This document shows, one piece after another, positions 1 through 64,000 of a DNA stretch of 64,000 nucleotides. Both the position numbers and the translations under genes were made by a program. The stretch spans positions 1-64,000 of the forward strand of contig CALQJI020000017.1 in the NCBI GenBank assembly GCA_943330855.2, given 5' to 3'. Source of the stretch: Klebsiella pneumoniae (GTDB lineage Bacteria > Verrucomicrobiota > Verrucomicrobiia > Limisphaerales > SXTU01). How positions within the stretch are numbered: position 1 is the first letter of the stretch; the number at the start of each line of letters is the position of its first letter. The notes under the pieces are model-generated. The model made no database searches. It was not told the origin of the DNA and was given only the letters and a program-made list of their open reading frames with translations.

Positions 1-61
1 CCCACGTCCGCAGCCGGTTGCGTCGGGCTTGTGTGCGGCGGACGTGGGCGTCCGCGCTCCA
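1..61. repeat. Palindromic repeat, GGACGTGGGCGTCCGCGCTCC family
   Basis: The first 11 bases are the reverse complement of bases 38-48, and the core GGACGTGGGCGTCCGCGCTCC (about 40-60) recurs near 5275-5297 and 14249-14271, with a shorter relative near 59463-59483. The left boundary may lie outside the window. It lies just downstream of the M3 peptidase gene. Its function is unknown and it looks like a dispersed small palindrome. Confidence 0.6.
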
Positions 62-83
62 GTGGGTGGGGGCGGCGAGCACG

Positions 84-1814
84 TCAGTCGAACTTCGCCA
101 GCTCGCGGCGTATCAACGCCACGAGTGGGCGCACCGTCTCCGCGCTGAAGTCGAAGCGGCAGCCGGCAGCGGCGAAGAGTTCCGGCAGCGGACGTGAGCC
201 GCCGAGGGCGAGCCCGGCCTTGTAGTCGCGCAGTGCTTTCACCGGATCGCGATGGGAGTTGGCCCAGACTTGCAGAGCACCGAGTTGGGCGATGCCATAT
301 TCCACATAGTAAAACGGGTGGAGGAAGATGTGAAGCTGGCGGTGCCAAAAATTCGCTCGCACAGACTCGTGGCCGGTCCAGTCCACATCGCCACCGAAGC
401 GGTCCATCAGCGCGAGCCACGCGGCGGTGCGCTCGGCGCGGCTGTGGCCGGGGTGCGAGTAAATCCAGTGCTGGAAGGCATCCACGGTGGCCATCCACGG
501 GAAGAAGGCAATGATACCTTCGAGGTGCATCTTGCGGGCGCGATTCGCCTCAGCGGGCGCGTAGAATTCTTCGAGATGCTGGTTGCCGAGCAGCTCCATG
601 GCCATTGAGGCCACCTCGCAAAACTCAATCGGCGCGCTGCGATACGGATAAATGTCTTCGTGCTTCGCCGCGAGCGTGTGGAAGGCGTGCCCGGCCTCGT
701 GGAGCATCGTCTCCACGTCGCGCTGCACGCCGACGGAGTTCATGAAGATGAACGGCAGCCGCGCCTCGGCGAGGGTGGACTGATAGCCGCCGGGGGCTTT
801 GCCCTTGCGGTTCGCAAGGTCGAGGAGTTTCAGCTCGCGCATCTGCGCAAAGCCGGCGGCGAGTTCGGCATCCACTTTGTCGAAGACGCACTGCGTGCGC
901 GTGACCATCTCGTCCACATCAACGAAGGGCCGCAGCGGCGCGCGGTTCAGTGGGTCCACGGCGGTGTCCCACGGGCGCAGCGCGTCCACGCCGAGCTGGC
1001 GTTTGCGCTCGGCCTGCAACAGGCGCACGACCGGCATGAACTCCGTGTCCACGGCGGAGTGGAACTTGAGGCAATCTTCGGCCGTGTAATCAAAGCGGCG
1101 GTTCAGGCGAAAGGCGTAGGCGAGGTAGTTCGGAAAGCCTGCGTTGCGGGCGATTTGTTCGCGGACCTTGAGCAACGCCTCGAACTGTTCCTCAATCTTA
1201 TCAGCTTCCTGCAAGCGACGTCCGGCCACCAGCGTCCACGCCTCCTCGCGCAACGCACGGTTCGGCTCTTCGAGATTGCGGCCCATCTGGACGAGGGTTT
1301 TCTCCTCGCCACGAAAGTTCACGGTGAGCGAGCCGGAGAGCTTCTGGTATTGCTGGCCGAGTCTGGCTTCCTCGGTTTGCAACGGGACGTTCTCCTCGCG
1401 AAACAGCTCAACGAGCAAAGCCGTGTCGCGGTCGAAGACTTCGTAACGATGCTGGTCGAGCTGCGCGCGGAAGGGGTGGGCGAGGAAAAGTTTGGCGAGA
1501 TGGAATTGGCGCGGCTTCAGTTCCGGCTCCACTTGCTCGACGAAATGCAGGTATGCAACCTCCGCCTCCGGACTGTCCGTGTGACAGGTCATCGCGATGT
1601 AGCGCTGGCTGCCCTCCTGGTCGAGCGCAGCGAAGAGTTCACCCTGATCCAGAATCCAACGCTCGAAGTCGGCGAGCGACTGGCACTGCGGCGCACGCGC
1701 GTCGAGCTGATCGAAGAGCGGGGCGCATTGGGACCAGTCGCCGAGATCGATCTGCGCGGGCACGAAGGCGCGTGGGGCGTGGGCAGGAAGATTTGTGAAA
1801 GGCAGCAGATTCAT
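84..1814 (-). CDS. M3 family oligoendopeptidase (PepF-like zinc metallopeptidase)
   Basis: This is a soluble zinc peptidase of about 576 residues that should cleave short peptides in the cytoplasm. The thermolysin-type motif HEAGH is at about residues 372-376 and is followed by the FHTLA context usual for family M3. The length fits oligoendopeptidase F and relatives at 560-610 residues. I chose the ATG at 1814 (MNLLPF); an upstream in-frame start at 1850 would add a 12-residue tail that looks spurious. No signal peptide is visible. The gene is divergent from valS with about 180 bases between them. The family call is firm, the exact substrate is not known. Confidence 0.9.
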   Translation of the reverse strand: MNLLPFTNLPAHAPRAFVPAQIDLGDWSQCAPLFDQLDARAPQCQSLADFERWILDQGELFAALDQEGSQRYIAMTCHTDSPEAEVAYLHFVEQVEPELKPRQFHLAKLFLAHPFRAQLDQHRYEVFDRDTALLVELFREENVPLQTEEARLGQQYQKLSGSLTVNFRGEEKTLVQMGRNLEEPNRALREEAWTLVAGRRLQEADKIEEQFEALLKVREQIARNAGFPNYLAYAFRLNRRFDYTAEDCLKFHSAVDTEFMPVVRLLQAERKRQLGVDALRPWDTAVDPLNRAPLRPFVDVDEMVTRTQCVFDKVDAELAAGFAQMRELKLLDLANRKGKAPGGYQSTLAEARLPFIFMNSVGVQRDVETMLHEAGHAFHTLAAKHEDIYPYRSAPIEFCEVASMAMELLGNQHLEEFYAPAEANRARKMHLEGIIAFFPWMATVDAFQHWIYSHPGHSRAERTAAWLALMDRFGGDVDWTGHESVRANFWHRQLHIFLHPFYYVEYGIAQLGALQVWANSHRDPVKALRDYKAGLALGGSRPLPELFAAAGCRFDFSAETVRPLVALIRRELAKFD

Positions 1815-1992
1815 TGGTCGAGAGGATGAGAGATGATGCTGATACAGCAATGGAAAAGTGCCCGATGAGCCCTTTGGCTTGCTCCCATCTGGAGGAGCGG
1901 CTTAGGCTGTAAGCAAGACGCATCACGAATGTTACAGCTCGATTTGCGGTTGATGTGAATCGCACGAGTTACGTGGTCCAAACTCCTTTGAC

Positions 1993-4908
1993 ATGACCGA
2001 AATCCCCAAAGCCTACGAGCCGCAGTCCGTGGAGGACAAATGGTATGACTTCTGGCTGAAGCAAGGCTGCTTCACCGCCGACCCCGCGCGCGTCTCCGAG
2101 CAGCGCCCAGCCTACTCCATAGTCATCCCGCCGCCGAACGTCACGGGCATGCTCCACATGGGGCACGTCCTCAACAACACCATCCAGGACATCCTCAGCC
2201 GCAAGGCGCGCATGGACGGCAAGGAAGTCCTCTGGCTCCCCGGCACCGACCACGCGGGCATCGCCACGCAGGTGCAGGTGGAGAAGTCGTTGAAGCGCGA
2301 CGAGAAGAAAACCAAGCACGACCTCGGCCGCGAGGAGTTCCTCAAGCGCGTCTGGACGTGGAAGGAAAAGCACGGCGGCATCATCATCAATCAGCTCAAA
2401 AAACTCGGCTGCTCCTGCGATTGGACGCGCGAGCGGTTCACGATGGACCCGGAGTATTCGCGCTGCGTGCAGAAGGTGTTCGTGGAGCTTTACAAGAAGG
2501 GCCTGATCTATCGCGGCAAGCGGATGGTGAATTGGTGCCCCGCCTCGCAGACCGCGCTGTCCGACGAGGAAGTGGAGATGAAGCCGCAGAAGGGCTTCAT
2601 GTATCACTTCAAGGTCGAGGTGGTGGAAGCGCCGGGCACATGGCTGACCATCGCCACGACGCGTCCGGAGACCATCCCCGGCGACACCGCCGTGGCCGTG
2701 AACCCGAAGGACCCGCATTACGCGCACCTCATAGGCAAGCACATCGTGCGGCCGCTCCCCGTCGAGTTGCCGCTTGCCCAAAAGCTCATCCCCATCATCG
2801 GCGACGACCATGTGGACTTCGAGTTCGGCACCGGCGTGCTCAAGGTGACGCCCGCGCACGACAAGGCGGACTTCGACATCGGCCAGCGCCACAAGCTGCC
2901 TGTGATCGAAGTCCTCAACGCGGACGGCACGATGAACGACCTTGCTGGCGCGGACTTGCGCGGGTTGGACCGGTTCAAGGCGCGCAAGGTGGCAGAGGAA
3001 AAGCTCACCGAACTCGGTGCGTTGGTGGAAGCGAAGCCTTACGAAAACAACGTCGGATTCAGCCAGCGGGCGGACGTGCCCATCGAGCCGCGCCTGAGCG
3101 AGCAATGGTTCCTCAAGTATCCAAGCGTGGAAGTTTCGAAGGCGTGTGTGGAGCAGCCGGATGAGCGGAGCGCCGGGCCCCGACTCGGCGCGTTGGAGGA
3201 GACGGTCGCTTCAGGCCGGGTCGGAGACCGGCGCTCCGAGAAGATGCGGTTTCATCCCGACCGCTGGGCGAAGGTTTACGACCACTGGCTGTCGAACATC
3301 CAGGACTGGTGCATCAGCCGCCAGCTTTGGTGGGGGCATCGCGTGCCGGTGTGGTATCGGAAGGGCACAGCGCACGCGTCGGAAATCAATCCCGGTGTCG
3401 CCGAAGTAATGGGGCACGAAGAGATTCGTTGCCAAATCGAATCACCCGGTCTGGAGTGGGTTCAAGACCCCGACGTGCTCGACACCTGGTTCAGTTCCTG
3501 GCTCTGGCCCTTCGCCACGATGGGCTGGACCGGCGACAAGGCCAACGACGCCAACGACGCCAACGCGCAAACCCTCCGCGCCTTCTACCCGACCACCGAC
3601 CTCGTCACCGGGCCGGACATCATCTTTTTCTGGGTCGCGCGCATGATTATGGCCGGCTACGAGTTCATGGATGAGCTGCCGTTCAAGAATGTCTATTTCA
3701 CCGGCATCATCCGTGACAAGCAGGGCCGCAAGATGTCGAAGACCCTCGGCAACTCGCCCGACCCGCTCGTGCTCATCAGCCAATACGGCGCGGATGCCCT
3801 CCGCTTCGGCACCATGCGCAGCGCGCCGCTCGGTCAGGATGTGCTCTTTGATGAGAAGGACGTGGAGCTGGGCCGCAACTTCTGCAACAAGCTCTGGAAC
3901 GCCTGTCGCTTCCGCCAAATGGTCGGAAGCGTTGAAAGTGGAAAGGTGAAAGTTGAAAGCCAGGGCGCGGACTCCGCCGCCCTTTCAACCTTCAACCTTC
4001 AACCTTCAACCACCTTCGAGGTGCAGGGCGAGATGGACGCCAAGCTCCTCTCCAGCGACGACCGGTGGATTCTCCTGCGCCTCGACCTCGCCATCCGCGA
4101 AGTCACCGACGCGCTCGCGAGCTACAACTTCGCCACCGCCGTGCAGACGCTCTACCGCTTCTTCTGGAGCGAGTATTGCGACTGGTATGTGGAGGCGAGC
4201 AAGGCCGCGTTCTTTGGCGAGGACACTGCGCTCAAGGCGAACAAGGTTGCGGTCATTGACTTCGTTCTCTCGCACCTGCTGCGGATGTTCCACCCGCTGC
4301 TGCCCTTCATCACGGAGGAGTTGTGGCACGGGATGGGTTACTCGACGGACATGCCGGAGGACCAAGGCGGCAAGACCATCATGTTCGCCCGCTGGCCCAA
4401 GCCGCTCTCCGCCGACGAGAAGGAAGCCTGGGGCCTCGACGACACCGTGGAGACGTTTGCGAACGCGAAGTTCGAACTCGTCACGCAGGGCCGCAACCTC
4501 AAGACGCAGTTCAATATCGGCGCGGGCAAGAAGGGCAAGTTCACCCTCAAGCCCGCTGGCAACCTTGCGCCCGGCGAGGCCGAAGTCCTGCGTCTGCTTC
4601 TCAGCGCCGAGTCGCTCGACCTTGACCCCAATTACACGCCCAAGAAAGGCACGCCCACCGCGCTCACCAAGCTCGGCGAACTTTACTTGCCGCTAGACGG
4701 ACTCATTGACGTGGACGCCGAGCGCGTGCGCCTGACGAAGGATGCGGCGAAGGTCCAAGCCGAGATTGAGAAGGTGGAGCAAAAGCTCGCCAACCCGAGC
4801 TTCGCCCAAAAAGTCCCGCCCGCCGTGCTGGAGGAGCACCGGCAACGCCTGGCTGACTGGCAGGTCAAGCTCGCGCAGACCAAAGCAGCCATCGAGGCAC
4901 TGAGCTAG
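1993..4908 (+). CDS. valS: Valyl-tRNA synthetase with two repeat-derived insertions
   Basis: This class I synthetase charges tRNA-Val. The signatures are HMGH at residues 55-58, the editing-domain stretch TIATTRPETIPGDTA, the ISRQLWWGHR block and KMSKT at about residue 580. A C-terminal coiled-coil arm (roughly residues 905-970) is typical of ValRS. Length 971 is slightly above the usual 880-950. Two segments have no counterpart in the family as I know it: about residues 392-416, encoded by an inverted repeat (3166-3238), and about 646-673, encoded by a heptamer-armed palindrome (3930-4011). Both keep the frame and fall between conserved blocks, so the enzyme is probably active with extra loops. 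The ATG at 1993 is used, shortly after the divergent peptidase promoter region. Confidence 0.97.
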   Translation: MTEIPKAYEPQSVEDKWYDFWLKQGCFTADPARVSEQRPAYSIVIPPPNVTGMLHMGHVLNNTIQDILSRKARMDGKEVLWLPGTDHAGIATQVQVEKSLKRDEKKTKHDLGREEFLKRVWTWKEKHGGIIINQLKKLGCSCDWTRERFTMDPEYSRCVQKVFVELYKKGLIYRGKRMVNWCPASQTALSDEEVEMKPQKGFMYHFKVEVVEAPGTWLTIATTRPETIPGDTAVAVNPKDPHYAHLIGKHIVRPLPVELPLAQKLIPIIGDDHVDFEFGTGVLKVTPAHDKADFDIGQRHKLPVIEVLNADGTMNDLAGADLRGLDRFKARKVAEEKLTELGALVEAKPYENNVGFSQRADVPIEPRLSEQWFLKYPSVEVSKACVEQPDERSAGPRLGALEETVASGRVGDRRSEKMRFHPDRWAKVYDHWLSNIQDWCISRQLWWGHRVPVWYRKGTAHASEINPGVAEVMGHEEIRCQIESPGLEWVQDPDVLDTWFSSWLWPFATMGWTGDKANDANDANAQTLRAFYPTTDLVTGPDIIFFWVARMIMAGYEFMDELPFKNVYFTGIIRDKQGRKMSKTLGNSPDPLVLISQYGADALRFGTMRSAPLGQDVLFDEKDVELGRNFCNKLWNACRFRQMVGSVESGKVKVESQGADSAALSTFNLQPSTTFEVQGEMDAKLLSSDDRWILLRLDLAIREVTDALASYNFATAVQTLYRFFWSEYCDWYVEASKAAFFGEDTALKANKVAVIDFVLSHLLRMFHPLLPFITEELWHGMGYSTDMPEDQGGKTIMFARWPKPLSADEKEAWGLDDTVETFANAKFELVTQGRNLKTQFNIGAGKKGKFTLKPAGNLAPGEAEVLRLLLSAESLDLDPNYTPKKGTPTALTKLGELYLPLDGLIDVDAERVRLTKDAAKVQAEIEKVEQKLANPSFAQKVPPAVLEEHRQRLADWQVKLAQTKAAIEALS
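3166..3238. repeat. Inverted repeat inserted in valS (first)
   Basis: Two 19-base arms (3166-3184 and 3220-3238) are inverted copies with 16 of 19 matches, beginning CGGAGCGCCGG and ending CCGGCGCTCCG. They enclose about 35 bases. The element lies in frame between the conserved LSEQWF block and the RFHPDRW block of ValRS, where homologues have a short linker, so it reads as an insertion that was tolerated. The GGAGCGC end resembles the GCGCTCC ends of other palindromes in the window. Confidence 0.75.
3930..4011. repeat. Heptamer-armed palindrome inserted in valS (second)
   Basis: The left arm is four 7-base units (CGTTGAA, AGTGGAA, AGGTGAA, AGTTGAA; 3930-3957) and the right arm is four TTCAACC units (3984-4011), so the arms can pair. 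It is in frame between LWNACRF and the DRWIL block. The same GTTGAAA-type heptamers occur in the intergenic element at 55569-55646. Confidence 0.85.
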
Positions 4909-4992
4909 CTTGTCGAGGGGAGGAGTTGTATCCATTCCCAGCGAGGGCGGTCCGCCTGACAACCTCAGCATCTACACGGCTCAGGCTGTTTT

Positions 4993-5244
4993 GAGATGGA
5001 AACGACCGTTTGAAGACTTTCAACGACCGTTTCGAGAGTTGAAATGGCCGTTCGATGAGCGAAAATAGCCATCGGAAGGGTGGAAATTCCAGTCGCGATA
5101 GAGGAAATGCCCTTCGCGATAGAGGAAATGCCCTTCGCGATACAGGAAATGACCGTCGTGATAGAGGAACGGCCCGTTGGGATAGAGGAACCGGGTGTCT
5201 GGATACCTAGAATTGCCGTTGCGTCTGTGAAAGTGGGCGTTGGG
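4993..5244. repeat. 21-bp tandem repeat array, 12 units
   Basis: Twelve consecutive 21-base units run from GAGATGGAAACG at 4993 to 5244. Two central units are identical (ATAGAGGAAATGCCCTTCGCG without the last base; 5098-5139) and outer units diverge gradually. Because 21 is a multiple of three, several frames remain open, giving a seven-residue period (for example GHFLYRE on the minus strand). A 51-codon plus-strand frame starts at 5055. I do not call a protein because no frame stands out. The array sits between valS and the haem/LRR gene, which end towards each other. Confidence 0.85.
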
Positions 5245-5273
5245 AGATAGGCCGCCGCTGTAGGAATGGAGCA

Positions 5274-5299
5274 CCGACGTGGGTGTCCGCGCTCCAAAA
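5274..5299. repeat. Copy of the GGACGTGGGCGTCCGCGCTCC repeat
   Basis: The bases CCGACGTGGGTGTCCGCGCTCC followed by AAAAG match the core seen at 40-60 and 14249-14271, with one or two changes. It lies between the 21-bp array and the hairpin terminator of the haem/LRR gene. Confidence 0.6.
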
Positions 5300-5302
5300 G
5301 CA

Positions 5303-5330
5303 ACGGGCCGACCTCGTGAGGTCGGCCCGT
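5303..5330 (-). terminator. Intrinsic terminator-like hairpin after the haem/LRR gene
   Basis: A perfect 13-base stem (ACGGGCCGACCTC at 5303-5315 pairing with 5318-5330) lies 26 bases beyond the stop of the minus-strand gene. On the minus strand it is followed by a short T-rich run (TTGCTTTTGG), as expected for a Rho-independent terminator. Confidence 0.75.
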
Positions 5331-5356
5331 CGGAGCGCCTGAGCAGTCGGCAGTGC

Positions 5357-6457
5357 TTACTTCTTCTTGTCGTCCGCTTTCTTGGCCTTCTTCTTGGCGT
5401 CTTCCTTCTTGTCCTCTTTCTTCTCGTCGGCCTTGGGCGCGTCGGGCTTCTTCTCGTCCTTCTTGGGGGCGTCGGCTGCCTTCTTCGCGTCTTCGGCTTT
5501 CTTGTCCGCCTCCGCTTTGGCAGCGGTCGCAGCAGCGAAAGCTTTCAGGTCCGCGCCATTATCAATGCGGGCAGCGGGAACGGCTTTCTTCAACTCGGCC
5601 ACCCCGGCGTCCGTGACCTTCGACTCGAAGAGATAAACGTTCTGAAGCTTCTTCAGTCCGGCGAGCTGCTTGAGGCCGACGTCCGTGACCTGGGTGCCGA
5701 CGAGGTTGAGGTATTCGAGGTTCGCGAGAGTCTTCAGCCCGGCGAGGCTGGAGTCCTTCACGGTGGCGTTGGCGAGGTTGAGGCGGCGGAGGTTGGTGAG
5801 CTTGCCGAGCTTGGCGAGGTCGGCGTCGGTGAGTTCCACGCCGGCCGCGTTGAGCTCAAGCAAGTTGCTCACGTCCTTGATTTGGTCCCAGACCTTCGCG
5901 TCGAACTTCTTTCCAACGACGCGGAGGTTGATGTAGCGCCAGTTGCTGCCCTGTGCGATTTCGCGGGCGGTGATGCCGGCCTTGGCGAGTTCGGCGACGG
6001 CCTTGGTCTCAGCAGCGGTGGCCTTGGGGGCAGGCGGCAGTTCATCTGCTTTCTTCCCGGCCGCCGCAGCTCCGGTGGCGGTGAGCTTCAAGCCAGACGG
6101 CCACTCCGCGCCGGCGTCGATCCACGCCTTGATGAGGTCGGTGGTGGCTTTGGAGAGCGCCTCGCCCTTGGGCGGCATGATGTCGTCGTGGCCCTTGGCG
6201 AGGGTGATGACCTTGTAAACGCGGCTGTCGGCGGACTTGCCGGGAACGATGCCCGCGAGGCCGCTGTCGCCGCCCTTGAAGGCGGTGTCCTTACTGTCGA
6301 GGCGGAGCTTACCCTTCTGCTTCTCGGGCCCGTGGCATTCGATGCAGTTCTTGGCGAAGACGGGACCGATGTCCTTGGCGAAGTCGGGTTTGGTGGCGGC
6401 GAAGGAAGTCGCGGCGCTTAGAGCGGCGATGGCAAACAGTGGCGTGGTTAGTTTCAT
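5357..6457 (-). CDS. Secreted c-type cytochrome (PSCyt1-like) with leucine-rich repeats
   Basis: The protein (366 residues) has an N-terminal signal peptide (MKLTTPLFAIAALSAATSFA), then a single-haem domain with CIECH at residues 38-42 followed by GPEKQKGKLRLDS, the pattern of the planctomycete/verrucomicrobial cytochrome c domain. From about residue 165 there are leucine-rich repeats (LRRLNLANATVKDSSLAGL, LEYLNLVGTQVTD and similar). The last 60 residues are extremely rich in Lys, Asp and Ala. The combination is common in Planctomycetes and Verrucomicrobia, usually as exported proteins of unknown role. Electron transfer or surface binding is inference. A strong terminator follows. Confidence 0.85.
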   Translation of the reverse strand: MKLTTPLFAIAALSAATSFAATKPDFAKDIGPVFAKNCIECHGPEKQKGKLRLDSKDTAFKGGDSGLAGIVPGKSADSRVYKVITLAKGHDDIMPPKGEALSKATTDLIKAWIDAGAEWPSGLKLTATGAAAAGKKADELPPAPKATAAETKAVAELAKAGITAREIAQGSNWRYINLRVVGKKFDAKVWDQIKDVSNLLELNAAGVELTDADLAKLGKLTNLRRLNLANATVKDSSLAGLKTLANLEYLNLVGTQVTDVGLKQLAGLKKLQNVYLFESKVTDAGVAELKKAVPAARIDNGADLKAFAAATAAKAEADKKAEDAKKAADAPKKDEKKPDAPKADEKKEDKKEDAKKKAKKADDKKK

Positions 6458-6506
6458 GTGAAGTGCGATTTCAGCGGAGGTTCAGACGGAAAGCAAGGCC
6501 GCCGCT

Positions 6507-7718
6507 TCAATAGTCGGCGATGGAGCCGTCCTTGAGCTTCGCGCCGGGCCATTTGTAGGTCTGCGGCTTCTTCGCTTCCTCATCCAAAATTTTCTCCACC
6601 ATGTCCACGCCAAGGCCGACGCCCTTGGGCAAGGCGACGTAGCCGTCCTTGTCCACCTGCCAGTCGATCGTGGCAATGCCCCGGGGATTGAAACCCATGT
6701 TGGTCGGGTAAAACTCGTGGATAAGGAAGAGCGGCGTGGCGGCGGTCGCGTGGATACTGGCGGAGATGCCGAGGTTGCTTGCCGTGCAATGCGGCGCGAG
6801 CGGGACCATGTAGGTTTCCGCCAGCGCGGCAATTTTCCGCATCTGGCTGATGCCGCCGGTGTGGCAGCAATCGGGCTGGAGGATGTCAATGCAGCGCTCC
6901 TGCAAATACGGGATCATGCCCCATATAGTGCGGTCGCGCTCGCCGGTCGCGAGCGGGATGTTGATGGCGGCCTTGAGGCGTTTGAAAACCTCGATATTTC
7001 CCGGCACGGCGGGTTCCTCGATGAAGAGGAGGTCGTAAGGCTTCAGCGCACTGGCGAGCTGTATGAGCGTCGCGGGCGGCACGGCGCAATGCGCATCGAA
7101 CATCACTGCGCCGTCGGGGCCGACCTTCTCACGCGCGTCAGCGATGGCCTTCACCATGCGCTGAATGTCGGCGGGCGTGCCGGAGTGTTCGTAGATGCCG
7201 TGGGGCGGAACTTTTTGCGCTTTGGGGGTGTGATAGACGCGGATGCGGTCGCGCACCGGGCCGCCGAGCAGGCTGTAAACGGGCACGCCCCAAAGTTTCC
7301 CAGCCAAATCCCACAGCGCGATGTCGATGCCCGAGATGACATGGACCATGAACGGCCCGCCGCGAATGTCCCGGTGCGCGCGGTAGAGCTTCTGCCAGAG
7401 GTGCTCGATGCGCGTGGGGTTTTCGTCCACGAAAAGTTCAGACAACGAGGCGAGCAGCGGCAACGCCACGCGCAGGTCGGTGGCCTTGATTTCGCCCCAG
7501 CCGCTGACGCCGTGATTCGTGTCAATGCGCAGATACACGACGGGATTAATCCACCACGCCTTGTAACCGGTGATGCGGATGGAAGAAGTCTTGTCGGCGA
7601 CTGTCATGGCCGGGTTGCGCTCGGCGCTCATGGCGTCCTGCACCATGCCAAGACCAGTGGCGGCCATGGCCCCCAAGGCGACAAAATCCCGGCGAGAGGA
7701 AGGAGACGACTGAGTCAT
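6507..7718 (-). CDS. Enolase-superfamily (mandelate racemase/galactonate dehydratase-like) enzyme, Tat-exported
   Basis: This 403-residue protein starts with a twin-arginine type leader (SSRRDFVALGAMAATGLG), so export by Tat is likely. The metal ligands of the mandelate racemase group can be seen: FDAH, then FIEEP, then ATGERD, and a late LAPHC histidine that usually acts as a base. The arrangement is closest to sugar-acid dehydratases such as galactonate dehydratase. It would remove water from, or epimerise, an acid sugar; the substrate cannot be told from sequence. It ends about 50 bases upstream of the haem/LRR gene, on the same strand, and could be co-transcribed. Confidence 0.85.
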   Translation of the reverse strand: MTQSSPSSRRDFVALGAMAATGLGMVQDAMSAERNPAMTVADKTSSIRITGYKAWWINPVVYLRIDTNHGVSGWGEIKATDLRVALPLLASLSELFVDENPTRIEHLWQKLYRAHRDIRGGPFMVHVISGIDIALWDLAGKLWGVPVYSLLGGPVRDRIRVYHTPKAQKVPPHGIYEHSGTPADIQRMVKAIADAREKVGPDGAVMFDAHCAVPPATLIQLASALKPYDLLFIEEPAVPGNIEVFKRLKAAINIPLATGERDRTIWGMIPYLQERCIDILQPDCCHTGGISQMRKIAALAETYMVPLAPHCTASNLGISASIHATAATPLFLIHEFYPTNMGFNPRGIATIDWQVDKDGYVALPKGVGLGVDMVEKILDEEAKKPQTYKWPGAKLKDGSIADY

Positions 7719-7852
7719 CTTGGGAGTTTTGGACGGCGGGGCAATGAAAGCAAGTGCCTGCTTGCGGTCAGATTTTGGGCCGTCAAGTGCCCGACGGGCC
7801 GAGAGATTTTCAGCAAGTGCTCAACGGGCGGTCCACGCCGGAGGGATTCTTT

Positions 7853-7989
7853 AGCCATAGATGAAGCACCAATAGGGACGAAACGGACGCCTCCTGCGAG
7901 GGATGTCATCGCGACCGCCAGAGGATGTGACGAACGCAGAAGCGCAGTGCCTAGCATTTCACCTACTGTTCCGTGTTCCATCCGTGGCT
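7853..7989. repeat. Degenerate AGCCACGGATGAAACACGG inverted repeat
   Basis: Left end AGCCATAGATGAAGCACC (7853) and right end CCGTGTTCCATCCGTGGCT (to 7989) are inverted copies of the sequence seen more clearly at 25130-25207 and 63535-63683. It fills much of the 456-base gap between the enolase-superfamily gene and the rhomboid gene. I see no gene in this gap. Confidence 0.6.
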
Positions 7990-8174
7990 CAACTGCATGG
8001 TCCCGGCCGAGAGCGGAGCTGAAGTCTCAGTGCTTACCAAGCCTCTCTCCCCGGTCACCTTGCGACGTTTCAAAACCTGACTGGCAGTCGCAATTCGTCA
8101 GCACGCCAACTCGCCGGTTGAAATGCCCGTAAGCCATCGCTAGCTTGCGCCCCGTGCTCGACGACCGGGAATAT

Positions 8175-9017
8175 ATGCGCCAACCCTCCTTCCGCAAGTC
8201 GCTGACGGTGACGCACAAGCTGATGATTTTCCTCGGGGTGGTCTTCGCGCTTCAGTGCATCAATTTGGTGCATCTCCGGACCCGAGCGGAGGACTACCTT
8301 GCACTCACCACAACCGGACTGAAGAACGGGTTTCTCTGGCAGTTCTTCACCTTTCAATTCCTGCACGGCGGGCTGTTCCACTTGCTGATGAATTTGCTCG
8401 GCCTGTGGTTCCTCGGCAGTTGGGTGGAGCGCGTGCTCGGCACGAAACGTTATCTGTTCTTCTTTGCGCTGTGCGGCTTGGGCGGCGGACTCCTGCAAGG
8501 CACGCTGATGCTCCTCTTCCCCGGCCACTACGGCGACCTGCTCTACGGGGCATCCGCCGGCACCAGCGGTATGCTCGCGCTCTTCGCCACGCTCGAGTCG
8601 GAGTCGGAAATTCGCTGGAACTTTGTCATCCCCATCCGCGCGAAACACCTACTGTGGATTGAGGCGGGGATCTCCCTGTTCTTCACGGTGGTGCCGGCCG
8701 ATCGAGGCGTCGCCCACGCCGCGCATCTCGGCGGCATCTTGGCGGGGGTCGCTTTTGCCCGACTCGGCTGGCATCAGGACTTCGTGCCACTGCCATGGGA
8801 GACGTGGTTTGCCCGTAAGCCCCGCGAGGCGAGCAGCGTGGCGGGGTTCGACCTGCGCTCGGTCAGCAAGGAAGAGGAGCCTCCCTCCGCCGACTTCATC
8901 TCCAAGGAAGTGGACCCCATCCTCGACAAGATTTCCGCCCACGGCATCCACAGTCTGACGGACAAAGAGCGGAAGATTTTGGAAAAAGCCCGCGCGGTGA
9001 TGGCGAAGCGGAGGTAG
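8175..9017 (+). CDS. Rhomboid family intramembrane serine protease
   Basis: This polytopic membrane protein of 280 residues has the rhomboid features: an HGGLFHLLMNLLGLW block (the HxxxN-type helix), the nucleophile context YGASAGTSG, and a late histidine in AHAAHLGGILAG that completes the Ser-His dyad. About six hydrophobic segments fit the core. A soluble C-terminal tail of about 70 residues follows the membrane domain and has a conserved-looking LTDKERKILEKA end, as in many verrucomicrobial rhomboids. I chose the ATG at 8175 (MRQPSF); a TTG 30 bases upstream is possible. The substrate is unknown. Confidence 0.9.
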   Translation: MRQPSFRKSLTVTHKLMIFLGVVFALQCINLVHLRTRAEDYLALTTTGLKNGFLWQFFTFQFLHGGLFHLLMNLLGLWFLGSWVERVLGTKRYLFFFALCGLGGGLLQGTLMLLFPGHYGDLLYGASAGTSGMLALFATLESESEIRWNFVIPIRAKHLLWIEAGISLFFTVVPADRGVAHAAHLGGILAGVAFARLGWHQDFVPLPWETWFARKPREASSVAGFDLRSVSKEEEPPSADFISKEVDPILDKISAHGIHSLTDKERKILEKARAVMAKRR

Positions 9018-9142
9018 CTCCACGTCCCGAATTCAAGGTCCAAAGTCGAACGCGACGTTCGCGCCCCGTTCTACCAAATCCTCGTGGACATCCCACTAGC
9101 GGCGCACCATGCTCCAGCTCCAAGCAAACGCCAACAATCCCG

Positions 9143-9922
9143 ATGGACCCGAACCACACAAACGCCGAGTTGGAAGCCCTCAAAGCACAGGTGCAATCCT
9201 TGCACGACAACGAGCGTCGCCTCATGGACACGGTGAAAGTCGCCGCTGGCCTGATGCTCGGCCTGGCCGCGATCCTCGTCCTCTTCGCTTGGTTCGCGAG
9301 TCACAAGAACTATGAGCGAGACAAGATCGCCATTCAGAAAACGCTCGAGATGGGCAACGAGAAGCGTTACGCCGCCTTCAACCGCGATCTGGACACCACC
9401 CTCAACACACGCCTCACGGCCCGCGAGCAAGCGCTGGACCGCAAGCTCACCGAACTGACGCAGTCCCTCCGCACCCAGATGGCCGCGTCAGGCGGCGTCT
9501 CCAGTAACTCACTGGCGCAACAAAATGAGGACTTCAACCGGAAGATTCTCCTGATGGTCGATGTGGTCGAAACCCGCAACGCACACCCCTTCGGCCTGCT
9601 CTACTTCGACTACGCCATTCGCACGGTGAACTCGCCGCAGAAGAACTTCCCCGCCGCCACGGAATACTTCCTCTCGGCCAGCCTAGCCTTCCTCCGGTCC
9701 CGGGACGAATCCTTGCTAAACACCAGCCTCTCCCGACTTTCGCAGTTGTGCCTACCCAGCCTGAAGGCGGACGACTTCACGGCAAAGCCCCTGCTGGACG
9801 AGCGGTTTGCCCAGCTCGTGGAAGCGCTCGACAAGGCGAACGTGAACGGAAAACACACCGTCGCGTTGGTGGACCTGCGCCGAGAGTTCCTCGAAGCCAA
9901 GCGGCGGGCTAAGGCGAAGTAA
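9143..9922 (+). CDS. Hypothetical single-pass membrane protein with coiled coils
   Basis: I do not recognise a family. The 259-residue product has a short coiled coil (NAELEALKAQVQSLHDNERR), one membrane segment at about residues 31-51 (AAGLMLGLAAILVLFAWFA), then a long charged helical region and a helical repeat-like C-terminal half. The N-terminus probably stays in the cytoplasm. It ends three bases from the convergent accD gene. A scaffolding or envelope role is only a guess. Confidence 0.7.
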   Translation: MDPNHTNAELEALKAQVQSLHDNERRLMDTVKVAAGLMLGLAAILVLFAWFASHKNYERDKIAIQKTLEMGNEKRYAAFNRDLDTTLNTRLTAREQALDRKLTELTQSLRTQMAASGGVSSNSLAQQNEDFNRKILLMVDVVETRNAHPFGLLYFDYAIRTVNSPQKNFPAATEYFLSASLAFLRSRDESLLNTSLSRLSQLCLPSLKADDFTAKPLLDERFAQLVEALDKANVNGKHTVALVDLRREFLEAKRRAKAK

Positions 9923-9925
9923 GAA

Positions 9926-10873
9926 CTACGCCGCCTGCTCTTCAGAGCGTCCAACCATCATGCTCTCCAGATAGCCGCAGAGTGTTCCCTTCAGTTCCTG
10001 ACGCGGCACAATCGCGTCAATCAACCCGCGGTCGAGGAGGAATTCCGCCGTCTGAAATCCCGGCGGTAACTCCGCCTGCGTGGTGTCCTTGATGACACGC
10101 GGGCCGGCGAATCCGATCATCGCGCCCGGCTCGGCGATGATCAAATCGCCAAGGCTCGCGTAGCTAGCCATCACTCCCGCAGTCGTCGGATGCGTCAGCA
10201 CGCTGATGTAAGGCAGCTTATTCCGCGCGTGGTAAGCAAGCGCCGCGCTGGTTTTGGCCATCTGCATGAGGCTGAACATCCCTTCATACATCCGCGCGCC
10301 GCCGCTGGTGGAGATAATGATGACCGGCAGCCCACGAGCCGTGCCCGCCTCAATCATTCGCGTGAGCTTCTCCCCGACCACCGATCCCATCGAGCCGCCA
10401 AGAAAGCTGAAATCCATCACCCCCAGTGCGACCCGCTGCGTGCCGATGGTGCCGAGTCCAGTGATGACTGCGTCCTTGAGGCCCGTGCTTTTCTTGTAGG
10501 ACTCGAGCTTCGAGGCGTAGGTGGCCACACCGGTGAACTTGAGCACGTCCACCGCAGTCATGCCCGCGTCCATCTCCTCGAAGGAGCATGTCTCCACCAG
10601 CGAGTGGATGCGTTCGCGGGAACCGATTCCGAAATGATGGTTGCACTTCGCGCAAACCTTCAGGCCCGCGTCCAGCTCCTTGTCATAAAGCATCGTGGAG
10701 CACTTGGGGCACTTAGTCCACAAGCCCTCCGGGATGTCGCGCTTCCGGGACTTGCCGGTGGCGAGTTTGGGTTTCTTGAAGAAGGACGTTTCCGTGGAAT
10801 GATCCGGCGGAGTCACGGCGGCGGGCACCGCCTCCACGTCCTGTAATTTGCGAGTCAATGAAGTGTTGGCCAT
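9926..10873 (-). CDS. accD: Acetyl-CoA carboxylase carboxyltransferase subunit beta
   Basis: AccD pairs with AccA to transfer the carboxyl group from biotin to acetyl-CoA, the first step of fatty-acid synthesis. A four-cysteine zinc ribbon (CPKC and CAKC, about residues 57-79) precedes the crotonase-type carboxyltransferase fold with the ISTSGGARMYEGMFSLMQM block, typical of AccD. Length 315 is near the usual 280-305 plus a short N-terminal extension. No accA is adjacent. Confidence 0.96.
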   Translation of the reverse strand: MANTSLTRKLQDVEAVPAAVTPPDHSTETSFFKKPKLATGKSRKRDIPEGLWTKCPKCSTMLYDKELDAGLKVCAKCNHHFGIGSRERIHSLVETCSFEEMDAGMTAVDVLKFTGVATYASKLESYKKSTGLKDAVITGLGTIGTQRVALGVMDFSFLGGSMGSVVGEKLTRMIEAGTARGLPVIIISTSGGARMYEGMFSLMQMAKTSAALAYHARNKLPYISVLTHPTTAGVMASYASLGDLIIAEPGAMIGFAGPRVIKDTTQAELPPGFQTAEFLLDRGLIDAIVPRQELKGTLCGYLESMMVGRSEEQAA

Positions 10874-11107
10874 AAGCTCACGCCAGCATGTTGGCAGGCG
10901 TCAGATACATGTGCGCACTCTGGCAACTCACCGCGTGGCTTCAAAGATAATTTATCCATCGAGTCCGGTGGAGGCACAGCTCACTTCCTTGCCCCCGAAA
11001 AGGAGGAACCTAGATTTTCAATCGCATTCCGGCTCGCCGGCACCTGCCGACCTGTTCTTGAATAACCCGCTTCACTGGCCGGTCAGTTTCGCCATCGAAA
11101 ATCACCT

Positions 11108-11677
11108 ATGAAACAACTCGCAATCATCCTCGCACTCGCTACCACCGTCGCCTTCGCTCAAGCGGAGGAACCCAAGAAAGTCGCCATCGGCAAGGCCGCG
11201 CCAGACTTCAAAATCAAGGATTCCACTGGCAAGGAAATCAACCTCGCCGAACTCACCGCCAAAGGCCCCGTCCTCGTGCGCCTGACCTGTGGCTGTCTCG
11301 GTTGCGACAAGGAATTGCCTTACTTCCAAGAGCTGCACACGGCCTACAAGGCGCAGGGCCTCACGAGTCTGGCCATTTTCCGCGAGCCAGACGCGAAGGT
11401 CGAAGCCTACGTGAAAGAGAAGAAGCTCAACATGCTCTATGCCGTGGACACCAAGGGCGATAGCTGGAAGGTCTTCGACACGAAAACCATGCCCAGCAAC
11501 TTCCTCATCGCGAAGGGCGGACAAATTGTAAAAATCTCCGCCGGTTGCGACACCAGCGGCATGATCGCCGAGCGGTTAAGCGAAGCCACCGCCAAGCTGA
11601 CCGGTGTCGAAAAAGTTGAGGTGAAAACCAAGGTGGACGCGCAAAAGCCCGTCGCCGCCAAGCCGGTCGCAAAGTAA
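11108..11677 (+). CDS. Exported thioredoxin-fold (AhpC/TSA-redoxin) protein
   Basis: The 189-residue product has a signal peptide (MKQLAIILALATTVAFAQA) and a redoxin-type domain beginning IGKAAPDFKIKDSTG. The active-site region has three cysteines, C61-G-C63-L-G-C66, followed by the DKELP stretch expected for peroxiredoxin or TlpA-like proteins, so a thiol peroxidase or disulfide role in the periplasm is likely. The tail is Lys/Ala/Pro rich. A clear hairpin terminator follows. Confidence 0.85.
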   Translation: MKQLAIILALATTVAFAQAEEPKKVAIGKAAPDFKIKDSTGKEINLAELTAKGPVLVRLTCGCLGCDKELPYFQELHTAYKAQGLTSLAIFREPDAKVEAYVKEKKLNMLYAVDTKGDSWKVFDTKTMPSNFLIAKGGQIVKISAGCDTSGMIAERLSEATAKLTGVEKVEVKTKVDAQKPVAAKPVAK

Positions 11678-11697
11678 AACTCTGAGCTAATTCCACT

Positions 11698-11727
11698 CGA
11701 AAGGCCGCCATCATGGGCGGCCTTTCG
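11698..11727 (+). terminator. Intrinsic terminator-like hairpin after the redoxin gene
   Basis: CGAAAGGCCGCC (11698-11709) pairs perfectly with GGCGGCCTTTCG (11716-11727) around a six-base loop, 21 bases after the redoxin stop. The following tract is only moderately T-rich. Confidence 0.7.
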
Positions 11728-11799
11728 CTTTCCTGCGCGGTCACGCCACCTCGCTTCCGCCACATCATCGACACCGTGCCGAGGATGCTGTTCGCCCTC

Positions 11800-11882
11800 G
11801 TAGCCGGAGGCTTCAGCCTGCGCTTCGATTTCGGCCAGACCACCACAACGCAAGGGATTTACAACTTGAAGTTTGCGACTAC
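11800..11882. repeat. GTAGCCGGAGGCTTCAGCCTGCG repeat that carries the porin stop codon
   Basis: The left end has a small palindrome (GAGGCTTCAGCCTGCG) after GTAGCC; the right end is TTTGCGACTAC. On the minus strand that right end reads GTAGTCGCA, and its TAG is the stop codon of the porin gene. The longer copy at 15185-15309 ends the same way and supplies the uvrB stop. Confidence 0.65.
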
Positions 11883-14332
11883 GGTTTCTCCGGCCACTTC
11901 AGCGACAGCGTGCCGAGAAGGCTGTGCGCGGTGTAGTCGTAGGCGCTCCCGCCCGTCGGCTCGGTGTAACGGTGGAAACCGTATTGCAGGTTCATCGTCG
12001 CCCCGCGTTTCAGCCGCGTGGTGAGGCCCGCCTGCAAACTGTGCTGGTCGTATTCCAAGCCCGCCGGCAACCCGCCCACGAAGTTGTTCTGCGCGTAATC
12101 CGCCTGCGACCACGCGTGGCTAAGACGCAAGTCCGTGTCCGGCGTCCACGCAAACGTCGCGCCGCCCTGCGCGCTCACGATGCCGCCGCGCCACGGCACC
12201 ACGGATGCCACGCCGTTCTGTGCGCTGGTCGCCTGGCTGTCCGTGTAGCTCGCGCTCGCGTTGAGCGTCCAGCGGCGGAAGGGCGTGAGCGTGTGGCCCA
12301 TGCTGAAGGTGTGCGCGTCGTGGTTGGCCGAGGCGACTGCGCCGCCGGGTGTGAAGCCGCGCAACGCATCCGTCGCCGTCACGTAGTCGGTGGCGGTGAG
12401 CCGGTAGCCGAACTGCATCTTCCACCAGTTCGCCGCCCGCCACGAAAGCCGCGCGTCCACCTCGTCACCGCGACTCGCGCGTTGCCGCAGGAAGCCCGGA
12501 TACGGTCCGCCGCCGGGCACGATGACGTATTCCAAGTTCGCGTAGTCCGTGCGCGTCTCGCGGTGTTTGTAGCTGGCGGAGACCGTCGCGCCCAACCACG
12601 GCGACGTGTGAAATCCCGCGCGCAGTTCCCGCAAGTCCGCGTCCGCGTCCGTGCGCCGGAGAAACGCCTCGGCCCCGCCCACCTGTTGCTCGAAGGTGCC
12701 GCGCCCCTCTTGTTGGAAGCGTCCATCTGCGAACACCACCGTGTGCGGCAGCCCCGTGCAGCGCAGCCCGAACTGCTCCGTCAGCGTGTGCGTGTCGAGC
12801 TGCGAGTTCAGCATGATGGGCGTCGGGAAGAGGAAGGGAATGGCGGGATTACCTACCTGCAAGTTCTCGTCGCCGAGACCGGTCTGGCGCGTCCATTCGC
12901 TTTGCACGGCGGCGGAGAAGGAAAGGTTCGCCCACGGTCCGGCCAGCGCCGCCACGCTGAACAAGTGCGACTCGCGGTCGAGCAGGATTTGGTTCGCAAA
13001 CCACTGCTCGCCGAACGCGCCACCGCCGGCAGCGGTCACCGTGTTCATCTGAAAGCCCGCGTCGCCCTCCATCCGAGAATAGAGATGGCCAGCCGAGCCG
13101 AAGAGCCAGTCGGTCAACTGGCGCTCCAGCCCCAGCGCGTTCTGCCCCTGCCAGTGGCTCGCCTGCTCGCGCACCAGCACGAAGGACGACGGCGTGGTGG
13201 TGCCGCCGAACGCGCTGCCGGGCGACGCCTGTTCCTTCCGCGTGCTGAGGTCGTAGAACTCCACGCGGGCGCTGTCCTCAATGCGCGTGCCGCGCCAGGC
13301 GTGCTCAAGATCGAGCTTCAGGATGTGTGTCTGCTCGTCCACAAAGCGCAGTGCCGGGTAAATATTCTTCACCACGCCGCCTTGGGTGGAGTCGCCCCAG
13401 TGCAGCGTGGACTGCGCGCCGTCGCGGAACTGAAATTCGTAGCCCAGCGTCACGCGCGGCCAGTCGGGCAAAATCAGTCCCACATCGAACGCAGCGCGTC
13501 CGCCGTCCATGAACAGCTCGCGGCCCAGCCGGAAAATCGGCGTGGCGAACGGCGCGTAAGTGCCGCCGGTATCGTCGTAGTTGCGTCGCCATTGCTCGAA
13601 CTCAGCACGGATGAAACCCACATCGCGGCGGTCGAGCGAGAGCTTCACCGCGTAGGCCTCGTCGCGGGGTAAGGCTCGGCCCGACAGCGAGAACCGCGTT
13701 TCCGGGTCGAGTTGCTGCTCAAAGGAGAAGTTCGCCGCGCCCCCCGAGACGCCGGGCCGCAGCCCCGTGTGCTCGCGGAACTTCGCCTCGTTGCCGCTGA
13801 CGGAGACGAAGCGAATCGTGGGCGCGACGGAGAACTCAATCTTCGGCTGGCGGCTGGTCGCGGCGGCGTCCCACTTCACGCCCTGGTCAATCCACGCGCG
13901 GAGTTTGCCGACTTGCTCGGCGGTGAGCGGCTCGCCCTTGCCCGGCGGCGGCATCTGCTTCTCCGGGTCCACCCGCGCGACTAGGTGGATGAGCCGGCTC
14001 TCCGCGCTGCGCCCCGGCAGGATGACCACGCCGTCCTCACTGCCCCGCAACGCGGCGGCGCGGCTGTCGAGGCGGAAGCGGCCCTTGGGATTCACCGCGC
14101 CGTGGCAGCGGAGACAGGAGGCTTCGAGGATGGGTTGGATGTCGCGCGCGAAGTCAATCGGGGCGGAGGAGGGGGGCGGGAGTTGGCTGGCGTCAACCGC
14201 ACTGCAACTCAGCACGGAGGCGAGCCAGCAACCAAGCACGAAGCGTCTGCGGACGTGGGCGTCCGCGCTCCAAAGGCTCGGCAGCTGACCGCTGACCGCT
14301 GACGGCTGACGGCTGTTCGCTGACCACTTCAT
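11879..14332 (-). CDS. MtrB/PioB-like outer-membrane barrel with N-terminal monohaem domain
   Basis: The product (about 817 residues) has a haem c domain of PSCyt1 type near residues 55-150 (DIQPILEASCLRCHG, then NPKGRFRLDSR and MPPPGKGEPLT), followed by some 650 residues of alternating amphipathic strands ending in LLGTLSLKWPEKP, as in decahaem-associated porins. It would form an outer-membrane pore housing the cytochrome encoded just upstream. Its ATG overlaps that gene's stop (TAATG), implying translational coupling. The first 27 residues are encoded by two repeats (14249-14275 and 14285-14326), and the hydrophobic export segment (RRRFVLGCWLASVLSC) only begins after them, so the true start is uncertain. 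The TAG stop lies in another repeat. Confidence 0.8.
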   Translation of the reverse strand: MKWSANSRQPSAVSGQLPSLWSADAHVRRRFVLGCWLASVLSCSAVDASQLPPPSSAPIDFARDIQPILEASCLRCHGAVNPKGRFRLDSRAAALRGSEDGVVILPGRSAESRLIHLVARVDPEKQMPPPGKGEPLTAEQVGKLRAWIDQGVKWDAAATSRQPKIEFSVAPTIRFVSVSGNEAKFREHTGLRPGVSGGAANFSFEQQLDPETRFSLSGRALPRDEAYAVKLSLDRRDVGFIRAEFEQWRRNYDDTGGTYAPFATPIFRLGRELFMDGGRAAFDVGLILPDWPRVTLGYEFQFRDGAQSTLHWGDSTQGGVVKNIYPALRFVDEQTHILKLDLEHAWRGTRIEDSARVEFYDLSTRKEQASPGSAFGGTTTPSSFVLVREQASHWQGQNALGLERQLTDWLFGSAGHLYSRMEGDAGFQMNTVTAAGGGAFGEQWFANQILLDRESHLFSVAALAGPWANLSFSAAVQSEWTRQTGLGDENLQVGNPAIPFLFPTPIMLNSQLDTHTLTEQFGLRCTGLPHTVVFADGRFQQEGRGTFEQQVGGAEAFLRRTDADADLRELRAGFHTSPWLGATVSASYKHRETRTDYANLEYVIVPGGGPYPGFLRQRASRGDEVDARLSWRAANWWKMQFGYRLTATDYVTATDALRGFTPGGAVASANHDAHTFSMGHTLTPFRRWTLNASASYTDSQATSAQNGVASVVPWRGGIVSAQGGATFAWTPDTDLRLSHAWSQADYAQNNFVGGLPAGLEYDQHSLQAGLTTRLKRGATMNLQYGFHRYTEPTGGSAYDYTAHSLLGTLSLKWPEKP
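14249..14275. repeat. Copy of the GGACGTGGGCGTCCGCGCTCC repeat inside the porin gene
   Basis: GCGGACGTGGGCGTCCGCGCTCC followed by AAAG repeats the core seen at 40-60. It codes for residues around 20-28 of the barrel protein, upstream of its hydrophobic export segment. Confidence 0.7.
14285..14326. repeat. Heptamer array in the porin N-terminus
   Basis: Six consecutive 7-base units run CTGACCG, CTGACCG, CTGACGG, CTGACGG, CTGTTCG, CTGACCA. The reverse complement (AGCGGTC-like) is the same heptamer as in tlyA at 48751-48785. It encodes the start of the porin reading frame. Confidence 0.8.
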
Positions 14333-15132
14333 TAGTATCTCAGCTTCGGGTCGATGTTCGACCCATGCACCGCCGTGTGGCAACCCGCCGACCAGCAGGT
14401 GCCGCGGCGGATGAACGCGGTGTGGGTGGTGTTGCCGAAGACGACTTCGCCGGCGGTGGTCTGCACCTGCGCGTGGCACTTGATGCAGAGGTTCACGTCG
14501 CGTTGGTGGAGCAGTTTTTGCGTGAACGAGCCGTGCGGCGTGTGGCAGGCGACGCAGCCTTCGCGCAACGCCTCGTGGCCGAAGACGTGCGGCTTGCTCT
14601 GCTCGCGATGGCAGTTGGCGCAGGTCTCGTTCAGGCGCGAAAGGGCGAGGCTGCCCTTGGGCTTGTGGATGTCGAAGCCGTGGGCGTCGTGGCACTGGGC
14701 ACAGTGGAGTTTGCCTTCGAGAACTTGGTGGTGGTGCGGCAGGCGGAACTCTGCGTGGGTTTGGATGTGGCAGGCGAAGCACGTCTCCGGCGACTTGCGC
14801 GGGTTGACGATGAATTTGTCCCGACCCTGTCCGCCGGTCTGGACGTGCTTGCTGCCCGGCCCGTGGCAGGACTCGCAGCCGGTCTGGCCCGCGAGGCGCG
14901 GGCTGTCCGACGGGAAGCGCCCGTGCGCGCTGGCGGCGAAGGCGCGGGTGTAGTTCGTGTGGCAGTCGGCGCAGGCGTGGTTGCCGACGAAGGTGGCGCC
15001 TTCGATGGCGGGCGGCGCGGACACGGTGCGCTCGACGGTGGAGCAGGAGCTGAGGGAGAGGCAGACGCAGCCGGCGATGAGGAGCGACGGGACGGCCAGC
15101 CAGCGGAGGAGTTGTTTGGCCGTCGAAGTCAC
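14332..15132 (-). CDS. Octahaem c-type cytochrome lipoprotein (DmsE/MtrA-like)
   Basis: From the GTG at 15132 the protein is about 266 residues. A lipoprotein signal ends LSLSSC, so the mature protein is probably lipid-anchored. There are seven CXXCH haem sites (CADCH, CESCH, CFACH, CAQCH, CANCH, CVACH, CIKCH) and an eighth with wider spacing, CWSAGCH (CX4CH), near the C-terminus. The spacing and the many extra histidines fit bis-His multihaem electron conduits. It is coupled to the downstream barrel gene. An ATG-less in-frame extension to 15291 is entirely repeat sequence (15185-15309 overlaps it) and is unlikely to be translated. An electron-transfer role is well supported; the electron acceptor is not known. 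Confidence 0.88.
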   Translation of the reverse strand: MTSTAKQLLRWLAVPSLLIAGCVCLSLSSCSTVERTVSAPPAIEGATFVGNHACADCHTNYTRAFAASAHGRFPSDSPRLAGQTGCESCHGPGSKHVQTGGQGRDKFIVNPRKSPETCFACHIQTHAEFRLPHHHQVLEGKLHCAQCHDAHGFDIHKPKGSLALSRLNETCANCHREQSKPHVFGHEALREGCVACHTPHGSFTQKLLHQRDVNLCIKCHAQVQTTAGEVVFGNTTHTAFIRRGTCWSAGCHTAVHGSNIDPKLRY

Positions 15133-15184
15133 GGGCGGAGCGTGCCTTGAACGGAGAGGGAATTTCAACGCAAACGCGCAGTTC

Positions 15185-15309
15185 GTAGTCGCAGGCTTTA
15201 GCCTGCGCTTCGCTCTGTAGCGGCGGTCTGTGACCGCCACAGTTCCCCAACTCGGCGCAAACAGAGCGCCGCTAGAGGTTTTGATTCGCAACCTAAAGGT
15301 TGCGACTAC
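15185..15309. repeat. Composite palindrome carrying the uvrB stop codon
   Basis: GTAGTCGCA (15185-15193) and its inverse TGCGACTAC (15301-15309) bound three small hairpins: GCAGGCTTTAGCCTGC, GGCGGTCTGTGACCGCC and GCAACCTAAAGGTTGC. The TAG in the terminal repeat is the stop codon of the minus-strand uvrB (ends 15306). The element fills the region between uvrB and the start of the cytochrome gene. Confidence 0.8.
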
Positions 15310-17357
15310 ACGCGCGGTGTCCAGGTGGGCTGGCCGGACTTGCGGGACTTCGCGGGCTTCTTGCCGTAGGTCGTCGGGCGGGTCGGGGCTTCGCCGCTGA
15401 CCATGCGCTTCAGCTCGTTGATTTGGTCGCGGTAAAGCGCGGCCTTCTCGAACTCCAGTTTGTTCGAGGCTTCAATCATCTGGCCCTCCAGCTCGCGGAT
15501 GGTCTCGGTCACGTCGAAGTCGCCGGCGGCATCGTTCAGCATCCCGGTGGCGACATCGCGCTGCTCTTGCTGCGACGACAGGCTGTCCTCCAAAGCGCGC
15601 GTGACGCTGCGTGGCGTGATGCCGTGCGCGGTGTTGTAGGCAACTTGCTTCTTCCGGCGGTATTCGCACACGGCCAGGAAGCGCTGGATGCTCTTGGTCT
15701 TCACGTCGGCGTAGAGGATGACCTCGCCGTGGAGATGGCGGGCGGCGCGGCCGGCGGTCTGGATGAGGCTGGTCTCGCTGCGGAGGAAGCCTTCCTTGTC
15801 CGCGTCGAGGATGGCGACAAGGGAAACCTCCGGCAGGTCGAGGCCCTCGCGCAGGAGGTTGATGCCGACGAGCACGTCGAACTGGCCCTTGCGGAGGCCA
15901 CGGATGATTTCGACGCGTTCGAGCGCGTCCACCTCGCTGTGCAGGTAACGGACGTTGATGCCGATGTCACGGAGGTAGTCGGTGAGTTCCTCGGCAGTGC
16001 GCTTGGTGAGCGTGGTGACGAGGACGCGCTCCTTCAGTTCCACGCGCTTGCGGCATTCCTCGATGAGGTCGTCAATCTGACCCTTGAGCGGCTTGATCGT
16101 GATGGTGGGGTCGATGAGGCCGGTGGGGCGGACGACGAGTTCAACCACTTTGGTGCCTGCCCACTGCATCTCGCGCGGCGCGGGCGTGGCGCTGACGTAG
16201 ATGGTTTGCTTTTGGAGGGACTGAAATTCCAGCCAGTCGAGCGGGCGGTTGTCGAGCGCGCTGGGCAGGCGGAAGCCGTGCGCGACGAGCACCTCCTTGC
16301 GCGAGCGGTCGCCGGCATACATCCCGCCAATCTGCGGCACGCTTACGTGCGACTCGTCCATCACGAGCAGGAAGTCGTCGGGCATGAAATCAATCAGCGT
16401 GGTGGGCCGCGAGCCGGGCGGGCGTTGTGCGATGTGGCGCGAGTAGTTCTCGATGCCGGAGCAGACGCCCATCTCCTCCATCATCTCGAGGTCGTATTCG
16501 GTGCGCATCTTGATGCGCTGGGCTTCGAGGAGCTTGCCGTGCTTCTCGAACCACGCGATGCGGTCGCCCAGTTCCGCGCGGATGGTGAGGAGGGCGGCCT
16601 TGAGCTTTTCGTTCGTGGTGACGAATTGCTTGCCGGGGTAGATGACGACGGATTGAAGCTGTTCCAAGACTTCACCCGTGAGCGGCTCGAAGCGTGTGAT
16701 GCGGTCAATCTCGTCGCCGAAGAACTCGATCCGCAGGCCGTCCTCGGTGTAGCCGGGGCGGAGTTCGAGCGTGTCGCCCCGCACGCGGAACTGCGCGCGC
16801 TCGAAGGCGACGTCGTTGCGCGTGTATTGGATGTCCACGAGGCGGGAGAGGAGTTGCTCGCGCGTGAGGGCCATGCCGACGCGCAGCGGGATGACCATCG
16901 CTTCGTAGTCCTCCTTGCTGCCGATGCCGTAGATGCACGAGACGCTGGCGACCACGATGACGTCGCGGCGCGCGAAGAGGGAACTCATGGTCGAGAGGCG
17001 GAGGCGCTCTATCTCGTCGTTCCGACTCGAATCCTTCTCGATGAACGTGTCGCTGCGCGGGATGTAGGCCTCGGGCTGGTAGTAGTCGAAGTAGCTGACG
17101 AAGTATTCGACGGCGTTCTTGGGGAAGAAGGATTTGAACTCGGCGTAGAGCTGGGCGGCGAGGGTCTTGTTGTGGGAGATGACGAGCGTGGGCCGCTGAA
17201 TCTGCTGGATGACGTTCGCGATGGTGTAGGTCTTGCCGGAGCCGGTGACGCCGAGGAGGACTTGATGCTTCGCGTCCGCCCGCACGCCCGCGGTGAGCTT
17301 CTCGATGGCTTGGGGCTGGTCGCCAGCGGGGGAGTAAGGGGCGGTGAGCTCGAACAT
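15306..17357 (-). CDS. uvrB: Excinuclease ABC subunit B
   Basis: UvrB is the damage-verifying helicase-like subunit of nucleotide excision repair. Walker A is GVTGSGKT near residue 30-40, the beta-hairpin region contains YYQPEAYIP, helicase motifs follow (DESHVS, TAGRAARH), and the C-terminal UVR motif (LEFEKAALYRDQINELK) that binds UvrC is present. The ATG at 17357 (MFELTAPYSP) gives 683 residues, the family norm; an upstream TTG overlapping the receiver gene's stop is possible. The last residues and stop lie in a repeat. Confidence 0.97.
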   Translation of the reverse strand: MFELTAPYSPAGDQPQAIEKLTAGVRADAKHQVLLGVTGSGKTYTIANVIQQIQRPTLVISHNKTLAAQLYAEFKSFFPKNAVEYFVSYFDYYQPEAYIPRSDTFIEKDSSRNDEIERLRLSTMSSLFARRDVIVVASVSCIYGIGSKEDYEAMVIPLRVGMALTREQLLSRLVDIQYTRNDVAFERAQFRVRGDTLELRPGYTEDGLRIEFFGDEIDRITRFEPLTGEVLEQLQSVVIYPGKQFVTTNEKLKAALLTIRAELGDRIAWFEKHGKLLEAQRIKMRTEYDLEMMEEMGVCSGIENYSRHIAQRPPGSRPTTLIDFMPDDFLLVMDESHVSVPQIGGMYAGDRSRKEVLVAHGFRLPSALDNRPLDWLEFQSLQKQTIYVSATPAPREMQWAGTKVVELVVRPTGLIDPTITIKPLKGQIDDLIEECRKRVELKERVLVTTLTKRTAEELTDYLRDIGINVRYLHSEVDALERVEIIRGLRKGQFDVLVGINLLREGLDLPEVSLVAILDADKEGFLRSETSLIQTAGRAARHLHGEVILYADVKTKSIQRFLAVCEYRRKKQVAYNTAHGITPRSVTRALEDSLSSQQEQRDVATGMLNDAAGDFDVTETIRELEGQMIEASNKLEFEKAALYRDQINELKRMVSGEAPTRPTTYGKKPAKSRKSGQPTWTPRV

Positions 17358-17389
17358 CGCCGAGACGTTAGGAAGCGGGACGAACGGCG

Positions 17390-17803
17390 TCAAACCGCCG
17401 CCCGCAACTCCGCTACAAGCTTGTCCACTGCGCCGATGACGTCGGCGGCGCGGAAGGGCTTCGGGATGAAGAGGTCGGGCTTGATGGGGTTGCGCGCTAG
17501 GACCTCGGGCTTGGCGGTGCCGCTGAGGAGGAGCGTCTTGAGCTCAGGAAACTTGGCCCGGACTTGGTTGATGAGGTCGAGGCCGTTGATGTCGCCGATG
17601 TCGAAGTCGGTGACGAGCACGGCGGGCGGCGGGGCGGCGGCGAGCAACGCGTCGCGAGCGGGCAGGCCTTGGTGGAATAGCCGCGTGTCGTAGCCGGCGG
17701 AGGAAATGAGCTGTTGGGTGATTTCGCCGAGGAGTTCGTTGTCATCCACGATGAAAACAAGCGTGCCGTTGGGCGGGGGAGGCGGCGATGGCTGGCTGGT
17801 CAT
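17390..17803 (-). CDS. Stand-alone response-regulator receiver protein
   Basis: A single REC domain of 137 residues without an output domain: acidic pair VDDNE near residues 19-23, phospho-acceptor Asp in VTDFDIGD, the switch LLLSGTA and the conserved lysine in IPKPF. It is probably a phosphotransfer or diffusible signalling protein. It ends next to uvrB (33 bases before its ATG) and is divergent from the Rrf2 gene. The partner kinase is not identifiable here. Confidence 0.88.
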   Translation of the reverse strand: MTSQPSPPPPPNGTLVFIVDDNELLGEITQQLISSAGYDTRLFHQGLPARDALLAAAPPPAVLVTDFDIGDINGLDLINQVRAKFPELKTLLLSGTAKPEVLARNPIKPDLFIPKPFRAADVIGAVDKLVAELRAAV

Positions 17804-17913
17804 GTGCTCTTGGACGCTGCTTTAAGACAGTAGAGACCGGGCACGCGTCTGTCAAACGAGGTGCGGACTTGCGCATGGCTTGCCCCGCTCCCCTGCCCTG
17901 TTACGCTTCGCGC

Positions 17914-18333
17914 GTGAAGTTGTCGGTCAAAAGTGATTATGCGATGCGCGCCGTGCTGGACTTGGCGCGGGTGCATCCTTCCGGCGAGGTCCAGCGCGTC
18001 GAGGACATCGCGGGACGGCACGGCATCCCGCCGAACTACCTCGTGCAAATTCTTCTCGAACTGAAGACGCGCGGACTGGTGCGGAGCGTGCGTGGCAAGG
18101 AGGGCGGCTACCGACTCGCCAAAACACCGGCGGAAATCACCTTCGGCGACGTGCTGCGGGCCGTGCAAGGCGAGGTCTTCGATACGCCCGCACTTTCGAA
18201 CGGCCACTGCCCTCCCGAGTTGCATCGCGCGTGGACCCGGCTTAAAACCGCCGCCGAGAGCGCCGCCGACACGGTCAATTTCCAGCAACTGGTCGAGGAA
18301 GGTGCGGAGAAGGAACGGATGTTCTACATCTGA
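17914..18333 (+). CDS. Rrf2 family transcriptional regulator
   Basis: A 139-residue winged-helix protein starting at GTG 17914 (KLSVKSDYAMRAVLDLA), with the Rrf2 recognition block (IPPNYLVQILLELKTRGLVRSVRGKEGGYRLAKTP). Only one cysteine (GHCPPEL) is present in the region where IscR and NsrR carry three, so it probably does not bind a standard iron-sulfur cluster. Targets are unknown. Upstream ATG codons would add an unrelated 42-residue segment. Confidence 0.88.
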   Translation: MKLSVKSDYAMRAVLDLARVHPSGEVQRVEDIAGRHGIPPNYLVQILLELKTRGLVRSVRGKEGGYRLAKTPAEITFGDVLRAVQGEVFDTPALSNGHCPPELHRAWTRLKTAAESAADTVNFQQLVEEGAEKERMFYI

Positions 18334-18389
18334 CCGCAGCGGTTCCCCCGCAGCGGAGCTAACCGGCGAAGCTCAACTACGAATTCCGA

Positions 18390-21050
18390 ATGTCTGTCAC
18401 CGCTGCAAACCGCGACCGGGTCCGAGTGGACGGAAAATTCTTCCGCCTCGGAGAACAGAAGTTTTACGCGAAGGGCGTGACCTACGGACCTTTCGCGCCG
18501 GGCGAGGATAAATCCCACTTTCCACCGCGCGCGCAGTTGGAGCGCGACCTCCTGCAAATCCGCGCGCTGGGAGCCAACACACTGCGAGTCTACACCGTGC
18601 CTCCGCGCTGGCTGTTGGACCTCGCGCACACGCATGGGCTCAAGCTGCTCGTGGATGTGCCGTGGTGGAAGAATGGCTGCTTCCTCGACAGCGCCGAGAC
18701 CCGCGCCAACGCGCGCAAGGCCGTGCATGACGCCGTCGCCGCCTGCGCGCATCACCCGGCCATCTTCGCCTTCAGCGTGGTGAACGAAATCCCGCCCGAC
18801 CTCGTGCGCTGGAGCGGCGCGGACAAGGTCGCGGACTTCATTGACGAACTGGTCACGGTCGCGAAGGAAGTGGACCCCGAGTGCCTCTGCACGTTTGCAA
18901 ACTTCCCACCTACGGAGTTTCTCCAGCCGCGCAACCTCGATTTCTTCACCTTCAACGTCTATCTCCACCACCCCAAGCCCTTCGACAACTACCTCGCCCG
19001 GCTTCAGATGATCGCGGACACGAAGCCGCTGCTGCTGGGTGAATTCGGCGCGGACTCCGGCCGCGAGGGCGAAACAGCGAAGAGCGAGATGCTCGGTTGG
19101 CAACTTGAAACCGCCTTCAACGGCGGCGTGGCGGGCGCGTTCGTCTTCAGCTTCACGGACGACTGGTGGAAGGACGGGCATCCCGTGCTGGATTGGCACT
19201 TCGGCGTGGTCACGCGCGAACGCGAGCCGAAGACATCCTTCGCCGCCGTCCAAGCGGCCTTCCAAATCGCGCCACACTTCGCGCTGCCGCGTTACCCGAA
19301 AGTCAGCGTCGTGGTCGCGAGTTACAACGGCGGCAAGACGCTGCCCGCGTGCCTCACCTCCCTGGAGCAACTCAACTATCCCAACTACGAAGTCATCCTC
19401 GTGGACGACGGCTCGACAGATGACACGGCGCAGATCGCCGAACGGTATCGGATGGAATTCGATGACCGCAGGCCAAGCACGGCAGAAGTCAGAAGCCAAG
19501 AGGCAGGAAGCAAGCGCGCGGAATCCGACCTCTCACCTCTCACCTCTCACCTCTCACCTCCCCCGCCTCCCCGGATGCGGATCATCCGCCAGATTAACTT
19601 CGGCCTCTCCGTCGCACGTAACACCGGCATCGCCGCCGCGACCGGCGAGATCGTTGCGTTCACCGACTCCGACTGCCGCGCGGACGAAGACTGGCTGCAT
19701 TACCTCGTCGGCGATTTGTTGCGGAGCGATTTCACGGGCATCGGCGGTCATAATTTCCTGCCCCCCGAGGACGGTTGGATTCCCACCGCTGTCATGGCGT
19801 CGCCCGGTGGCCCAGCGCACGTGATGCTCACGGATCGTCTGGCCGAGCACATTCCCGGCTGCAACATGGCGTTCTACAAGTGGGCGCTCGACGAAATTAA
19901 CGGTTTCGACTCGATTTATCGCAAAGCCGGTGACGACGTGGACGTCTGCTGGCGGCTCCAACAACGCGGATACAGGATAGGCTTCAGTCCATCCGGCTTC
20001 GTCTGGCACTACCGCCGCGCGACCGTGCAGGCATACCTGAAACAGCAGCGCGGCTACGGCGAGGCCGAGGCATTACTCGTGCGCAAGCACCCGGAATACT
20101 TCAACGACATCGGCAGCAGCATCTGGCGCGGGCGCATCTACACGGCGGCGAAAATTGGCGTCGTGACGCGCGCGCCCATCATCTACCACGGCGTCTTCGG
20201 CAGCGCGTTCTTCCAGTCCATCTACGCCCCGTCGCCCTCGATTTTCCTGATGCTGATGACGAGCCTGGAATGGCACGTGCTGGTCACGCTGCCCCTGTTG
20301 ACACTGGGCATCGCCTTTGCGGGTGTGAAATTCCCACTCCTCCTCCCGCTCGGCATCGCGAGCGCGCTGGCCTCCCTCGCGCTCTGCATAATCGCCGGAT
20401 TGCAGTCGGAGATTCCGCGCGCCAAGCGCGTCCGCATGTCACGTCCGCTGGTGGCGCTGCTTTTTTTCCTGCAACCCATCTGGCGGGGCTGGGCGCGCTA
20501 CTCCGAGCGTCTCCTGCTCCGGCAGACGCCGCTCTCCGCGCACGAGACGCTGGACACACTCAACCTCAAACGCAGCCGCGACCGTTTCGAGATGGCTGGT
20601 TACTGGGCGGACCAGCCCGTGGACAGAATGGAATTCCTCGGGGCAATCCTTCGCCAACTGGATCAGCAAGGCTGGCAGAACAAAGCCGACCACGGGTGGA
20701 GCGAATTCGACGTGGAAATCTACGGGAGCCGCTGGTGTCGCCTGCGACTCATCACCGCCACCGAGCATCACCAAGGCGGCAAGCAGCTCGTCTGCTGCCG
20801 CATGACAACCGGTTGGAGCCTGCTGGGCCGGATGACCTTCTGGGCCGCCTTCGGCCTCGTGTTGATGATTTCCACCACGGCCGGGATGCTCTTCGAATGG
20901 CTGCATTGCGCCTGGCTGCTGCCCCTGTGGCTGGGCTGGTTGCTGCAAACGCAGCAACGTGATTTCCGGCGAATCCTCACCGTGCTACTCGACGAAGTCG
21001 CAACGCAGTTCAGCCTGACGAAGGTGGACAAAAAGCCCGCAGCGAAGTGA
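18390..21050 (+). CDS. Glycoside hydrolase-like / GT2 glycosyltransferase fusion, membrane bound
   Basis: The 886-residue protein has three parts. Residues 1-295 resemble clan GH-A glycosidases or transglycosidases, with the acid/base context FSVVNEIPP and the nucleophile context LLLGEFGAD. Residues 300-590 are a GT2 glycosyltransferase (VSVVVASYNGG, VDDGSTDD, DXD-like TDSDCRAD and QQRGYGE). Two hydrophobic blocks follow (about 610-680 and 810-850). It could make and remodel a polysaccharide at the membrane. A segment of about 27 residues in the GT2 domain, between the DDGSTDD block and the RQINFGLSVARNTG block, is encoded by a heptamer element (19484-19563). Confidence 0.82.
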   Translation: MSVTAANRDRVRVDGKFFRLGEQKFYAKGVTYGPFAPGEDKSHFPPRAQLERDLLQIRALGANTLRVYTVPPRWLLDLAHTHGLKLLVDVPWWKNGCFLDSAETRANARKAVHDAVAACAHHPAIFAFSVVNEIPPDLVRWSGADKVADFIDELVTVAKEVDPECLCTFANFPPTEFLQPRNLDFFTFNVYLHHPKPFDNYLARLQMIADTKPLLLGEFGADSGREGETAKSEMLGWQLETAFNGGVAGAFVFSFTDDWWKDGHPVLDWHFGVVTREREPKTSFAAVQAAFQIAPHFALPRYPKVSVVVASYNGGKTLPACLTSLEQLNYPNYEVILVDDGSTDDTAQIAERYRMEFDDRRPSTAEVRSQEAGSKRAESDLSPLTSHLSPPPPPRMRIIRQINFGLSVARNTGIAAATGEIVAFTDSDCRADEDWLHYLVGDLLRSDFTGIGGHNFLPPEDGWIPTAVMASPGGPAHVMLTDRLAEHIPGCNMAFYKWALDEINGFDSIYRKAGDDVDVCWRLQQRGYRIGFSPSGFVWHYRRATVQAYLKQQRGYGEAEALLVRKHPEYFNDIGSSIWRGRIYTAAKIGVVTRAPIIYHGVFGSAFFQSIYAPSPSIFLMLMTSLEWHVLVTLPLLTLGIAFAGVKFPLLLPLGIASALASLALCIIAGLQSEIPRAKRVRMSRPLVALLFFLQPIWRGWARYSERLLLRQTPLSAHETLDTLNLKRSRDRFEMAGYWADQPVDRMEFLGAILRQLDQQGWQNKADHGWSEFDVEIYGSRWCRLRLITATEHHQGGKQLVCCRMTTGWSLLGRMTFWAAFGLVLMISTTAGMLFEWLHCAWLLPLWLGWLLQTQQRDFRRILTVLLDEVATQFSLTKVDKKPAAK
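19484..19563. repeat. Heptamer element inserted in the glycosyltransferase gene
   Basis: The left side has five degenerate 7-base units (AGAAGTC, AGAAGCC, AAGAGGC, AGGAAGC, AAGCGCG; 19484-19518). The right side is four CCTCTCA units and CCTCCCC (19529-19563). Unlike valS, the two sides are only weakly complementary. The insert is in frame and codes for a Ser/Pro-rich loop. Confidence 0.8.
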
Positions 21051-21136
21051 GCCGCCTTGTCGACGGAATTTGAGTGGCCGGAGTGAGCGGCAGCTGCAAG
21101 TCGCCCGCACAGTCAATCCCCACCGCATCAGCCCCA

Positions 21137-21619
21137 TCAGCAACTCGTCGGCACTTCCTGCAACACCTCGACGCAGTGCGGAATCGCACCGACCACGAAG
21201 CCGAGGCATTCCACGGCACCGCTGGGCTTGCCCGGCAGGCAAATGACCAACGCGTGATCCACGACCACTGCGAGGTTGCGAGAGAGGATGGCATTTTTGG
21301 TGATCTTCATGGACTCCATCCGCATCACCTCGCCGAAACCGGGTAATTCTCGCAGTGCGATTTCCCGCACGGCCTCCGGCGTCACATCGCGCAGCGCCAC
21401 GCCCGTGCCGCCGGTCGTCAGCACGAGCGAACAGCCGCGCGCGATGTGCTCGCGAATGGCCCGCTGGATGTCCCGCTTCTCATCGGGCACGAGCGCGTCC
21501 GCCAACACCGACCATCCATAACCTTCGGCCGCCTTCCGCACTGCGGGACCGCCAAGGTCGTCGTAAAGGCCCTTCGAGGCACGGTCTGAAATCGTGATGA
21601 TGCCGACTTGAATTTGCAT
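21137..21619 (-). CDS. Molybdopterin adenylyltransferase-like protein (MogA/MoaB family)
   Basis: A 160-residue MoCF_biosynth-domain protein: ITISDRASKG at the N-terminus, TTGGTGVALRDVTPEA as the substrate loop, and the LPGKPSGAVEC end. It would adenylate molybdopterin or bind the pterin in molybdenum-cofactor synthesis. MogA and MoaB cannot be separated from sequence alone. The neighbours are not molybdenum genes. Confidence 0.9.
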   Translation of the reverse strand: MQIQVGIITISDRASKGLYDDLGGPAVRKAAEGYGWSVLADALVPDEKRDIQRAIREHIARGCSLVLTTGGTGVALRDVTPEAVREIALRELPGFGEVMRMESMKITKNAILSRNLAVVVDHALVICLPGKPSGAVECLGFVVGAIPHCVEVLQEVPTSC

Positions 21620-21631
21620 GGTTGAGTTCTA

Positions 21632-21663
21632 ACGCAAAGACGCAAGGACGCAAAGACGCAGCG
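21632..21663. repeat. Octamer half-element between mog and the kinase fusion
   Basis: Four tandem 8-base units read ACGCAAAG, ACGCAAGG, ACGCAAAG, ACGCAGCG in the 48-base gap between two genes. It looks like a single arm of the tandem-armed elements, without an inverse partner. Confidence 0.65.
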
Positions 21664-21667
21664 CGGC

Positions 21668-25114
<3,447 letters not shown>

Positions 25115-25129
25115 GCTTGAAGAGGTTTT

Positions 25130-25207
25130 AGCCACAGATTGAACACGGAAGAAACACGGATGGGGAAGGGCTTGGGTCCGTGTTGAATCCGTGTTTCATC
25201 CGTGGCT
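25130..25207. repeat. AGCCACGGATGAAACACGG inverted repeat
   Basis: Left arm AGCCACAGATTGAACACGG (25130-25148) and right arm (to 25207, ending ATCCGTGGCT) flank about 30 bases, lying between the kinase fusion start and the GalU-like gene stop. Copies are at 7853-7989 and 63535-63683. Confidence 0.8.
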
Positions 25208-25211
25208 CAGA

Positions 25212-26057
25212 TTACTTCACCCGCTGGGCGAGCAGTTCCACCAATCCCGTCAGCACTTCATCCCGGTCCTTGCCGCTGAGGGCGAGAGCGAGTTGAGCGG
25301 TGAGCAGGCCGTAGTGCGCGCCGATGTCGTAGCGGCGGCCGGTCAGCTCGGCGGCGAGGTAACGCTCCTTGCGCGCGAGCTTCGCGAGCGTGGCGGAGAG
25401 GTGGACGCCTCCGCGCGCGCCGACGGCGGCGACTTCCTCAGCGAGCAACGCCATGACCGAGGGCGTGAGCACGTGCATGCCGAAGAAGCACAGGTAGTGG
25501 CCCGCGCGCAGGCCGGGGACGATGAGGCGTTGCTCGGCTTCGGTCGGCGTGGGCTTCTCGACGACCTCGGTGATTTCGTAGAGGCCCTTGCGCGCGGCGA
25601 CGAGGCGTCCGCCAATCGCGCCGTAGTAAGGCAGCTTGCTCTCGTGCGTGGCCTGCACGGCGGACACAGCGCAGTTCTCGCTCGCCGCGACTTCGACGAG
25701 TTGCTGGGCGCACCGGCGGACTTCGCTGCTGACGTAGAGGTGGTCGCCCACGAGCAGGAGGAAGGGCTTCTTCCCGGTGAACTGCGCCGCACACGACACT
25801 GCGTGGCCGTAGCCGAGCGGCCTCTTCTGCTCGACGAACTCCAGGCGCTTGGCGTGCTCGCCAGCCGCCGCGCGATAAACCTTCTCGTCGCCGGGGCAGA
25901 CCACGACGCACAACTCCTCAATGCCCGCCGCGAGGACTTCCTCGATGATGATGGCCAGCGCGGTCTTGGTCTGGCCGTCGCGGTCCACGAGGGATTGGAG
26001 CGGGAGCGTGCGCTGGCTCTTGCCGGCGGCGGTGATGACGGCGCGTTTGATGTCCAT
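25212..26057 (-). CDS. GalU-like UTP-glucose-1-phosphate uridylyltransferase
   Basis: The 281-residue nucleotidyltransferase has [16 protein letters not shown] in place of the usual AAGKGTRLLP, plus VGDHLYV and the product-site stretch [10 protein letters not shown]. It would form UDP-glucose from glucose-1-phosphate and UTP. The loop after the AAGK motif differs from GalU ([10 protein letters not shown]), so another sugar-1-phosphate is possible. It is immediately upstream of the kinase/pyrophosphorylase gene on the same strand and may work in the same sugar-nucleotide pathway. Confidence 0.85.
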
Positions 26058-26063
26058 GTGAGG

Positions 26064-26203
26064 GAGGAAAAGTAATTAGTGATTAGCAATCAGTGCTGTC
26101 GCGCGGATGGAGTGTGGCGGGAACTCGGCTTGCCTGCCAGTCAGGAAGAAGAGCAAGAAGCTCGGTCGGGAACCCGGCGGCGCTGCCCACTAATTACTTC
26201 CTC
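26064..26203. repeat. Heptamer-armed element (AGTAATT type), intergenic
   Basis: Four 7-base units AGTAATT, AGTGATT, AGCAATC, AGTGCTG (26071-26098) follow GAGGAAA; the far end CACTAATTACTTCCTC (26188-26203) is the inverse of the start. The AGTAATT unit is shared with the copy inside folC. The element occupies almost all of the gap between the GalU-like gene and the isomerase gene. Confidence 0.8.
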
Positions 26204-27095
26204 ACAACAGCCCCTGATACGCCAGCCACAGGGAACGGTAATACTTCATGACCCGGATGGGGTCAGTGCTCGGCGGAATCTCGGCGAAGGTGAAGCCGCT
26301 GAAGCCGATCTCGTTCAGGCCGGTGAGCAGCTTGCGGAAGGGATACTCCTCCAGATACAGGTCGCGCATGTGGACGGTGAAGATGTGTTTCTTCACGAGG
26401 TTGAAGTTCGCGTCCCAGCCGTCACCGAAGATGTCGGACTGATTCGAGTTCCAGCAGAGGCCGACGTTCTTGTGGTCGGCGGCATCGAGGATGGTCTTGA
26501 TGTGCTGGAGCAGCGAGGTGCCGGTGCCGTGGACTTCGAGGCGGATTTGCTGGCCGTGTTGCGCGCCGAACTCGCCCAACTCGCGGAGTGACTTGCCGAT
26601 TTGAGCGAGCGTCTTCTCGACGGGAACTTCCTTGGGCAGGGCGTTCGGGCGGACCTTCACGCCGGTCGCGCCGACGTCTTCGCCGAGAAGGAGGTATTCC
26701 TTCGTCGCTTCGATGTCCTTGCGGAGCTTGGCTTGGTCGGGTGTGTGGTAGTCGAAGGCGCTACCGAGGCTCCAGAGCTTGACGGGCGAGTCGGCGAAAC
26801 GCTGCTTCACGTCGGCGCGCTGGGCCTTGCTCAAGTCCACCTCGACCTTGTGCGCGTGGCCGGTGCGCAACTCGACGCCTTCGAACTTCGCCTCCGTGCA
26901 GTTCTGGATGAGGGTGGGGACATCCCACTTCTCGGCCAGATTGTAGGTGACGGTGCCGAGGTGCATCTTCGAGGGCTTGGAGAAGAGCGGTGATTTGACA
27001 TCGGGCAGCCTGACCTTCTCGGCAGCGGAGGCGCTGGCAGCGAGGGCGGCGGAACCGAGGGCGGAGGTGAGGAAGGCGCGGCGGGTAGGATTCAT
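26202..27095 (-). CDS. Secreted sugar phosphate isomerase/epimerase-like TIM-barrel protein
   Basis: The 297-residue protein has a twin-arginine-like leader (NPTRRAFLTSALGSAALAASA) and a xylose-isomerase-like (AP endonuclease 2) TIM barrel: FEGVELRTGHAHKVEVDL, LGEDVGATGVKVR, LRLEVHGTGTS and CWNSNQSD are recognisable metal/substrate strands. Such exported paralogues are numerous in Verrucomicrobia and Planctomycetes, but the substrate is unknown. Confidence 0.8.
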   Translation of the reverse strand: MNPTRRAFLTSALGSAALAASASAAEKVRLPDVKSPLFSKPSKMHLGTVTYNLAEKWDVPTLIQNCTEAKFEGVELRTGHAHKVEVDLSKAQRADVKQRFADSPVKLWSLGSAFDYHTPDQAKLRKDIEATKEYLLLGEDVGATGVKVRPNALPKEVPVEKTLAQIGKSLRELGEFGAQHGQQIRLEVHGTGTSLLQHIKTILDAADHKNVGLCWNSNQSDIFGDGWDANFNLVKKHIFTVHMRDLYLEEYPFRKLLTGLNEIGFSGFTFAEIPPSTDPIRVMKYYRSLWLAYQGLL

Positions 27096-27282
27096 ATGGT
27101 GCGTTTGCTGCCGTTGGAAATAACAAACCCGGGCGGGGAGTCACGCGGATTCCCAAGTCAGCGCTTGCCAAGGCGTGAGCTGGCCGGGAATTTAGAGACA
27201 TGGCTCGCGCCGAACAAAGTTTCAGCTTCGGCAGCCGGGAGGGTTCCCCGGTGTGGTCTTCCCCTGCCCTTTCCCCAATTCC

Positions 27283-31737
<4,455 letters not shown>

Positions 31738-31832
31738 ACTGTTGGGCGTGTTCGTCCGACATCGCCCGTAGTCTTTTTCAATCACACGCGCGCGCGTTGA
31801 CCCTCCCACCGGCCCTCGCTAGCCTTCGGCCC

Positions 31833-32507
31833 ATGATTATCGCACCGTCATTGCTGGCGGCCAACTTCGGGCGCTTCGCGGCGGACACACAACGGTTTGA
31901 CAGTTCCGGTGCGGAATGGCTACACCTCGACATCATGGACGGCCACTTCGTGCCGAACCTCTCTTTCGGTCCGCAGGTGGTGAAGGCGCTCCGCCCGTTG
32001 ACGCGGAAGTTCTTCGACGTGCATCTCATGTGCTCACGACCGGAGATCCTGCTGGAGCCGTTCGTCAAAGCCGGCGCAGACCAAATCATCGTCCACGTCG
32101 AACTGGGCGACCGCGTCGAGGGGCTGCTCTGGAAGATCAAGTCGCTGGGCAAGAAAGTCGGCCTCGCCGTCAACCCGCCCACCGCCATCGCGAATGCCCG
32201 TCCGTATCTTGACCTCATTGACCTGCTGCTGGTAATGACCGTGAACCCCGGTTTCGGCGGCCAGCCCTTCATCCAAGAGTGCGTGCCAAAGATTCAGCAA
32301 GCTGCCGCGTGGAAACGCGAGCTGGGGCTCGATTATCACATCGAAGTGGACGGCGGCATCACGTTCGACACGGTCGGCGAATGCGCCCACGCGGGCGCGG
32401 ATGTCTTCGTGAGCGGCACCGGCATCTTCGGCCAGCACAGCCTCAGCGCTGCGGTGAGGAAGATGCGCCGGCTGGCGGAGAAAAATGACCCGACTCTGGC
32501 AAACTAG
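31833..32507 (+). CDS. rpe: Ribulose-phosphate 3-epimerase
   Basis: The 224-residue TIM-barrel enzyme interconverts ribulose-5-phosphate and xylulose-5-phosphate in the pentose phosphate and Calvin pathways. IIAPSLLAANFG at the start, HLDIMDGHFVPNLSFGP, VMTVNPGFGGQPF and EVDGGI are the family signatures. ATG 31833 is used; it lies 95 bases after the kinase stop. Confidence 0.96.
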   Translation: MIIAPSLLAANFGRFAADTQRFDSSGAEWLHLDIMDGHFVPNLSFGPQVVKALRPLTRKFFDVHLMCSRPEILLEPFVKAGADQIIVHVELGDRVEGLLWKIKSLGKKVGLAVNPPTAIANARPYLDLIDLLLVMTVNPGFGGQPFIQECVPKIQQAAAWKRELGLDYHIEVDGGITFDTVGECAHAGADVFVSGTGIFGQHSLSAAVRKMRRLAEKNDPTLAN

Positions 32508-32582
32508 CAGTGTGAGTCGCCGACCTCGGCCGGCTTGCAGCGCTCGGCGTAATTTGCGGCTCTGCGGGCAATCCAAACAATT

Positions 32583-34001
32583 ATGGCTAAAATCAAATTC
32601 GGAACCGACGGCTGGCGCGCAGTCATCGCGGAGGACTTCACCTTCGAAAACCTCAGCCGCGTGGCCCAAGCTACGGCGGACTATTGGAACGCCAACTCCG
32701 TCGCCGGGGTCACGAACCACGCCGTCGTTGGCTACGATCGGCGCTTCCTCTCCGACCAGTTCGCCCAACGCACCGCTGAGATTCTCGCGGCTAACGGCTT
32801 CCTCGTCACACTGACCGATCGACCCACGCCCACGCCCGCCGTGTCTTGGACGGTCAAGAAGCAGAACGGCATCGGCGGCGTGATGATCACCGCCAGCCAC
32901 AACCCGGCAATCTTCAACGGCTTCAAACTCAAGGCCCACTTCGGTGGCTCCGCGCCGCCGGAAGTTTGCAGCGCCGTGGAGGCCTTGCTCGACAAGTCCC
33001 CGGTTCAGGCCATGCCCTTCGCCGAGGCCGTGAAGTCCGGCCACATCAAGGTGAAGGACATCTGCCCGCCCTACTACTCCGCGATCAAGAAGCTCGTGGA
33101 CTTCAAGCTCATCGCCGCCTCGCAACTCAAGTTTGCCCACGAGGCACTCTTCGGCGTCGGCGCAGGCTGCTTCGATCGCCTGCTGGCGGACACAACCTGC
33201 AAGGTCACCACACTGAACGCGGCACACGACCCGTTCTTCGGCGGCATCAACCCCGAGCCCATCGCGAAGAACTACGGCCGCAGCATGGCGTATCTCGCCA
33301 AGCACCCGCACGATCTCTGCCTCGTCACCGATGGTGACGCTGACCGCGTCGGCGGCATGGACGGGCGCGGCAACCCACTCTCCACCCACCAGCTCATTTG
33401 CCTGCTACTCCGCCACTACGCCGTCAACAAAGGCCAGCAGGGCCGCGTGGTGAAAGCCCTCACCACGACTTCGATGGTCGACAAGATGTGCGCCGCGCTC
33501 GGCCTCGAACTCGTCGAGACCGGCGTGGGCTTCAAATACATTGCGAGCGAGATCATCAAGGGCGGCGTGATGCTTGGCTTCGAGGAGAGCGGCGGCATCG
33601 GCTTCCCCGGCCACGTCCCGGAGCGCGACGGCATTCTCGCCGGGCTGATGCTGCTCGAAATGCTCGCCACCGAACGCAAGCCGCTGACCAAGCTCCTCGC
33701 GCAGTTGGAGCAGGACTACGGCCCGCACCGCTACGGGCGCATTGACACGCACTTCCCGCTGGAGAAACGCGCCGCGCTGATGGAGTTCTGCAAAACCCAT
33801 CCACCCGCCAGGCTGCTCAAATCCCCGGTGGCCGCCGTGAAGAGCTACGACGGCGTGAAGTTCTGCGCTGCCGATGGCTCCTGGCTCATGCTGCGCGGCT
33901 CCGGCACCGAACCGATCCTCCGCATCTACGCCGAGGCACAGTCCGACGCCGACGTGCAGAAACTGCTGCAGCTGGGAGTGAGCCTGACCAAGCAGGTGTG
34001 A
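32583..34001 (+). CDS. Phosphohexomutase (phosphoglucomutase/phosphomannomutase family)
   Basis: A 472-residue alpha-D-phosphohexomutase. The phosphoserine loop is TASHNP with Ser105, the metal loop is TDGDADRVGGMDG, the sugar-binding loop is FEESGGIGF and the phosphate-binding loop is RGSGTEPILR. It would move phosphate between C6 and C1 of glucose or mannose and feed sugar-nucleotide synthesis. The exact sugar is unknown. It starts about 75 bases after rpe and may share a transcript. Confidence 0.92.
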   Translation: MAKIKFGTDGWRAVIAEDFTFENLSRVAQATADYWNANSVAGVTNHAVVGYDRRFLSDQFAQRTAEILAANGFLVTLTDRPTPTPAVSWTVKKQNGIGGVMITASHNPAIFNGFKLKAHFGGSAPPEVCSAVEALLDKSPVQAMPFAEAVKSGHIKVKDICPPYYSAIKKLVDFKLIAASQLKFAHEALFGVGAGCFDRLLADTTCKVTTLNAAHDPFFGGINPEPIAKNYGRSMAYLAKHPHDLCLVTDGDADRVGGMDGRGNPLSTHQLICLLLRHYAVNKGQQGRVVKALTTTSMVDKMCAALGLELVETGVGFKYIASEIIKGGVMLGFEESGGIGFPGHVPERDGILAGLMLLEMLATERKPLTKLLAQLEQDYGPHRYGRIDTHFPLEKRAALMEFCKTHPPARLLKSPVAAVKSYDGVKFCAADGSWLMLRGSGTEPILRIYAEAQSDADVQKLLQLGVSLTKQV

Positions 34002-34017
34002 GGCGAGCTCGGACTTG

Positions 34018-34086
34018 GTAGCCGCCGAGGTGAGAAGGCGGAACCGTTCGCCACCACGAAATCCGCCGCCTCACCTCGGCGGCTAC
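34018..34086. repeat. GTAGCCGCCGAGG palindrome, copy 3 (intergenic)
   Basis: Two nearly perfect inverted arms (34018-34042 and 34062-34086) of GTAGCCGCCGAGGTGAGAAGG type around a 19-base loop. It lies between the convergent phosphohexomutase and MiaE genes. It is the intact relative of the two copies in the kinase fusion. Confidence 0.88.
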
Positions 34087-34095
34087 ACGGCGGCC

Positions 34096-34668
34096 TCAAT
34101 GCAAGATTGCCAAGTCGTGCGGCTGGCGGATGAGTTCCGCGTCGAGGTCGAGATAGAAGTCGAGGCGGTGCGCGGCCTCGGACTCGTTAATCGCGCGGGC
34201 CATGAGGAGGTAGGTTGCGTAGTGGTTGCCCTCGGACTCGACGAGACTGCCGTAGAACGCAGCGAGTTCCGGGTCGTGCGGCAGCAGCGCGCGGGAAAGG
34301 ATTTGGAACTTCTCACAACTCCTCCCCTCGATGATCGCGCAGCAGATCAAGTGGTCAATAACTTGCAGTCTCATGCCCTTCCGCATCGCGTGCATGAGGC
34401 CGGAAATCCACGGACTGGGATGCGGCTGCGCAAACGGGATGCCACGACGTTTGAGGAGCGCAAGCACGAGCTGAAAGTGTTGTAGCTCCTCGATGGCGAT
34501 GGCGTTGAGCTCCTCGACGCGCCCGAAGAGGTCGCGGTAGCGCTCCAGCGTGATGGCGGTGGTGGCGGCCTTGCGTTCGAGGTGCGCGTGGTCCACGAGC
34601 ACGGCGGGCAAATTGGCCAGTATGCGCGGCAGCCAGTCGGCTGGGACGGGAGCACGGAGCATTTCCAT
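34096..34668 (-). CDS. miaE: tRNA-(ms2io6A) hydroxylase (MiaE-like)
   Basis: A 190-residue diiron, ferritin-like enzyme that would hydroxylate the isopentenyl group of ms2i6A37 in tRNA. Iron ligands can be seen: HAHLERKA, IEELQHF (ExxH), AIIEGRSCE and SEGNHYATY (ExxH). It starts two bases after the stop of the RND permease gene (TAATCATG), so it is probably read from the same transcript, an unusual neighbour for a tRNA modification enzyme. Confidence 0.9.
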   Translation of the reverse strand: MEMLRAPVPADWLPRILANLPAVLVDHAHLERKAATTAITLERYRDLFGRVEELNAIAIEELQHFQLVLALLKRRGIPFAQPHPSPWISGLMHAMRKGMRLQVIDHLICCAIIEGRSCEKFQILSRALLPHDPELAAFYGSLVESEGNHYATYLLMARAINESEAAHRLDFYLDLDAELIRQPHDLAILH

Positions 34669-34670
34669 GA

Positions 34671-43368: not shown

Positions 43369-45249
43369 TCAAATCTCGACCTGCATCCCCAGCTCGACGA
43401 CGCGGTTCGCGGGGAGGCCGAAGAAGGAGGTGGCGGTCTGGGCGTTGCGGGCGAGCACGGCGAAGAGCCACTTGCGCCAGCGCGACATCCGGGACTTGCC
43501 AGTATCCAGCACCGTCTCGCGGCTGAGGAAGAAGGTGGTCTTCGGGATTTCGAGCGGCCCGCCGGTGAGCGGACAGGTTTGCAGGAGCTGGAGCACGTCG
43601 GGCTCTTCCATGAAGCCGTAGCGGCCCACGACGCGCTGGAAGCCGCAGGGCAGTTGCTCCACTTGGACGCGCTCGGCCTCGGGCACGTGCGCGACCTCTT
43701 CGGTGATGATGGTGAGGAGGATGTTGCGCGTGTGAAGGACTTTGTTGTGCTTGAGATTGTGGAGCAGGGCGACGGGCGTGCCGTTGGGGTTGCCGGCCAT
43801 GAAGATGGCGGTGCCGGGGACGCGCACGGGCGGGTTGAGCTCGATGTCGGCGAAGAAGAGATCGCGCGGGAGGATGGCGTTCTTCATGCGTTCCCAGACG
43901 AGGAGGCGGCCGGTCTTCCAGGTGGTCATCACGGTGAAGATGAGGGCGCCGACGACGAGCGGGAACCAGCCGCCGTGCGCGACCTTGAGGAGGTTGGAGC
44001 TGAGGAACGCGAGTTCGAGCACGAGCAGGAAGCCGCAGAGCGCGAGGGCTTGCGCGGTGGACCAGTTCCACAGCCGCCGGGCAGCGAAGAAGAAGAGCGT
44101 GGTGGTGATGACTTCCGTGCAGGCGACGGCGATGCCGTAGGCGGCGGCGAGGTTCGACGAGCTGTGGAAGCCCAGCACGAGGCCGAGGCAGGCGGTCATC
44201 AGGGCCCAGTTCACGTGGGGCATGTAGATTTGCCCGCGCTCGGTGCGGCTGGTGTGGAAGATGGCCATGCGCGGGAGGTAGCCGAGTTGCACGGCCTGCA
44301 TGGAGAGGGAGAAGGCGCCGGAGATGAGGGCTTGCGAGGCGATGCACGCGGCGGCGGTGGCGAGGGCGATGAGTGGGTAGAGCGCCCAGCTCGGGGCGAG
44401 GAGGAAGAAGGGGTTCGCCGCCGCCTCGGGGTGGGTGAGCAGGAGCGCGCCTTGGCCGAGGTAGTTCAAGAAGAGCGCGGGCAACACGATGCAGAACCAG
44501 GCGCGGCGGATGGGTTGCACGCCGAAGTGGCCCATGTCCGCGTAGAGCGCCTCGCCGCCGGTCACGACGAGGAAGACGGCGCCGATGATGACGAAGCCGG
44601 CATGGCCGCCGTTGGCGAGGAGTTGCAGGCCGAGGAGCGGATTGAAGGCCAGCAGAACCTTCGGCGCGAGGAGCACGCCTTTGATGCCCAGCAGTGCGAG
44701 GGTGAGGAACCACACCACCATCACGGGGCCGAAGAGCTTGCCCACGCGCCCGGTGCCGATGCGTTGCAGACTGAACAAGCCCACGAGCACGACGCAGGCG
44801 ATGAGGGGCACGAAGGCCTTGATGTGATCGCTGGCCACGGTGAGGCCCTCGACCGCGCTTAACACGGAGATGGCCGGGGTAATCATGCCGTCGCCGTAGA
44901 GCAGCGCGGCGCCGAAGACGCCGCCGGCCATGAGGACGAGGCGCTGGCGGCTGGGCTTGTCGCGCTCGGGGAAGGCCAGCGCCATGAGCGCGAGGATGCC
45001 GCCCTCGCCGCGGTTGCTCATGCGCATCACGAAGCCGAGATACTTCACGCTCACGATGATGAGGAGGGACCAGAAGATGAGGGAGAGGACGCCCATGACG
45101 TTCTCCGGCGTGGCCGGGAGGGCGTGGGGGCCGCTGAAACATTCGCGCAGCGCGTAAAGCGGGCTGGTGCCGATGTCGCCGAAGACGACACCGAGGGCGG
45201 CGAGGGTGAGGGCGGGGAGCGCGGGGCGGGCCGAATCGTGGCTTTGCAT
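43369..45249 (-). CDS. kup: KUP family potassium uptake transporter
   Basis: A 626-residue membrane protein with about 12 helices and the KUP N-terminal signature LGVVFGDIGTSPLYALRE. The central helices (GGEALYADMGHFG, then NPFFLLAP) and a cytoplasmic C-terminal domain (roughly 455-626: FMAGNPNGTPVALLHNL, VEQLPCGFQRVVGRYGFME) agree with Kup. It imports K+, probably with protons. ATG 45249 (MQSHDS) was chosen; longer starts run through unrelated coding. Confidence 0.94.
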   Translation of the reverse strand: MQSHDSARPALPALTLAALGVVFGDIGTSPLYALRECFSGPHALPATPENVMGVLSLIFWSLLIIVSVKYLGFVMRMSNRGEGGILALMALAFPERDKPSRQRLVLMAGGVFGAALLYGDGMITPAISVLSAVEGLTVASDHIKAFVPLIACVVLVGLFSLQRIGTGRVGKLFGPVMVVWFLTLALLGIKGVLLAPKVLLAFNPLLGLQLLANGGHAGFVIIGAVFLVVTGGEALYADMGHFGVQPIRRAWFCIVLPALFLNYLGQGALLLTHPEAAANPFFLLAPSWALYPLIALATAAACIASQALISGAFSLSMQAVQLGYLPRMAIFHTSRTERGQIYMPHVNWALMTACLGLVLGFHSSSNLAAAYGIAVACTEVITTTLFFFAARRLWNWSTAQALALCGFLLVLELAFLSSNLLKVAHGGWFPLVVGALIFTVMTTWKTGRLLVWERMKNAILPRDLFFADIELNPPVRVPGTAIFMAGNPNGTPVALLHNLKHNKVLHTRNILLTIITEEVAHVPEAERVQVEQLPCGFQRVVGRYGFMEEPDVLQLLQTCPLTGGPLEIPKTTFFLSRETVLDTGKSRMSRWRKWLFAVLARNAQTATSFFGLPANRVVELGMQVEI

Positions 45250-45290
45250 GAAGCGGGGGGAGTCTGGGGATGGGGAGGCAGTGGGACGAA

Positions 45291-45524
45291 TCAAATCGGG
45301 AGCCAGTCGGAGGCAGTGGGGAGTTGCGCGAGCGCTTCGGCCTCCGCGTAAAGACGGGGCAAGCCACAGTCGGCAGAGACGACGACAGGGAACTTGGCGA
45401 AGGGCCGCCAGAACGAGCGGTTCAGCCCGGGCAGGAGTAGCGGGCCGTGTCCGCCACCGGAGTTTGTCGTGGCTCGGTAGAGCGACTCCGCTCCGCACGC
45501 GGGGCACTTCGGGTCAGTTTTCAT
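45291..45524 (-). CDS. Small zinc-ribbon protein
   Basis: A 77-residue protein with a CPAC pair near the N-terminus (MKTDPKCPACGAESLYR) and a CG pair after the LLPGLNRSFWRPFAKFPVVVSADCG stretch, which fits a two-knuckle zinc ribbon with a G-rich middle. This type is common as a small hypothetical in Verrucomicrobia. It starts at ATG 45524, ends 41 bases before kup starts and may be co-transcribed. Nucleic acid binding is inference. Confidence 0.65.
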   Translation of the reverse strand: MKTDPKCPACGAESLYRATTNSGGGHGPLLLPGLNRSFWRPFAKFPVVVSADCGLPRLYAEAEALAQLPTASDWLPI

Positions 45525-45988
45525 ACGCGCACACAGTTCTGCTCGGCGGAGCGGATGAACGCCCGCCTCCCGTCCGCGAGGGACGGTTTGGTTGCCAACG
45601 GGGTGAACGTGGGTGGCGCACACGCGCTCCCAGAGGATTCGCCCTTCCCCATGCCTGCGAGGTTAGCTGACGGGCTGGGCCTGGAAAGTGGCCCCGGTGA
45701 CCTCACCGTTCGCCCCGGTCCGGTTCTCCGGACTTTGGGTCCCCCGCTCGCACCTCAGGAAGGAGGCCGCGATTCGGCTGCTGGGCGAATGCATCTCACA
45801 ACCACCCTGCCCTGTCAAATCGCCCCACCGCCACGCTTCGCCGCTGACTCATGAACTTGCTCGTCATCCGAACCTCTCCCTCGGATAGATTCAGCGTGGC
45901 GCAAAATTGCGATTTCAAGCAGGCCGACTTACATCCGCGTGACTTACATCCGCATTGCCTTCGAGAGACCCGCCGACATACTCGGCCC
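45525..45988. other. Gene-free intergenic region between the zinc-ribbon gene and the esterase gene
   Basis: I see no convincing gene in these 464 bases. A 13-base direct repeat (GACTTACATCCGC at 45926-45938 and 45941-45953) lies close to the esterase start and could be an operator pair, but this is a weak suggestion. The region should hold the divergent promoters of the two genes. Confidence 0.5.
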
Positions 45989-46912
45989 ATGCAACGCCGC
46001 CCGCTTTTATTCGCCATCCTGCTCTGTCTCGTCGCCCTCCGCGTCCCCGCCGCAGACGATTACAAGTTCGGGGCCGACTCGCTCCCCCAGCCGGGCACGC
46101 CCGTCGGCACCCTCGAAAAATTCACCTTCAAGGCCAGCAAGATTTTCCCCGGCACCGAGCGCGATTACTGGGTCTATGTGCCGAAGCAATACGACCCCAG
46201 CAAACCCGCCGCCCTCATGGTCTTCCAAGACGGCAACGGCTACCAGAGCACCAACGGTTCCTTCCGTGCGCCCGTCGTGATGGACAATCTCATCGCGAGG
46301 CAGGAAATGCCCGTGACCATCGGCGTCTTCATCAACCCCGGCAACATCCCCGCCGCCGAGCCAGGCCAGAAGAGCCGCAGCAACCGCAGCTACGAATACG
46401 ACTCGATGGGCGACGCCTACACCCGTTTCCTGCTGGAGGAACTCCTCCCGGAAGTGGAGAAAAAATGGAAGCTCACCAGCGACCCCGCCCGGCGCTGCGC
46501 CGTGGGTATCAGCTCCGGCGGCATCGCCGCGTTCACCGTGGCTTGGGAACGGCCCGACTCCTTTGGCAAAGTCATTAGCCACATTGGCAGCTTCACCAAC
46601 ATCCGGGGCGGCCACGTCTATCCCGCCCTCATCCGCAAGGCCAGCAAGGAACCCGTCGCCCCCGCGCCCGAGGCCGAGCGAACCCGCTGGGCGCAGCTCC
46701 AAAAGCTCCGCGTCTTCCTGCAAGAAGGCTCCAACGACCTCGACAACCTCCACGGCAACTGGCCGCTGGCCAACCGCGAGATGCTAGCAGCGCTCAAGTT
46801 CTCCAAGATCGAGTCCGACCTCGTGATGGGCGACGGCGGCCACAGCGGCAAGCACGGCGGCGCGATCTTGCCCGACTCGATGCGCTGGATTTGGCGCGGC
46901 CACGACAAGTAA
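45989..46912 (+). CDS. Secreted alpha/beta-hydrolase esterase (enterobactin esterase-like)
   Basis: The 307-residue protein has a signal peptide (MQRRPLLFAILLCLVALRVPAA) and a D-family esterase fold: the DYWVYVPKQYDPSKPAALMVFQDG entry strand, nucleophile GISSGG (Ser in the GxSxG), and late histidine in GDGGHSGKHG. It would cleave an ester outside the cytoplasm, for example a carbohydrate ester. ATG 45989 is used because it starts the signal peptide. Confidence 0.88.
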   Translation: MQRRPLLFAILLCLVALRVPAADDYKFGADSLPQPGTPVGTLEKFTFKASKIFPGTERDYWVYVPKQYDPSKPAALMVFQDGNGYQSTNGSFRAPVVMDNLIARQEMPVTIGVFINPGNIPAAEPGQKSRSNRSYEYDSMGDAYTRFLLEELLPEVEKKWKLTSDPARRCAVGISSGGIAAFTVAWERPDSFGKVISHIGSFTNIRGGHVYPALIRKASKEPVAPAPEAERTRWAQLQKLRVFLQEGSNDLDNLHGNWPLANREMLAALKFSKIESDLVMGDGGHSGKHGGAILPDSMRWIWRGHDK

Positions 46913-47127
46913 AATCGCGGCACAGCAATCACGGGATTCCTCGCAGATGAAAACCCAAGCCCGCGATTTCATGAGCCACCCGCTGGTCAGAAGACTGGGG
47001 CGCGGAACTCCACATCCGGTGAGGTTCTGCAGCTTTTTTCCGTGCAATCCGAGCTGACGCCGACAACTGTTTCCCGCACAAAGTAGGACGGCTCCGCTAG
47101 ATTGCCGTTCAGTTGGACACGACATTT

Positions 47128-48285
47128 ATGGCCTCGCGCGACTACCCCACGGACAACGCCGACGAACCTCAAGACGGGCCAAAATTCTCCCGCCCGCGCG
47201 AGCACGGCGTCACCAACCCAACGGCAGTCCCCCTGCTGCAACGACTGCTGACATTCACGCGCTTCACGCTCTCGGCGCTGACTCTGCTCTATTGCGTGGC
47301 CCTCCTGGCCATCCTCTACGGCCTCGAATACAATGCTGAGAGCCACCCATTCCTGAGCACCGGTATGTATCTTCCGCCATGGGGTTGGCTCTGCCCGCTC
47401 GCGCTGCTAGCGCCGCCGTCCCTGATATTTTACGCCCGCCTGCTCCTGCCTCAGGTGCTCTGCATCCCGGTGGTGGTCTTCGGCTTCATGGACGTGCGCT
47501 GGCACGGTCCGCATGACACCACCGGCGTGAAAATCAAAGTCGTCACCAACAACATCGGCCAGGCCAAAGACCTAGGTTTCAAGCCGTTCGCAGTCCAGCA
47601 GGATGCGGACATCATCGCGCTTCAGGACGCATGGTCTCGCTACGGCCCCCAATTCGCCGAGGCCTTTCCCGGCCGCTACATTGTTGTGAAGGACCAGTTC
47701 ACGCTCATCAGCAAATTCCCCAACCGCGCCGCCGATGCGTTCCCTTGGCCCGACCCGCTCGACCCCAGGCAGCGAGTGGCGGCGTGGTTCGAGGTGGAGG
47801 TCAAAGGCCAGCCCCTGCTGGTCTTTGTGGTGCATATGCCCACGCCGCGCGACCAGATCAACGCGATGAAAGGGTTGGGTGCGTTCTCCGCTCTGCTGGG
47901 GCGCGAGGGTGGGCACGGCGACACAGTCCGCGACGAGAACACGAAGTTCTTCAAGAATCAGCTCAACCTTGCACAGAAAATTGTCGGAGCCGCCCGCACA
48001 GCTAAGGTGCCCTTCATCGTCTGCGGCGACTTCAACGTGCCGACGCACGGAAAGACCTACCGGCTTTATCGCGACAACTGGGTCGAAGCCTTCAACGAGC
48101 GCGGCCACGGCGTGGGGGCCACCTTCCCCGGCGGCGCAAAGATTCCCGCGTGGTTGCGGCTGGATAACATTTATTGCAGCAAGCTCGGGCTGCGCCCCCT
48201 TCACGCAGAGGTAGAGGGAAACCGCTCAGGTCAGCACCTTTGCATGGCGGCGACATTCGAACTGCTGGATAACAAACGGAAATAG
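47128..48285 (+). CDS. Membrane-anchored endonuclease/exonuclease/phosphatase-family protein
   Basis: The 385-residue protein has two N-terminal membrane helices (about 35-65 and 80-115) and then an EEP domain. Its usual motifs are partly changed: the N-motif is NNIGQAK, the usual LQE is LQDA, the histidine is in VVHMPTP, CGDFN is intact and the last His is in SGQHLCM. The family includes nucleases, phosphatases and sphingomyelinase-like enzymes; with LQD in place of LQE, catalysis could be weaker. ATG 47128 is chosen; a TTG 15 bases earlier also exists. Confidence 0.83.
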   Translation: MASRDYPTDNADEPQDGPKFSRPREHGVTNPTAVPLLQRLLTFTRFTLSALTLLYCVALLAILYGLEYNAESHPFLSTGMYLPPWGWLCPLALLAPPSLIFYARLLLPQVLCIPVVVFGFMDVRWHGPHDTTGVKIKVVTNNIGQAKDLGFKPFAVQQDADIIALQDAWSRYGPQFAEAFPGRYIVVKDQFTLISKFPNRAADAFPWPDPLDPRQRVAAWFEVEVKGQPLLVFVVHMPTPRDQINAMKGLGAFSALLGREGGHGDTVRDENTKFFKNQLNLAQKIVGAARTAKVPFIVCGDFNVPTHGKTYRLYRDNWVEAFNERGHGVGATFPGGAKIPAWLRLDNIYCSKLGLRPLHAEVEGNRSGQHLCMAATFELLDNKRK

Positions 48286-48335
48286 AGGTCGGTGCCGACG
48301 CTCGGAGGTGCGGACAATCGCCACGACTTTGAACG

Positions 48336-49097
48336 ATGAACTCTCGGCTGGACCAGGCTTTAGTGGCGCGCGGGCTTTGCGACAGCCGCGAGAAGGCCAA
48401 GCGCGCCGTGATGGCCGGACTGGTGCGGGTGAACGGCCAAGTGGCGCGCAAGGCCAGTGACACGGTGCGCGAAGCGGACGCGCTCGCGCTGGATGCGACA
48501 GAGAAATTCGTGAGCCGTGGCGGGCACAAACTGGAGCACGCGCTAGAACATTTTGCAATCGAGGTGCACGGGTTGACAGCGGTGGACCTCGGGGCGAGCA
48601 CGGGCGGATTCACCGACTGCCTCTTACAACGCGGCGCGGCGCGGGTCTTCGCGGTAGATGTGGGACAGGGGCAACTCGCGTGGAAGCTCCGCAGCGACGC
48701 GCGCGTGGTGGTGCTAGAGAAAACCAACGCGAGGGAGATGACAGGGGCGAAGCTGTCAGCGGTCAGCGGTCAACCGACGGCGGTCGAGGTGCCGCTGGTG
48801 GTGATTGACTGTTCGTTTATTTCGTTGCGGAAGATTCTGCCTGCGGCGGTGGGCTTGCTCGCGGTGGCGGGACGGATCATCGCGCTGGTGAAGCCGCAGT
48901 TCGAGGCCGGCAAGGCCGAGGCGGACAAGGGCGAGGGAGTGATCACGGACCCGGTCATTCACGCGCGGGTGCTGGCGGAGTTGGAGTCATTCGTGGCGGC
49001 GGAACTGCCGAGCATCGCGTGGCGCGGCGTCACGGAGTCGCCGCTACTGGGGCCAGCGGGGAACAAGGAGTTTCTGGTGTTGCTGGAGCGGGTTTGA
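48336..49097 (+). CDS. tlyA: TlyA-family rRNA 2'-O-methyltransferase
   Basis: The 253-residue protein has an N-terminal S4 RNA-binding domain (LDQALVARGLCDSREKAKRAV) and an FtsJ-type methyltransferase (VDLGASTGGFTDCL for SAM binding, with the VVIDCSFISL block). TlyA methylates 16S and 23S rRNA. About 13 residues (LSAVSGQPTAVEV) are encoded by heptamer repeats at 48751-48785, in the loop before the VVIDCSFISL block. It is followed 21 bases later by folC. Confidence 0.93.
   Translation: MNSRLDQALVARGLCDSREKAKRAVMAGLVRVNGQVARKASDTVREADALALDATEKFVSRGGHKLEHALEHFAIEVHGLTAVDLGASTGGFTDCLLQRGAARVFAVDVGQGQLAWKLRSDARVVVLEKTNAREMTGAKLSAVSGQPTAVEVPLVVIDCSFISLRKILPAAVGLLAVAGRIIALVKPQFEAGKAEADKGEGVITDPVIHARVLAELESFVAAELPSIAWRGVTESPLLGPAGNKEFLVLLERV
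48751..48785. repeat. Heptamer array inside tlyA
   Basis: Five tandem units: AGCTGTC, AGCGGTC, AGCGGTC, AACCGAC, GGCGGTC. The AGCGGTC unit is the complement of the CTGACCG units in the porin gene (14285-14326). In frame. Confidence 0.82.
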
Positions 49098-49118
49098 GCG
49101 AGGCACGTTCTGCTCTCG

Positions 49119-50462
49119 ATGAATTACACGGAAGCACTGGATTACCTGCACGGACTCGCCGTCTTCGGCGCGCGGTTCGGACTGGAGACGACCCGGCGTA
49201 TGGCGGCGGGATTGAGCAATCCACAGGAGCGGCTTCGATTCATCCACGTCGCGGGGACAAACGGGAAAGGCTCCACTTGTGCCATGCTGGAGAGCGTTTA
49301 TCGCGCGGCGGGTTTTCGCGTGGGATTGTTCACGTCGCCACATTTGGTTTCGTTTCGCGAACGGATTCAAGTGGGGCGGGAGCTCATCAGCGAGGCGGAC
49401 GTGGCGCGGTTGGTGGAGGAAGTAATTAGCAGTCAGTATTTAGCAATTCGTCAGCCGGACGGCGGCGGCGCGCCACTCGACACGCAATCACGAATTACTA
49501 ATTGCTCTCCCGTGCCCCCGACTCTTTTCGAGTTCGTGACGGTCATGGCGCTGCGCTACTTCGCAGAGCAGAAGTGCGACGTGGTGATTTGGGAGACGGG
49601 GCTGGGCGGGCGGCTGGATGCAACCAACATCGTCACGCCGCTGGCGAGTGTCATCACGAACATCGCGTTGGACCATCAGCAGTGGCTGGGCGACACGCTG
49701 GCGAAGATTGCGGCGGAGAAGGCGGGCATCATTAAGCGGGGCGTGCCGGTGCTGACAGCGGCGGATGCGGCGGATGCGGTGGCGGTGATTCGCGCGGAAG
49801 CGGAGCGGAGCGGAGCACCATTCACGCTCGTGGCGGGGGAACTCCAGCCCGGGGCGGAGACCGGTGCTCCGGTGGCGTTGTCGTTGCGAGGGGCGCACCA
49901 GCGACGGAACGCAGCACTGGCGGTCGCGGTGGTCCAGGCTTTGCAGGACCCACTGCCGGTGAGCGCTGCGGCGCTGCGGCAAGGGCTGGAGTCGGTGCGA
50001 TGGGCCGGACGTTTGCAGATGGAGCAAGTTGGCGGGCGCACATTTCTGCTCGATGGGGCACACAACGCCGACGGCGTTCGTGCGCTGGTCGCGGCGCTGA
50101 GGAGTGAGTTCCGTGACGGACCGTTCGCACTCGTGCTGGGGATGCTCGGGGATAAGGACTGTGAGCTCATGTGCCACACGCTGGCTCCGCTGGCCGGGCG
50201 CATCGCAGCGGTGCGGGTCAACAGCAGCCGGTCCTTGGAGCCAACCGCACTGGCGGAGTTTTGTCGGCAGGCGAATCCAACGGCGGTTGTCACCACGCAT
50301 GATTCTGTGACGTCCGCGCTCGCGACTTTGCAGGCGGAGCCGCAGGTGGTGATCGCAGGGTCCCTCTACCTCATCGGCGAGGCGCTGGAGCGATTGGGGC
50401 TGGACGCGGCGGCGGGGGAGCGGGGATTGAACGAATGGCAGCCGACGGCAAACCAGAGTTGA
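49119..50462 (+). CDS. folC: Folylpolyglutamate synthase / dihydrofolate synthase
   Basis: FolC adds glutamate to dihydropteroate or folates. The P-loop is GTNGKGST (residues 46-53), followed by MLESVYRAAGFRVGLFTSPHL, the ETGLGGRLDATN Mur-ligase block and the C-terminal GAHNADGVR domain. An insertion of about 30 residues after VARLVEEV (the heptamer element at 49421-49503) precedes the PPTLFEFVTVMAL block. 447 residues. No other folate gene is adjacent. Confidence 0.95.
   Translation: MNYTEALDYLHGLAVFGARFGLETTRRMAAGLSNPQERLRFIHVAGTNGKGSTCAMLESVYRAAGFRVGLFTSPHLVSFRERIQVGRELISEADVARLVEEVISSQYLAIRQPDGGGAPLDTQSRITNCSPVPPTLFEFVTVMALRYFAEQKCDVVIWETGLGGRLDATNIVTPLASVITNIALDHQQWLGDTLAKIAAEKAGIIKRGVPVLTAADAADAVAVIRAEAERSGAPFTLVAGELQPGAETGAPVALSLRGAHQRRNAALAVAVVQALQDPLPVSAAALRQGLESVRWAGRLQMEQVGGRTFLLDGAHNADGVRALVAALRSEFRDGPFALVLGMLGDKDCELMCHTLAPLAGRIAAVRVNSSRSLEPTALAEFCRQANPTAVVTTHDSVTSALATLQAEPQVVIAGSLYLIGEALERLGLDAAAGERGLNEWQPTANQS
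49421..49503. repeat. Heptamer-armed element inside folC (AGTAATT type)
   Basis: Left units are AGTAATT, AGCAGTC, AGTATTT, AGCAATT, CGTCAGC (49421-49455) and right units CGCAATC, ACGAATT, ACTAATT (49483-49503); the arms are inversely related. It shares AGTAATT with 26071. It is in frame. Confidence 0.82.
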
Positions 50463-50596
50463 TGTCTCACGCAAAGGCCGCGAAGGGGAGGAAGAAACGT
50501 AGCCCGCCGGTTCGCAAGAATTGTTTCGCTGCTGTGAGTTCACCCGCAGGAATCCGCTCCGTTTGGCTTTGAGCCCTTTGAGTGAGGTGAAACTAA

Positions 50597-51619
50597 TCAG
50601 AATCGCACGTTCACGTTCACACCTCCGCCGATGTCGAACTTCTGGTAGTCGGGGATACTGCTGTCGTCGGAATCCTTGATTTCGTAGGAGAGAAAACCAC
50701 GCAGGCTGACCTTCTCGTGCAGCGTGACGTAGGCGGCGATGCCCGCGCTGTGGAGGTAGTCGAAGCGTCCAGCCTGGCTCCCGTAGCGGGTGGTCAGCAG
50801 TCGGTAATAGGGCTGCACCGCGAGCTTGGGGCCGAAGACGTGCGTGTAGGCGGCGAGGAAGGAATTATCCAGCCGGTCGTTGGTGTTACGCGGCGTGGGC
50901 GGAACGGAGGGTGTGAAGGGCCGGATGTCAGTGAGGTGGTAGCTCATCTGCCACGAGAAGGTGAGCGACTTAGTCTCACTGAGGGAGACGTTGCGCGTGA
51001 CGGCGACGCGCGGCACCCACTCGCTGTAGAACTGATGGTAGGCCGTGTAGGTCGGCGGGTGATCGAGGAGGCGGGACACTTCGACACCCACCTCGGCAGT
51101 CCAGTCTTGGCGGAAGGCCCACTTGGCCTCGCCGAAAAGAGTCTGTAACTGAAAGTCGCTGTCGCCCTTGGTGGTGGGTTCATCGCCCAACCCGTAATTG
51201 AACCACTGTTGGCGCAGACCGGCGCGCGTGGCCACCGCGCCGCGACTGGTCTGGATGGGCGGCGGTGAGTAGGAAACTTGCACCGTGTTGACGAAGAGGC
51301 TGGTGCCGCTGGCGTCCTCGGCAAGGTTCTGGTTCGAGGTGTAGAAGAACTGGCTGTCGAACGCGGCCTCGAAGAGTGTGCGCACCTGCTTCACCGCCAA
51401 GATGGACTGCGGGCCGACGTCCTTCAGCTCGCCCTGAAAGAGTTCCGGCGCGTCCATCGTGGTGCCACCGGGGCGAGCGGCGTCTCGAAGCTTTTGCTCC
51501 AACTCCTGATTGCGCTTGATGGCGTCTGCCTGGTCCACGCGCGGAGTTTGGGCGAATGCGATGACCGCGCTGGTCAGACAAACGGCTCCGGTGAGGAGGG
51601 GGAGAGAGGGTCGATTCAT
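50597..51619 (-). CDS. Exported outer-membrane beta-barrel-like protein
   Basis: I do not recognise a family. The 340-residue protein has a signal peptide (MNRPSLPLLTGAVCLTSAVIAFAQ), a short helical/linker region rich in charged residues (RNQELEQKLRDAARPG), then alternating short strands ending in KFDIGGGVNVNVRF, a typical last barrel strand with terminal Phe. It is next to, and on the same strand as, the FecR protein, 29 bases after that gene's stop. It may form the outer-membrane part of the FecR/CHASE2 cluster. Confidence 0.75.
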   Translation of the reverse strand: MNRPSLPLLTGAVCLTSAVIAFAQTPRVDQADAIKRNQELEQKLRDAARPGGTTMDAPELFQGELKDVGPQSILAVKQVRTLFEAAFDSQFFYTSNQNLAEDASGTSLFVNTVQVSYSPPPIQTSRGAVATRAGLRQQWFNYGLGDEPTTKGDSDFQLQTLFGEAKWAFRQDWTAEVGVEVSRLLDHPPTYTAYHQFYSEWVPRVAVTRNVSLSETKSLTFSWQMSYHLTDIRPFTPSVPPTPRNTNDRLDNSFLAAYTHVFGPKLAVQPYYRLLTTRYGSQAGRFDYLHSAGIAAYVTLHEKVSLRGFLSYEIKDSDDSSIPDYQKFDIGGGVNVNVRF

Positions 51620-51648
51620 ACAGAAGAGAAAATTGTCTGAGGTGAAAA

Positions 51649-53391
51649 TCAAGGACGGACGCCGATGGTGATGTTGTTGGCAACATTGCCCACGAAAGCC
51701 TGCGCCGGGCTGCCGTTGTAATTCACGTTGATGATGAAGTTGACGTGGCCGGGCACGGATTGCGCGCCGGTGTTAGGGTTGTCGGCGAGTAGGCCAAGTT
51801 GCGAGTAAAGCTTCACAGTGCTTCCGTTCGCAAAATCAATATTGGACAGGTTCACCGTGCGTGCGCTCAGAGAGATGCTGGCGACGTTGCCGATGGAGGT
51901 GCCGTTGACCGTGAGAATTTCGCCCGCACTAAGGTTGGCCGCGATGCCCGGCGAGCCGGAAACGCCGGTGAAGGAACCGCTGGCGACCGAGAGGTTCCGC
52001 ACCGCATCGAGATTGAGCGTGGTGAATCCGCGGATGACAGCGCTGGTGAGAGTGGCGTCACGGGACGCGGCCATGTTCACGGTGTTGGCCTGGAACTGCG
52101 CACCACCGGTGATATTGAGGTTCGCACTTTCCAACGTCATGGCCGGGGTGGAATTAATGCTGCCGCCGGTGAGGTTCAGATCTTGGCCAGCCTTCAGGCG
52201 AACTTTGCCGCCCGAGTTGTTGAGGGTGACGCTGTCCAGGCTCATCGCGCCGTCCGTAACGAGGTGCAAATCGCCGATGTGAAACGCTGTGATGGACGCC
52301 CGGGGCACGATGGTGAGGCTAGCCTTGCCAGCAAGCGTGACTTTCTGGAGGGCGGGCGTGCCCATGGCCGGCAATACGGCGGAGAGCTGGAGCACCGCAG
52401 TTTGGAGGTCCAAGGTTCCCGCCGCCGCGATAGTGAAATCGGTCTGATTCAAGAAGGGCGTAAAGTCGAGCTGTGTAACGGTGGAGGCAACCGTGACGTT
52501 CTTGCCAACGAAACCGCTGAAGTTGAGGACGCCGAGGGCCGGTAGGTCGAAGGGGATGGGATCGAGAAAAACGTGGTTCGGATGGTCGAGCAGGTCAGCT
52601 GTGCGAATGACCACGTCGGTGGCTTTCGCGATAGTGAGTCGGTCCTCGCGATTTTCGACTGCCTGTTCTAGCACAGTTGCGAGGGTGTTTTCCGTGGCCT
52701 GATTGCCGACGAGGATGCCGGTATCGCCGGCTACGCCGGTGCGGAGGAGGACGAGCTGGCGCTCGATGGCGGCCAGAATTACCGGCTTGGAAGGTAGTTC
52801 GTTCTCGAAGCCCTGCACAAGGCGGGAGCTCTCCACCAGCTTGCCGAGGTTGATGTTCAACTGCGGCCCAAACCGTTGCGAGCCGGGCAGGACGAAGGTG
52901 ACTTGGCCAGCCGTGAGGATGCGGAAGTTGCCGTTGGGCAGGGTGATTTGGCCGCGCCCTTCGAGCACGATGGCCTTGAAGCCGCCGCCCGCCGTGGCGG
53001 TGACGACGATGGTGGTGCCGAGCACGGCGGCGGAAGCGCCCTTGGTGCGAATGGTGCCGCCGCCTTTGCCCTTGGGGGAATGGAAGAGGACGCTGCCTTG
53101 TTCGAGATTGATGGCGCGGCCGGCCTTCTCGAAGGAGAACACGGTGTTGGCCCCGACGCGGGTGACGGTCTTGTCGGAAGCGATAAGTTCCGCCAGCGAA
53201 TCCGCGCCGGTGCGGATGAGGTCAGGGGATTTGAAGAGGTCGTTTACCTTGGCGGGGGCGGCGGTCTCGGTTTGGCGAGTAACGACTTTCACGTCCTTGA
53301 CGACCTGGGAAAACTTGGACTCGGTGAGGTCCGCGCCTTGGAGCGAGACCACCGTGAGCAGCACCAGTGAGAGGAGAGTGGAAATCTTCAT
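51649..53391 (-). CDS. Exported FecR-domain protein with beta-helix-like repeats
   Basis: The 580-residue protein has a signal peptide (MKISTLLSLVLLTVVSLQG), a FecR-type domain at about 25-170 (LIRTGADSLAELI, ANTVFSFEKAGRAINLEQGSVLF, VLGTTIVVTATAGGGFKAIVLEG), then a long region of short hydrophobic strands with repeated NLTGGS and NITGG, like a filamentous adhesin or beta-helix. FecR domains are usually sensory; here it is not next to a sigma factor. It is divergent from the CHASE2 cyclase, with about 42 bases between the starts. Confidence 0.82.
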   Translation of the reverse strand: MKISTLLSLVLLTVVSLQGADLTESKFSQVVKDVKVVTRQTETAAPAKVNDLFKSPDLIRTGADSLAELIASDKTVTRVGANTVFSFEKAGRAINLEQGSVLFHSPKGKGGGTIRTKGASAAVLGTTIVVTATAGGGFKAIVLEGRGQITLPNGNFRILTAGQVTFVLPGSQRFGPQLNINLGKLVESSRLVQGFENELPSKPVILAAIERQLVLLRTGVAGDTGILVGNQATENTLATVLEQAVENREDRLTIAKATDVVIRTADLLDHPNHVFLDPIPFDLPALGVLNFSGFVGKNVTVASTVTQLDFTPFLNQTDFTIAAAGTLDLQTAVLQLSAVLPAMGTPALQKVTLAGKASLTIVPRASITAFHIGDLHLVTDGAMSLDSVTLNNSGGKVRLKAGQDLNLTGGSINSTPAMTLESANLNITGGAQFQANTVNMAASRDATLTSAVIRGFTTLNLDAVRNLSVASGSFTGVSGSPGIAANLSAGEILTVNGTSIGNVASISLSARTVNLSNIDFANGSTVKLYSQLGLLADNPNTGAQSVPGHVNFIINVNYNGSPAQAFVGNVANNITIGVRP

Positions 53392-53433
53392 GGTCAGAGT
53401 GTCAGTTGCGAAACTATAGTGGCAACCGCACTA

Positions 53434-55563
53434 ATGCGCGGCGGCACACAGAGTCAATCACGCCAGTGGGCGCTGGCCGCTATCTGCGGGGCGCTTACGG
53501 CAGTTATCTGGCTGGCTAGAGAGGTCAATTTCCTCTGGCTCAAAAAGCCATTGTGGGACGCAGAAACTTACGCTCAGGACGCGTTGTATCAGAACGGACG
53601 AAAGACCCTGGCGAACACGAACCTCGTCCTGCTCGGCTTCGAACGGCTGAGTTACACGGACGGCTTTTCCAACGGTGCAGATGGTGACGTGGACAGGAAG
53701 TCCCGAGCGCTGGCCCTGCTGCGCGAAGATTACCCATGGTCGCGGGAAATGTGGGCCTTACTCGTGGAGCGGCTGATGGCGGCCGGGGTCAAGGGGATTG
53801 TGTTCGATATCGTGTTCAAGAAGCAGATGGAGAATGATGAACAACTCGCTGCCGCCCTGAAGAAATACTCCGGTAAAGTCGCCATCAGTTTCATCTACGG
53901 GGATGCCGAGCAGGATTCTGGCGAAGACCTAGCCTTCGAGGCGCCGAACCAAGTCCTTGTGCCCCTCCCGCACACGGATATGTTCTACGATCCCCGGATC
54001 GCCTACGCCACCATCTGGCCCGGGGATGACAAGGTGGTGCGTCAAGCGCGCTTCCGCATCTCCGAGTCCAGCTACAACCTCAAGTTCGACATCCCCAAGC
54101 TGCCGCACCCCGACGACCGCCAGCAATACTCCATCGCCGCCCGGGCCTTGCAGATGCTCGGGCGTGGCGACGCCATCCCGGAGAAGGAATACAGCCACTT
54201 GTTCCGCTACACCGGCCTGCCGCACAAAGGTTTTCCCTACCACAAGCTCAACGAAATCTTCACCGACCACCACTGGCGCACGCGCTACCAGAAGGGCGCG
54301 TTCTTCAAGGACAAGTTCGTCCTCGTCGGCCCCATCGTCGAACTGCTCAAGGACTATCACCAGACCCCGATGGCCAAGGAGCTCATGCCCGGCCCCGAGG
54401 TCCACTTGAACATCGTCAACGCCGCCGTCCACGGCGAATACCTCCGCCCCATGACCAACTTCGCGGCACGCGGCAGCATCCTCGCCGCCGGCCTGCTCTC
54501 CGCGCTGCTCTGCTGGTTCATGCGCAATGCCTGGATCCGCTTCCTCACCCAGCTTGGACTGGCCTTTGGCTACACCCTGCTCGCGCTCTGGCTGTTCAAC
54601 GGGCAGGGGCTGATTGTCTCGCTCGGTTTCCCTGTCATCGTCCTCGTGCTCTGCGGCGTGGGCACCGTCGTGTATGACTTCCTCGCGGAGCGCGCAGCGC
54701 GAAAGGAACTGCGCGCCACGATGGACCTCTACTTCTCCCCGAAGGTCAGCGCCTACGTGCTCGCCAACCCCGGCTCGATGGAGGCGCGTTCCGCCGAGGT
54801 CACGCTGTTGCTCACCGACCTCCGCAACTCCACCCCGCTCGCCGAGAAGCTCGGCCCCGGCGGGATGTTCAGCTTGCTCAACCAAGTCTTCGAGGTGGAG
54901 ACCAACGCCGTCATGGGCCAGGACGGTGCGCTGGAGCACTTCCTCGGCGACCAGTTCCTCACCTACTGGGGCGCGCCCATCCCGCAGCCCGAGGGCGCGG
55001 ACCAAGCGTTGCGCGCCGCGATGGAACTCATCACCGGCATGGAGCAGGTCAAGGCCGCACAAACCCCCGAGGTCAAGGCGCTCTTCGGCTACGGCGTCGC
55101 GCTGCACTGCGGCTCCGTGCTCTTCGGCAACAAAGGTTCCGCCAAGCGCCTCGACTTCGGCCTCGTCGGCGACACCATCAATGAGGCCGCGCGCATGGAG
55201 GCGCTCACGAAGTATTACCACGTCACCCTGCTGGTCTCGCGCGAGTGCTTCGTGAAGCTCACCCGCCCCGGCCTCCATCGCCTGCTGGACCGCGTCATCG
55301 TCAAGGGCAAGAGCACGCCGGTCGAGTTGCTCGAAATCGAAAACCCGCGCACGCCGGCGAACTACGGCGAGTTGGTGCGCATGTGGGACGGCGCGTTCAC
55401 CGATTACACCGCCGGGAAGTTCGCCGCCGCGCGCCCCGTCTTCGCGCAACTCGCCGAGCAGTTCCACGACGGCCCCAGCCAGCTCATGGTCCACCGCTGC
55501 GACGAGCTGACCGCCTACCCGCCGACAGACTGGCACGGCGTGTGGAAGATGGAGAGTAAGTAG
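53434..55563 (+). CDS. CHASE2-domain adenylate/guanylate cyclase
   Basis: A 709-residue membrane protein. An N-terminal membrane segment leads into an extracytoplasmic CHASE2 sensor (about 40-340), three more membrane helices (about 345-420), and a class III cyclase domain (about 450-640). The metal Asp residues are in LLLTDLRNST and FLGDQF, and GLVGDTINEAARME gives the Asn/Arg of the active site. The usual substrate-selecting Lys before FxGD is His here (EHFLGD), so ATP/GTP choice is uncertain. It would make cyclic nucleotide in response to an envelope signal. ATG 53434 was taken; a GTG 15 bases upstream is possible. Confidence 0.9.
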   Translation: MRGGTQSQSRQWALAAICGALTAVIWLAREVNFLWLKKPLWDAETYAQDALYQNGRKTLANTNLVLLGFERLSYTDGFSNGADGDVDRKSRALALLREDYPWSREMWALLVERLMAAGVKGIVFDIVFKKQMENDEQLAAALKKYSGKVAISFIYGDAEQDSGEDLAFEAPNQVLVPLPHTDMFYDPRIAYATIWPGDDKVVRQARFRISESSYNLKFDIPKLPHPDDRQQYSIAARALQMLGRGDAIPEKEYSHLFRYTGLPHKGFPYHKLNEIFTDHHWRTRYQKGAFFKDKFVLVGPIVELLKDYHQTPMAKELMPGPEVHLNIVNAAVHGEYLRPMTNFAARGSILAAGLLSALLCWFMRNAWIRFLTQLGLAFGYTLLALWLFNGQGLIVSLGFPVIVLVLCGVGTVVYDFLAERAARKELRATMDLYFSPKVSAYVLANPGSMEARSAEVTLLLTDLRNSTPLAEKLGPGGMFSLLNQVFEVETNAVMGQDGALEHFLGDQFLTYWGAPIPQPEGADQALRAAMELITGMEQVKAAQTPEVKALFGYGVALHCGSVLFGNKGSAKRLDFGLVGDTINEAARMEALTKYYHVTLLVSRECFVKLTRPGLHRLLDRVIVKGKSTPVELLEIENPRTPANYGELVRMWDGAFTDYTAGKFAAARPVFAQLAEQFHDGPSQLMVHRCDELTAYPPTDWHGVWKMESK

Positions 55564-55646
55564 GGGGCAGTTGAAAGTTGAAGGTTGAAAGTTGAAGAGG
55601 GGACACGGGGAACCTGATTAACTTTCAACCTTCAGCTCTGCCCCCT
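55563..55646. repeat. Heptamer-armed palindrome, intergenic (GTTGAAA type)
   Basis: After GGGGGC, the left arm is AGTTGAA, AGTTGAA, GGTTGAA, AGTTGAA (55569-55596), and the right arm (AACTTTCAACCTTCAGCTCTGCCCCC, ending 55646) is its approximate inverse. It closely matches the element in valS. It lies between the cyclase and the convergent receiver-PAS gene, and could double as a terminator. Confidence 0.82.
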
Positions 55647-55658
55647 GCCCCCACTCGC

Positions 55659-57059
55659 TCAAGCCTCCTTCGACCACAGACGGAAGCGCTTCTTCTCCCC
55701 ACGCTCCGGATGCAGGTTAGCCTCGCACGGCGGGCACAACAACTCGGCCGTCGGCGGGGGGCCTTGGTGCTGGAAGTATTGCTCGAAGTCCGCCCACACA
55801 CCTTCGGGTAGGTGCACTTTCTTACATGCCTGACAGGTGGGAACGAGCATCGCGAGCGAACGCGCTCGCGCCTGGCTCGCCGCGAAATTCCTCTGCAACA
55901 GCGCCTGCTGGGCGAGTTCGCGCTGCCGGTCAGAAAGATCCCGTGCGTAGGCGGTGAAGAGTGGCTGCCCGATAACAGGCACGAGCGTGAAGCCCAGCTC
56001 CATTGAGAACTCCGTGCCGTCCGTCCTCCGCCCCGTGACTTGCTCGCGCTGGCCGAGGAAACTGCCCGTCCCCGCGGACAAGTATTGTCTCAGCCGTTGC
56101 TGATGCGCAGCGCGACTCGCGGGGGCCAGCACCGTCTCGGCAAACGGCAGGCCGATGACCTCGTAACGCGGTTGGCCAAAGATGCGTTCCGCCGCCGGGT
56201 TGAACTCCAGAATTCGCCCTTCGTGATCCATGGCGATGACTGCATCCAGGGCCGCCTCCAGCACGGCACGTTTCTGCGCCTCGCTCAAGCGCAGCTCGGC
56301 CTCGCGGCGTTTCTCGTCCTCGATATCCGTGAAAGTGCCGAACCATTGGCGCTTCCCATCCGCACCGGTGAGCGGCACCGCTCGCGTAATCTGCCAGCGC
56401 AGTGACTGGTCCACCGCGCGCGCAAGCCGGCACTCGATCTCGAACGGCGTGCCCTGCTCCACCGCGCGTTCCCACGCAGCCGTGAAGGAAACCCGGTCGA
56501 GTGGTTGAAGCGCCGCCAGCCAACCAACCCCCAGCCCTGCCTCCAAACTCAAGCCCGTGTAGCGGACCCATTCATCGTTGAAGAATAGCGCCTGGCCGGT
56601 GTGGTCGGCCGTCCACACCTTTTGCGGAATGGCCTGCGCAAGCGTGCGGTAACGAGCCTCGCTCTCCTTCAATTGGCGACTGATCCCGTGCTTGTGGAGA
56701 GCCACCTCGATGGCGGACCGCATCTCGCGAAAGCCAAAGGGCTTGGTGAGGTAGCCATAAGGCTCGGTTGCGACCGCCGCCTTCACCGTCTCATCGAGCA
56801 CATCCCCCGTGGCGTAAATGACAGGCACGTCACTGAAGGTGGCGATTTCTTTGGCAGCCTCGATCCCCGAATCGCCGCCCTCCAAATGCACATCCATCAG
56901 GATGAGGTCAGGCCTTGCCTCCCGTGCAAGTTGGACTGCTGCCGAAGCCGTCCGGGCCACCCCGACGACCACGTAGCCCGCGCGCAAAAGACCCTGTTGG
57001 AGAATGCCCGCCACCGGGACTTCATCCTCAACCACCAGAATACGAATGGGTTCCTTCAT
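55659..57059 (-). CDS. Receiver-PAS-PAS protein with C-terminal four-cysteine motif
   Basis: A 466-residue protein with an N-terminal REC domain (RILVVEDE, phospho-Asp in LILMDVHLEGGDSGIEA, lysine in YLTKPFGF), then two PAS domains (about 140-260 and 275-395: ALFFNDEWVRYTGLS and ILEFNPAAERIFG). The C-terminus has CQACKK followed by CPPCEANLH, a pattern like the zinc-finger-type CxxCKK...CPxC module seen at the end of other receiver/PAS proteins. No kinase or cyclase domain is seen. ATG 57059 (MKEPIRIL) was chosen because it starts the REC domain. Confidence 0.87.
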   Translation of the reverse strand: MKEPIRILVVEDEVPVAGILQQGLLRAGYVVVGVARTASAAVQLAREARPDLILMDVHLEGGDSGIEAAKEIATFSDVPVIYATGDVLDETVKAAVATEPYGYLTKPFGFREMRSAIEVALHKHGISRQLKESEARYRTLAQAIPQKVWTADHTGQALFFNDEWVRYTGLSLEAGLGVGWLAALQPLDRVSFTAAWERAVEQGTPFEIECRLARAVDQSLRWQITRAVPLTGADGKRQWFGTFTDIEDEKRREAELRLSEAQKRAVLEAALDAVIAMDHEGRILEFNPAAERIFGQPRYEVIGLPFAETVLAPASRAAHQQRLRQYLSAGTGSFLGQREQVTGRRTDGTEFSMELGFTLVPVIGQPLFTAYARDLSDRQRELAQQALLQRNFAASQARARSLAMLVPTCQACKKVHLPEGVWADFEQYFQHQGPPPTAELLCPPCEANLHPERGEKKRFRLWSKEA

Positions 57060-57140
57060 AGGTAAATCAGTCCGTGCCGACTCAAACTGTAATGAAGCGC
57101 CCGGGCGAAATGCCAGCTTCGAGTGCACTCCCTCGTGCGC

Positions 57141-58856
57141 TCACGGCCGGCCCACCTCGTAGTAACGCCGCAACTCCGCCGCGCTGAACGGGCGCGTGGC
57201 CACGAGCAGTTCATCCACCGCGCCGAAGAAGCCGTAGTTCACGCCCTGCCGCGCCTCGGCGTCGGTGACGCTGAGATTGCCGAGCGAGAGGTGCGTGAGC
57301 GCGAGCGGCGGACCGGGCGGGAGCTTGTGCCGCGCGACGAGCAGGCCGTTTATGAAGTGCATCAACTCCCCGCGCCCCGCGTCGTGGACGGTGGCGAGGC
57401 AAAGCCATTGGCCCTGACGCTCCGGCGTCAACAGCGGCGGGGCTAGGTGTGCGTCCCATTGCGGCCGCCCGGTGGCGAGGCCGCGCAGGAGGCTCAGTCC
57501 GATCTGGCCGTTCGCCTTCAATTCCCACCGCAGCGGACGGCCACTGACCGGGTCGAAGCTAGCAACCACCGGCGGCAGTTTCTCACCATCCGCCTCCGCG
57601 CGCTGCGACTCCTCGGCCATCAACAACGCCGTGACCGGCTGCGGCAGCGCGTCCACGCGCACCCACGCCAGCAGCGTCAGCGAGGCGTGCGTGCCGGGGA
57701 GTCGCAACAGCACCCGCTGCCCGCGCCCACGGAACTCCAGCGCGCCCTTGCCCGGCCAACGCCCTTGCGACCAGCGCGCGCCAATGATTTGCCCGTCGCT
57801 GCCCGCGCCGTCGCCGCGCACGCGGTTGGTGAGCGAAGCATCGAGCGGCAACTGGTCCTCGAAGTTGAAGTGGACGCGCAAAGCCGCGTCGGTGTCCAAG
57901 GCATCCGCCGCCGCGCGCCAAGCCAACAGCAGCCGTGCCGCCTCCGCTTGCTCGCGCACGCGCACACGCTCCATTGCCGGAAAATCCTCCGGGCGGAACA
58001 GCGTCTCAGTCAGGCCGGTGTCATCGAGCCGCCGCGCCTGCTTGGCCGCAATCTGGCTCGTGCCCGCCTCGCCCGTCCGCCCAATCGCCACCTTGCCTTC
58101 GAGCGCGTGAACTTCCTGCTCGCCGCTCTCGCTGACTTTCACACCGAAGGAGTTGCCCTGGTTCACCACCGTCAGGCCGGGCGTCAACAGCCGGAAGCCA
58201 CGCGCCTGTTCGCCCAGTTCGCACGCGACCTTGCCCACGAGTAGGAACGCCTCGCCGGAGGAACGCAGTTCAATCTGCGCCGGCCCTTCCACGAAAAGCC
58301 GCGCGCCCGAGAACAAATCAATCTGCACCGTGCCCAACGCCAGCCGCAGCCAACCCGCCGGCAACTCCGCGCCCTCCTGCCGCTCCGGCTCGCCATCGGC
58401 CCACGCCACCTCGACGACGTGCGACAGCACCGCGACAGCGGGGGAGCGCAACGCCGCGCCGTTTGCCGGGCGCGCCGACTCTGGTTTAGCCGAACCATTC
58501 GGCTGGCGCAGAATGAAGAAGACCACGAGCGCGAGCACGGCCACTCCGCCGTAAGCCCACCACGGGCTCCAAGTGCGCCGCCGCGCCGGCGTGGGCATCT
58601 GCGCCAGCCGCGCCATAATGGAATCCTCCAAGCCCGGCGCGTCCTCGTGCCCGCCCATCGCCTCCTCCAGCAGCGGCCAGCGCGGCTCGGCGGATTGCGC
58701 GGCGCGCACATAGCCGTGCATCTGGATTTCCTCGACGAACTCGCGTCGAAACGCGCCGTTCGTCCGCAGCCGCGCAAGCAGTTCATCGCGGCGGGCGGCG
58801 GGCAGCTCTGTGTTCCGCAACCACGCGGCGACCAAGTCTTGCAGGTCTTGCTCCAT
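57141..58856 (-). CDS. FecR-domain and LamG-domain transmembrane protein
   Basis: The 571-residue protein has an N-terminal cytoplasmic anti-sigma-like region (QDLQDLVAAWLRNTELPAARRDELLARL), one membrane helix (WWAYGGVAVLALVVFFILR, about residues 100-120), a FecR domain (about 180-260: IDLFSGARLFVEGPAQIEL) and a C-terminal LamG-like lectin domain (LLAWVRVD ... LMHFINGLLVARHKL). Its start overlaps the stop of the sigma gene (TGATG), so the two are coupled. It probably senses or binds polysaccharide outside the cell and controls the sigma factor. Confidence 0.88.
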   Translation of the reverse strand: MEQDLQDLVAAWLRNTELPAARRDELLARLRTNGAFRREFVEEIQMHGYVRAAQSAEPRWPLLEEAMGGHEDAPGLEDSIMARLAQMPTPARRRTWSPWWAYGGVAVLALVVFFILRQPNGSAKPESARPANGAALRSPAVAVLSHVVEVAWADGEPERQEGAELPAGWLRLALGTVQIDLFSGARLFVEGPAQIELRSSGEAFLLVGKVACELGEQARGFRLLTPGLTVVNQGNSFGVKVSESGEQEVHALEGKVAIGRTGEAGTSQIAAKQARRLDDTGLTETLFRPEDFPAMERVRVREQAEAARLLLAWRAAADALDTDAALRVHFNFEDQLPLDASLTNRVRGDGAGSDGQIIGARWSQGRWPGKGALEFRGRGQRVLLRLPGTHASLTLLAWVRVDALPQPVTALLMAEESQRAEADGEKLPPVVASFDPVSGRPLRWELKANGQIGLSLLRGLATGRPQWDAHLAPPLLTPERQGQWLCLATVHDAGRGELMHFINGLLVARHKLPPGPPLALTHLSLGNLSVTDAEARQGVNYGFFGAVDELLVATRPFSAAELRRYYEVGRP

Positions 58857-59416
58857 CACACGCCCTTCCGCGCCATGCACTCGCGCAGGAGCTTGTGCGC
58901 GCGGTGGTTCGTGACGTAAACGACGGCGACCGATGACTGCATCGCCTCCGCGAGCGCCTGCGCCTTCTGGCCTTCCAGCCCGGCTTGGATGATGTGCCGC
59001 ATCTTGTCCGGCAGCTTGCTGATGCAGCGCAGCAGCCGCGCGAGTTGCTCCTCCTCGACCGCGAGCGCCGCCGTCTCCAAGTCCGCCTCGACTACTTCGC
59101 CGACCTCGGAGCGGAAGCGTTCCATCGCGTTCTCGCGCCGCATCCGGGTGCGGAAATACATCTTCACCTTGTTGCGCGCGATGCCCCGCAGCCACGCGCC
59201 GAACTCATCGCCCTTGCGAAAGGAGCCGAGGCTCTCGAACGCCGCGAGGAACACGTCCTGCGCGAGGTCATCCACGTCATCCAAATGGTAAAGCTGGCTG
59301 GCGAGGAACCCGCGCACGCCCAGCCCATACTCGCGGACGATGTGCCGGAAGGCATCGCGATGCCCCGCCAGCACCTCGTCAATGGCGGTGTGCAGCGTGT
59401 TCGGGTCGTGGTCCAT
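58856..59416 (-). CDS. ECF-type RNA polymerase sigma factor
   Basis: 186 residues with sigma region 2 (YHLDDVDDLAQDVFLAAFESL, the -10 binding core) and region 4 (LPDKMRHIIQAGLEGQKAQALAEAM, helix-turn-helix VVYVTNHRAHKLL). It fits the planctomycete/verrucomicrobial ECF group that pairs with FecR-LamG proteins. It is coupled to the FecR-LamG gene downstream. Confidence 0.92.
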   Translation of the reverse strand: MDHDPNTLHTAIDEVLAGHRDAFRHIVREYGLGVRGFLASQLYHLDDVDDLAQDVFLAAFESLGSFRKGDEFGAWLRGIARNKVKMYFRTRMRRENAMERFRSEVGEVVEADLETAALAVEEEQLARLLRCISKLPDKMRHIIQAGLEGQKAQALAEAMQSSVAVVYVTNHRAHKLLRECMARKGV

Positions 59417-59462
59417 CGCAGAGAGTTTGCCAGACGCCGGAAAAACTTACACGCGGCAAAAG

Positions 59463-59483
59463 TGGAGCGCGGACGCCGCTCCT
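59463..59483. repeat. Short GGAGCGCGGACGCC repeat
   Basis: GGAGCGCGGACGCCGCTCC is a partial inverted relative of the GGACGTGGGCGTCCGCGCTCC repeats, at the end of the YdjY-like gene, upstream of the sigma factor. Confidence 0.45.
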
Positions 59484-60233
59484 CTACTTCCCCTGCCCCG
59501 TCGTCGGCTTCACCGCCGGCACGAGCGTGATGCTCACCTCCAGCGCCGTGTCCTGCTGCGGCACAACCTCGGCGCGCACCACCCACATGTCCTCCGCATC
59601 TCGGTTCGGGCGCGGGTTGTTGAAGACCGCGTCCGGGTCCGTCACGAGCGCGATGAGCGAGCCCTCGGTCTGCGCGATGAACTTGCCCTGCCAAAGCCGC
59701 GAGCCGGTGAAGGTGAACTCGCCCTTCGTCATTGGTTCCTTTGCGCGTTTGTTGTAGGCTAGTTCCTCCAGCGGTTTCCGCTGCACCTTGCCGGTCTGCG
59801 TCCACGACACCTCAATCAACACCGCCTCGCCCGGCAGCGGCGGGTTCCGCATCGCGCCTTGCGTGATGGGGCCGCCGGACGGGGCGTTCGTGAGCGCCGC
59901 CGCCGCCATCCCCTTCGCGCCGAGCAGCAGCATCGCAATCTGCAAGTGCTGCGCCTCAATGTCCGTCGTGAGCACGCTCTCGTGCGTCTTGCCCGCCGTG
60001 GTGACGAGTAGGTATTCGAGCGGCCCGTTGGTCATGTTGAGCTTGGCCGGGAAGGAAACCCGCCGCGCCGACTTCTCCAGTTTCACGCCGCCGACTTGGA
60101 AGACGCCGGGCGAGACTTCGCGAATCGTTGGGCGGGCGGAGGGCTTCGCCTCGGGCAAGCCCGGCGGTTGTTGCGCCGTGGCGGAAACCGCGAGCGCCAG
60201 CAGCAGGAGCCAGGGAGTGAATGAACGGTTCAT
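59484..60233 (-). CDS. Exported YdjY-domain-like protein
   Basis: A 249-residue protein with a signal peptide (MNRSFTPWLLLLALAVSATAQ). The region VGGVKLEKSARRVSFPAKLNMTNGPLEYLLVTTAGKTHESVL, followed by LQIAMLLLGAKG, resembles the YdjY domain common in Planctomycetes and Verrucomicrobia. The role is unknown. It is transcribed in the same direction as the sigma factor, 67 bases upstream. Confidence 0.7.
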   Translation of the reverse strand: MNRSFTPWLLLLALAVSATAQQPPGLPEAKPSARPTIREVSPGVFQVGGVKLEKSARRVSFPAKLNMTNGPLEYLLVTTAGKTHESVLTTDIEAQHLQIAMLLLGAKGMAAAALTNAPSGGPITQGAMRNPPLPGEAVLIEVSWTQTGKVQRKPLEELAYNKRAKEPMTKGEFTFTGSRLWQGKFIAQTEGSLIALVTDPDAVFNNPRPNRDAEDMWVVRAEVVPQQDTALEVSITLVPAVKPTTGQGK

Positions 60234-60392
60234 CAGTCGGATGCGTTCACGCTACGCAGCCCCTCGCCGAAGGCGAGCGATTCCTCCACCCTACCAAGTC
60301 TGCGGTTCGACGGAGCCCCCTACCGAGTCCACGGTTGCGCTCACCGCGAGCCGCCTTCACGATTTCGCCCGTTGCAAACGTCCATCTCCACC

Positions 60393-63300
60393 ATGCGCAC
60401 ACGTCTCTGCCTGTTCCTCGTCGCCTTCACCGCCGCGCTCCCTGCGTCGCGCGCCCAAGACGCGGCGAAGGAAGCCCAGTTCCTCACCCACACCCGCCAA
60501 CTCCTCTACGAAGGCCGCCGCAGCGGCGAGGGCTACTTCAGCGCCGACGGGAAGTTCCTCGTCTTCCAGAGCGAGCGCGACGCGGACAATCCCTTCTACC
60601 AAATCTACCTACTCAACTTGGAGTCCGGCGACGTGAACCGCGTCTCGCCCGGCACCGGCAAGACCACCTGCGCCTTCCTTCGACCGGGCAGCGACGAGGT
60701 CCTCTTCGCCAGCACGCACGTGGACCCGGAGGCACTGGCGAAGCAGAAGACCGAACTCGACTTTCGCGCGACCGGCAAGTCCCGCCGCTACGCGTGGGAC
60801 TACGACGACCGCATGGAACTCTTCGTCTCCAAGCGCGACGGCTCGAACATCCGTCGCCTCACCGACGCGCCCGGTTACGACGCTGAGGGCAGCTATTCGC
60901 CGGACGGCAAGCTCATCGTCTTCTGCTCGCTGCGTCACGCGTTCCCCTTGACCCAGCTCTCACCCGAGGACCGCAAGCGCATGGAGACCGACACCGCCTA
61001 CTTCGGCGACATCTACCTGATGAACGCCGACGGCTCGAATGTCCGCCGCCTCACCAGCACGCCGGGCTACGACGGCGGCCCGTTCTTCTCGCCCGACGGC
61101 CAGCGCGTCCTCTGGCGGCGCTTCAACGAGAAGGGCGACACCGCCGACGTTTACACCATGAAGCTCGACGGCTCCGATGTCCGCCGCCTCACCGACTTCG
61201 GCGCGATGTCGTGGGCACCCTACTTCCACCCCTCCGGCCAATACGTCATCTACACGGCGAACAAGCTCGGCTTCGCAAACTTCGAGCTATTCCTCGTGGA
61301 CGCGCGCGGGACGAGAGAACCAGTCCGCGTGACTTACACGGATGGCTTCGACGGCCTTCCCGTCTTCTCGCCCGACGGCAAGAAACTCGCGTGGACCAGC
61401 GGGCGAACAGCGGAGAAGAATTCCCAAGTCTTCATGGCAGATTGGAACCACGACGCAGCCTTGGCGGCATTGGATTCTGCCAACACCCGGCCCGGCTTTA
61501 CGAAGGGACTAACCAATTCTGTTTACGCCCGAGAACTCTCCGAGGCTGAACTCGCTGCATGGCGGAAGACCAGCGGCTTGAGTCGTGAACCCTTTCTTGC
61601 GCTGACCATGAACGGCGAGTTGGTCAAACCAACCCGGTGGAAAATTGGCATGACGTGGACCTTCGACTCTGAGATTCGGGCGGGCGACGCGAAGGCAATG
61701 GTGGGCCATCTCGCAAGTGACAAACTCGAAGGCCGCCTCACCGGCACGCCCGGAGCCCAGCAGGCGGCGCAGTTCATCGCTGACTATTTCAAGGGCATTG
61801 ACCTTGCGCCGCTCCCGCAAGCCACCGACTTCTTCCAGCCCTTCGAGTTCAGCTCCGGCGTGCGCGTGCTGACGAACCAGAACACCGCTTCGCTCCGCGC
61901 CACCACCAACGCCGCGCCCGCCGCGCTCGCGCTGGACAAGGACTTCCGCCCGCTGGCCTTCACCGCGAACGGCAGCGTCGAGGGCGAAGTCGTCTTCGCT
62001 GGCTACGGCATTTCCGTCCCCGGCAAGCTCGGCGAGGGCTACGACTCCTACGCCGGCCTCGACGTGTCGAACAAGGTCGTGCTCGTCCTGCGTTACGTGC
62101 CGGAGGAGGCCGAACCCAAGCGCCGTCAGGAGCTGAACCGCTACGCCGGCCTGCGCTACAAGGCCCTCATCGCGCGCAATCGCGGCGCGAAGGCACTGCT
62201 CGTCGTCACCGGCCCGACGTCCCCAAATCCCGGCGAGCTGGCGCGGCTCACCTTCGAGACGGGCGCGAGCCACAGCGGCATCGTCTGCGCCAGCATCAGC
62301 GGCGACACGGCGGCGAAGCTGTTCACGGCGGCGGGCAAGGACTTGAAGAAGACCCAGGCCGCGCTCGACAAGGAAGACCCGCACGCCGAAGGAGCCTTCG
62401 CGCTCAAGGGCGTTTCCGTGAAACTCACCGCCGCCGTCGAGCATGTGAAGAAGTCCGACCGCAACGTCCTCGCGCACATCCCGCCCGTGGGCACGAAGGA
62501 ATACGTCATCGTCGGCGCGCACTACGACCACCTCGGCCACGGCGAGACCGGCGGTTTCGCGCGCAAGGACGAGGAAGGCAAAGTCCACCCCGGCGCGGAC
62601 GACAACGCCAGCGGCACCGCCGCACTACTGGAGCTGGCCGGGGCGATTTCCGCGCAGGCGGGTTTGGAGAAGACCGGTTTCCGTCGCGGCATCCTCTTCG
62701 CCGCGTGGTCCGGCGAGGAAGTCGGCCTGATTGGCTCGTCGCACTTTGCCGAGCGCCCGCCCGTGCCGCTCTCGAACGTCGTCGCCTACGTGAACTTCGA
62801 CATGGTGGGCCGCCTCCGCGACAACAAGCTGAACCTCCAAGGCATCGGCTCCTCGCCCGCGTGGCGGAAGCTCATCGAGAAGCGCAACGTCGCCGCTGGC
62901 TTCAACCTCACCTTACAGGACGACCCCTATCTCCCGACCGACACCACGCCGTTCTACCCGAAGAACGTGCCGGTCATCGCCTTCTTCACCGGCAGCCACG
63001 AGGAGTATCACCGCCCCGCCGACAAGCCCGACACGCTCAACTATGACGGCCTCGAACGTGTCGCCAAGTTCGCGCGCGGCTTGGTCAGCGACCTCGCGTC
63101 CGGAGCCGAGCGCCCGGCCTACGCAAAGGTCGAGAAGCGCGACGGCGGCGGTGGCCGCGAGCAACTCCGCGCCTACCTCGGCACCATCCCGGACTACGCG
63201 CAGGAAGTGGCCGGCGTGAAACTCAGCGGCACGCGCGGCGGCAGCCCCGCCGAGCAGGCCGGCTTGAAGGGTGGCGACATCATCGTGGAATTCGCCGGCC

Positions 63301-63431
63301 AGAAGATTGCGAACATCTACGACTACACCTACGCGATGGACGCCGTTAAAATTGGCCAGCCCGTGAAAGTCATCGTCCTGCGCGACGGCAAGCGCGTGGA
63401 ACTCATCGCCACGCCGGCGACAAGGAAGTAA
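60393..63431 (+). CDS. Secreted M28 metallopeptidase with beta-propeller (PD40) and PDZ domains
   Basis: The 1012-residue protein has a signal peptide (MRTRLCLFLVAFTAALPASRA), then a TolB-like PD40 propeller (SADGKFLVFQSERDADNP, DGSNVRRLTSTPGYDGGPFFSPDG and similar, residues about 30-350), a PA-like insert and an M28 aminopeptidase: VGAHYDHLG, GADDNASG, WSGEE, NFDMVG and SHEEYHRPADK supply the zinc ligands and catalytic residues. The C-terminal PDZ (GGSPAEQAGLKGGDIIVEFAG) probably holds peptides or partners. It would degrade peptides outside the cell. Confidence 0.93.
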   Translation: MRTRLCLFLVAFTAALPASRAQDAAKEAQFLTHTRQLLYEGRRSGEGYFSADGKFLVFQSERDADNPFYQIYLLNLESGDVNRVSPGTGKTTCAFLRPGSDEVLFASTHVDPEALAKQKTELDFRATGKSRRYAWDYDDRMELFVSKRDGSNIRRLTDAPGYDAEGSYSPDGKLIVFCSLRHAFPLTQLSPEDRKRMETDTAYFGDIYLMNADGSNVRRLTSTPGYDGGPFFSPDGQRVLWRRFNEKGDTADVYTMKLDGSDVRRLTDFGAMSWAPYFHPSGQYVIYTANKLGFANFELFLVDARGTREPVRVTYTDGFDGLPVFSPDGKKLAWTSGRTAEKNSQVFMADWNHDAALAALDSANTRPGFTKGLTNSVYARELSEAELAAWRKTSGLSREPFLALTMNGELVKPTRWKIGMTWTFDSEIRAGDAKAMVGHLASDKLEGRLTGTPGAQQAAQFIADYFKGIDLAPLPQATDFFQPFEFSSGVRVLTNQNTASLRATTNAAPAALALDKDFRPLAFTANGSVEGEVVFAGYGISVPGKLGEGYDSYAGLDVSNKVVLVLRYVPEEAEPKRRQELNRYAGLRYKALIARNRGAKALLVVTGPTSPNPGELARLTFETGASHSGIVCASISGDTAAKLFTAAGKDLKKTQAALDKEDPHAEGAFALKGVSVKLTAAVEHVKKSDRNVLAHIPPVGTKEYVIVGAHYDHLGHGETGGFARKDEEGKVHPGADDNASGTAALLELAGAISAQAGLEKTGFRRGILFAAWSGEEVGLIGSSHFAERPPVPLSNVVAYVNFDMVGRLRDNKLNLQGIGSSPAWRKLIEKRNVAAGFNLTLQDDPYLPTDTTPFYPKNVPVIAFFTGSHEEYHRPADKPDTLNYDGLERVAKFARGLVSDLASGAERPAYAKVEKRDGGGGREQLRAYLGTIPDYAQEVAGVKLSGTRGGSPAEQAGLKGGDIIVEFAGQKIANIYDYTYAMDAVKIGQPVKVIVLRDGKRVELIATPATRK

Positions 63432-63534
63432 CGGCTTGGAGAAACCCGGTCAGGTGGAAAATCCCCAGCCACTCCAGCGCACCCCGGGCGGCGCGTGCCC
63501 GCAGCTCAACAACTGAGCCGGACCGATGGAGTCG

Positions 63535-63683
63535 AGCCACGGATGAAACACGGAACAGAGGATGAAAATCTAGCCGCTGCGCTTCGGTGTTCGTCACCAC
63601 TCTTTGGTGGGCACGTTCACAACCCTCGAAAGAGGCGTTTGTCTCGATCCCATCCGTGTTTCATCGGTGTTACATCCGTGGCT
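63535..63683. repeat. AGCCACGGATGAAACACGG inverted repeat, long spacer
   Basis: AGCCACGGATGAAACACGG (63535-63553) and CCGTGTTTCATCGGTGTTACATCCGTGGCT (63654-63683) are inverted copies separated by 100 bases with no gene. It occupies part of the 359-base gap before mqnC. Confidence 0.75.
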
Positions 63684-63790
63684 AAAGCATGCTTCCGGTT
63701 GAGGCTATCCCACCGCAGCGATAGTCCACGGTGCAACCCACGAGCTCCCTCCAGTGTTGTCCACGTGTTCCCCGGTGTTAGTGTCCCCCC

Positions 63791-64000
63791 GTGATTCACG
63801 ACGCGCCACTCGACGACTTACTCCAGACGGTCTGGGACGGCGGCCGCATCAATGCCCCCGAGGCGCTGCGCCTTTACACGCTCCCTCTGGAGGAGCTGGG
63901 TGCCCTTGCCGACCGCCGCCGCCAGCTCCACCGCGCCGCCGCGCACGGTGGACGCGGCAACGAGGTCGTCACCTACATCGTGGACCGCAACGTCAACTAC
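63791..64000 (+). CDS. mqnC: Cyclic dehypoxanthinyl futalosine synthase, N-terminus (truncated by window end)
   Basis: Seventy codons are visible from a GTG at 63791. The sequence, with INAPEALRLY, LEELGALADRRRQLHRAA and VTYIVDRNVNY at the cut, matches the N-terminus of the radical SAM enzyme MqnC, whose cysteine motif (CxxxCxxC) should follow just beyond the window. It acts in the futalosine route to menaquinone. MqnE is the alternative; the VDRNVNY form favours MqnC. Confidence 0.82.
   Translation, partial: MIHDAPLDDLLQTVWDGGRINAPEALRLYTLPLEELGALADRRRQLHRAAAHGGRGNEVVTYIVDRNVNY

Follow-up and report, generated by a model that had tools for sequence, protein, structure and literature searches.

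In an uncultured verrucomicrobial bacterium, a two-gene module on the minus strand of the window (the whole stretch of DNA that was analysed, 64,000 nucleotides) pairs an octahaem MtrA-like lipoprotein with an MtrB-type beta-barrel that carries a fused N-terminal monohaem domain of the PSCyt1 type. This fused variant is a hybrid of the MtrAB and Cyc2 architectures. It probably forms an MtrAB/MtoAB-type conduit across the outer membrane, in which PSCyt1 would act as a periplasmic shuttle haem tethered to the pore and would serve high-potential partners. In the available part of their paper, Keffer et al. (2021) regard Cyc2 as unique in its fusion of cytochrome and porin, with MtrAB-type systems keeping the two apart; here, one gene pair joins both designs and is kept across a bacterial order.

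Table 1. Features of the fused module, with positions in the window.
Feature	Position	Strand	Remarks
Octahaem MtrA-like lipoprotein gene	14332..15132	-	266 aa; GTG start at 15132
Lipobox LSSC, Cys30 (predicted lipidation site)	15043..15054	-	
Haem site 1, CADCH	14959..14973	-	invariant in alignment
Haem site 2, CESCH	14863..14877	-	invariant in alignment
Haem site 3, CFACH	14767..14781	-	invariant in alignment
Haem site 4, CAQCH	14689..14703	-	invariant in alignment
Haem site 5, CANCH	14608..14622	-	invariant in alignment
Haem site 6, CVACH	14542..14556	-	invariant in alignment
Haem site 7, CIKCH	14473..14487	-	invariant in alignment
Haem site 8, CWSAGCH (CX4CH)	14377..14397	-	spacing invariant in 82/82; aligns with the last CXXCH of MtrA (6r2q_A)
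TAATG overlap of the two genes	14330..14334	-	from the sequence; translational coupling
PSCyt1-MtrB-type fused barrel gene	11879..14332	-	817 aa
PSCyt1 monohaem domain	13940..14116	-	PF07635, E 5.8e-15
CLRCH haem site of PSCyt1, residues 73-77	14102..14116	-	C, C, H, G in 30/30 fused rows
Met127 (MPP), probable distal haem ligand	13952..13954	-	Met in 30/30 fused rows; ligand role putative
26-strand beta-barrel, residues 165-813	11894..13840	-	AlphaFold2 pLDDT 88.3, pTM 0.77

The Octahaem Lipoprotein

A sequence-only reading of this DNA had described seven CXXCH motifs and one CWSAGCH in a protein with the lipobox LSSC, and the translation contains all of them (Table 1). The eight haem sites are unchanged in 82/82 aligned relatives, and this invariance shows that the motifs are not due to chance. 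The LSSC position is a cysteine in 80/80 aligned rows that cover it, and the other lipobox-like motif, IAGC at residue 22, is unconserved among the aligned relatives. Eight histidine residues outside the motifs are also conserved (seven in 82/82 rows, one in 81/82), a number that would suffice to give each of the eight haems two axial histidines.

The protein resembles the decahaem models for DmsE/MtrA and GSU2203, as well as the solved MtrA (6r2q_A; E 3.7e-24 against the PDB), below the NCBIfam cut-offs; its TIGR03508 score is 140.6 bits versus a cut-off of 192.2. TIGR03508 and NF041028 are matched by 82/82 members of the octahaem family. In the genome, the TIGR03508 match spans model positions 1-53 and 113-257, with positions 54-112 missing, and on this alignment the protein is a putative MtrA-like cytochrome without one central dihaem unit of approximately 60 residues. 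Its predicted structure is poor (pLDDT 64.5) and gives weak matches to solved structures, in VIA at most Z 5.5 (NrfB), with MtrA at Z 4.7.

The wide spacing of the eighth site had been called unusual; it is not particular to this locus, as CX4CH is fixed throughout the family, in fused and unfused modules alike. This conservation is biased in the set of 80 loci, which was found by peptide patterns, one of them containing CWSAGCH. Loci found by whole-protein search, and hence not selected for CWSAGCH, have CX4CH in every octahaem tail read, and the tails of L123 and L128 read CFSAGCH. Covalent haem binding by CX3-4CH motifs was confirmed earlier (Shi et al. 2014). The MtrA-related family gains a fixed CX4CH site, where the accessible text of Shi et al. 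2014 reports none. A dedicated haem lyase, for which the sequence-only reading had seen a possible need at this site, is rejected here on the basis of the family-wide fixation and of the lack of a ResB or Cytochrom_C_asm gene near the module; ResB (one gene) and Cytochrom_C_asm (two genes) are encoded on other contigs of the genome. ResB is found near 15 and a CcsA-like protein near 14 unfused relatives, and neither near any fused relative.

The Barrel and Its PSCyt1 Domain

The two genes overlap in TAATG, as had been noted, with the last base of the octahaem stop codon TAA serving as the first base of the barrel-gene ATG. The long downstream protein is beta-rich as claimed, and its model of 26 strands agrees with the barrel of more than 20 strands that had been predicted; it does not, however, begin with CLRCH, which is preceded by approximately 72 residues, including a signal sequence. 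Among solved structures, MtrB (6r2q_B) is the top match of the barrel, both by structural comparison (Z 22.1 over 582/649 residues) and in Foldseek (E 1.1e-13), while the MtrB_PioB (PF11854) score of 17.1 bits does not reach the gathering score of 23. The proposed likeness of the pair to MtrAB/PioAB is supported by this barrel and by the DmsE/MtrA-type matches of its partner.

It is conceivable that there is no conduit, with the octahaem lipoprotein working in the periplasm (e.g., as a reductase or to store electrons) and the barrel functioning as a conventional transporter. The structures used here are single-chain models, and barrels of the FhuA type, the second structural match, reach Z 17.9. 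This is nevertheless very unlikely: MtrB stands well apart from the other barrels, the two proteins resemble subunits of one Mtr complex (6r2q), and the two genes travel together, with a large ORF following the octahaem gene in 80/80 loci (the best 80 of 166).

The fused haem domain was correctly recognized as PSCyt1, scoring 56.1 bits with PF07635 versus a Pfam cut-off of 22, with the CXXCH present. In 30/30 fused rows, distant ones included, the residues C, C, H, G, M, P, P, and W are invariant, and the haem ligation appears to be His/Met. His/Met haems are usually of high potential. A plasmid search with P0002 gave partial matches only, at the haem-domain end.

PSCyt1 domains are very numerous in the genome, occurring at 90 places, and given this number its capture might have had nothing to do with electron shuttling. 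It is similar, at up to 53% identity, to the domains in large PSCyt1 proteins and not to the monohaem neighbour gene. Both observations favour a role outside the wire, either as an assembly or sorting domain or as a leftover of domain shuffling, yet this role is rather improbable in view of the invariance of the haem and ligand residues even in distant fused rows and of the retention of the fusion in 47/49 best-matching modules. Two further readings were considered. An origin of PSCyt1 as a fused copy of the neighbouring monohaem gene is not supported, as that gene in the sister module matches PF13442/PF00034 and not PSCyt1; this match, together with the likeness of the barrel domain to other PSCyt1 proteins, makes convergent replacement likelier than fusion of the monohaem gene. 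That PSCyt1 makes good the shortfall of two haems against MtrA is rejected, as the unfused relatives likewise have eight.

Fused and Unfused Modules

The search of other genomes for the barrel-haem fusion, which the sequence-only reading had suggested, found it to be recurrent: it occurs in 30 relatives among the best 80 of 166. The 47/49 modules mentioned above come from class and order searches (loci L100-L148) and, as the best-scoring matches, are biased towards fused modules; reading frames settled the type of 13 of these loci. Two rows, L035 (containing an X) and L087 (with a short barrel), were left out of alignment A1. One fused and one unfused module occur together in 14 genomes, including the studied one, and such cells offer a natural contrast for what sets the partners and the direction of a conduit.

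The tree has a single split between fused and unfused modules, consistent with one origin of the fusion; it is a quick, unrooted tree with long rows (L086 and L088) and gives one independent pair. A monohaem cytochrome gene lies at most 150 nt after the barrel in 31/46 testable unfused versus 0/24 fused modules (Fisher p 1.2e-8), a contrast that does not constitute independent evidence. Because it rests on the single split, replacement of the monohaem gene counts as one event and not many.

Much as in the mto cluster, genes for a class-I monohaem cytochrome and for quinone-linked redox proteins often come after an unfused module; neither was found beside fused modules. The second, unfused module of the genome has a separate monohaem gene and adjoins genes for NrfD/DsrP-like and Fe-S subunits, while no separate monohaem shuttle gene adjoins the window module. 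A plastocyanin-type copper protein is encoded near 17/50 fused (7/30 and 10/20) versus 0/50 unfused modules; neither the module in the window nor its closest relatives (L011-L013) have this copper gene beside them. In one neighbourhood comparison, the unfused regions covered only approximately 1 kb upstream, the genome's own C7 excepted. The adjacent extracellular cytochromes that the sequence-only reading had suggested searching for were not found: no extracellular multihaem partner adjoins the window module or any fused relative examined. None of 30 fused loci has a further ORF with at least four CXXCH nearby, 0/20 fused modules have a NapC-like or another multihaem neighbour, and the window holds no other ORF with at least two CXXCH.

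Proposed Mechanism and Direction of Electron Flow

The cytochrome presumably lies inside the barrel and PSCyt1 in the periplasm, with electrons flowing between the two. The octahaem lipoprotein would run through the pore of the 26-strand barrel, its bis-His haems arranged in a row, and PSCyt1, with its one His/Met haem, would sit at the periplasmic mouth, where the N-terminus of the barrel must lie, beside the periplasmic end of the row. In this position, PSCyt1 would be the tethered counterpart of the separate MtoD-like monohaem shuttle that is encoded after the barrel in the unfused sisters.

The His/Met haem, the frequent type-1 copper neighbour, and the lack of quinone-linked partner genes suggest high-potential partners for the fused version, which would possibly draw electrons inward to an oxidase; the inward direction is moderately preferred. 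A more specific and tentative proposal is an uptake conduit that passes electrons from an extracellular reductant through the octahaem wire and the PSCyt1 haem to high-potential carriers and a haem-copper oxidase, specialized away from the quinone-linked unfused sister. The high-potential carrier in this proposal is, in many relatives, the plastocyanin-type copper protein, and such a conduit would also occur in relatives from open-ocean metagenomes.

The same conduit may possibly export electrons instead, serving respiration at low potential with humics or Fe(III) as acceptors, in which case PSCyt1 would be no more than an additional haem at the entrance. The apparent His/Met ligation, the copper proteins near fused modules, and the missing NapC-like and multihaem neighbours all argue against this direction. 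On the other side, the genome's unfused sister lies with NrfD/DsrP-like and Fe-S subunits, and He et al. 2017 (PMC5615132) proposed extracellular electron transfer to humic substances for verrucomicrobial pairs, as stated in the available portion of that study.

Relation to Known Systems

MtrAB, MtoAB, and PioAB share with the window pair adjacent genes for a 26-strand MtrB-like barrel and an MtrA-related multihaem partner, and in MtoAB and PioAB, as in the window module, no outer cytochrome adjoins. The window pair differs in having eight haems instead of ten, a final CX4CH site, a lipoprotein as the cytochrome, and a PSCyt1-fused barrel, and it falls under the family score cut-offs. MtoD, a periplasmic class-I monohaem shuttle whose gene accompanies those of the conduit, is found beside MtoAB and ImoA and corresponds to the separate gene of the unfused relatives; it is described as bis-His (PMC11511738, in part), in contrast to the apparently His/Met PSCyt1 domain that forms part of the barrel.

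Cyc2 is likewise an outer-membrane barrel fused to an N-terminal monohaem domain, which is periplasmic. However, Cyc2 is a 16-strand barrel that functions with one haem according to the sections available (PMC8406198), while the window pair has 26 strands and an octahaem partner. In the literature searched, no description was found of a monohaem domain fused to a barrel of the MtrB type. The Geobacter OmaB-OmbB-OmcB (Pcc) system is similar by description, with an octahaem periplasmic cytochrome and a porin, but the fused form has no adjacent outer-surface multihaem gene.

The octahaem-porin pair in Verrucomicrobia is of a known kind and not new. He et al. 2017 (PMC5615132) published clusters from this phylum in which an eight-haem periplasmic cytochrome lies beside a porin predicted to have 20 or more strands, and the window pair fits this type with its eight haem sites and 26-strand model. 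The accessible part of that study makes no mention of a porin haem domain, of CX4CH, or of two versions per genome, and it gives systems homologous to those of Shewanella and Geobacter as absent, whereas MtrA homology and an MtrB fold are found here. The closest named relatives are verrucomicrobial MAGs.

Composition of the Module

Octahaem-porin pairs are already known in Verrucomicrobia; the haem domain on an MtrB-type barrel appears to be the new part. In their available text, He et al. 2017 (PMC5615132) report such clusters and propose EET, stating that systems homologous to those of Shewanella and Geobacter are absent; Shi et al. 2014 (PMC4245776) report that Pcc periplasmic cytochromes and Mtr cytochromes have no atypical haem motif and describe one protein, GM18_3465, predicted to be porin-like with 10 haems; and Keffer et al. 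2021 (PMC8406198) term Cyc2 unique for being fused. The available text of the literature searched (including PMC5566968, PMC6344600, PMC11475568, and PMC6295460), which excludes most subscription journals, yielded no account of a haem domain on an MtrB-type barrel.

Coordinates of the module and of features discussed with it
Feature	Position	Strand	Remarks
Octahaem lipoprotein gene	14332-15132	-	266 aa; 7 CXXCH + 1 CX4CH in translation
PSCyt1-barrel gene	gene end at 11879	-	817 aa; ATG shares one base with octahaem stop codon
REP-like repeat AGGCTTTAGCCTGCG (<=1 mismatch)	11808-11822; 15193-15207		flanks module on both sides
REP-like repeat, coordinates also listed	11873-11882; 15300-15309		TTGCGACTAC is the shared end of the repeat
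PSCyt1 domain + leucine-rich repeats	5357-6457		one among genome's 90 PSCyt1 places
886-aa protein	18390-21050		N-terminal glycoside-hydrolase-like domain + glycosyltransferase family 2 domain
Unfused module, own contig C7	L149:10397-17059		
Fused module, broken barrel gene	L185:1182-3741		
Large subtilase gene	L027:9-5942		>=1978 aa

The octahaem protein was aligned with the second copy from the same genome and 80 relative loci, the best 80 of 166. Haem sites 1-8 are invariant in all 82 sequences, conservation of the CX4CH site being biased by a search pattern containing CWSAGCH. Besides the motif histidines, exactly eight others are conserved (H70, H96, H135, H186, H200, H237, and H256 in 82/82; H151 in 81/82), which fits a predicted bis-His ligation of every haem. 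The LSSC cysteine is kept in all 80 rows covering that position. All 82 sequences hit two decahaem models, NF041028 and TIGR03508, at 1e-10, with the window protein scoring under the curated cut-offs of both. A PDB search returns MtrA (6r2q_A, E 3.7e-24), with the molecule label "Cystathionine beta-synthase"; the Foldseek label of the entry is "Structure of the Mtr complex". TIGR03508 is matched in two separate pieces (positions 1-53 and 113-257), and these split matches, with the HMMER alignment to MtrA, indicate that the protein lacks one internal dihaem stretch relative to MtrA and that its CX4CH is the counterpart of the last CXXCH there.

The sequence-only reading had proposed an MtrB-like barrel, for which it required 20-plus strands, and the AlphaFold2 model (80-row alignment of the barrel protein) bears this out with 26 strands over residues 165-813 (mean pLDDT 88.3). 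MtrB is the top solved match by both VIA (Z 22.1, rmsd 4.1, 582 residues) and Foldseek (E 1.1e-13), well separated from siderophore receptors; Pfam MtrB_PioB falls below its cut-off. The haem domain, assigned in that reading to the PSCyt1 type, is upheld: Pfam PSCyt1 scores far above its cut-off, the model places the domain helices at residues 61-159, a few residues before the barrel, and C73, C76, H77, G78, M127, P128, P129, and W147 are invariant in all 30 fused rows. From the sequence, we infer probable His/Met ligation.

Distribution of the Fusion

The fusion, which the earlier reading suggested seeking in other genomes, occurs in 30 of the best 80 of 166 relatives and is absent from the other 50. 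When the octahaem proteins are placed in a quick maximum-likelihood tree, a single change divides the two versions. Both are present in the window's genome, the second module (contig C7) having an unfused barrel of 704 aa, and 13 further genomes carry one of each. The best 49 loci of the class and order searches (L100-L148), a set leaning to the fused type, comprise 47 fused and 2 unfused modules; of the 20 regions holding a second or sole copy (L149-L168), 19 are unfused, and the other, L153, was unreadable. Outside the window's order, none of the 31 modules examined is fused (L091-L099, L123, L128, and 20 more). Of the genomes sampled, the family is present in 16 of 288 for the phylum (E 1e-20), 82 of 384 for the class (E 1e-40), and 130 of 196 for the order.

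The barrel gene of one fused module (L185) is broken into several frames, perhaps because it is a pseudogene or was wrongly assembled. Relatives L086, L055, and L038 lie inside MAGs that bear the labels Deltaproteobacteria, Omnitrophota, and Acidobacteria, either through lateral transfer or through an error in binning, and MAGs labelled Akkermansia muciniphila, perhaps wrongly, hold several close relatives.

Gene Company

A class-I monohaem cytochrome gene follows the barrel within 150 nt in 31 of 46 testable unfused modules versus 0 of 24 fused ones (values for the window genome's own two modules set by inspection). A protein cluster that includes a 6-haem protein of ~500 aa, and whose single scanned member matches the NapC/NirT family, is represented near 18 of 50 unfused loci and near no fused locus. 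On C7, the unfused module is followed by a monohaem cytochrome, a pentahaem cytochrome, a DsrO-like Fe-S protein, and an NrfD/DsrP-like membrane protein bearing a cNMP-binding domain, an order that parallels mtoA-mtoB-mtoD-imoA in the available text of PMC11511738. A VIT1-family protein comes next on C7. In five Spartobacteria-like unfused loci (L039, L041, L046, L048, and L050), ResB and CcsA-like cytochrome assembly genes lie downstream of the barrel, with a monohaem cytochrome beyond them.

No monohaem, NapC-like, or other multihaem genes were found near the fused modules examined. A secreted protein of plastocyanin type, whose copper ligands are His-Cys-His-Met, is encoded near 7 of 30 fused loci and 10 of 20 additional ones (of the ten, two partial and apparently frameshifted, one on the opposite strand), near none of 50 unfused loci, and in none of 20 unfused regions with less upstream sequence covered. 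The window's genome has only three such genes, none adjoining the window module. In one clade of 10 fused loci (L027-L029, L031-L037), several with marine sample names, a large subtilase gene ends shortly upstream of the octahaem gene.

Proposed Mechanism

The module most likely works as a conduit in which the octahaem protein would form a haem wire running through the barrel, with the tethered PSCyt1 haem waiting at its periplasmic mouth. If the barrel is oriented as such barrels usually are, both termini would be periplasmic, as the available text of PMC8406198 argues for Cyc2; the domain would thus be a tethered substitute for a diffusing shuttle. The PSCyt1 haem is likely high-potential. 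Taken with the copper-protein genes near fused relatives, the absence of quinone-linked partners, and the presence of two COX1-type oxidases in the window's genome, this makes inward electron flow through the fused conduit a reasonable but unproven guess.

Surroundings of the Window Module

The neighbouring genes are ordinary: those for an AhpC/TSA-family redoxin and a subunit of acetyl-CoA carboxylase lie to one side and uvrB to the other. The adjacent extracellular cytochromes that the sequence-only reading would have looked for did not appear, no further ORF with at least two CXXCH motifs occurring within the 64-kb window. The REP-like repeat occurs at two places in the window, only those bracketing the module, and at 54 in the genome versus 0 for the reversed control.
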